Source: a virus | Length of the DNA: 32,650 nucleotides | Direction: 5' to 3' (one strand) | Virus record (IMG/VR): IMGVR_UViG_3300028610_000227 | Location: 1-32,650 of that record | Shown: one piece after another, positions 1-32,650 of the stretch | Layout: each line of letters starts with the position of its first letter | Position numbering within the stretch: the stretch's first letter is position 1 | Translations under genes and position numbers: made by a program | The notes under the pieces: generated by a model | The model's input: the letters and a program-made list of their open reading frames with translations, nothing else | What the model was told of the DNA's origin: nothing | The model's database searches: none

Positions 1-93
1 GGCTTTGGCGATGGCGATGGCTCTGGCTCTGGCTCTGGCTTTGGCTTTGGCGATGGCTTTGGCTCTGGCTTTGGCTCTGGCTCTGGCTTTGGC
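1..93 (+). repeat. Low-complexity (GGC-NNN)n hexamer repeat
   Basis: Fifteen tandem units of GGC plus one of three codons (TTT, GAT, TCT), preserving the reading frame and differing only in the second codon. The array runs to the window edge, so its full length is not visible. Such a tract can expand or contract by slippage and can break sequence assemblies. Confidence 0.85.
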
Positions 94-96
94 TGA
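1..96 (+). CDS. C-terminal end of a Gly-X repeat protein (partial)
   Basis: Frame 1 is open from the left edge to a TGA at 94-96 and encodes 31 residues in which glycine alternates strictly with Phe, Asp or Ser. The DNA is a 6-nt-unit degenerate repeat of GGC followed by TTT, GAT or TCT. The start lies outside the window, so length and identity are unknown. Gly-X tails of this kind occur at the C-termini of some small phage early proteins (recalled, not checked). The gene cut by the right edge of the window is a candidate for its other half if the molecule is circular. It lies on the same strand as, and upstream of, the SSB cluster. Confidence 0.6.
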   Translation, partial: GFGDGDGSGSGSGFGFGDGFGSGFGSGSGFG

Positions 97-298
97 TTAA
101 ATAGTTTATGGCTGGTGGCAGGTTATGCGGATTGGGAGTACCTGGTCGGCCTGTCACTAGCCTCCAGATGAAGAAGGTAAGTTTTATGGCTGGTGCGGAA
201 CGTCACATTGAAAAGGCAATAGAATTCTGGCGTATATGATTTCCGAAACCACAGTCTTGCCAGACACCAGCCACCCATTAGAGAAGAGGAAGGAAGAA
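97..298 (+). other. Short gap with a doubtful 43-codon ORF
   Basis: No gene is secure here. An ORF at 108-239 (43 aa) has an ATG without a ribosome-binding site. An in-frame ATG at 187 has a fair one (GAAGGTAAG) but would give only 17 residues. Its TGA overlaps an ATG at 236 (ATGA) that is in frame with the next small membrane gene. The phrase TTATGGCTGGTG occurs twice, at about 106 and 185, so part of the stretch may be a small duplication. Confidence 0.3.
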
Positions 299-406
299 AT
301 GATAAACCTAGCACTTATTAAGTTTATATGTATCGCCACCGTCTACGTGGTGTTGAAACTCAAGTTCGCGAAAGAAGTTGTGAAAATGGAGAAGAACAAT
401 GTTTAG
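299..406 (+). CDS. Small single-pass membrane protein (35 aa)
   Basis: Not recognised. Starting at ATG 299 behind a strong purine-rich Shine-Dalgarno run (GAAGAGGAAGGAAG), it encodes 35 residues. There is one hydrophobic stretch, about residues 3-22 (LALIKFICIATVYVVLKL), followed by a Lys-rich tail (KFAKEVVKMEK). An in-frame ATG at 236 would lengthen it to 56 residues but lacks a ribosome site. The stop at 404-406 overlaps the SSB start at 399, so the two are probably translated together. An inner-membrane location is inferred from hydrophobicity only. Confidence 0.5.
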   Translation: MINLALIKFICIATVYVVLKLKFAKEVVKMEKNNV

Positions 407-803
407 CAATTTGTTCACAATTGGCAATTCGCCAGAGCTAAGATTTACTCAAGCAGGAAAGGCTGTTGTCGGCCTCTCATTAGCCTGTGACGTAGGTTAT
501 GGGGATAACAAGCGTACGACCTGGATAAGCACTGCATTGTGGGAGAAGCGTGCGGAAGGGCTTATAGATCATTTGCATAAGGGTGATCAGGTCTTCTGTG
601 TGCTTGATGATATTGAGTTGGACAAGTATCAAAAACAGGATGGCACAAATGATGCCAAGATCAAGGCCAGAATCGTCGATATTAAGCTGGTTCGTGGTGA
701 GAAGAAGCCACAAAGCGACAAGCCGGAAGAACCATCTGCGCAACCGGCTCAACAGCCCGCACAAGATGGTGGGTTTGATGATTTTGAAGACGTGCCTTTT
801 TGA
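399..803 (+). CDS. ssb: Single-stranded DNA-binding protein (SSB)
   Basis: Binds single-stranded DNA during phage replication and recombination. The 134 residues have the bacterial SSB layout. An N-terminal OB-fold covers about 1-100, with the typical early strand 'FTIGNSPELRFTQAGKAVV', a WIST segment and an IKARIVDIKLV strand. A Gln/Pro/Ala-rich linker follows (about 105-122), then an acidic tip 'FDDFEDVPF' that matches the partner-recruiting SSB C-terminus. It is slightly shorter than host SSBs (about 170 aa). ATG 399 has GGAG at 388-391 and overlaps the preceding small gene. Lying on the same strand as RecT at the other edge, it fits an early recombination operon. Confidence 0.93.
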   Translation: MFSNLFTIGNSPELRFTQAGKAVVGLSLACDVGYGDNKRTTWISTALWEKRAEGLIDHLHKGDQVFCVLDDIELDKYQKQDGTNDAKIKARIVDIKLVRGEKKPQSDKPEEPSAQPAQQPAQDGGFDDFEDVPF

Positions 804-870
804 CGCCCATATTGCCCATGTGGACAAAATGGTTTGACCAATTTAACCAACTGGGTAAAAAGGTATTGAG

Positions 871-1104
871 ATGACAGGAATGAGCCAAGAGGCCGTTAAT
901 AATATATTTAGAAATGCTATTTGCAAGCCAAAGAAAAAGCCGAGAACCAACTGGCGCAAAGAGATAAAGCTTGAGCGTAACAGGGTTCTTGATGAGGCCA
1001 TATTGTTATTGCGTCGTGAGTTGCGAGAAGTACCAGAAGCATACAAGCGCGGCTATAACTCAGCGATAACAAAGCTGGAGATAATGAAAGATGACGCCCT
1101 TTGA
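871..1104 (+). CDS. Hypothetical basic early protein (77 aa)
   Basis: Not recognised. The 77-residue protein is rich in Lys and Arg (KPKKKPRTNWRKEIK, about 19-33) and the rest is probably helical (EAILLLRRELREVPEAYKRG). It may bind nucleic acid, but no family motif supports this. The start at 871 has AAAAGG about 9 nt upstream. It also overlaps the stop of an 18-codon ORF (818-874) that has no ribosome site and is not called. Its 3' end overlaps the next gene, which starts at 1091, pointing to a compact early operon. Confidence 0.7.
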   Translation: MTGMSQEAVNNIFRNAICKPKKKPRTNWRKEIKLERNRVLDEAILLLRRELREVPEAYKRGYNSAITKLEIMKDDAL

Positions 1105-1201
1105 GCATTTTGTGCTGAATATATTTTTCCCGTTAGTAGCAGCCGGGGCGATATTCGCAGGAATCAGCATTGCTTATTTCGAATGGAGAGAATTGAAGTG
1201 A
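1091..1201 (+). CDS. Small single-pass membrane protein (36 aa)
   Basis: A 36-codon ORF beginning inside the 3' end of the preceding gene and ending with a GTGA overlap onto the next (1198-1201). Residues about 7-29 (FVLNIFFPLVAAGAIFAGIS) form one transmembrane segment, followed by AYFEWRELK. The unbroken overlap chain on both sides and the hydrophobic composition support it as a real gene. Function is unknown. Together with the 35-aa gene at 299-406 it is the second tiny membrane protein in this operon. Confidence 0.55.
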   Translation: MTPFEHFVLNIFFPLVAAGAIFAGISIAYFEWRELK

Positions 1202-1452
1202 AGTCAGATTTACAAACTGTTGTTATGTGTCCGGGCAATGGGTGGAAACGGATAGCTGGCGCAGTATATGAAAGAAACGATGGGCTTAGGCTTCACATGC
1301 TCGGGTGTTGCAGACTACCAAGCAGCAAAAGTGTAGTTGGGTACGATGCCGAGAATTACTATTTGCAAAATAAGTTAATAGCAATCAACGGTGGCAACAG
1401 AAAACGTGGCTTGATGGCTTGGGCCGCAACGTTGGCCGTTGAACCCAGCTAA
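1198..1452 (+). CDS. Hypothetical protein (84 aa)
   Basis: Not recognised. I place the start at GTG 1198 because GGAGAG lies 8-9 nt upstream and the codon forms a GTGA overlap with the previous stop. An in-frame ATG at 1183 would add five residues but has a poorer site. The protein looks globular with mixed composition. Segments such as 'GNGWKRIAGAVYERNDGLRL' and 'AENYYLQNKLIAINGGNRKR' are visible, with two adjacent Cys in the middle (LGCCRL). There is no signal peptide and no clear membrane segment. Confidence 0.6.
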   Translation: MKSDLQTVVMCPGNGWKRIAGAVYERNDGLRLHMLGCCRLPSSKSVVGYDAENYYLQNKLIAINGGNRKRGLMAWAATLAVEPS

Positions 1453-1517
1453 ACAGACGCGCAGAGCGTCGAACTGATTTGCCGTTGTTATGCAGCGGCC
1501 AACTAACGGAGGGGGTT

Positions 1518-1688
1518 ATGAGTGATTTAGACCGCCTGCGGAGAAAAGCAGAAGAAGTATGGGTGGAATACATGCGGCTCGAAGAAGAAATCGAAAAAAT
1601 AGAAGCGTTAGAGGCTAAAAAGTTTACAGAAGAGGATTCACCAAAAGGAGAAACTGTGCCGGGCGTAAACTTTAAAATAGCTGCATAA
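1518..1688 (+). CDS. Hypothetical coiled-coil protein (56 aa)
   Basis: ATG 1518 follows a strong GGAGGGGG ribosome site. An upstream in-frame ATG at 1479 lacks one. About residues 1-36 are heptad-like and charged (DLDRLRRKAEEVWVEYMRLE, then EEIEKIEALEAKK), which predicts a coiled coil and so oligomerisation or partner binding. The tail (PKGETVPGVNFKIAA) is different in character. Function is unknown. Confidence 0.65.
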   Translation: MSDLDRLRRKAEEVWVEYMRLEEEIEKIEALEAKKFTEEDSPKGETVPGVNFKIAA

Positions 1689-1736
1689 CCCTGTTGCTCA
1701 ATTGCGAGCAGAGCGAGTCCATTGGAGAAAATTGTT

Positions 1737-1967
1737 ATGAGCCGAGAAATCGACAATTGGCTTAAAAGAGTAAAGCGAGTATTTGAAGCCTTACCTGAAG
1801 GCTTTGAGGCTGCTATTGGGTATTGCTCAATAAGCGTTTATCAAGAAGGCACTATGGATAAACACCTAGAAAACGATGATACAAATGGGTGGGGTATTGA
1901 CCATGAACTTGAAGAAGGTTCAATTCAGTTTGATGGCCGCGTTACCCCTTACTCTGAAGGCTCATAA
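1737..1967 (+). CDS. Hypothetical acidic protein (76 aa)
   Basis: ATG 1737 is preceded by GGAGA at 9 nt. An in-frame TTG at 1722 overlaps that ribosome site and is unlikely. The first 25 residues look helical (NWLKRVKRVFEALPEGFEAA); the rest is acidic and Gly-rich (ENDDTNGWGIDHELEEGS). No motif was recognised. It is the last clear gene of the rightward arm before the convergent junction with the lysis end of the leftward arm. Confidence 0.65.
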   Translation: MSREIDNWLKRVKRVFEALPEGFEAAIGYCSISVYQEGTMDKHLENDDTNGWGIDHELEEGSIQFDGRVTPYSEGS

Positions 1968-2128
1968 CACTGGATTATAAAGACCTTGCAAGGTTGGAGT
2001 AATTAAATCAATGACTTACAGAACCACATCGAAGCGCAGAAAACTGTGGTCTGGGCGAGCCAACGCCAAGAATGGCTGAACCATCGTTATCGAGATCGAG
2101 AGAAAAGGAACCGGCGAGAAGGAAGAGA
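1968..2128. other. Convergent junction between the two arms
   Basis: Rightward genes end at 1967 and the leftward chain ends at 2129. The gap holds a perfect 12-bp palindrome (ACCTTGCAAGGT, 1983-1994) with no loop or T-run, and a 22-codon basic ORF (2011-2079, starting MTYRTTSKRRKLW) that may be a gene remnant. Its stop overlaps another 22-codon ORF. No convincing bidirectional terminator is visible. Confidence 0.4.
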
Positions 2129-2407
2129 TCATTTGACTAGGATTTGTTGTAGTATTCCTATGATCTGCTTGGTGTCTTCCTTCTGCTCCTTCAGTATCTC
2201 CTTCTGATTCTCCTGATTCGCTACTAGGGTGGCTATGTCAATTTGGATGGTGGTTACTGTTCTCTCAAGAATCTGTTGGCTTACTTCAACAGAGGCGATG
2301 CGAGCCTCTTGACTTTTATCATGGCCAGCTAAAGATTGATAAGCCACACCAATAAGAAATACAGATACTATCAGGCTACCAACAGTTTGGAGAGCTAATT
2401 TAACCAC
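2129..2407 (-). CDS. Membrane-anchored coiled-coil protein, possible spanin or lysis accessory
   Basis: 92 residues from a GTG start that overlaps the DUF1353 stop. One N-terminal transmembrane segment (about 4-27, LALQTVGSLIVSVFLIGVAY) precedes a long polar helix rich in Gln, Glu and Lys (about 33-90). This layout is that of an inner-membrane spanin subunit or a holin-accessory protein. It is the last gene of the lysis cluster (endolysin, 32-aa ORF, DUF1353, this gene), which supports a lysis role. No outer-membrane lipoprotein partner ORF was found nearby, so the spanin assignment is tentative. Confidence 0.6.
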   Translation of the reverse strand: MVKLALQTVGSLIVSVFLIGVAYQSLAGHDKSQEARIASVEVSQQILERTVTTIQIDIATLVANQENQKEILKEQKEDTKQIIGILQQILVK

Positions 2408-2816
2408 GGGCCTCTTCCACTATAACCACCTCATCTTTACTATACCAAGCAAACCAGCCGCCACACGCCACACCAGTCCAAGCTGTCCACTTACGCCAGC
2501 CTTTGGTGTTGTCTTCATCCATGGCAAGCCTAAATTGTTTGTCAGCCCACCGCTTGCCGTTAATCTGATTAGCGTAAAGCCAATCATGCAAACATGCAGC
2601 CCTTTGGTGTCGGCCTAGCTTTTTAAGTGCGAACCCGATCCACCAGGGGAGTGATGCTAAATCAAAGACAAAGCCGCTCGGGACAATATAGACCTTCTTT
2701 GTCTCGTGGTCGTACCATCTAACCCCGTTCTCTAGCACCACAAGCCCACGCTGAATCTTACCGTCCTTGAGGTATGGCTTATAATCGAAGTCGTCTATTG
2801 ATGTCGAGAAACTCAT
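2400..2816 (-). CDS. DUF1353 family protein
   Basis: 138 residues with the DUF1353 core: 'VPSGFVFDLASLPWW' (about 46-60), then 'HQRAACLHDWLYANQ' (about 70-84) and a WADKQFRLAM helix. The family is common in phages and prophages near lysis genes, and its biochemical role is not established. The C-terminal part has a hydrophobic Trp-rich patch (WTAWTGVACGGWFAWY) that could be membrane-associated. The ATG overlaps the stop of the 32-aa ORF (ATGA), and its own stop overlaps the 92-aa gene. Confidence 0.85.
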   Translation of the reverse strand: MSFSTSIDDFDYKPYLKDGKIQRGLVVLENGVRWYDHETKKVYIVPSGFVFDLASLPWWIGFALKKLGRHQRAACLHDWLYANQINGKRWADKQFRLAMDEDNTKGWRKWTAWTGVACGGWFAWYSKDEVVIVEEARG

Positions 2817-2911
2817 GCGTAAACGCTCTCGCTAAAAACATTCGCTACAAAAAAAGCACTATCAACAAACACTGTATATAAAGCGTTAAAAATGAAACTT
2901 AAAATCTTCAT
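2813..2911 (-). CDS. Tiny membrane protein between endolysin and DUF1353 (32 aa)
   Basis: A 33-codon ORF whose ATG overlaps the endolysin stop (TCATGA) and whose TGA overlaps the DUF1353 ATG (GCATGA), leaving no spare base between three genes. The product begins MKILSFIFNALYTVF and is largely hydrophobic (about residues 3-27), with an acidic C-terminal end. Placement and hydrophobicity make it a candidate holin or holin-like peptide, but it is shorter than known holins and has one membrane segment at most. Function is inferred from position only. Confidence 0.5.
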   Translation of the reverse strand: MKILSFIFNALYTVFVDSAFFVANVFSESVYA

Positions 2912-3306
2912 GATAATTCCTCAGCAAGTTGAAAGTGTGGCGTGTCAACGAAGTTAGGCCAATGACCACCCCACATTAATTTATAGCCTAATAGGCTTGC
3001 AGCTTGAAGCATTGAACAAGCAACCATGCTTAAATGCTCATGCTCCCAGCTTGCTTTGCCATCAACATAGGCATACACATCTAAAGCCATTCCAGATTGA
3101 TGCTTGCTCTTTCTTAATACTCCATCAGCCTTGCTTACGCCAGATAAATACAACTCACTCTGTCTCGCCGCCGTTCTAACTCCACCGTCTGACGGAATAC
3201 CAAAATCAACTTTAGTAATTTGAATAGCCAGATCAGAAATCTCAATCAGTCGCGGGTCAACAGCTTCGCGACGATCCTTTGATCTTTCGCTGAATGTGAA
3301 CATCAT
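2908..3306 (-). CDS. Endolysin, M15-family zinc D-Ala/L-Ala-D-Glu peptidase
   Basis: Cuts peptide stems of peptidoglycan to lyse the host. The 132 residues match the M15 (VanY/T5 endolysin type) fold. The zinc-binding motif SKHQSGMALD has ligands His69 and Asp76. A distal DTPHF motif gives the third ligand, His124. An upstream 'DGGVRTAARQSELYLSG' segment is typical of the family. The length is usual for single-domain phage M15 enzymes. There is no signal peptide, so it would need a holin, and the adjacent 32-aa membrane ORF is a candidate. The start has GGGATAA upstream and an adjacent second ATG. Confidence 0.9.
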   Translation of the reverse strand: MMFTFSERSKDRREAVDPRLIEISDLAIQITKVDFGIPSDGGVRTAARQSELYLSGVSKADGVLRKSKHQSGMALDVYAYVDGKASWEHEHLSMVACSMLQAASLLGYKLMWGGHWPNFVDTPHFQLAEELS

Positions 3307-3334
3307 TTATCCCAAGCCATTATTCTTGCCTATG

Positions 3335-4012
3335 TTAAATATCCTTTAACGATACTGATGCTGATGTTTCTACAGATCCAGATGCCAAAGATACTGAAAC
3401 CGCCCGTGTTTCTGTAACATTAGTATCTGTACTGGCACCACTCACAAATTCAGTTGAATTAGCATCAAAATCATAGTTCTCTGTCAATCCTGACCATGTA
3501 GCCAAACCTCCGCTGTCCAAGGATGTGCCAGCAATCACCACCCCCTTAGGTATAGTATTAACATCTAAAGTCATGTTATTGGATAAGTTATCCGTTGCAG
3601 AATCATGTAATGTTAATGTTCCGTCCTGACTTCCAATAACTCTATAAACACCTATTGCACCATAGGATGCTTGGCCATTAAAAGTAACAACAATATCGGC
3701 AGTTGTTCCTGTATCTAGTTCTATAAAATACAGCCCAACCACTGAAGAAGATCCGCCTTCATTTACAGTCGATTGTACAAATTCAGCCGCTGCACTGCCG
3801 CCGATAGTTACACTGCTAATTGTTCGGTTAGTTTGATTATCAAATGTATGTACAGTCACCATTACATAACGAGATTCATCACTATCTGGCACAGCCCCTA
3901 TGGGTTCAGATGAGAATGTGTAGGTGGCTAAATTAGCGACATCAAAATTAGAACCAACAAAAGACGATGAAAGTCCTCGCTGGATAAATCTATAAGGATT
4001 AACAAAACTCAT
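3335..4012 (-). CDS. Hypothetical beta-rich virion-associated protein (225 aa)
   Basis: Not assigned to a family. Composition is Ser/Thr/Val/Gly-rich with alternating strand-like segments (ATYTFSSEPIGAV, RTISSVTIGGSAA, SYGAIGVYRVIGS, ETRAVSVSLASGSVE), as in beta-sandwich phage appendage or decoration proteins. Its start overlaps the stop of the 144-aa gene downstream of the tail fibre, so it is probably a fibre-associated or receptor-binding component. There is no signal peptide. A non-structural role cannot be excluded. Confidence 0.7.
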   Translation of the reverse strand: MSFVNPYRFIQRGLSSSFVGSNFDVANLATYTFSSEPIGAVPDSDESRYVMVTVHTFDNQTNRTISSVTIGGSAAAEFVQSTVNEGGSSSVVGLYFIELDTGTTADIVVTFNGQASYGAIGVYRVIGSQDGTLTLHDSATDNLSNNMTLDVNTIPKGVVIAGTSLDSGGLATWSGLTENYDFDANSTEFVSGASTDTNVTETRAVSVSLASGSVETSASVSLKDI

Positions 4013-4443
4013 GGTTGGTAATCTCGTTTAAGCATAAATGCCAGAACACTCTCTACACGAGAAATCCGATCTCCCGCGGTTCCTGTGCCATTTTTAAGGT
4101 CTTGGTACACACTCTTTATGCCATCAATCTCAATCTTATTTGCCTGTCTATCCGCGTATTCATCCTGCTCTTGTTGGGTAAATGGGGCAATTTGCCACGC
4201 CTGAGTTAGGGTGTTGTTTGTCTCGTCAATTACTGGTTCAGCGACAACCACCTTTTCAGTAGCAGGGTCGAAAACTGGCTTTGTCGTTGAAACTTCCAAC
4301 AATGGGATGAGGTCAGAATTAAGACTCTCAATCTCCATGCCATCCGCTCTCGGCCAGCGCTGATTTCGTTTTACTAATTCAGATGAGGTTGTATTGTAAA
4401 CAGCCCATCGGGTATTTTGTACGTCTACGGGGTAGGTAATCAT
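4009..4443 (-). CDS. Tail fibre-associated protein, possible fibre assembly factor (144 aa)
   Basis: 144 residues with a Trp-containing N-terminus ('YPVDVQNTRWAVYNTTSSEL') and a mid-region 'LTQAWQIAPFTQQEQDEYA' that resembles proteins found just after phage tail fibre genes. The C-terminal third is helical (RISRVESVLAFMLKRDYQ). The start overlaps the fibre stop and the end overlaps the 225-aa gene. Assembly-factor function is inferred from position and size only; it could also be a fibre tip subunit. Confidence 0.6.
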   Translation of the reverse strand: MITYPVDVQNTRWAVYNTTSSELVKRNQRWPRADGMEIESLNSDLIPLLEVSTTKPVFDPATEKVVVAEPVIDETNNTLTQAWQIAPFTQQEQDEYADRQANKIEIDGIKSVYQDLKNGTGTAGDRISRVESVLAFMLKRDYQP

Positions 4444-6023
4444 GTGCGAGTTCCTATCAATGTGACTTTCAGTCCTGTTCCAGCAATAGTGGAGCCAACC
4501 TGGTCTATATCAATGGTAATCTCAGCATCATCAGCCAAGGAAGCATCAGATATAACTGGCGGAGTAGCGGCTGTGGTTGATGTTTTCTCAGTAGCATCAA
4601 TGGTGATCTTGGTAGAAAGTATGGTCGTACCTGTCTCGTTGATGTCTACGGTCAACACAGAGCCTGTAGGAGCTGTTGTAACACTTGCCCTCACATCGGT
4701 AAGGGTGAAGGCATAAGGCATTCTAAACGTGAGTTTAGCCACGCCTGTGGTTAAGTCTGTTGTCTCATCAGATGCAGCAAGAACAATGCTTTCTACTTCA
4801 GACGCAGGATTTACTAAATGCCATTCTCCTGTAGCACCATTGCGTACAAGTTCTAATTCGTGATCGGCGCCGGCTATATCACCAATAGCTAAAGCAATAC
4901 CATCCAACTTAACAATAGTCTCTGCACCCAAGCCATCAGGATTAAAGGTTGGAGTAGTTGAGGTATTAGCACCAGCAGCCCTGACCCTTACCTTTTGTCT
5001 ATCCAGAAGAGAGGCCAATGTTGGTGTTAGAGTTGCGGTTATTACATCAACGGTGCCAGCTGCATTCCCTGTTGGAACTACGCTAATACTGGCTGTAGCA
5101 GCACTAGCCGCCGCGTTAGTCTCTGATGTGGCTGCGTTGGTTTCACTGGTCGCGGCATTACTTGCGCTTGTAGCAGCATTAGTTTCTGATATTCCCGCGT
5201 TGGTTTCACTCGTACCAGCATTGGTTTCAGATGTGCTTGCCGCTGATGCGCTAGAGGCTGCATTAGTCTCACTCGTAGAGGCGTTAGACGCACTTGTGGA
5301 AGCCGCAGACGCGCTTGATGAAGCGGCTGACGCACTACTTGCAGCATTAGTTTCAGATGTGCCTGCATTGCTGGCTGAAGTTGCGGCATTCGTCTCAGAA
5401 GTCGCAGCATTTGTCTCTGAGGTACTTGCCGCTGTTTCACTGGACGCTGCGTTGGTTTCTGATGTGGCGGCTGCGGCTGCACTGGCGGCTGCGGCTGTGG
5501 CAGATGCACCTACTCCTAGAAGGCCTGATCCATCATCATTATCAAAACCTGTTAACCCTGCATTCCAGATAAGAACATTATCAGCCTTGGGTGGCGGAAG
5601 GGTTAAAGCTGAAACCCCTTGTTGGGATTCCTGAAACTGGAGAGTCCTGTTCGCAAGAGCTTCTACCTGTTTGCCCAACGATACAACGCGATCAAAATCA
5701 TCATTGACTGTATCGGGCAGAAAATCACCATTATTTTGGTAGTCCGTTGTCCTGTTTGAAGCAATATTTGAAACAATAGTAACCAGATCGTTTAATGTTG
5801 CACCTACATCCAGTGTGATGAATCCGCCAGCAGGATTCCCAATGGTGCCTGCATCGACAACGAAAGCAGTAGTAATGTCTGTAGCATCATTAGCAACTTG
5901 TCCCGTAGGTGTTATATATACCGTAAGATCAGTCGCAGAGAAAATCTTGAACGTATAGTTAAAGACAGTCTGCCCTGCGGTTGCTGTGAACTCTTCACGC
6001 GTGTCGTTTGTCGTGATAGTCAT
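4440..6023 (-). CDS. Tail fibre protein with T7 gp17-like N-terminus and heptad rod
   Basis: 527 residues. Residues about 1-130 look like the T7-type fibre N-terminal adaptor (begins MTITTNDTREEFTATAGQT; strands FNYTFKIFSATDLTVYI; DDFDRVVSLGKQVEALANRT), which joins the fibre to the tail. Residues 188-306 are 17 unbroken heptads of the form SETNAAT/SASNAAT, a probable trimeric rod. About 315-527 is a beta-rich distal region (LTDVRASVTTAPTGSVLTVD) likely to meet the receptor. The ATG overlaps the stop of the 1103-aa ejection protein (ATGA). The distal part would set host range. Fibre identity is firm; the receptor is unknown. Confidence 0.88.
   Translation of the reverse strand: MTITTNDTREEFTATAGQTVFNYTFKIFSATDLTVYITPTGQVANDATDITTAFVVDAGTIGNPAGGFITLDVGATLNDLVTIVSNIASNRTTDYQNNGDFLPDTVNDDFDRVVSLGKQVEALANRTLQFQESQQGVSALTLPPPKADNVLIWNAGLTGFDNDDGSGLLGVGASATAAAASAAAAATSETNAASSETAASTSETNAATSETNAATSASNAGTSETNAASSASAASSSASAASTSASNASTSETNAASSASAASTSETNAGTSETNAGISETNAATSASNAATSETNAATSETNAAASAATASISVVPTGNAAGTVDVITATLTPTLASLLDRQKVRVRAAGANTSTTPTFNPDGLGAETIVKLDGIALAIGDIAGADHELELVRNGATGEWHLVNPASEVESIVLAASDETTDLTTGVAKLTFRMPYAFTLTDVRASVTTAPTGSVLTVDINETGTTILSTKITIDATEKTSTTAATPPVISDASLADDAEITIDIDQVGSTIAGTGLKVTLIGTRT
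5106..5462 (-). repeat. 17 tandem 21-bp (heptad-coding) repeats in tail fibre
   Basis: Translation gives exactly 17 seven-residue units with consensus S-(E/A)-(T/S)-(N/A)-A-(A/G)-(T/S) and no insertion or break. The DNA units are diverged but keep the 21-bp period, so the rod can lengthen or shorten in frame. Confidence 0.85.
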
Positions 6024-9000
6024 TGTCTAACACCTGTTAGCTTTTCAACTTTCTTGGTTTTGAGTTTCATTATACTCATTCTCAACTCGGGATTTTCTTC
6101 AATTAACTGCTGTTTAGCTGTTTCTCGATAAGCCTCAAAGATAGCTCTTATGAATACAGACTTGCCACCTTCTTGTCCATCAGTTGCATTTTGATAGCTT
6201 GGAGTTCTAAAAGCTTCAGCCAATTTAGATTTTAGTGGTTGATCAACAAACCTGTTTTCTTTGCCTGAATATAAGGTGATGTAACGATCATACATGTGGC
6301 TGTCCAACTCAACGCCGCTAATTGCTCTAAGAGGCATTCTTAATAGTGTTTGTTGGCTAACAATTTCATCAGCTATGGGGTCTTTTTTGTCAGTTGACAT
6401 ATAAATGGGCGACATAATATCCGGCCCCAGCCCACCAGATAAAACGATAGGCTCACCAAATATGTTCCTTCTTGGCGGAAGGTCTTCCGAATAGCCAGGA
6501 ATACGCGACTGTATTTTCTCCAATATGCCTTGAGTAGCATTCAAAGCAGGGTCTATTGTTCTTTCAAGTTGAGCAACGCCAGCAGGAACCACTGAGCCAG
6601 CCATCCTCTCGATCCATCTTTCAATCTTTCGGTTGTTAGCTTCTGGATCAGAAGAAACACTGCTCATTACATCAAAGAATTCTGAGACTCCGCGTAAATA
6701 CGTTTTAGAGGTTACGTTCTGAGCAACAGAAACGGCTGCTGCGGTGGCTAAGTCTAAAGCCTCTGCTTCTGATACTTGGCCCATGATTTCAGACATATCA
6801 GCACTAATGCCAATTAAAGCTCCAACCGGATCAAGGCGGCTATACGCAAAATAATCATCACCCACTCGAATAGAGTACGGTTGCCAACCTGTAGTTCTGA
6901 GCAGGTTTCTCATTGCAGGATTCTTTGGTCCACCGCCTGTCACTTGTCCAGACAAAGTGTAATCAGCAGCAGCAGCCATAATCATTGAACCTGTGGCAAT
7001 TTTAGCCAAAGCCACATCTCGACGCGCGCCACCCGCTGATATATCTTCTCTGACACCTTTAGCAAGTGGAGCCAGTGGCGTTCTTTCTCCGACATACTTC
7101 ATGATATTCGTGGGTGTACGAATGAAGGGAACAATTATCCTCGCGCCCGGAATCCGCCTAACTGCCGACTGAACAGACTTTCCAGCCTCTCCCAGTTCTT
7201 GCGTGAATGTTTGATAGCGAGAGGCATCAATCGCTTGAATATGCAGGTTTTCAGGAGGATTGTTGATAATGTCATTCATGCGAACAGATAACTCGTCGCC
7301 TCTTAACCCTTCGTTATATCCTGTGCGATATGCCTGAGCGTTCAACTCCATCCTATAACCAATGGTTTTAAACAGTTCATCGCCAGCAGTTAACATCCTG
7401 CCCGGAACCCTTACGGTTTCACCAACAAAGTCAGCAAAGCGACCAGGAGTACCAGATAGATTAAGGTTCTCCGCAGTAATCGACCTGTGGCCTTGGGTTT
7501 CAATCTTGGTTAGTTCGTCTGATGGTTCGCCTGTTTTTAATACTTTCCATGCAAGTCGCATCCCGTCTTTTGTACCTTCAACCATTCCCTTTAGCTGTGA
7601 CGACACCTCGCCATCAGGGATAGATTGATCACCAAGACCTTTGCCTATCATAGATGCTACTTTGCGCTCACCAGCAGCCCAACCAGCTACTATGGAATTA
7701 CTTAACACGTTAACAGTATGTGTAGCAGGAGAGCTTAAAAGCCCATTAATCCATGCCTCATACAACATGTCTTTGGTCTTAGCGCCCAGCATATTCTTCA
7801 CGGTCTTGTTAACTTGTGCAGCATCACCCATCTGAGCTATCTGAGCAGCCATGTTTCTTGAGAAATCACCGCCACCCGCAGCATCCAAGGATTCTTTAAT
7901 CGCTCTAGCCTGCATAGCATCACTGCCAGCCTGAATCCTGAATGATTGCAAGGCTCTACCGGCTTCTGCTGTTAATCCAGACACCTGTGATTGTATGGCA
8001 GAATGCTGCGACATAGCCCGACGAAAGGCTGTAACCTCTTCATCAGTTCCTGTTGCTGCTTTTTTAGCCATTTCGATCAGATTTTCACCAGATGCAACCA
8101 ATATCTTCCTTGCTGCTACGGCTTGTTCTGCATTAAACGCCTCGCCTCTACGACGATCCAGCAGGTTTCCAACGGTCATGCCTAAATCATCAGCCAGTTT
8201 TACCGTTTCTTCTTGAGTGATTACTTCTCGACGTTCTGCATTGATAGCTTTGGCGTTCTTCTCGGCCACCTTTTCAATCAGGTTTTTAACATCATCTGTC
8301 GTATTGATTCGAGAAAGGTTGATATTAAGAGCGTCAGCATCACCAGCTAAACCCTTCCCGCCACTAAACATGGGCTTGGATGGATCGCCTAGTGATGGGA
8401 GTGCTTCGTCTGGTTTAGGTGCTATTGGCTCAACGGCTTTTAACTCGTCTGCTGTTAAAGGCTTGATTGGTTCGCCTTCTTTAACCAGAGAGTCATCAAC
8501 AAGAGCCGCAGCAGTGTCTCTATCAGCTTCTAGCTGGTTTTGCTCGCGTTTAGCTATACGATTGGCCCGAATACCCCGTACAGAGTGAAACAGGCTTTCA
8601 GTGAGACCGCCAAGCGCCAGTCCTTCCAGAGCATTCTTGAATCTTCCTTCTGCTTCTGTGTCATCAGGCTCAGTTGCGAGAAAGTCGCTAACTGGATTCT
8701 GCAACAGAGGGAATTCTTCGGTTAAATTGGATAGCCGGTCTTCATGCGGATCGAAAACAATAGCGTCAGCAATAGCGCCTTGAGCCAATACTTTCCCCAC
8801 TTTGGCTGTCTTTGTTGCTGTCTCGACACCTTTTAATGCTTTTCCCGCACCAATAAACCCTGTTAGGAACTGTGCAACACCACGAACCAATGCTCCTGTG
8901 GTAGATCTTGGGTCAGAAATAGTGGGCAGAATGTCTTTCAAGCCACCCTTCTTCGCAGCTTCTGATCGAGTCAACAAATCAAGATCAAAGTTTCCTTCTT

Positions 9001-9331
9001 CATCGGTGAACTGAAGGATGGTGGGTATGTTCTCAATACCAAGGAAGCTCTCTATCGACTGCCCTAAACTGTCAGCAGCATTCAACGTTTCTTGTGCAGC
9101 GTCCCTAACACCGCCAAAGATTTGACGAGGAGCCTCAACAACACCAGCCCCTATGTCAGCAGCAACACCGCCAACTGTTACTTTGGACTCTGGAATGTTT
9201 AATCGTGCAGGAGCAGGAGCCTCTGGCTGTGACAACTCTCCTTTCTGCTGCATACGAAACCTTTGAGCAGGCGTAACCACCGAAGCGTTCCGGCTGGCCA
9301 TGTACTGCCCCGACATATCACTAGATGCCAC
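6020..9331 (-). CDS. Large internal virion / DNA-ejection protein (1103 aa)
   Basis: The largest gene, placed where T7-like phages keep gp16: after nozzle and smaller ejection proteins, before the tail fibre. GTG 9331 has AAGGAG at 7-8 nt. The N-terminus has Pro/Ala-rich segments; about 340-560 is helical and charged; 'INGLLSSPATHTVNVLSNS' (about 550) is a segment recalled from large podovirus virion proteins. Later hydrophobic stretches (IATGSMIMAAAADYTLSG) could insert in membrane. I see no lysozyme or transglycosylase motif. Ejection of this protein with DNA is inferred from position and size. Confidence 0.75.
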   Translation of the reverse strand: MASSDMSGQYMASRNASVVTPAQRFRMQQKGELSQPEAPAPARLNIPESKVTVGGVAADIGAGVVEAPRQIFGGVRDAAQETLNAADSLGQSIESFLGIENIPTILQFTDEEGNFDLDLLTRSEAAKKGGLKDILPTISDPRSTTGALVRGVAQFLTGFIGAGKALKGVETATKTAKVGKVLAQGAIADAIVFDPHEDRLSNLTEEFPLLQNPVSDFLATEPDDTEAEGRFKNALEGLALGGLTESLFHSVRGIRANRIAKREQNQLEADRDTAAALVDDSLVKEGEPIKPLTADELKAVEPIAPKPDEALPSLGDPSKPMFSGGKGLAGDADALNINLSRINTTDDVKNLIEKVAEKNAKAINAERREVITQEETVKLADDLGMTVGNLLDRRRGEAFNAEQAVAARKILVASGENLIEMAKKAATGTDEEVTAFRRAMSQHSAIQSQVSGLTAEAGRALQSFRIQAGSDAMQARAIKESLDAAGGGDFSRNMAAQIAQMGDAAQVNKTVKNMLGAKTKDMLYEAWINGLLSSPATHTVNVLSNSIVAGWAAGERKVASMIGKGLGDQSIPDGEVSSQLKGMVEGTKDGMRLAWKVLKTGEPSDELTKIETQGHRSITAENLNLSGTPGRFADFVGETVRVPGRMLTAGDELFKTIGYRMELNAQAYRTGYNEGLRGDELSVRMNDIINNPPENLHIQAIDASRYQTFTQELGEAGKSVQSAVRRIPGARIIVPFIRTPTNIMKYVGERTPLAPLAKGVREDISAGGARRDVALAKIATGSMIMAAAADYTLSGQVTGGGPKNPAMRNLLRTTGWQPYSIRVGDDYFAYSRLDPVGALIGISADMSEIMGQVSEAEALDLATAAAVSVAQNVTSKTYLRGVSEFFDVMSSVSSDPEANNRKIERWIERMAGSVVPAGVAQLERTIDPALNATQGILEKIQSRIPGYSEDLPPRRNIFGEPIVLSGGLGPDIMSPIYMSTDKKDPIADEIVSQQTLLRMPLRAISGVELDSHMYDRYITLYSGKENRFVDQPLKSKLAEAFRTPSYQNATDGQEGGKSVFIRAIFEAYRETAKQQLIEENPELRMSIMKLKTKKVEKLTGVRQ

Positions 9332-10985
9332 TAAAATGCTCCTTCTTCGCCTTATTGAAAGCCTCTATATTTTCTTTTAACTGTTTTAACCGCTCGATAT
9401 TGTTCCATTCTCTATTATATGTTTCGTCATCAATAGACCCAGCCTGCAAAGCGTCATTAAGAAGATTCAAGGAAGTGTCTAAATCCTCCTTATTTCCAAA
9501 CAGCGGCCTTGGTGCGCGCGTGAGTTGATCTGTATCAACCAACCCGTCAGCCACCTCAAAAGGGTCTTCTCCGGCTAATACTCTGTCTGCAAACAACCGC
9601 CTAGCATCTGCCAATCGTTTCTCAGCCTCTGAATCCAACGATCCCAGCGGCCCCGTTACTCTCATGCTAGAGGTAATGAAATCTTCCGCTCTTCTAACAT
9701 CGTTCTTTTTCAGGGGGGATTCTTCATCTTTCGACGCAACTACTTTGTCTAACAGGCTTGACGCTGTAGCGCTGGTCAGCCTTGAACCAGTGTTAGTCGT
9801 AATAATGTCGGTGATTTCGTCCAGCGGCTTATCTGCTCGTATTTCCTCATTGATAAGGTTGATCAGCGTCCAATCATCTATGCCCTGGCCTCTAGTCTGA
9901 ACCAGATTTAACAATTTAGTAGCTTGAGTCTGGTTGATTTCTTTATTCCCCAATGCAGACGTAACATCGCCAGCAGAAGCGGCCCCACCCAAAACACCCA
10001 AATACAATTCAGAGGATTTTTGTTCCTGCGCATTATCAACAAATTCCTGATCGCCATCCTCTTCCTTGTTGCGCAAAGCTACAACACTGTTCAAATCAGC
10101 GACCAAGGTTTTATAAATATCTTCCTGTTCTGATGTTGTAAACCCTTTTAACGGGTTTTCTCTGAACTCCCTAACCAACTTGGCTGTTTCTGCAATACCG
10201 CCTTTTCTAGATGCATTGGTTCTTACAGCAGTTCTAATTCCTTCAACAGCTACCTTCTTCTGTATTTGGGAAAATGCAAAATCAACGCCCTCTTGATCAA
10301 TACCGGGCTGGCCCACAAAGCTATCCATGATCGCCTTGGTTTCTATTAAAGCCTCACCAGCGGCAACCTGATTGCCTTCTCTTGCAGCCCGCACAGCAGC
10401 ATCACTAGCACCCTCAATAGCTTTTGAGTTTTCAATGTCTGATATTTCTTGCTGCCTTGCGATAGCCGCTTGCTGAACTCGAATCCTTCCATCCGTTACT
10501 TGGTTGTCCATAAATTGGGCAACTTGGTTTCTGGCCGACGGATCAACCTCTTTTAATACGCCACTAACGTAACCGCCTACTTTCTCATTATAAGCCCCTA
10601 CGTTGTCGGGGTTCTCAGCCTCAATAGCTTTCAAAGCCTCACGAGTATCATTGCCCAACGAAGCTAAATAAGACGTTTGTAAACTTTTGTTATATTGCTT
10701 GGTAGCCGCTCCACCTGTGATAATAGCCTCAAAGAAACCAACCTCTTTCTTTTTAGGTTGAGCAGTAATAGAGAACTTTTCTTCCCCAGCCTGAATAGTT
10801 GTGTCTTCAAGGGGAACCAAAGCAGCTTCTTCCCTGCCGCGCTTTGTTTCAACAGCAGAGATTAGCTGATCTGTCTGTTGCTTAAATCCTTCGAGCTTTT
10901 GCGTTAATGACAGGATGCCTTGAGCCGCCCCTGTAGAGAGGTCTTGAGAGCGTATTGGTACTTCTTCAACGAATCGTTTAACCAC
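9321..10985 (-). CDS. Internal virion protein, coiled-coil rich (554 aa)
   Basis: About 554 residues, strongly helical and charged, with many Ala/Glu/Lys/Gln runs and no catalytic motif. It sits between the gp14-like protein and the 1103-aa protein, like T7 gp15, and is inferred to form part of the ejected core. I start it at GTG 10985, which overlaps the previous gene by 8 nt and has AGGGG upstream. A longer reading from TTG 11018 adds an unlikely basic leader. The end overlaps the next start by 11 nt, and the next gene's AAGGAG lies inside this gene's 3' end. Confidence 0.75.
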   Translation of the reverse strand: MVKRFVEEVPIRSQDLSTGAAQGILSLTQKLEGFKQQTDQLISAVETKRGREEAALVPLEDTTIQAGEEKFSITAQPKKKEVGFFEAIITGGAATKQYNKSLQTSYLASLGNDTREALKAIEAENPDNVGAYNEKVGGYVSGVLKEVDPSARNQVAQFMDNQVTDGRIRVQQAAIARQQEISDIENSKAIEGASDAAVRAAREGNQVAAGEALIETKAIMDSFVGQPGIDQEGVDFAFSQIQKKVAVEGIRTAVRTNASRKGGIAETAKLVREFRENPLKGFTTSEQEDIYKTLVADLNSVVALRNKEEDGDQEFVDNAQEQKSSELYLGVLGGAASAGDVTSALGNKEINQTQATKLLNLVQTRGQGIDDWTLINLINEEIRADKPLDEITDIITTNTGSRLTSATASSLLDKVVASKDEESPLKKNDVRRAEDFITSSMRVTGPLGSLDSEAEKRLADARRLFADRVLAGEDPFEVADGLVDTDQLTRAPRPLFGNKEDLDTSLNLLNDALQAGSIDDETYNREWNNIERLKQLKENIEAFNKAKKEHFSGI

Positions 10986-11379
10986 CAGCACTAGCCCCTG
11001 CTGTTGCCTTTTTCTCAACAGAACGAATCAAGCCAATATTGGCCGCAGTTCTTGCCTGTCTTTCGGCTATCTTGCCTCTTGCGCGTAAAGTCATTGCCCC
11101 CAGTTCGGTCTGGAATACATCGCGCTCAGTAGCCCGCTTCTCGGACTTAATATCTTCTTGAAGAATTGTAAGCGGAGAACCTTCAAAAGCAGCAATACCA
11201 CCGGCACCGGCAGCAGCATTCTGAGAGGCAAGTGCTTCCGCTAACCGAGCCTTTCTGTCGCCTTCACGCTGAACCGCAGCTAACTCCTCCTGTTTAGCAG
11301 CAACCTCGGCTTCGCCTCTGGCGATCTTCCCAGCAGCTTTTGTTTGTTGAAATTGAACTACATCAAGAATTAAACCCAT
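10978..11379 (-). CDS. T7 gp14-like small internal virion protein (133 aa)
   Basis: Begins MGLILDVVQFQQTKAAG at ATG 11379, which overlaps the nozzle stop (TAATG). An Ala/Glu/Arg-rich helix follows (about 20-60), then a Gly/Ala turn (AAAGAGGIAAFEGSPLTILQ, about 57-76) and a second helix. This helix-turn-helix of Ala-rich arms around a Gly/Ser loop is typical of gp14-type ejection proteins. It probably forms the first conduit component through the outer membrane after ejection (known for T7, inferred here). Confidence 0.65.
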   Translation of the reverse strand: MGLILDVVQFQQTKAAGKIARGEAEVAAKQEELAAVQREGDRKARLAEALASQNAAAGAGGIAAFEGSPLTILQEDIKSEKRATERDVFQTELGAMTLRARGKIAERQARTAANIGLIRSVEKKATAGASAGG

Positions 11380-13400
11380 TAGAGTGCTATCTCCAAGCCT
11401 ATACTGAGTATTGTCATTGGTACTGGATCCACCTGTGTAATAGTAACAGACGCATCTAGCGTCCAACCCAAGACGTGAATCCTCACCTCTCCCGTTTGTG
11501 GAGTAGGCGAATCAAACTGATCCTGGCCAATCGTTTTATCAGCAATGATCTGACCATTTACAATGATTCCGTTGGACTCAAACAACTGTAAAGCGACTCG
11601 TTGTATTTTCTTCTTCGCGAAAACATTAGGCCCGTTCTTTAATCCGACATTTAACGGCATAGTCCGAATAGTTGGTACATAATTTAATCCCGCTTCAATG
11701 ATCTCGGCATCACGACCAATAGTAATTTGACCGCTGGCAACAACCTCATCATCCTGTACGGCCTCATCAGCCTTGACCCTTACCGTTTCCCCATCAAGAT
11801 GGTCTAAACCCGTTAGAATAGGGCTTGTGCTAACACTGGAGCGAACCCCTGCATCAGCATTTAATAAGTCATCTTCTCTTTCTATAAATTGTACAGTGAC
11901 ACTATTAATCACTCTTTCGACTAAGAAATACAACCTGTCATCAACAACCGCAATAGACTTTATCAACCCATTAGTTGACCACGATGTGAATCCTTGAACA
12001 CCTTCAGAAATAAGGGTATTAAACACTGTCAAACTTCCATCATTGTTCAAAATATAAACATAGTTGGCATCGGTTTTGGATGTTCCACGTGAAACGCTCA
12101 ACTTAATAGGTGTGTTTATCAAGTGAGAGGCAAGTGTGGAAACAGAACGAGTCTGGTTTGCTTGAAACTCATTAATGAATACGAATTGATTCACAGACTT
12201 GCCAGTTCTCTGTACAAACAAAGTCACGCCATCAATGGTAACGGGCCTTACCCGCCTTGATCCCAAGTTGGTTTGAGGGTTTACCGCTATATTGCTAGGT
12301 GTGATTGGAGATTCAGGCACAAAGAACTCACCACCGGATGTAAATATCTGCAAGGCTCTGTTGGAAAAGATACCTTCAACTGCGTTCACCTGATCTGTAT
12401 CAAGCGTGGCCGAAACCAATGTGTCGTCTAGACCTCTTCCTTCATCAAAATTAAAGAAATCATTGACCTTTGATCCCCATATTGTAGCCGGACGAGACTT
12501 AGAGCCACCGAAGAATAGCCTTCCTTCATGGAAAGTTGCTGTTCTTGGCCATCCTCGGCCAGCACTCCAAACATCTTCTGCGCGGCTTGTGCCGGCAGTG
12601 GTAACATTTCCTGAAAGCCTTGCAGCCGATGATTGGGCAAAGATTATCGCTCCTGATATATCGTCATAGTCGTCAGCAGAATCGTCACTAAATGTTATAT
12701 CAAACTCGCCGGCAGATATAAACACCACTGAAACACCCGTATTGGCCGTGTTTGGCAAGTCCAGCAATCCGACCTCAATATTCTTTCCCGTTCCTCCGCC
12801 AAAAGCGATTTCCTCGGACAATATCCCGTCAAGAGAGAGCTTGAATCTATCCCCGGCAGTAAACGATGTAAACGAAAGCCTTTGAACCTGAGATACAGGA
12901 GTGGGGCTAGATCCATCGTTGTAATCAAACTGCGGTGTATTGGTTATCGTTAGAACAGAAACATCCCAATCTGTATCAGATGTTCTTGTTATGGTATGAA
13001 ACTGAACATCAGGATGGACTACAATAGCTGTATCTGCTGATTGAATGTAATCAATATCGGCTAATTGGGCCAAGCTCCACGGAGTAACCGCGAAGTCATC
13101 ACCTGAACCATTAATATTAGTTTGTAGAACCCCATCCTTGTATATCTGCATTTTTAAAGCAGTAAATACCAGCAGATAGTTTTGCTCTATATTGAAAGAG
13201 AAGTTCTCTGTACGACCATCACCCAATGCAGTACCAAGGAAAGCCATACCCGGACGCTTCTTCATGCCTCCTTGGGGAATGGGCAACACATTATCAGCGG
13301 TTCTTACGCCATTAAAATAGGCATCAAGATCAATACGCCCTATTGCTATAGGGTCGATTTCACCTCTGTTTAGGTTTGATTGTACCTGGAACAGTGCCAT
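11379..13400 (-). CDS. Tail nozzle protein (tail tubular protein B-like)
   Basis: 673 residues. The N-terminus is diagnostic of podovirus nozzle or 'stabilisation' proteins: 'NLNRGEIDPIAIGRIDLDAY' followed by NVLPIPQGGMKKRPGMAFLG (about 9-55). The remainder is beta-rich with propeller-like segments (FHEGRLFFGGSKSRPATIWGS, in which an incoming 'GGS..RP..iWgS' motif is common to the family). It closes the tail tip and forms part of the DNA channel. It starts one base after the adaptor gene end (overlap at 13400) and ends by TAATG onto the gp14-like gene. Confidence 0.88.
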   Translation of the reverse strand: MALFQVQSNLNRGEIDPIAIGRIDLDAYFNGVRTADNVLPIPQGGMKKRPGMAFLGTALGDGRTENFSFNIEQNYLLVFTALKMQIYKDGVLQTNINGSGDDFAVTPWSLAQLADIDYIQSADTAIVVHPDVQFHTITRTSDTDWDVSVLTITNTPQFDYNDGSSPTPVSQVQRLSFTSFTAGDRFKLSLDGILSEEIAFGGGTGKNIEVGLLDLPNTANTGVSVVFISAGEFDITFSDDSADDYDDISGAIIFAQSSAARLSGNVTTAGTSRAEDVWSAGRGWPRTATFHEGRLFFGGSKSRPATIWGSKVNDFFNFDEGRGLDDTLVSATLDTDQVNAVEGIFSNRALQIFTSGGEFFVPESPITPSNIAVNPQTNLGSRRVRPVTIDGVTLFVQRTGKSVNQFVFINEFQANQTRSVSTLASHLINTPIKLSVSRGTSKTDANYVYILNNDGSLTVFNTLISEGVQGFTSWSTNGLIKSIAVVDDRLYFLVERVINSVTVQFIEREDDLLNADAGVRSSVSTSPILTGLDHLDGETVRVKADEAVQDDEVVASGQITIGRDAEIIEAGLNYVPTIRTMPLNVGLKNGPNVFAKKKIQRVALQLFESNGIIVNGQIIADKTIGQDQFDSPTPQTGEVRIHVLGWTLDASVTITQVDPVPMTILSIGLEIAL

Positions 13401-13987
13401 CAGAATCCACCAAACCCACCACTAAAACCACCGTGTCGAGCGTCTGTGAATGGCGAGTCTACTATGGCTTGCTGTGGATGGCCTTGAGAATCAATACTCA
13501 TCGCACTTGCCAACTGGTTTATATAAACACCTTTGAAATACTGACTCTTGCTAGTGCTTTCTGTCACAAGCTGGGCGAAATCAGAAGCTAAAAGATATTC
13601 CAACGTCTTAATGAAGTGTGGAGGCAACGAGGTTTCATCAACCTTGAACACATATCTTAGAAGCAGTTCTTCTTCATTTGAATAGATCAAATCACCAACC
13701 ACCACATAATTGGAGTGTGGCAATAGCGCCCATGTTCTTATGTGATCAGCAGGTACCTGAAAAGCATTATTGAAGTTGGTTAGATCATCAGGGGATTGTG
13801 AAAGTTTATTCAACAGCTGTTCTTTTAACGCAAACGTCCACGGATGCAAAGACAATAAGCCTCTGTAAGTGTCCTCGTATAGATTAGCGGCGGCTGTTGC
13901 ACCTGCCCCCGGCTCTGTGAAGCTGCTTATCGGTTCATCACCAATCAATAGAAGCGCATTACTGGCAATATCTATGTCTGATGCCAT
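13400..13987 (-). CDS. Tail adaptor (tail tubular protein A-like, T7 gp11 type)
   Basis: 195 residues joining portal to nozzle. Family features are a start in 'DIDIASNALLLIGDEPISSF', then 'ANLYEDTYRGLLSLHPWTFA' (about 34-53), and a mid-protein 'LLRYVFKVDETSLPPHFIKT'. The C-terminus is Gly/Phe-rich (HGGFSGGFGGF). GGAGG lies 8 nt before ATG 13987, directly after the T-run of a predicted terminator, so this gene may be translated from read-through or from a restart. It is directly followed by the nozzle gene. Confidence 0.88.
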   Translation of the reverse strand: MASDIDIASNALLLIGDEPISSFTEPGAGATAAANLYEDTYRGLLSLHPWTFALKEQLLNKLSQSPDDLTNFNNAFQVPADHIRTWALLPHSNYVVVGDLIYSNEEELLLRYVFKVDETSLPPHFIKTLEYLLASDFAQLVTESTSKSQYFKGVYINQLASAMSIDSQGHPQQAIVDSPFTDARHGGFSGGFGGF

Positions 13988-13996
13988 AGAGCCTCC

Positions 13997-14033
13997 AAAA
14001 AAGTCCGCCCCTAACGGTTAAGAAAAGGGCGGG
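13997..14033 (-). terminator. Predicted intrinsic terminator after capsid module
   Basis: On the minus strand a CCGCCC / GGGCGG stem (14027-14032 with 14005-14010) encloses a 16-nt loop and is followed by A, C and six T (13997-14002). It lies between the 89-aa gene and the tail adaptor, the same relative place as the T7 terminator just after the capsid gene. It is probably leaky, because tail genes follow at once. Confidence 0.65.
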
Positions 14034-14038
14034 TTTGA

Positions 14039-14308
14039 TTATGCCAAGGTAAGAGTAGAGTCCAGAACAGTAACAACACCTGCTCCTGAAATCGCATCAA
14101 TGAACGTCAAGGTAAAGACCTCGGTTCCACCTGTTACGCCTACGATCCAGACCAAATCGCCAACATTAAGCTGATCAGCAACCTCGTTGAAATATCCTGA
14201 GGCTCCTGTCACTGCTTTTGCGTCAACGGTTTTATAAGTGTAGTGCCGAGGCGCATCACTATTAGCCATGGATGACATAGGTAAAAAGTTTGCTGCTAAA
14301 AAGGCCAT
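14039..14308 (-). CDS. Small capsid-associated protein, paralogue of the 455-aa protein N-terminus
   Basis: 89 residues. After a short hydrophobic start the sequence 'HYTYKTVDAKAVTGASGYFN...LNVGDLVWI' aligns with the first about 75 residues of the 455-aa protein on the other side of the major capsid gene ('VYSYKTNDTISVVSAVGYFD...LDLGDLIFA'). It may be a head decoration or cement protein; this is inferred from adjacency to the capsid gene. ATG 14308 uses a GGAG embedded in the last codons of the capsid gene. Confidence 0.72.
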   Translation of the reverse strand: MAFLAANFLPMSSMANSDAPRHYTYKTVDAKAVTGASGYFNEVADQLNVGDLVWIVGVTGGTEVFTLTFIDAISGAGVVTVLDSTLTLA

Positions 14309-14311
14309 GCT

Positions 14312-15175
14312 CTAAACTCCCTCATCATATTGAATCTTGATTATACCTTGAGGTTCCCTTGCTACAGAACCAGCCTTGAACACGCCATTTGCGAGCCAGC
14401 TTGTCTTCTGGGCAACCCAGTCGATAGTAGTTTGCAAGTCCATGTTAACGGCAAGACCAATAGCAGACTTTTGAAAAGCAAAGGCGGTACGATCAGCAGC
14501 AACACCGGGCAAACCACCCTCTTTGCGAGTGCCGATTACTATAAACTTGAAGCCCAAATAGGTATCAAGCTCACCATTTACCAACGCTCGGATAGTATTA
14601 AAGTCCGAACTGGTGACGGTGGTGTCTTCCAAAAGCTTCTGTAAAGCCAGCGCACGAAGAACAATGAAACGACCATCTGCCTCTGCTTCAATATCATCCA
14701 AATGCCCTTTAGCAGAGCGAATAGATGTGAGATCGAAGTTCCGGGTAGCTGAGATGTCAAAGATTCGACCCGTATCAGGGTCTTCATCGTTGGTTGCCGC
14801 AAATGAAACAGCGGCCAGAGCATCAATAACAAGCTGATCTTCACGGCGACCAATGGCTTTTGCGATAGTCTGCGCAAGTTCTTGGCGTTCGTCAAAATTG
14901 ACTTCGGCTTGATCAAAGATGTCTGTGTATTCCGGTGCATTCCAATTCTGCATAGTCGCTGTTTGGCGAGCATGGCTAATATCCATTGGAGTAACATCGG
15001 CTTGAGTGGCTTTCTGATTGGCTAGACCTTTACCCATACGAGTAAATTTGTAGGATTCGCCTTTAAAGCCTGTGCGTAGAGATGCAGTTTCACGCAATGA
15101 TTTCATGCCTTGGTATTCGTGCTTAACCTCGGCATCAAATTCAATTACGGCTGCATTTGATAAGTTCTTAGACAT
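14312..15175 (-). CDS. Major capsid protein
   Basis: 287 residues, right size and place (scaffold upstream, tail adaptor downstream). It has an N-terminal arm, then 'ANQKATQADVTPMDISHART'-like text near 52-70 leading to a short beta region (MQNWNAPEYTDIFDQAEVN). A spine-like helix (DERQELAQTIAKAIGRREDQ) follows, then an A-domain region (LVNGELDTYLGFKFIVIG) and 'TTIDWVAQKTSWLANGVF' near the end, all typical of podovirus capsid proteins with the HK97 fold. AAGGAGAC lies before ATG 15175, after a 160-bp non-coding leader, so expression may be set separately. Confidence 0.85.
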   Translation of the reverse strand: MSKNLSNAAVIEFDAEVKHEYQGMKSLRETASLRTGFKGESYKFTRMGKGLANQKATQADVTPMDISHARQTATMQNWNAPEYTDIFDQAEVNFDERQELAQTIAKAIGRREDQLVIDALAAVSFAATNDEDPDTGRIFDISATRNFDLTSIRSAKGHLDDIEAEADGRFIVLRALALQKLLEDTTVTSSDFNTIRALVNGELDTYLGFKFIVIGTRKEGGLPGVAADRTAFAFQKSAIGLAVNMDLQTTIDWVAQKTSWLANGVFKAGSVAREPQGIIKIQYDEGV

Positions 15176-15303
15176 TTTAATGTCTCCTTAAAACGGAAAA
15201 AGTGTTGTTAACTTTCTTCGCTTGTCCAGAAAAGGGGCGAATTGAGTCAATCTAATTCAACCTTATTCCGGCCAGAGACACTGGTTATCGGTGGTTAACT
15301 TGT

Positions 15304-15336
15304 ATGATAGCAAAAAACTATCAGCATGAACATGCT
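15304..15336 (-). terminator. Hairpin(s) between 455-aa gene and capsid gene
   Basis: On the minus strand, just after the stop of the 455-aa gene, a perfect 6-bp stem with a 2-nt loop (AGCATG-TT-CATGCT) is followed by GATAG and six T. The T-run also forms the loop of a second 6-bp hairpin (TGATAG / CTATCA). Together they suggest attenuation or RNA processing upstream of the major capsid gene. Confidence 0.45.
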
Positions 15337-15337
15337 A

Positions 15338-16705
15338 TTAGCGCATCCTGAATATCCCATCCGTTACGACGATGTTGGTCGTACCCGAATTATTCTCAAC
15401 AAATACTTCTGGAAAGTCGGTTGTGATAAGTTCTCGTTGCCAAGGAATAGACACATTCTGGCCCTTGGTTCCGCTGACTTCCACACCTCGACCAGAACCA
15501 GATATAATTGAACCGTTTAAGGCAAGATACACAGTTACATCTTGAGTTCCGCCACCGGCAGCAAATAAACGGACAGATATATCAATCGGAACAGATAAGT
15601 CTTTTATGCCGTCATAAATTACTTTTCCTGTCGTATCTCCGGTAAAGAATGATTCCGAATCTATTGTCCATACAGCATTAACTTTTACTGGCGTGTTAAT
15701 AGTGGAAATGACTGTTTCTGTCGCGTTACCTTGGAAATGTAATAACGCTTCTGGGTTTGTGTCCTGTATTCGGTTGATATTGTCAAACTTCCATAGAATA
15801 TCGTCTCTGACCGAAACGCCAGTAAGATCAGTTCCAGTACCAGATAATCGACCATCTAATATTTGAGCCTGACCGCCTGCTACGATGTTTCCACTGTCAG
15901 TCAATCCAGATATGAACGTAGTGCCAGCACCTACAAAGATGTTAAAAGAAGCAACATCAAAGATGTTAAAGGTAGCGGTTCCCAATTCAAACAGAGTGCC
16001 GCCATTAACTACTGTAGCTATGAATTCATATGCAAATATAGGTATCAACCCTTCAAAATTAATTCCATCGGTTATGACACTACCAATCCTGGTGTTTGTA
16101 AACACTAATGATGCGACATTTTTAACCCGGCCCAATTTATCGCAAGAGTCGATAGTGACAGTATCAAATGTGCCTCTGCTTGTTTGTGGTGCAGAGATAT
16201 CTTCAAAATCCAACAAAGTTCCATTGGCGCAATCAAGACCTACTGAAAGCACACTGAAGTCTCCATCAAGCGACTTTATGTATATATCTGTGCCCGTATA
16301 GTCCAGTATATTGATTCGTGCGCCTGTGGACGTAAGCGTGGTGCCATCGGCCATGTCCAAGCCATCAGCAATAGTGACATTGCCATCAATCTGATAGACC
16401 TTCGCTTCCAACGGATGACGCCCACCAACTGACACAGGGAAATCTGATTCTCGTCTGATTACTTGCGTTAGCCTCAATCCTGTTACTACCTCAGCACTAG
16501 AGGTATCATTCAGAATGTCGAGCGTAAAGAATCCATCGACACATTGAGCGAAGATCAAATCACCAAGGTCAAGCTCTTGGCGTTTATCGTCGAAGTAACC
16601 AACAGCAGAGACAACAGAAATAGTATCATTAGTCTTATAGCTATAAACGGTTGGGGTGTCTGTAGATTGAGCACCAACGGTTGCAAATGTACCTTGAGTA
16701 AACAT
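15338..16705 (-). CDS. Beta-rich head-associated protein (455 aa)
   Basis: Residues about 1-75 form a domain shared with the 89-aa protein beyond the capsid gene. The middle is a repetitive beta region (alternating Asp/Gly/Thr/Val, for example DGTTLTSTGARINILDYTGT) that looks like a beta-helix. The C-terminal about 110 residues (DISVRLFAAGGGTQDVTVYL to TNIVVTDGIFRM) resemble a jelly-roll, C1q/TNF-like trimer end. This suggests a head fibre or decoration trimer whose N-terminal domain docks on the capsid. It starts by TAATG on the scaffold stop. The function is inferred. Confidence 0.72.
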   Translation of the reverse strand: MFTQGTFATVGAQSTDTPTVYSYKTNDTISVVSAVGYFDDKRQELDLGDLIFAQCVDGFFTLDILNDTSSAEVVTGLRLTQVIRRESDFPVSVGGRHPLEAKVYQIDGNVTIADGLDMADGTTLTSTGARINILDYTGTDIYIKSLDGDFSVLSVGLDCANGTLLDFEDISAPQTSRGTFDTVTIDSCDKLGRVKNVASLVFTNTRIGSVITDGINFEGLIPIFAYEFIATVVNGGTLFELGTATFNIFDVASFNIFVGAGTTFISGLTDSGNIVAGGQAQILDGRLSGTGTDLTGVSVRDDILWKFDNINRIQDTNPEALLHFQGNATETVISTINTPVKVNAVWTIDSESFFTGDTTGKVIYDGIKDLSVPIDISVRLFAAGGGTQDVTVYLALNGSIISGSGRGVEVSGTKGQNVSIPWQRELITTDFPEVFVENNSGTTNIVVTDGIFRMR

Positions 16706-17478
16706 TAGCCAACTACCTGCCTGTGGGGTTCTTGACCAAATACTAAATCACGCTTCTTTTCATACTCTGCGCGGAATGCAGGGTCTGTAGCAATACGTCG
16801 ATTACCGCGTTCATCCTTCTCGAATTGCATCTTATGAACCTCTGCGGCCGATATTCCAGGCGAAGCAGATGAATCATTAGCCTCAACAGGTGCAGCACGA
16901 GTCATTGATACTAGCTGCTCAATAGCTTTCACAGCGTCGGCAGAAACCGCAGCGTCTTTAAACCCTTCGACTAAGTCAGTAGGCAGGTTTTTAGATGCCC
17001 ATTGATTCAGATTGTTTAATCTTCGGTCAGCATTGTCACCCAACGAGGCAATGTCAGCAGTAACAGCTTCCTTTTCTGCATTGTTTCTCGCTAGTTCCAT
17101 CGTTCCATAAAGGTTGATCAGCTTGCCAAACCCTTCCTGATTCATGCCCGCATCTTTGGCAAACTTGATAGCCTCTTCAACCATTGGATCGTCAGAGTTT
17201 ATTTCGACACCAGCCTCTTTAAGCTCTTCTGAAACGCCAACAGCATAGTCATCAGGTGCACCAGTGAAAGACCCAAAGCGGCCCTCTAGTTCCGTGTATG
17301 ACTTTAATACGTCATCAGTTCGAACAGACTTGTTCTCTGCATCCCAAAACTTTTCAGGGACGTTCTCAGGACGTTCAGTGGTGCCTTGTTCTGTGGTTGC
17401 TTCACCACCGGCCATTTCAGCTACAGCATTCTCTGCACTCTGATCTGCGCTCTGATCTTCTGCGTTCTCTTCACCCAT
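16705..17478 (-). CDS. Capsid scaffolding / assembly protein (T7 gp9-like)
   Basis: 257 residues. The N-terminus is acidic and disordered (about 1-40). It leads to 'ENVPEKFWDAENKSVRTDDV' and 'LKSYTELEGRFGSFTGAPDDY' (about 38-80), the typical scaffold motif in which 'P.KFWD' and 'SY.ELE..~G' recur. A helical middle and a basic end (KMQFEKDERGNRRIATDPAF) that probably contacts capsid complete it. It would act inside procapsids and be removed or expelled. It overlaps the Bbp19-like gene and is followed by the 455-aa gene. Confidence 0.87.
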   Translation of the reverse strand: MGEENAEDQSADQSAENAVAEMAGGEATTEQGTTERPENVPEKFWDAENKSVRTDDVLKSYTELEGRFGSFTGAPDDYAVGVSEELKEAGVEINSDDPMVEEAIKFAKDAGMNQEGFGKLINLYGTMELARNNAEKEAVTADIASLGDNADRRLNNLNQWASKNLPTDLVEGFKDAAVSADAVKAIEQLVSMTRAAPVEANDSSASPGISAAEVHKMQFEKDERGNRRIATDPAFRAEYEKKRDLVFGQEPHRQVVG

Positions 17479-17779
17479 TGTCTTCCCCTTCGTCTATTTT
17501 TCGTACAGTTAGTATAATGTTACGGATGAATTCCTTCTTGCCTTCTTCGATGCCAATCTCTAATAATCCCATACCAGCCTGCGCGGTGGGAACCATTAAG
17601 ATCGCCTCCAGCCACAAAACTAGTAATTCCTCTCCTGCTTCACTCTCTGCAAAGGTTCGATGGATTAAGTTATCCAGCCTCGCATGTTTAGCCTCTCGAT
17701 CCGCATTAATGCGCTCGACTTCATCTAAGTCAGTAAAACCAATTTTATCAAATACGTTCTCATCTTCTGGCTTATCCAC
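17471..17779 (-). CDS. Bbp19-like protein between portal and scaffold (102 aa)
   Basis: Starts at GTG 17779 behind GGAGG, overlapping the portal stop. The central and C-terminal part ('RTFAESEAGEELLVLWLEAI' ... 'LEIGIEEGKKEFIRNIILTV') follows the pattern of the Bbp19 family (F..~eG..vL..L ... eG.R..v..I), small proteins encoded next to portal and scaffold in BPP-1-type podoviruses. Their role is not established. The family call rests on a recalled pattern and position. Confidence 0.65.
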   Translation of the reverse strand: MDKPEDENVFDKIGFTDLDEVERINADREAKHARLDNLIHRTFAESEAGEELLVLWLEAILMVPTAQAGMGLLEIGIEEGKKEFIRNIILTVRKIDEGEDNG

Positions 17780-19307
17780 TTATTCCGGCCTCCAATCCTG
17801 TCTGGGCTGCTTCCTGTACAACTTCGGCCAACTGTTTAACTTCATCCTCAGTACGAACCAATGATGCAGGTACGCCCAGCTTATCAGCCCAAAACCTCGC
17901 TAAATCCTCGACCTTAACAGAGGCTGCAACAACTTCGGGAGGAAGAGATGAGGCAACCGCATTGAACCAGACTTGTGAGTTTTGGAAGTCTTCCAAGCTC
18001 TCAGACTTGGCTAAAGGAGACTCTTGTCGAATAGTGACTTCCCGACCATCTACTTTGAAGTCAGCAAGTTTGCCTCTGGAGTTTAGAATACCCACGACAG
18101 CAGCCACTAAAGGCTCAACCAATTCCGATTTCAATCGGCCAATAGAAGCACCCTGCAACTTTAAGGCTTCCTGATTCCTGATAATGTTCTCAGTTGCCGT
18201 CCTCACGGGGTCTGTAATGTCGCCCAATGGATCAACCAGCAATGCTTTACGGATGTTCTCTTGTAAGTCAGAGAGAATCAAATCGCCGAGCCTGAGATCA
18301 CCAGATAAGGGTAGTGCTGAGAGCGTGGGGTTTTGTGTGCCATTGTTGTTAACAGGGATAACGGAGCCGGGCGCTATCCTTACAGTATGAGGATTGAATA
18401 CCCCGTCACTCACCCCTGTAAATACACCCGCCATTTGCAAAGCTGCGTTTTCAAGCATGAACTGTTTAACTTTGTTCGCCGTACGAATATCAGCCATCAC
18501 CTGCATGATAGGGCCACGACCAAATACTTCACCCGGCGTTACATGCCACCGGAATACAATCAGCCGCTTGGTATCAAATGACTGTGAGAAGATGACATCT
18601 TTCTCAAATATAACAATCTGGTGGTATCTGTTGTCTTTGGGACTGTGCAACATGCCGACTTTGATCTCGACATCTGACTGTGATTCTTTTTTAACCAAGG
18701 CTTTTAGTTTAGATGGCAGATCAGCATCAGGCCAAGTTAGAGGAATGTTCTTAGGTTGTACCGACTGTCGCCTCCATACGCTCTCTACTGGACCGCCTGC
18801 TGGCTTCTCAGGGTACAACTCAGCCAAAGGAACATTGGTAAATTTGAGTATTGTATCGTCAGAGAATGGGTTTTCTTCGACCAGAATAGCGCCGGTGCCT
18901 ATACCCAAGTCTGAAAAGGATGGTGTTATTTCAGTGGAGAAGTTGGAATGATTAAGCTGTGAGAAGAACTTGTCTGTTGAGTCCTCTAATAGCTCATTAA
19001 CCTTATCCTCTTCATCATCAGGGACTTCATCGCCAGATGTAAGTGACATCCATTGCTGCCAACTTGGTACTAACGAGCCTTGTATTCGTGAGGCAAATTG
19101 AGCCAAACCCAACACAGCAGTTGAGTCGAAGATATGTCTGTTCTTGCGTTGACCGGGAGAGCGGAATCTGAAAGTTTCGCGCTCAGGGGCTGAGAAATCA
19201 AACGCTTCCTGATGAGCGCTGCGCCATAATTCCCACCTTTCCTGGGCCTTGTCGAACCTCTTCAACAAATCGGCCATGTTGCCCAAACCATTCGGAATGC
19301 TTGCCAT
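17772..19307 (-). CDS. Portal (head-to-tail connector) protein
   Basis: 511 residues, the size of T7 gp8-type portals. The N-terminus has 'LLKRFDKAQERWELWRSAHQ', then 'RKNRHIFDSTAVLGLAQFAS' (about 55-75) and 'DLGIGTGAILVEENPF' (about 131-146). It ends in a helical, Gln/Ala-rich crown. These are hallmarks of the head-to-tail connecting protein family. It forms the dodecameric ring that nucleates the head and admits DNA. GGAGATAAGG precedes ATG 19307, and that site lies inside the end of the HNH gene, whose stop overlaps this start. An in-frame ATG ten codons on is possible. Confidence 0.92.
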   Translation of the reverse strand: MASIPNGLGNMADLLKRFDKAQERWELWRSAHQEAFDFSAPERETFRFRSPGQRKNRHIFDSTAVLGLAQFASRIQGSLVPSWQQWMSLTSGDEVPDDEEDKVNELLEDSTDKFFSQLNHSNFSTEITPSFSDLGIGTGAILVEENPFSDDTILKFTNVPLAELYPEKPAGGPVESVWRRQSVQPKNIPLTWPDADLPSKLKALVKKESQSDVEIKVGMLHSPKDNRYHQIVIFEKDVIFSQSFDTKRLIVFRWHVTPGEVFGRGPIMQVMADIRTANKVKQFMLENAALQMAGVFTGVSDGVFNPHTVRIAPGSVIPVNNNGTQNPTLSALPLSGDLRLGDLILSDLQENIRKALLVDPLGDITDPVRTATENIIRNQEALKLQGASIGRLKSELVEPLVAAVVGILNSRGKLADFKVDGREVTIRQESPLAKSESLEDFQNSQVWFNAVASSLPPEVVAASVKVEDLARFWADKLGVPASLVRTEDEVKQLAEVVQEAAQTGLEAGISG

Positions 19308-19807
19308 TATGCCGCCTTATCTCCGTGATTGTTGTGGAAGCCGTTCTCAACGTCTGCGGCGCGCCTAGCTGCAATGGCGTCCGATTTCTCTGCGTAATAG
19401 CCTATATGCCTGAGTTTGCCCTCAATCATTATGGTGGCTCGCCAATTGCTGTCACGCTTCCACCACTCAACGCCCGTATGGCCGGAGGTGTTTGCTTTAC
19501 TTAAAGAACAGTTGCGGGCGTTTTCCTGCCTTGTTGCCTTTCTTAGGTTAGACCACGAGTTATCCAGCCTGTTGTGGTTAATGTGGTCAACTTCTTTATC
19601 GGGCATATCCCCTGTCATATATAAGTAAGCCATCCTGTGAACAAGATAATCATTCTTATCTATGCCCATTCGATAATACCCATGATTTCCTACCGACCTA
19701 ACAATAGACCCTACTTTTATGCGGTTGCTTGTACGCTTAATCCAAGTGAAATCACCCGTGTCAGGGCAATAGTGCAACAATTCTTTCAATCGAGTCTGTG
19801 TAATCAT
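19307..19807 (-). CDS. HNH homing-type endonuclease with AP2-like domain
   Basis: 166 residues. The HNH motif is 'EVDHINHNRLDNSWSNLRKA' (about 72-92; catalytic DH pair, then N and N). The N-terminal NUMOD4-like start reads 'TGDFTWIKRT', with 'VHRMAYLYMTGDMPDKEVDH' before the motif. The C-terminal AP2-like DNA-binding segment is 'GVEWWKRDSNWRATIMIEGK'. It is a stand-alone mobile endonuclease that nicks or cuts a related phage lacking it. It is inserted seamlessly between the 83-aa gene (ATGA overlap) and the portal (TAATG). The last residues GFHNNHG recur in the methyltransferase at 25.2 kb. Confidence 0.9.
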   Translation of the reverse strand: MITQTRLKELLHYCPDTGDFTWIKRTSNRIKVGSIVRSVGNHGYYRMGIDKNDYLVHRMAYLYMTGDMPDKEVDHINHNRLDNSWSNLRKATRQENARNCSLSKANTSGHTGVEWWKRDSNWRATIMIEGKLRHIGYYAEKSDAIAARRAADVENGFHNNHGDKAA

Positions 19808-20055
19808 CCCAAAGTCTCACGGCCACCAACACCAGTTTCAGATGTTCTGATCAAAGATCGTCTACCTGCTGTACCGCTTTTAGCTAAAGCCTTACGACGA
19901 GCCACCTCATCGGTTTCTTCTGCAAGCCTGGCCTCTTCTTTCTGGCGTTGTGCAGCAATCTGTTCTTCTTGCCGACCCTGTGCCCGCTTCGCTGCTGATT
20001 TTCCGGTACTAAATACGTCACCGATGGGAGCCTCCTTATAGCGACACTGCGCCAC
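19804..20055 (-). CDS. Conserved small head-region protein; probable AUC start at 20025
   Basis: The open frame can begin at GTG 20055, but that codon has no ribosome site. A perfect AAGGAGG lies within the frame, and five bases after it is ATC (20023-20025), giving a product that would begin M-GDVFSTGKSAAKRAQG. I recall homologues beside podovirus portals that begin with MGDVF/MGG-type sequence, so the AUC start is favoured. The rest is a charged helix with Gln/Glu/Arg (about 15-50) and an end reading 'AGRRSLIRTSETG'. The role is unknown, perhaps a minor virion protein. Confidence 0.65.
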   Translation of the reverse strand: MAQCRYKEAPIGDVFSTGKSAAKRAQGRQEEQIAAQRQKEEARLAEETDEVARRKALAKSGTAGRRSLIRTSETGVGGRETLG

Positions 20056-20443
20056 GATTAATTAAATTCTTATACAACTGGTAAGGCGTAAACACTAAGT
20101 GCGCCCTTATACCCAAATGTCTTTTCACTACATCAACGCATGTAAGTATACCTAATTGTGCGCAATGTTTCATTGGGTCAATATCGGTCGTATAAGACAA
20201 TATAAGCACGTTATCCCCCGTGTAGTCTGTTACTTTGGGGAAAGTATCAGCCAGCCTATAATCTATCTCTGTGTGGCTCCAGTGAGGGAGGACTGCTATC
20301 CAGAAGAGTCCAGCCTCGCTCTTTGTAATGCAGTAACAATGATGGAACTCTCTCTTGAGCCATCTGTGATACCAGCGGTCACCCACTGTCGTGTGGAATA
20401 CTACAAACCACTCCTGCTCAACTCTTAGTTCATTCGAGTACAT
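20036..20443 (-). CDS. Conserved phage protein upstream of portal (135 aa)
   Basis: ATG 20443 follows AAAGG; a longer reading from 20479 overlaps the previous gene more and lacks a site. Sequence signs are an N-terminal 'VEQEWFVVFHTTVGDRWYHR' region, many aromatic residues, and a C-terminal 'CVDVVKRHLGIRAHLVFTPY' that I recall from a family of unknown function found near terminase in podoviruses. Cys, His and Asp residues are present, but no catalytic set can be assigned. The stop overlaps the next gene. Confidence 0.65.
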   Translation of the reverse strand: MYSNELRVEQEWFVVFHTTVGDRWYHRWLKREFHHCYCITKSEAGLFWIAVLPHWSHTEIDYRLADTFPKVTDYTGDNVLILSYTTDIDPMKHCAQLGILTCVDVVKRHLGIRAHLVFTPYQLYKNLINRGAVSL

Positions 20444-20630
20444 TGTCAGCCTTTGATGGATAGTGGGCCAACCACCCATCCACTATTGATTCAAAGTACC
20501 TGTAGTGGTTGTCTTGGAAACCCGGCCACTCCTCCATCTTTCTTTCCACCGCTCTTTTATGTTCTGCGTCTTTAGCAAGCTCTAGGGGAAACCTGCGCCT
20601 CATAAACTCTTTTGCTTCTTCTCTATACAT
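20430..20630 (-). CDS. Hypothetical protein (66 aa)
   Basis: Starts MYREEAKEFMRRRFPLELAK at ATG 20630; TTG 20642 and GTG 20636 are other in-frame options, and none has a strong ribosome site. It is charged and helical with a Trp/Tyr-rich second half (EEWPGFQDNHYRYFESIVDG). No family was recognised. Its end overlaps the next gene by 14 nt, within the terminase-to-portal cluster. Confidence 0.6.
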   Translation of the reverse strand: MYREEAKEFMRRRFPLELAKDAEHKRAVERKMEEWPGFQDNHYRYFESIVDGWLAHYPSKADNVLE

Positions 20631-20671
20631 AACCACGCTCAATCAAATACGTTGAGGGCTGTATTATCGGA

Positions 20672-20905
20672 TCAACCTCTATCATAAAACCCTTCAACAA
20701 ACCCCAGCAGGCGTGCTGTGGCTCTCTCAAGATACCGGCCCATTTGCTCATCATTACAATACTCGCGTGCGCTCTTGACTCCATACCCCTCTATCTCAAC
20801 AGATACAGTAATTAACCATGACGAGTTGTGCGGAATCCATACAATGGTTGCACCTCTGCGTAGTTGGGCTATGTTCTCTTTATGCGTGGAGCTTCTAGTA
20901 ATCAT
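20672..20905 (-). CDS. Hypothetical protein (77 aa)
   Basis: Follows the large terminase stop by 6 nt. Residues about 18-45 alternate as beta strands (ATIVWIPHNSSWLITVSVEI), and the C-terminal half is helical (DEQMGRYLERATARLLGFVE). No motif was recognised. By position it probably belongs to the packaging or head set, but that is not shown by its sequence. Confidence 0.62.
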   Translation of the reverse strand: MITRSSTHKENIAQLRRGATIVWIPHNSSWLITVSVEIEGYGVKSAREYCNDEQMGRYLERATARLLGFVEGFYDRG

Positions 20906-20911
20906 GTGGCC

Positions 20912-22249
20912 TTAATCAAATACATTGAAAGATGTCTTTGCTTGTATTGTTTCATGCTGTTTAAAACCCTCGCTCATTGATTCGTTAAATCCTAGAGCCA
21001 GTGTTTGCAGTGCATCTGCTCCGTGGCTCGACCAGTCGTGTACCGGTTCATCAATGAAGCTTTGCTTCTTGTCATCCATTTCCCGGTGATAGCTCGATAT
21101 ACAGCTGTAACCAAGTTCTGCTCTGGTGTCATCAATCCATAATCGAGGAAATAGTTTCCTAGCTGCTTGTATACCATCGCGCTTCCTGGCTGGCCTGACG
21201 GTTCTTTCCATGTGCAATCCGCATTCAGCCGCATACATCTTGGCGGTCTTGCCATTCATATCGTGTCGTTCACAATCATGTGGCCCCAAGTGTCTGCCTA
21301 ACTGCCAGTTGCAGCCATGCTTTAATGACCACTCTTTGATTTTGTTAACATAATGCGATATAGCCTTACGATTGCACTCATAGTAATCAACTAAACGTAT
21401 CTCTTTGCCGACTGCTTGCCAAAACCAGATAGAGGTTTGATCGTTATAACCTAAATCCCACGCTGTATTAATGGATAATGCAGGGTCGATAGGTAGTGAA
21501 CATACCCTCTTATCATCAATTGCTGCCCGTAATTCATCACCGTACACTGCTCCGGGTATCTGAGCATCAAAGGAGCAATAGTATTCCTGTTGAATAATGT
21601 CTTCCCGCATACCTTCCGCGCGTTCTTCTGCGATAATGTCTGGGCCTATAACGGGTGAGCCATCCTCCCTCTTTGTATCATCGACCGTTAATATCTCACA
21701 ATGCCAATCAGGGTTATCTCTTGCCATCTTATATAACGAATAGCCGTGGTTCTTTCCCCTGGATGTATAAATGAACAAGGCCCATCCTCCATTCTCTGCC
21801 AGCATAGGTCTTATGTAAGACCACGCATTAGGATCACATAAGGCCCACTCGCTAAACACCACACCAACAGGATTAGACCCAACCAAGGAGTCATAGTTAT
21901 CAGACCCGCACAGTTGCCATGTAGAACCATTGACTAGCTCTAACATCATCTCAGTGCCTTGTGTGCGCTTTCTTATGCTCTCGGGGAATGCTTGGGTGAG
22001 TATCTTGCGGCCTTGGCCATCAATGCCGTTCCAGATAGCCTTCCTTGCTTGGGTCTGTTTTGGGAATAGATGCCAGTAGTTACCGACACGCTTGAACATC
22101 TCTTTGGCTGTGAAGTTTAATGATGATGAATCCTTGCCTGCTCTACGGTGCCATACCAGACAACCTCTCTTCTTTGTCTCCATTGCTTGGAAGAACGGTA
22201 GCTGGTGTGGTCTTGGTTGCCACTCATTAGGGATGGTGATCTCATTCAA
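20912..22249 (-). CDS. terL: Terminase large subunit
   Basis: ATP-driven packaging motor and nuclease, 445 residues. The ATPase domain has Walker A HRRAGKDS (34-41), Walker B VVFSEW with the catalytic Glu (130-135), and a coupling segment 'WALFIYTSRGKNHG' (about 156-169). The RNase H-like nuclease has TAWDLGYND (262-270; first Asp), a middle 'HLGPHDCERHD', and a last motif 'HDWSSHGADALQTLALG' near the end. The length is normal for podovirus terminases. It starts within the end of the small-subunit candidate gene and precedes the portal cluster. Confidence 0.95.
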   Translation of the reverse strand: MNEITIPNEWQPRPHQLPFFQAMETKKRGCLVWHRRAGKDSSSLNFTAKEMFKRVGNYWHLFPKQTQARKAIWNGIDGQGRKILTQAFPESIRKRTQGTEMMLELVNGSTWQLCGSDNYDSLVGSNPVGVVFSEWALCDPNAWSYIRPMLAENGGWALFIYTSRGKNHGYSLYKMARDNPDWHCEILTVDDTKREDGSPVIGPDIIAEERAEGMREDIIQQEYYCSFDAQIPGAVYGDELRAAIDDKRVCSLPIDPALSINTAWDLGYNDQTSIWFWQAVGKEIRLVDYYECNRKAISHYVNKIKEWSLKHGCNWQLGRHLGPHDCERHDMNGKTAKMYAAECGLHMERTVRPARKRDGIQAARKLFPRLWIDDTRAELGYSCISSYHREMDDKKQSFIDEPVHDWSSHGADALQTLALGFNESMSEGFKQHETIQAKTSFNVFD

Positions 22250-22550
22250 TTTCCCGCCCCTGTGTGTACTGCATCACATTGATGGTTAGGTTGCCACCAC
22301 CTTCTCCGGTAACCTCTACTGCCTTTAGGTCTGGTAGGTATTTAGACAGTATTTTGATGCGCTGGTCATTGGCTGTCTTGAGCTTTGCAAGCTTATTAGC
22401 GAAGTCGTCAGAATAAGAATCCAGCTTTTCTATTTTTAGAATGTTATCAACAAGATGCTGGGCTGTACATTTTTCACTCAACCACTCTCTGAGAGCTTCT
22501 TGTCTTACCGATCTATTCTGTTGAGCTATGCTTAGTCCATTCTTAGACAT
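22242..22550 (-). CDS. Putative terminase small subunit / DNA-packaging protein (102 aa)
   Basis: Starts at ATG 22550 (TAATG with the previous stop, GAGGGA upstream). An upstream in-frame start at 22580 is less likely. The first half is basic and helical (SVRQEALREWLSEKCTAQHL), the middle is a coiled-coil-like 'DDFANKLAKLKTANDQRIKI', then 'LSKYLPDLKAVEVTGEGGG', which I recall from small packaging proteins encoded just before TerL. It would recognise phage DNA and load TerL. The call is by position and pattern; no HTH was assigned with confidence. Confidence 0.6.
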   Translation of the reverse strand: MSKNGLSIAQQNRSVRQEALREWLSEKCTAQHLVDNILKIEKLDSYSDDFANKLAKLKTANDQRIKILSKYLPDLKAVEVTGEGGGNLTINVMQYTQGREIE

Positions 22551-22831
22551 TACAAATCCCTCGCAGTTACGTCTATGCAAAAAGCGGCGCTTTCGGCTCC
22601 ACTGTCTCTTGCTTGTTTAATACGGTTATACACTGTGCCTGCACATATCATTTTATTATCTATCTTGCCAGCCATTGGCGTCATCTTGTTTGCGCTGTAG
22701 AATCTTAGGCTATCAATCATTAGTGTTTTAGTCGCCCATCCTGTTCCCATGGCTCTCTCTGCCCATTGTGGGAATTGATCGTATAGATACCAGGCGGGTA
22801 TTTTAGGGCTTGCCCATAGATGTTTTGACAT
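22550..22831 (-). CDS. Hypothetical protein (93 aa)
   Basis: GGAGAACGCA precedes ATG 22831. Trp/Tyr-rich N-terminus (ASPKIPAWYLYDQFPQWAER), basic centre, and a 'GTVYNRIKQARDSGAESAAF' helix. No family was recognised. It lies directly upstream of the small terminase candidate and may itself be a packaging factor. Confidence 0.62.
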   Translation of the reverse strand: MSKHLWASPKIPAWYLYDQFPQWAERAMGTGWATKTLMIDSLRFYSANKMTPMAGKIDNKMICAGTVYNRIKQARDSGAESAAFCIDVTARDL

Positions 22832-22901
22832 TGCGTTCTCCTTTCGGGCGCTTATTTCTACTTTTTACGGCGTTCTTTTTCCAGATGTGTCGGCATGATA
22901 A

Positions 22902-23135
22902 TTATCCGTATTTAGTCATTGATTTTTGATCGGGATTCCATACTTCGACACCAAACTCTTTACATATCTTGGGGTTGTTTCCGCCATTGAAGTGGGCCAT
23001 TTTACCGATACATGCTTCTAATTTAGCAATACGCTCGTTTAGGACATCATACTTGCTGATCTTTGCGACAGTAGATTTTTTGGTCATCTTGACGGCTTGG
23101 GCGGTCTCTTTGTTTTCTTCTGATAACTCGGTCAT
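22902..23135 (-). CDS. Hypothetical protein (77 aa)
   Basis: Charged, with a Lys-rich N-terminus and a heptad-like helix (YDVLNERIAKLEACIGKMAH, about 29-48) that may dimerise. The C-terminus contains 'CKEFGVEVWNPDQKSM'. No motif points to a function. It follows the 48-aa gene in the nin-to-terminase interval. Confidence 0.6.
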   Translation of the reverse strand: MTELSEENKETAQAVKMTKKSTVAKISKYDVLNERIAKLEACIGKMAHFNGGNNPKICKEFGVEVWNPDQKSMTKYG

Positions 23136-23144
23136 ATCATTTTC

Positions 23145-23291
23145 TCAGTGGATGATAATTGTTGATGGGGTAGTGCCTGTTCGTTTCACACACAAAAGGC
23201 GCTCTGCTTCTTCATTGTCGAACGGTATTTTTTTACACTTTTTAACTTCCACTATTAGACCCCATGATTTACTTAGAATGTTCGTATGCAT
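23145..23291 (-). CDS. Small hypothetical protein (48 aa)
   Basis: An ORF with a clear GGAGATAAG ribosome site before ATG 23291. The product starts MHTNILSKSWGLIVEVKKCK, contains two Cys and ends in TIIIH. There is no membrane segment. It fills the gap between NinG and the 77-aa gene and has the same strand and spacing as its neighbours, so it is likely expressed. Function is unknown. Confidence 0.55.
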   Translation of the reverse strand: MHTNILSKSWGLIVEVKKCKKIPFDNEEAERLLCVKRTGTTPSTIIIH

Positions 23292-23352
23292 TTGGCTTAT
23301 CTCCGTAAGTCATTTGATAGGGGGTAGGGCGGTACAACGCCCTATGCCCGTA

Positions 23353-23910
23353 TTATAACTCTTTCAGCTTTTCTTTGTAGCGCCTCTTGATCTCAACAAC
23401 CTCTTTAATCGTTAAGCGCACAATGTCGTTATTGTTTTCCAACGCATCAACCCGATCTTGTCCTATCCGCTTTACTAGCCGGATTCTATACTCCAAAATA
23501 TTGCCGCTTAAATCCTGATTACACGGCCTGGCGCATTGCTTATGACAGTTATCCTCGTTGAACCTTAAATGCCTTGCAGCGCCAACACTTCGATAGTGAC
23601 CAGCGTCCCACTTAGCCTCTGTTCTTTCACAGGAAACACACGGCAGTAATTCATCACGTTTTCGTATGAACGCATTAAACGCTGTTTGAGCTTCACGCAA
23701 ATGGTCGGCCTTCGACTTAACCTTTGCTCTGCGCTCTCTGGTTTCCTTCCGCATGGCCTTCTCCGTGTGCTTCTGACCCTCTTTGGTCTTGGCTACCGCC
23801 AGCGCACAACTGCCATTACAGGCAATCTGCAACGAGCTAAACGGTACAAACAACTTCTTGCAGTGAGTGTTTCGGCAGCGTTTGCGCTTAACGGCTGGTT
23901 TCTTAGCCAT
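23353..23910 (-). CDS. ninG: NinG (Rap) family recombination protein
   Basis: 185 residues. The N-terminal Cys cluster is CRNTHC (about 12-17) and CNGSC, a zinc-finger-like site. It is followed by a highly basic helix (KETRERRAKVKSKADHLREA) and the NinG core: 'CVSCERTEAKWDAGHY' (about 100-115), 'NEDNCHKQCARPCNQDLSGN', an HNH-like metal site. Lambda NinG/Rap is a structure-specific nuclease acting on Holliday or D-loop junctions in Red recombination. Here it would act with RecT and the NinB-like protein. It is followed by small genes before the terminase, as in lambda the nin region precedes late genes. Confidence 0.9.
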   Translation of the reverse strand: MAKKPAVKRKRCRNTHCKKLFVPFSSLQIACNGSCALAVAKTKEGQKHTEKAMRKETRERRAKVKSKADHLREAQTAFNAFIRKRDELLPCVSCERTEAKWDAGHYRSVGAARHLRFNEDNCHKQCARPCNQDLSGNILEYRIRLVKRIGQDRVDALENNNDIVRLTIKEVVEIKRRYKEKLKEL

Positions 23911-23913
23911 GTG

Positions 23914-24084
23914 TCACAACCAGATTTCAACAATCAATCCAACAGGAATCAAGGCTGCCGACAACAAAAACAGCGCGACAATAGAACCCCTAAAACCGAT
24001 GCTCTCCACATCGCTGAAAGTCCGAATCACCGCCCAAGAGAACAAGAATAAAACCAATCCGGTTAACGCTATATTAATTCCCAT
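23914..24084 (-). CDS. Small two-pass membrane protein (56 aa)
   Basis: ATG 24084 with a strong GAGAGGTGA site. Two hydrophobic helices are visible: about 3-20 (INIALTGLVLFLFSWAVI) and about 34-55 (IVALFLLSAALIPVGLIVEI), joined by a charged turn (RTFSDVESIGFRG). It resembles holin-size proteins but stands next to ninG, far from the endolysin. It may be an accessory membrane or superinfection protein; that is speculation. The ribosome site lies in one copy of the 15-nt direct repeat. Confidence 0.62.
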   Translation of the reverse strand: MGINIALTGLVLFLFSWAVIRTFSDVESIGFRGSIVALFLLSAALIPVGLIVEIWL

Positions 24085-24092
24085 AATTCACC

Positions 24093-24107
24093 TCTCTTCC
24101 TCTACTT
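24093..24107 (-). repeat. 15-nt direct repeat, copy at the 3' side of the fibre-like cassette
   Basis: Minus-strand AAGTAGAGGAAGAGA, identical to 24762-24776. It carries the purine-rich ribosome site of the 56-aa membrane gene. The two copies bracket the fibre-like gene, as expected for recombination between short homologies. Confidence 0.75.
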
Positions 24108-24146
24108 GTGTACGGGGAATGCTTAAAACAACAGGCTCGTAATGTG

Positions 24147-24758
24147 CTATATCTTTTCGTGCGCCTTTGAAACCTTCTCCTGTATGGAGCCTGCACCGCC
24201 ATTCAGAACATCTAAAAGCGTGGGTTCTGATCTTTTTGCGCCTGTAATTGATTGTCCGTCTGCTAGTGCCTCAGTAGGTGTACTATTAGCTGTTAATGTC
24301 CAGAACTGAAAAGTACCGTTAGCTGGATCAAGTACAGGCGTGGTTCCTGTGACATTAAACTGAGTTTCTACGAACTCCTTGAAAGTCTGCTCAGCAGTAA
24401 AGGACTGGACTACATCTAACTTAGCTGTGTCAGCATCGAATGCTTGTACATCAACTCCTACTTCAACACCTAGATTAGTTCTTGATGTGGCATCATTATC
24501 CAGATCAGATAGATTATTAGCGGCTAGTAAAGCCCCGGAACTAGTATCTCCTTTATCACCAGACCTCACAAAGATTAGGCTCATTTCGTCGGTATCAGAA
24601 AAACTACCGCTTCCAGTTTCGGCATTCTCAGGTGTTGGGCCAGAGATGCGGATAATAACATCGTCAAGGTGGATCAAAACCTCGTCAATCGAGTCGATTT
24701 CTAGGCTGAGTTGAATATGTTTGCTTTGCTCAACGTCACAACATTCTTCTTCTAACAT
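24147..24758 (-). CDS. Tail-fibre-like protein, apparently truncated, in the early region
   Basis: 203 residues. About 1-40 is acidic and Cys-containing (EEECCDVEQSKHIQ). About 65-90 has collagen-like SGDKGDTSSG and 'LLAANNLSDLDNDATSRTNL'. About 150-185 reads 'TPVLDPANGTFQFWTLTANS ... DGQSIT'. These are common phage fibre and tail-spike modules. In such proteins the last is normally followed by a longer beta unit with a WP/WVGG segment; here the sequence switches after DGQSIT to an unrelated about 30-residue end, suggesting loss of the rest. It lies between NinB-like and NinG genes, away from the tail cluster. Whether it is still used in virions is unknown. Confidence 0.65.
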   Translation of the reverse strand: MLEEECCDVEQSKHIQLSLEIDSIDEVLIHLDDVIIRISGPTPENAETGSGSFSDTDEMSLIFVRSGDKGDTSSGALLAANNLSDLDNDATSRTNLGVEVGVDVQAFDADTAKLDVVQSFTAEQTFKEFVETQFNVTGTTPVLDPANGTFQFWTLTANSTPTEALADGQSITGAKRSEPTLLDVLNGGAGSIQEKVSKAHEKI

Positions 24759-24761
24759 CTT

Positions 24762-24776
24762 TCTCTTCCTCTACTT
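24762..24776 (-). repeat. 15-nt direct repeat, copy at the 5' side of the fibre-like cassette
   Basis: Identical on the minus strand to 24093-24107 (AAGTAGAGGAAGAGA). It supplies the ribosome site for the fibre-like gene at 24758. The two copies lie 669 bp apart and frame the gene almost exactly. Confidence 0.75.
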
Positions 24777-24810
24777 TCATTGTTTAATCTCTACTCTGCC
24801 ACCGGATGGT

Positions 24811-25203
24811 TCATTTCTCTTTGACCGGCCAAGGAACACCAACGCCCCACTTGGTCGCAATATGCCTGTTCAGCGCTTCGTATATTTGCGGGTATTCTTC
24901 TCTCGTCGGTCTAGTTGTTGACGACTTACCCGTAATGGCTATTTGAACCGGACGCCATAAAAACTCTTTCACTGATGGCTTCGACCACGGCAATTCTGCG
25001 TCGGTGTTCATCACCTGCATGAAGTCGTAACCGCCGTCATTCAACGCCTCTGCCAGTTGCTCGCAGTACAGATGCAAGGCATTATTCTGTAGCTCAGACC
25101 GTTGTTTTCCAGTATTCCAGCGCCACATTACGTATTTCTCTTTTTCGTACAGGGCTTTAGCAAACCGCATGAAATCTTCAAACGTCTGGTCATTGTTAGT
25201 CAC
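24811..25203 (-). CDS. NinB-like recombination protein (130 aa)
   Basis: Core motif 'GKQRSELQNNALHLYCEQLA' (about 32-51), then 'DGGYDFMQVMNTDAELPWSK', 'KEFLWRPVQIAITGKSSTTR' and an end 'LNRHIATKWGVGVPWPVKEK'. This is the pattern of NinB/Orf-type phage proteins, in which lambda Orf helps load RecT/Beta-like annealing on SSB-coated DNA. I start it at GTG 25203, which overlaps the methyltransferase stop; a longer reading from 25251 has no ribosome site. It works in the same pathway as NinG, RecT and SSB by inference. Confidence 0.75.
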   Translation of the reverse strand: MTNNDQTFEDFMRFAKALYEKEKYVMWRWNTGKQRSELQNNALHLYCEQLAEALNDGGYDFMQVMNTDAELPWSKPSVKEFLWRPVQIAITGKSSTTRPTREEYPQIYEALNRHIATKWGVGVPWPVKEK

Positions 25204-25855
25204 CCAAAGCTGGCTCAAGGACACTCTCCCCATGATTTTTGTGGAAGCCATGTTCTAAGTTGGCCGCTTTAAAAATATGCTCTCCGACTTTAGGGTGTAC
25301 GCAATTCCTCAATATTTGAGCAGGGCAGTGGTTACTGCCGTAATAAATGTTTTCTTCGTAATGAATCCCCAGCCAGTCCATAAGCGCCTTCTTTCCCGCA
25401 AGGTCTGCTCTGTTAATAAAGCCTGATGGTCGAGGCACATCGAAGTGATCAAAATCAAAGTTTGTCCAAAATAGATGCCTTCCCATTTTTTTAGCTTCTA
25501 CTAGCGGCTTGTAGAACGGAGATACGTTTTCCACCACCCATAAGCCTTTGAAGAAATGCTGCAAAAACAATATCTCTTGGTAAAGCTCCATGTTTGGGTA
25601 GCGCCTTAATTTGTGTCTGGTAGCTTTGTTCATTTTGCTGTGTGTTTGGCAGGGCGGCGATGACCAGATGAAGTCAAATTCGGCGTAATGCTCTAATAAA
25701 TACTGATGAGCATCGCCCACCACTAACGTGTCGTTTGGGTGGGCCCTGGCATAAACCGCCGCAATCTTTGGGTGGTTTTCTACCGCTGTCACTTCGCAAC
25801 CAGTCCAGAGCTTCCCATTTCCGCCAAGACCGGCGTACAGATTCAAAACTCTCAC
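25196..25855 (-). CDS. Compact C5-cytosine DNA methyltransferase
   Basis: 219 residues with ordered C5-MTase motifs. Motif I is LNLYAGLGGNG (4-14) and II/III is AVENHP (24-29). Motif IV PPC has catalytic Cys69 in SSPPCQTHSKMN, and VI is ENV (109-111). Motif IX-like QILRN is at 180-184, followed by a motif X-like valine/His segment. Typical enzymes are 300-400 aa; the target-recognition part between VIII and IX is very short here. It would methylate cytosine in phage DNA, probably against host restriction; the site is unknown and no restriction partner is seen. GTG 25855 has GGGGGTGA upstream. The tail GFHKNHG is shared with the HNH protein. Confidence 0.88.
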   Translation of the reverse strand: MRVLNLYAGLGGNGKLWTGCEVTAVENHPKIAAVYARAHPNDTLVVGDAHQYLLEHYAEFDFIWSSPPCQTHSKMNKATRHKLRRYPNMELYQEILFLQHFFKGLWVVENVSPFYKPLVEAKKMGRHLFWTNFDFDHFDVPRPSGFINRADLAGKKALMDWLGIHYEENIYYGSNHCPAQILRNCVHPKVGEHIFKAANLEHGFHKNHGESVLEPALGD

Positions 25856-25995
25856 TTCACCCCCTTATCTGCTGTGAACATTGTGTAATGGCATGCTCTA
25901 CAGGTTTCACGATCCCCGCTGATCTCAGACTCTTTGTAAACAACGCTAATCTCTCTGCGTATGTCGGTGCCGCTGCACATGGGGCATTCAAGCAT
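25852..25995 (-). CDS. Small zinc-ribbon protein (47 aa)
   Basis: Starts MLECPMCSGTD at ATG 25995 (AAGG upstream, 8-nt overlap with the previous gene). A longer frame from 26043 overlaps it by over 50 nt and is less likely. Two Cys pairs, CPMC (about 4-7) and CRAC (about 33-36), fit a four-Cys zinc ribbon. This type is common in phage early genes and is thought to bind nucleic acid or protein; function here is unknown. The end overlaps the methyltransferase start (GTGA). Confidence 0.65.
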   Translation of the reverse strand: MLECPMCSGTDIRREISVVYKESEISGDRETCRACHYTMFTADKGVK

Positions 25996-26227
25996 TGGTT
26001 CTAGCCTTTTTCCTTCGTTCTGCGCCAGATCTGGATTCACCATTATATCGCAGGTGTATATTGCTCGACATTCCGCTCTTCAGCACGTCAACCGCACCCC
26101 CTGACTTCTCGAAAGCCTCAATGTCACGCGCTATCTTTCGTCTTGCCGCTTCCTTTTCAGTCACAGCCACAACAGGGTTAGAGTCCAGTCGATGGATGGC
26201 ACCAGGCGGAATTGTTTGCTTTAACAT
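25988..26227 (-). CDS. Hypothetical basic protein (79 aa)
   Basis: Starts in the stretch just after the membrane gene. Residues about 23-45 form a charged helix (EKEAARRKIARDIEAFEKSG), and the end is basic (SRSGAERRKKARTNA). No family was recognised. It belongs to the chain of accessory genes between the replication and nin segments. Confidence 0.65.
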   Translation of the reverse strand: MLKQTIPPGAIHRLDSNPVVAVTEKEAARRKIARDIEAFEKSGGAVDVLKSGMSSNIHLRYNGESRSGAERRKKARTNA

Positions 26228-26230
26228 TAG

Positions 26231-26464
26231 TTAGTCATCTTCCATAAGTGCCAATCCTGGCATTGCAAAAAGAACAAAAGAGACAAACCCAATCAGCCCA
26301 GCAAACATCACTTTTGCAACTCCCACAGCCATTGCTACTAGTTCAGTAGCGCGCACCGCCTCTATCACGTCAACGATTCCACCAACAAACCCCCACCAAA
26401 CGCCGATCCATACACCAGCAACTACACCAATAATTATCAGCAACGATCCAATCAGAATTTTCAT
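26231..26464 (-). CDS. Small integral membrane protein (77 aa)
   Basis: Two or three hydrophobic segments: about 2-30 (ILIGSLLIIIGVVAGVWIGV, then WWGFVGGIV), and about 43-72 (LVAMAVGVAKVMFAGLIGFV, then SFVLFAMPGLAL). A short acidic tail MEDD closes it. GAGGAT precedes ATG 26464. An inner-membrane location is predicted; the role is unknown. Possible roles are superinfection exclusion or a holin-like function, but neither is supported by motifs. Confidence 0.68.
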   Translation of the reverse strand: MKILIGSLLIIIGVVAGVWIGVWWGFVGGIVDVIEAVRATELVAMAVGVAKVMFAGLIGFVSFVLFAMPGLALMEDD

Positions 26465-26546
26465 ATTTCTATCCTCGGTTAATGCCTAAGTCGGCGTCAT
26501 TTGATGCTCACTTTAAACCACATCGGTGTATAGGTGCATTTTATGA

Positions 26547-26572
26547 GTGACCAGCGTTGGTTTTTTGGTCAC
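26547..26572. promoter_or_regulatory. Operator-like 26-nt dyad, GTGAC-N16-GTCAC (site 3)
   Basis: Arms of 7 bp (GTGACCA / TGGTCAC) are spaced exactly as in the dyad at 29050-29075, and 17 of 26 positions match. It lies at the end of the 88-aa gene and upstream of the membrane gene. It could be a repressor site or an RNA hairpin; no T-run follows on the minus strand, so a terminator is unlikely. Confidence 0.5.
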
Positions 26573-26835
26573 GTTAATGAGGAGTTATATATTAAAGCTG
26601 CCTTTTGCCACGCATCCCATCTGGCATTTTGAAGCAGGGTCGGAAGAGCAGCCCAACCAGCTTTTTGTGAGTACCCATTAGCTTGCTCGTTCCATATCAT
26701 GTGTGTTGCGGTTGGGTAGAACTTATCTTCAAACTGCTGACGCAAAGACTCATCACTGTTGCCGGTACTTGGTTCGGCGTATGTACACTCACAGTTATTA
26801 AAAAGGCCGCAGCCCGGACACCATTCATCTTTCAT
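26569..26835 (-). CDS. Phage protein with Cys motif and W-x-A-W-Q-A-A end (88 aa)
   Basis: N-terminal CPGCGLFNNCEC (about 6-17) may bind zinc. The rest follows the pattern of short phage early proteins, 'SLRQQFEDKFYPTATHMIWN' then 'QNARWDAWQKAALI', in which F-E-x-x-F and WxAWQAA recur. Function is unknown. GGAGGTAAG precedes ATG 26835. The stop codon lies inside the GTGAC dyad. Confidence 0.68.
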   Translation of the reverse strand: MKDEWCPGCGLFNNCECTYAEPSTGNSDESLRQQFEDKFYPTATHMIWNEQANGYSQKAGWAALPTLLQNARWDAWQKAALIYNSSLT

Positions 26836-26859
26836 TCGCTCTTACCTCCAAAGTTATAC

Positions 26860-27060
26860 CTACAGCCTATTCCATGCGTCTAGCTGAAAAGATGTAGCAC
26901 TAGGCACTAGCTCTCGGTTAGGCAGCTTTAGCCAATCCCAATAATTTTTTGGATATTCTCTTTGCGCTTCATATTGAGTAATAATATTCCAAAAAAGAAA
27001 GCGTTTTGAGGTGGTGATTACAGTCTTTCCTTTAATAGTTTCTTTATGCTCAAACTTCAT
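26860..27060 (-). CDS. Hypothetical protein (66 aa)
   Basis: Starts MKFEHKETIKGKTVITTSKR with GAGGAT before it. Basic N-terminus and an aromatic middle (FLFWNIITQYEAQREYPKNY). No motif was recognised. It lies between the replication genes and the accessory cluster. Confidence 0.58.
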   Translation of the reverse strand: MKFEHKETIKGKTVITTSKRFLFWNIITQYEAQREYPKNYWDWLKLPNRELVPSATSFQLDAWNRL

Positions 27061-27100
27061 CTTTCTATCCTCTTAGTTAACTTTGGTTTACTTCTATAAA

Positions 27101-27253
27101 TCATATACACCACCAGTCTGGATCATGATATTCTGGCATTTGTTTATACAAAAGTTCTGTTATATGGTCTAGCTCTCTAGTTATTTCATCTTCGTCAAGA
27201 TCGCTGAATATCAACTTGAGCATTTCGTAGTTTATTGCTGCATCTGTTTTCAT
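27101..27253 (-). CDS. Small acidic protein (50 aa)
   Basis: ORF from ATG 27253 to TGA 27101. The product is acidic and helical ('MLKLIFSDLDEDEITRELDH' at about 11-30) with an aromatic end (EYHDPDWWCI). The site upstream is weak (AGG at about 10 nt), but the frame fills the gap exactly between two clear genes on the same strand. No family was recognised. Low charge diversity could suit a protein-binding inhibitor; that is speculation. Confidence 0.5.
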   Translation of the reverse strand: MKTDAAINYEMLKLIFSDLDEDEITRELDHITELLYKQMPEYHDPDWWCI

Positions 27254-27266
27254 ATTTCTGGCCTAT

Positions 27267-27722
27267 TCAGTCAAACAACGCTTTCAGTTTAGCCGCTTCA
27301 TTTTTACCAACATCTTTACGGCGAGCCTTCTCGGTTAGGTCTTCCAGTGCTGGCTGAAACTGCTTGTGTGCTGCCTTCACCGTGCCCGCTTGTTTTATGG
27401 CCCCAATGCAGCGGTCAATGTCCAGGAACTGCCAGCCGTCCTCGCTGTTCTGCTTTTGGGTATGAATCCAGGTGCAGCCCTTATCAATATATTCCCTTGA
27501 ATATTTGCATATGTATTGGCCATGTTCGCGCTTGGAGTTTCTAATCAACTCCTCGTTTGGCAATTGACTACGATACTCACGACCATAGATATTGCTTAAT
27601 CGCAAATAGAAGTAAGCAACAGAATCCTTCTCCTGATCGTTAAAAGTCCGTTGCTCTGTCGTAGTCAGTGGTTGCCCTTGCGAGTTCCGCTGCTTTTTCA
27701 TTAGCTGTTTGATACTGTCCAT
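27267..27722 (-). CDS. Replication-region protein, possible helicase-loader analogue (151 aa)
   Basis: Starts at ATG 27722 behind GGAAAGTA and overlaps the initiator gene by 83 nt in another frame. The N-terminus is basic; the middle has 'FYLRLSNIYGREYRSQLPNE' and a long charged helix; the end is 'KARRKDVGKNEAAKLKALFD'. Position directly after an O-type initiator is where lambda places P, the DnaB helicase loader. I see no Walker motif, and lambda P also has none. The P role is inferred from order and is unproven. Confidence 0.6.
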   Translation of the reverse strand: MDSIKQLMKKQRNSQGQPLTTTEQRTFNDQEKDSVAYFYLRLSNIYGREYRSQLPNEELIRNSKREHGQYICKYSREYIDKGCTWIHTQKQNSEDGWQFLDIDRCIGAIKQAGTVKAAHKQFQPALEDLTEKARRKDVGKNEAAKLKALFD

Positions 27723-28419
27723 TACTTTCCACTTTAATTATGATTTCATCTTCCCATCGTTTGCCATTTAAGTATGTGCTTGCATGGGGTATATAGTTTT
27801 TACGGTCTAATGACCAATCTCCAGATTTTAATCGTTGCTCAATGTTAAGGGTTATTTCTGTAACCAAGCCATCATTTGGATTAAGTTTCTTCCATGCTAA
27901 TCGAGCCTTATCCTTCGCTGTCAGCCGGGGGTAAACAGACCAAAAAAAATCAAACGACACACTATTGTTTATTCTTTGTATATTCTTTGTATATTCTAGT
28001 TCACTGGTGGGGGGGTTTTTGTCAACCATGGAGGGGTTTTTGTCAATGGTTGAACCGTTCCATGGTTGAACCGTTCCATGGTGGGGGGGTTTATTGAATC
28101 TGTTAGCTATCAATACATAGGCGCGTTCCGGCAATATTGCAATGTATTGATTGCACTTACCTGAACCACCAATTGAGTGATCAACAGAAAGCCACCCCTC
28201 GGATTCAAGAAGTTTTATATGCCTTGTTACAGTATTCCTGGATAATCCAGTTTCGTAGACTATCCGACTAATAGATGGGTATGCCATGTTTTGTTTTTCG
28301 TTCATGAAAGAACGTAGATAAGCGGCTAGCAGTTTTGAAGATGAAGGGAGATCGGCACACCAAATAGCTTCAAGCCAGTTGATGATATTAGATTTTATAT
28401 GGTTCGGGGGGTGTTTCAT
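27640..28419 (-). CDS. Replication initiator, lambda O-type, with winged-helix N-terminus
   Basis: About 259 residues from ATG 28419 (GGTGA 8 nt upstream; GTG 28437 is possible). About 10-100 is a helix-turn-helix domain: 'SSKLLAAYLRSFMNEKQNMA', 'YPSISRIVYETGLSRNTVTR', then 'HIKLLESEGWLSV'. About 113-145 is a Pro/Asn/Lys linker coded by tandem repeats. About 150-225 has 'FDFFWSVYPRLTAKDKARLA' and 'IPHASTYLNGKRWEDE', typical of the C-terminal part of phage O/DnaT-like initiators. It binds origin iterons (probably its own internal ones) and recruits the replisome. GTGACTGG repeats precede it. Confidence 0.8.
   Translation of the reverse strand: MKHPPNHIKSNIINWLEAIWCADLPSSSKLLAAYLRSFMNEKQNMAYPSISRIVYETGLSRNTVTRHIKLLESEGWLSVDHSIGGSGKCNQYIAILPERAYVLIANRFNKPPHHGTVQPWNGSTIDKNPSMVDKNPPTSELEYTKNIQRINNSVSFDFFWSVYPRLTAKDKARLAWKKLNPNDGLVTEITLNIEQRLKSGDWSLDRKNYIPHASTYLNGKRWEDEIIIKVESNGQYQTANEKAAELARATTDYDRATDF
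27946..28092. other. Probable replication origin inside the initiator gene (iterons plus AT-rich tract)
   Basis: Two 16-bp direct repeats TGGTTGAACCGTTCCA (28047-28062, 28063-28078) are exactly adjacent. Two 14-bp repeats GGGGTTTTTGTCAA (28012-28025, 28033-28046) are 21 bp apart. Two copies of GGTGGGGGGGTTT (28006-28018, 28080-28092) flank them. Beside them, 27946-28004 is AT-rich with tandem TATTCTTTG. Iterons in the initiator linker followed by an AT-rich region in the downstream half is the lambda ori arrangement (known). Its use here is inferred. Confidence 0.6.
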
Positions 28420-28427
28420 TATTATTT

Positions 28428-28477
28428 CACCAGTCACCGTTTCCAGTCACTTAAAGATTGCGGCAACCTGACTGGTG
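28428..28477. promoter_or_regulatory. Operator-like cluster upstream of the replication initiator (site 2)
   Basis: On the minus strand GTGACTGG occurs at 28443-28450 and 28430-28437, 13 bp apart, just before the initiator ATG. A 9-bp inverted pair CACCAGTCA / TGACTGGTG (28428-28436, 28469-28477) spans them. The same octamer is in the divergent control region. This suggests control of the initiator by the phage's own regulator. Confidence 0.55.
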
Positions 28478-28540
28478 GTAGGCTGTCTCTGGGTTATAAG
28501 GCCAGATAAGCCGCGATTGATATTCTACTCTTCCTATCCT

Positions 28541-28729
28541 TTATCGCAAGTTACTGCGCAAACCATGCTCAAAAATGGCCACTATTTCTTCGATACTGAT
28601 TACCTTGTTTGCAACAGCTTCCTCAATAGCGCCTCTAGGCAATAGCTCATCTTCTTTCCTATCGTAATAAAGGAAGCCTGCAATCAAATCTTCTGTCGTG
28701 GCTTCAATGTTCTCTTTTAAACTCTTCAT
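28541..28729 (-). CDS. Hypothetical acidic early protein (62 aa)
   Basis: AGAGGAC precedes ATG 28729. Acidic and helical: 'MKSLKENIEATTEDLIAGFL', a Pro-containing turn 'DELLPRGAIEEAVANKVI' and 'SIEEIVAIFEHGLRSNLR'. I recall similar short phage early proteins in this position but no known role. It lies between the regulator and the initiator genes, so it is likely under the leftward early promoter. Confidence 0.65.
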   Translation of the reverse strand: MKSLKENIEATTEDLIAGFLYYDRKEDELLPRGAIEEAVANKVISIEEIVAIFEHGLRSNLR

Positions 28730-28757
28730 ATAGTCCTCTGTTCTATTTGTTCAAGTG

Positions 28758-29006
28758 TTAGCCCGTTCTGTTGCCAGGTGAACTACGCCTAGACTCTAAT
28801 ATCATCTGTGATGCCGTGAACTGATTCTGCATTGCGGCTATTGTTACAGCGTAATGCGTCTCTCCTTCCCAGTCCGTGTCCGGTAGCCCGTCTACAAGCC
28901 ACCTCTCCACATCTTCTCTTGTAACAGTATGTTTGGGTGTCGAACAGCAGTAAGCAACAACTGGTATCCCTCCAGCTTGCTTAATTGCTTGTTTCAATTG
29001 TTCCAT
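28758..29006 (-). CDS. Cro/YdaS-like transcriptional regulator (82 aa)
   Basis: First gene of the leftward arm, next to the control region. The pattern 'LKQAIKQAGGIPVVAYCC', then 'TREDVERWLVDGLPDTDW' and 'GETHYAVTIAAMQNQF' follows YdaS/Cro-like helix-turn-helix proteins (AGG-x-x-x-V-A, V-x-x-W, GLP-x-T-x-W-x-GET). It would bind the GTGACTGG sites by inference. No Shine-Dalgarno is seen before ATG 29006, so the message may be leaderless or weakly translated. Confidence 0.65.
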   Translation of the reverse strand: MEQLKQAIKQAGGIPVVAYCCSTPKHTVTREDVERWLVDGLPDTDWEGETHYAVTIAAMQNQFTASQMILESRRSSPGNRTG

Positions 29007-29145
29007 GCGACCATTCTACCGATAGCAAACAAAGACTGAATTGTTTTTGGTGACTGGTTTTCAAATTCTGGTCACTGTTACAGGTGGTTATAAATCTACG
29101 GAAGTATATATTGGGTGCCATACCAACAAACAAGGGGTGTGGGGC
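29007..29145. promoter_or_regulatory. Divergent early control region with 26-nt operator (site 1)
   Basis: The intergenic space between the two arms. A dyad GTGAC-N16-GTCAC at 29050-29075 contains GTGACTGG. On the plus strand TATAAA (29089-29094) is a good -10; its -35 (29066-29071, TTCTGG) is weak and covered by the dyad. On the minus strand TTGAAA inside the dyad is -35-like, but the -10 is poor. A TAGAAT just before ATG 29006 is another possible minus -10. Confidence 0.55.
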
Positions 29146-29469
29146 ATGGGTCACGATATAAAAGATATTAGGTCAACGACAAGAACGCATTATGAGTGGG
29201 ATATTGAAACCTTCGACCCTGCGACAGGAGATATTGAGGACCACAATCACGATGACAAATGCCCCGGCATTCCTTCGGATCACGACAAGCGGCTCGTTTT
29301 GGTTCGAGACTTTTACGCGGTTGTTGTTAAGGGTGGCAAGGTAATTGATGCAGACCTAACAGATAGGCAGTGGGCCTATGTTAAGGGAGGCAAGCTGCCG
29401 GAATTATTTGATGATACGAGAATTAAAGTTCCTCTCAGATTCCACAAAGAACTAAGAAAGTTAGCATAG
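29146..29469 (+). CDS. Conserved early phage protein of unknown function (107 aa)
   Basis: First gene of the rightward arm. ATG 29146 has AAGGGGTG; a longer frame back to TTG 29041 would run through the operator and is unlikely. Sequence 'TTRTHYEWDIETFDPATGDI' then acidic/His 'EDHNHDDK', and a second half that looks like a small alpha/beta fold ('LVLVRDFYAVVVKGGKVIDA'). I recall similar 'HYEW.IE...GDI.D.DH' proteins in other phages, with no known role. Confidence 0.68.
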   Translation: MGHDIKDIRSTTRTHYEWDIETFDPATGDIEDHNHDDKCPGIPSDHDKRLVLVRDFYAVVVKGGKVIDADLTDRQWAYVKGGKLPELFDDTRIKVPLRFHKELRKLA

Positions 29470-29506
29470 TGGCGTATATTTAACTCAAACCACAGAGGGA
29501 AACACC

Positions 29507-29845
29507 ATGACAACCAAATTCAACGATGATGAACTTGAGCAGATGCGAGATGAATACAGGAAAGATGAGGTGATGGAATTAGAACAGTCTAAAAAAGAGG
29601 CCGTCATAGCTAATTGGGTTGATGATTTTATGGGTGACATCAACAACGAAGATGCCATTATTGAGATCGCCAGCAACAATGAGGACTGTGCTGAGGCAAT
29701 TATGAACATATGCTCTATCAAGGTTACGTCTGACATGGTGGGCCACCTAACGCTGAATGAAGTAGAGGCTCTGGCGCGAGCGTCAATGCGGTTTATTAAG
29801 TGTATAGAAAAACACGCAGAGGGTTATGTGGAGAAAGAGTTATGA
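29507..29845 (+). CDS. Hypothetical acidic protein (112 aa)
   Basis: AGAGGGAAAC precedes ATG 29507. Strongly acidic, helical protein: 'DDELEQMRDEYRKDEVMELE', then 'VIANWVDDFMGDINNEDAII' and 'VEALARASMRFIKCIEKHAE'. No motif was recognised. High negative charge recalls DNA-mimic or protein-inhibitor early genes, but that is only a compositional remark. Confidence 0.65.
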   Translation: MTTKFNDDELEQMRDEYRKDEVMELEQSKKEAVIANWVDDFMGDINNEDAIIEIASNNEDCAEAIMNICSIKVTSDMVGHLTLNEVEALARASMRFIKCIEKHAEGYVEKEL

Positions 29846-29907
29846 AAAACTTGAACAGAATCACGGTTATTTTGATTTGCACCAGTCTCGATGGGGATTT
29901 ACATTAA
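29842..29907 (+). CDS. Possible 21-codon peptide
   Basis: ATG overlaps the previous stop (TTATGA) and the TAA overlaps the next ATG (TAATG), so it could couple translation between two genes. The product starts MKNLNRITVILICTSLD, signal-like. With this size, the coding claim rests only on the overlaps and on AAAGAG upstream. Confidence 0.3.
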   Translation: MKNLNRITVILICTSLDGDLH

Positions 29908-30053
29908 TGGGTCTTCAGTTAATATGGGCTGGTATAAAAAACACAGGTGTTATATGGATTAACGCTATTGATTGTGATTCTGTTGAGTGCAACGGGGTGG
30001 ATATCTTACAACAAGATGTTGTGACCAAACGGGACATTACAGTCGCTGATTAA
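29907..30053 (+). CDS. Small hypothetical protein (48 aa)
   Basis: ATG 29907 has GGGGAT at 8 nt. A longer in-frame reading from 29826 overlaps the 112-aa gene and lacks a site. The first half is hydrophobic (MGLQLIWAGIKNTGVIWINA), then Asp/Cys-rich 'IDCDSVECNGVDILQQDVV'. Cys preceded by a hydrophobic start raises the thought of a lipoprotein, but there is no proper lipobox. Function is unknown. Confidence 0.45.
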   Translation: MGLQLIWAGIKNTGVIWINAIDCDSVECNGVDILQQDVVTKRDITVAD

Positions 30054-30106
30054 CATTGAAGAAGTCCGCTATACAGCCATAATGGAATGAATCAAAGGAG
30101 CAAATA

Positions 30107-30262
30107 ATGATCATCGAATACTGTCATAAATCCAAATGCCACGTTGCCAGCGGCCATATTAAAGGCCGGTTTGTCATTGCAGAAGCCACTAGCAGCATCA
30201 AAGCATTTACTGCTTGGGTTGAATTAGCAGCCAGGGCTGTATCTAAAATGGGAGCAGCGTAA
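30107..30262 (+). CDS. Small hypothetical protein (51 aa)
   Basis: GGAGCAAATAATG start; stop TAA overlaps the ATPase ATG (TAATG). Begins MIIEYCHKSKCHVASGHIKG and ends in 'TAWVELAARAVSKMGAA'. Two Cys and two His in the first 21 residues may bind metal (C-x4-C-H-x4-H). Its 3' end carries the ribosome site of the ATPase gene. The role is unknown. Confidence 0.6.
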   Translation: MIIEYCHKSKCHVASGHIKGRFVIAEATSSIKAFTAWVELAARAVSKMGAA

Positions 30263-30265
30263 TGA
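30250..30265 (+). repeat. Repeated translation-start leader GGGAGCAGCGTAATGA, copy 1
   Basis: Sixteen bases covering ribosome site, TAA and ATG of the ATPase gene, identical to 31420-31435 before recT. In copy 1 the TAA is the previous gene's stop; in copy 2 it is not. This suggests one gene's start was copied from the other. Confidence 0.6.
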
Positions 30266-31419
30266 GTGATAAAGTCTATTTTATGAACAACGGTTCGTTT
30301 GATGTTCGAGCAATGTTGACCTTTGGTGTTTCCGCAAAAGAAAACGATAACGCCATTGGCTACTTTGGAACCGGCTTTAAGTATGCGGTTGCCATTATCT
30401 TGAGAATGGGCGGAAACATCACTGTTGAGTCAAACGGCGAAACCAATGTATTTACAGCGCGCAAGAAAACCATCAGAGGCCAAGAGTTCAGCATTGTTTA
30501 TTGCAATGATCGGGAGGCAGGATTCACTACGCGGCTCGGCATAAATTGGGAGCCGTGGATGGCCTTTCGTGAGCTTTACTGCAACGCCAAAGACGAATGT
30601 GGGGAGATCGCAGCAGAACCTAAAGATTTTGACACTGTGATTACCATTAAATGCCATGAGATTTACAGCGCCTTTATGTCGCGTGACGCGTATTTCATTA
30701 GCGGGGTGCCTGTTGCTACCAGCGAATCCGTAGAGATTTATGACAAGCCCTCACAGTTTATCTATTGCTGCGGCGTGGCTGTTAAACAGATCGCTGATGC
30801 GCAATTTACCTACAACCTCACGCAGCGCATTGATCTAACCGAAGATAGAACAGCGAAGTGGGAGCATCAAATCAGATACCCGCTGCAAAGGTCGTGGCAG
30901 CTGCTTAAAGACGCCTCGATTATTCGCCGCATCATTGCGCCAATCGAAAGTTATGAAAACGCAACCGGATTCGATACTGATTGGCCGACAAGCGACGAAT
31001 TTACTGATACGGCAGTGCAAATGTTGAAAACGACCGGGGTTAGCGAAGCCGCTAGAACTCATGTGTCTAAGCTGGATGAAAAGGCAGGTAATTGGCCGAC
31101 CTTTGAACTCACAAAAACGCAGTCAATAATGCTGGTTAAAGCCAAAGATTTTCTTCTTTCAATTCAGGTCAATGTCGATGATTTTGATATTCGCACTGTA
31201 TCAGGTCTTGGCAACGGCGTGATGGGCAGGGCGCTCGATGGTGTTATTTATCTGTCAGACATGCCGTTCCAAATGGGGACAAAACAACTGGCCTCAACAT
31301 TGCTTGAAGAGTGGGTACACAATAAATACGGGTGTGCTGATTTTGACCGGAATATGCAGACATGGCTTTTCGACAAAGTGTTGTCCATCGGTGAAGAAAT
31401 GATCGGCGAACCAATTTAA
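30262..31419 (+). CDS. GHKL-type ATPase-like protein upstream of RecT (385 aa)
   Basis: Residues about 8-115 show GHKL (Hsp90/MutL/histidine-kinase/gyrase) ATP-site features: a lid-like IGYFGTGFKYAVAII (32-46; G-x-G-x-K) and 'FRELYCNAKDECGE' (102-115), similar to the N-box with E, N and D/E residues, though in an unusual order. A middle region of about 130-290 matches no family I know. The C-terminus contains 'STLLEEWVHNKYG' (about 345-357), an E-E-x-x-H pattern that could bind metal. It may remodel DNA-protein complexes or assist RecT. Its TAATG start is coupled to the 51-aa gene, and the leader GGGAGCAGCGTAATGA is repeated before recT. Confidence 0.7.
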   Translation: MSDKVYFMNNGSFDVRAMLTFGVSAKENDNAIGYFGTGFKYAVAIILRMGGNITVESNGETNVFTARKKTIRGQEFSIVYCNDREAGFTTRLGINWEPWMAFRELYCNAKDECGEIAAEPKDFDTVITIKCHEIYSAFMSRDAYFISGVPVATSESVEIYDKPSQFIYCCGVAVKQIADAQFTYNLTQRIDLTEDRTAKWEHQIRYPLQRSWQLLKDASIIRRIIAPIESYENATGFDTDWPTSDEFTDTAVQMLKTTGVSEAARTHVSKLDEKAGNWPTFELTKTQSIMLVKAKDFLLSIQVNVDDFDIRTVSGLGNGVMGRALDGVIYLSDMPFQMGTKQLASTLLEEWVHNKYGCADFDRNMQTWLFDKVLSIGEEMIGEPI

Positions 31420-31435
31420 GGGAGCAGCGTAATGA
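31420..31435 (+). repeat. Repeated translation-start leader GGGAGCAGCGTAATGA, copy 2
   Basis: Second identical copy, at the recT start; the ATPase stop (TAA, 31417-31419) lies just before it. A looser version, GGAGCAAATAATGA, precedes the 51-aa gene. Confidence 0.6.
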
Positions 31436-32475
31436 CTAAACAAATATCTATTGTTGAAGAGCTATCCAAACTGGAACCGTCCTTTAGCAAGCAAAACCAA
31501 TATGGCCTAGCGTTTAAGTCCGAGTGTCTTTTTGCGCGCCAGCAGATTGTTAAGAATGATCTCACGCAGAAAACAGCAAACAACAATCCAGCATCATTGA
31601 GAAACGCGATTCTTAATGTGGCAGCAATTGGTATAAGCCTTAATCCTGCAATGGCTCATGCTTATTTGGTTCCTCGTGGCGGACAGATATGTTTGGACAT
31701 TAGCTACAAAGGATTGGTGAAGCTGGCAACTGATGCAGGCGCTATCGAATGGGCAAAGCCTGAACTCGTATATGAGAACGATACATTCAATTATCTTGGC
31801 CCCTGTACGCCACCAGAGCACGTTGCAGACGTTTTCGGCGATAGAGGCAACCCAGTGGGTGCATATTGCCTAGCAAGGCTTAAAAACGATTATATGGTCG
31901 AGATCATGAATTGGGCTGAAATCCAAAAGGTGAGGGATACATCCAAAGCCGCCAATGGCCCGTGGAAAACCTGGCCGCTGGAGATGGCTAAAAAGACAAT
32001 TGTTAAGCGCGCATCTAAATCATGGCCTCAATCTAATGGTAGAGATCGGCTGGACACTGCTGTTGAGGTTATAAACCAGCACGAAGGTTTGATCGAAGAA
32101 CAGCGCAGCATGTCTGAATATTTGAAGGCAACTCCAGAACAAGAATCAACTTTTCGTGATTTGCTTGGCGGTGATCCGCTTGATTACTTCCTTTGGTGGG
32201 AGCCGCTTGATGATCAGATAAAAATGTCATTGGGAAGCTCATTTCCCAAGGGTGAGAAAGGCAAAGGTGCGGATTTAATGCGCAATGTTAAGCAAGCAGG
32301 ACAAGAACAATTTATTGAGCTTATAGCTGATCTTACAACCGCCTGTGAGAAAGAAGATGAAACAGGCGTAAAAGAAGTGCTTGAAGATTTACCGGAAAAC
32401 CAATATCAGACGCTTATTGATACGCTGAGTGTTGAGTTGGTGCGATACGCCATTGACGTTATTGAATCAGCGTAA
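31432..32475 (+). CDS. recT: RecT-family single-strand annealing protein
   Basis: Anneals complementary single strands in phage recombination. 347 residues. The RecT core covers about 30-215: 'SLRNAILNVAAIGISLNPAM', then AHAYLVPRGGQICLDISYKG, 'VGAYCLARLKNDYMVEIMNW', and WPLEMAKKTIVKRASKSWPQ. It has the family's usual order (GISLNP, YLVP, ISYKG, KK..VKR). The C-terminal part (about 230-347) is acidic and helical and could meet SSB. No RecE/lambda-exonuclease gene is in the window; the neighbour is the GHKL protein. GGGAGC lies before ATG 31432. Confidence 0.93.
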   Translation: MTKQISIVEELSKLEPSFSKQNQYGLAFKSECLFARQQIVKNDLTQKTANNNPASLRNAILNVAAIGISLNPAMAHAYLVPRGGQICLDISYKGLVKLATDAGAIEWAKPELVYENDTFNYLGPCTPPEHVADVFGDRGNPVGAYCLARLKNDYMVEIMNWAEIQKVRDTSKAANGPWKTWPLEMAKKTIVKRASKSWPQSNGRDRLDTAVEVINQHEGLIEEQRSMSEYLKATPEQESTFRDLLGGDPLDYFLWWEPLDDQIKMSLGSSFPKGEKGKGADLMRNVKQAGQEQFIELIADLTTACEKEDETGVKEVLEDLPENQYQTLIDTLSVELVRYAIDVIESA

Positions 32476-32508
32476 TTAAACAACTAAACAACTAAAGAGG
32501 AAAGAGAA

Positions 32509-32650
32509 ATGAACATTGATCAACTAACGTATGGCGAAATGAAACAGATAGCCAATATCTTCAACAGCGAACCCACCAAGTCGGGCGGATTAAATCGAAT
32601 GATTGGCGATAAGTGCATTATCCGCACCTATTCCGCTGGTGTCTGGTTTG
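32509..32650 (+). CDS. N-terminal part of a conserved early phage protein (cut by right edge)
   Basis: ATG 32509 follows a purine-rich AGAGGAAAGAGA site; 47 codons are visible: MNIDQLTYGEMKQIANIFNS at the start, then 'IGDKCIIRTYSAGVWF' at the edge. I recall a phage early family with 'LTYGEIKQIA.~F' and 'IGK.VIIR.YSAGVWFG', function unknown. Some proteins of this type end in Gly-X repeats like the one at the left edge of the window (recalled, unverified). Confidence 0.68.
   Translation, partial: MNIDQLTYGEMKQIANIFNSEPTKSGGLNRMIGDKCIIRTYSAGVWF

Follow-up and report, generated by a model that had tools for sequence, protein, structure and literature searches.

A predicted circularly permuted GHL-type ATPase with a zincin-like C-terminal domain encoded beside phage recombination genes

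The window analysed here, the whole stretch of 32,650 nucleotides of the virus record IMGVR_UViG_3300028610_000227, encodes just upstream of recT a protein of 385 residues (30262..31419, + strand, ATG start) of the PHROG_8203 family, for which the order of motifs, a structure model and rotated profiles point to a circularly permuted GHL-type ATPase, a conclusion that we regard as well supported though not proven. The family had previously been clustered and left without a name. No report combining circular permutation with the GHKL or Bergerat fold was found in the open-licence literature searched, one paper of which refers to GHKL proteins of the rIIA type and to methylases that are permuted, but not to the PHROG_8203 family (PMC7824862). 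Taken as a whole, the protein is read as an accessory factor, gated by ATP, in the recombination/replication modules of phages, an overall view in which belief and doubt weigh about equally.

The permuted GHKL ATPase domain is predicted to occupy residues 1-149 (30262..30708, + strand) on the basis of AlphaFold2 (AF2), VIA-align and rotated profiles, and its motifs were defined in an alignment of 68 diverse family members, from which all conservation counts are taken. The usual G1 box is DxGxG with an adenine-binding Asp. The corresponding strand of the window protein, VYFMNNG..D (residues 4-14; 30271..30303, + strand), carries NxG in place of the usual DxG, N9 and G11 each being present in 64 of the 68 members; with Asn at the Asp position in that many members the element is read as a variant G1. 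The G2 box, GYFGTGFK (residues 33-40; 30358..30381, + strand), is recognized by G33, F35, G36, G38 and K40, invariant in 68/68, together with a helix at 37-48, and so agrees with the superfamily form GxxGxG preceding a helix. The N-box, RELYCNAKDE (residues 103-112; 30568..30597, + strand), is C-terminal to the G boxes and is identified by R103, E104, N108, D111 and E112, again the same in every member; it fits the superfamily pattern ExxxN(A)xD(A/E), in which Glu and Asn do not vary. The order of motifs is thus G1-like, G2, N-box, and not the N-box, G1, G2 of the superfamily. The invariant residues are those required by a GHKL ATPase, and judged from its sequence the protein is best filed as a permuted variant, not as a standard member. 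The earlier note on this DNA had picked out FGTGFK (35-40), RELYCNAKDE (103-112) and EEWVH (349-353); all three are present and conserved in relatives, and are therefore not chance patterns. Its reading of a GHKL/GHL-type ATPase was right in kind, the domain layout being like that of MutL, MORC and Hsp90. That note remarked neither on the permuted order of the motifs nor on the likeness of the EEWVH region to zincins.

The AF2 model, built on the 68-sequence alignment, has a mean pLDDT of 93.8, the lowest values falling at residues 21-40, where the ATP lid is expected. Its N-terminal half consists of a strand (4-9), a helix (15-19), the lid and the helix 37-48, followed by four strands (52-89), the N-box helix (98-111) and a strand (125-130); in the model this order corresponds to a Bergerat fold cut in the loop preceding the G1 strand. 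VIA-align placed residues 1-276 of the model onto Hsp90, TRAP1, GyrB and MORC2, beginning in each chain just past what we take to be the position of its N-box (chain start residues 80 in Hsp90, 150/165 in TRAP1, 65 in GyrB and 54 in MORC2). The Z scores to these GHL chains in permuted order were 5-6.4, a range that unrelated models also reach and that is not decisive alone. The Bergerat fold expected in the earlier note was not returned by Foldseek, in which the model had no match in the PDB at E <0.001, a result that excludes no family; the AF2 model and VIA-align favour the permuted form of that fold.

The profile comparison was independent of the model and used cellular references only, rotated column by column. 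Since the printed hhalign score saturates, the scan was read as aligned columns and summed probability. In its natural order the Hsp90 profile aligned over 32 columns, covering the N-box only, with a summed probability of 16.5; rotated so as to start at the G1 strand it aligned over 121 columns spanning residues 1-131, with a summed probability of 54.3, the reversed controls giving about 15-23. For the MutL profile the summed probability rose from 24.7 to 44.7 on rotation (reversed controls 13-20). Initial hhalign runs with small reference sets had reached E values of only about 0.01-0.02, and the rotation scan was clearer. A sacsin-type NCBIfam model (NF047352) matched residues 3-40 at profile positions 26-68 of 80 with E 6e-6, below the curated cut-off, and gave matches in 14/68 members; its restriction to the G1-G2 half is explained by the motif order, which differs from that of the superfamily.

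The motif order could also be accounted for by a different fold with convergent motifs and no true permutation. Low sequence similarity and the middling Z scores are in keeping with such an origin, as is the Pfam scan of the 68 members, in which no GHKL model was found. The same scan gave no peptidase model, and a search of PDB sequences, with the single sequence and with a profile, gave nothing relevant. Against convergence, each half of the domain matches GHL profiles separately, and rotation of the reference at the loop before G1 is needed to bring the two into a single alignment; the very residues of catalysis do not vary, and the layout of Hsp90 is followed by the second domain as well. 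Convergence is on these grounds quite improbable, and the fold, the domain layout and the permutation are predicted as described.

The region that follows the permuted domain (residues about 150-276; 30709..31089, + strand) resembles a transducer or middle domain, the alignment of residues 1-276 by VIA-align extending over the N-terminal and middle domains of Hsp90, TRAP1, GyrB and MORC2. It contains the motif LTEDRT (residues 192-197; 30835..30852, + strand), in which E194 and R196 are invariant in 68/68, and which is proposed, by analogy with Hsp90 and MutL, as the catalytic contact of the second domain.

Residues 283-382 (31108..31407, + strand) form a domain likened by VIA-align and Foldseek to zincins or minigluzincins. 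The structures it resembled in VIA-align were the Grifola zinc peptidase (Z 7.7), SPRTN (7.2), selecase (6.9) and Wss1 (6.8); values of 6.4-7.7 were obtained to several zincins, and a Z below 8 may reflect a common arrangement. Foldseek gave selecase a probability of 0.99, but with an E value of only 0.03. The HExxH position is occupied by EExxH-x6-D (residues 349-360; 31306..31341, + strand), E349 being conserved in 63/68, E350 in 62/68, H353 in 61/68 and D360 in 62/68 members. The resemblance of fold and the conservation of these four residues would suit an ATP-switched metalloprotease or pseudoprotease, in which the EExxH domain, much like SPRTN and Wss1, would cut or hold a protein of the host or one bound to DNA while the ATPase gates access. 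However, in 63/68 members Glu replaces the first of the metal-binding His residues of HExxH, and none has His at that position; the Z scores may mean no more than a common arrangement, and some members without the EExxH motif (L005, L078, L084, L094-L097) retain the whole ATPase. A proteolytic or pseudoproteolytic role is accordingly thought unlikely.

The gene next to the ATPase gene is recT (31432..32475, + strand), whose 347-residue product is a single-strand annealing protein (PF03837, E 4e-29; phrog_148, E 5e-59). The pair of genes, the gap of 12 bp between them and the identical 16-nt start regions, all described in the earlier note, are present in the sequence, and the co-expression proposed there is plausible as co-transcription. 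The block GGGAGCAGCGTAATGA occurs exactly twice, once over the ribosome-binding site and start of the ATPase gene (30250..30265, + strand) and once at the start of recT (31420..31435, + strand), and not at all in shuffled sequence. Directly 5' of the ATPase gene, overlapping its start by one base, is an ORF of 51 residues (30107..30262, + strand), for which no relatives were found except in the same phage. The two direct repeats of 16 bp (30250-30265 and 31420-31435) bracket the coding region of the ATPase with near precision. Were the sequence between the copies lost, the 51-residue ORF would be followed by recT with a ribosome-binding site, a hint that the gene for the ATPase was acquired as a cassette. 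When relatives with an empty site, in which the 51-residue ORF directly precedes recT, were looked for, only the same phage (L001) was recovered.

In the earlier note the protein was taken as the partner of RecT in the place of an exonuclease, a proposal with which the close spacing and the identical start regions agree; instead of RecE it would be an ATP-driven machine for opening DNA ends or for loading. Pfam found no exonuclease among the 23 other ORFs of the window; the record, however, is incomplete, and the contig L001 extends beyond recT. As a general rule the proposal failed in a census of 50 homologue-bearing phage records. RecT was found in three of them, one being the same phage and another having RecT 23 kb away, so that a RecT-specific partnership was rejected. 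A RecE-like exonuclease (PF12684) was found in eight of the 50 records, in six of these just downstream of the ATPase gene, showing that the ATPase accompanies the exonuclease and does not replace it; in the YuA-type phages an adjacent recT is absent and the neighbours are mostly unknown genes. The dedicated partnership is largely refuted in general, and we consider it very improbable.

Other annealing and recombination proteins were met in the same census: RAD52 in three records, ERF in two and Gam in five. Within 3 kb downstream and on the same strand were genes for RecE-like exonucleases, Gam, Sak4, Erf, RecT, SSB, HNH proteins and helicases, and upstream were those for primases, helicases and repressors. 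The gene orders included ATPase-RAD52-Gam (L021), ATPase-Gam-RecT (L069) and ATPase-RecE (L015, L016, L017, L019 and L041), and in AH02 the ATPase gene precedes annotated DNA-binding and Gam genes. With the models searched, a single-strand annealing protein (SSAP) or RecE was detectable in only 15 of the 50 records; in 10 of these 15 it lay no more than 2.5 kb from the ATPase gene (p 3e-5 against uniform placement, a null that is generous because the recombination genes of phages are in any case grouped with early genes). Of the linkage to recT or other recombination genes that the earlier note had put forward, the recT part did not hold as a rule, and the part concerning annealing proteins and RecE held for these 10 records. 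The ATPase gene thus often has the leading place in recombination operons, which differ in type and frequently include an exonuclease, and an accessory role in recombination is tentatively assigned to its product. A conserved small upstream partner was considered and rejected, as no common gene was present and a putative membrane protein was shared only by the YuA-type phages.

The same neighbourhoods could be read differently, the protein being a factor of host takeover or counter-defence like T4 rIIA, which would neutralise a defence of the host and would be placed among early genes only since early genes cluster. Such a function would agree with retention of the ATPase in the members whose C-terminal part varies or is lost, with the census, in which no single partner gene conserved throughout the family was found, and with Gam, a host-nuclease inhibitor, as a recurrent neighbour. 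A free-floating anti-defence gene would, however, need no such proximity to SSAP or RecE genes as was seen in the 10 records, and no strong match to a PADLOC family was obtained. Membership of a defence system was rejected, the PADLOC matches being weak, with an E of 0.003 for TmtA across the G1-G2 region. Counter-defence is a doubtful, though serious, alternative to the accessory role in recombination.

The window protein matches PHROG_8203 over its full length (E 1.5e-78). Homologues of this family were found in 72 GenBank phages, in 143 IMG/VR relatives and in 14 cases in bacterial genome assemblies; the homologues of 66/72 phages cover at least 80% of the window protein, with identity up to 38%. 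The GenBank carriers include Yuavirus YuA (gp29), M6 and its relatives, Sonora and AH02, further carriers being phages of Bordetella, Stenotrophomonas, Synechococcus, Bradyrhizobium, Dinoroseobacter and Brevundimonas. Nearly all members are annotated as hypothetical, Epa38 being labelled HATPase and one other ATP-binding protein. A weaker, collinear match of residues 5-256 was obtained to PHROG_6077, which thus appears to share the permuted order. In L094-L097, from alphaproteobacterial prophages or contigs, the permuted ATPase (the first ~220 residues) is kept, and the C-terminal part is unrelated or missing. Single in-frame TAA codons interrupt otherwise intact homologues at residue 246 in L064 (L065 and L068 are the same virus) and at residue 146 in L091, a Paraburkholderia prophage; TAG recoding was rejected for L064 and L091, both stops being TAA.

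The identities given in the earlier note for SSB (399..803, + strand; PF00436, E 5e-11) and NinG (23353-23910, - strand) were confirmed, while its NinB-like ORF (24811-25251) had no significant match in Pfam or PHROG; NinG and this ORF are on the strand opposite to the ATPase-recT pair and 5-7 kb from it. A gene at 25196-25855 (- strand) resembles a C5 cytosine DNA methylase (PF00145, E 1e-7) over the first 96 residues of its ORF only. Downstream of recT a small gene (32509..32650, + strand) is cut by the end of the window and continues in L001, a second contig identical to the window phage over 8.4 kb. Past recT, L001 contains the small gene, an array of GGCTCT/GGCTTT like that at the opening of the window, and then sequence 86% alike to window positions 1-162, from which it is probable that the recombination genes found at either end of the record adjoin one another; the joined order would probably be ATPase, recT, small gene, array, SSB. 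The hexamer array (GGCTCT/GGCTTT/GGCGAT) between the post-recT gene and SSB occupies positions 1-94 of the window and 8642-8899 of L001. The L001 array is the longer one, and after it comes a second copy of window positions 32494-32633 (98.6% identical), so that the start of the small gene is duplicated around the array.

It is tempting to speculate on how such a protein would work, its ATP hydrolysis, dimerisation and role at DNA ends being inferred. ATP would be held by the N-box (E104, N108) and the G boxes, upon which the lid may close, and the ATP site would be completed from the second domain by its LTEDRT loop, with R196 as the candidate, like the Arg or Lys of Hsp90 and MutL. By the same analogy, the protein, probably dimeric, may alternate between open and closed forms, ATP bringing about the dimerisation. 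Proteins at the ends of phage DNA or on single strands might be loaded, remodelled or clamped by the closed form, with an annealing protein, exonuclease, Gam and SSB as the partners, the ATPase being an accessory and no substitute for a nuclease. That the permuted Hsp90/MutL-type ATPase and the zincin-like domain, its metal site changed to EExxH-x6-D, together make up a new ATP-gated clamp or loader at DNA ends is offered as a speculation with the balance clearly against it. The extension of this proposal to a widespread phage machine acting with annealing proteins, exonucleases and Gam is held with equally low expectation.

GHL ATPases such as gyrase, Hsp90, MutL and MORC serve as drug targets and as textbook examples of conformational switching. 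If a natural permutation were confirmed, it would show which of the connections within the Bergerat fold can be dispensed with. Confirmation would also provide the hypothetical proteins of the 72 GenBank phages, and of many uncultured ones, with a name and with a mechanism that can be tested, and the recombination modules of phages, from which genome-editing tools are mined, would gain a component driven by ATP.

Compared with known systems, the PHROG_8203 phages carry the same full-length family as the window and differ only in the neighbourhood, recT adjoining the gene here and not in YuA. The match to PHROG_6077 ends at residue 256, so that at this level of similarity it does not extend to the zincin-like domain. 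The sacsin-type N-terminal ATPase (NF047352) is alike in the G1-G2 half, whereas its N-box precedes the G boxes. T4 rIIA is likewise a GHKL ATPase from a phage and has a C-terminal part that varies (PMC7824862); it is likened to the present protein by description, and differs in size and context. The minigluzincins and the zincins of the SPRTN-Wss1 type have a fold that the predicted one of residues 283-382 appears to resemble, with HExxH in place of the EExxH found here. With the GHL ATPases Hsp90/TRAP1, MutL, GyrB and MORC the window protein shares the N-box, the G2 box and a layout of ATPase followed by a transducer-like domain, and it is unlike them in the predicted permuted order within its ATPase domain, the Asn in place of the G1 Asp and the zincin-like tail.
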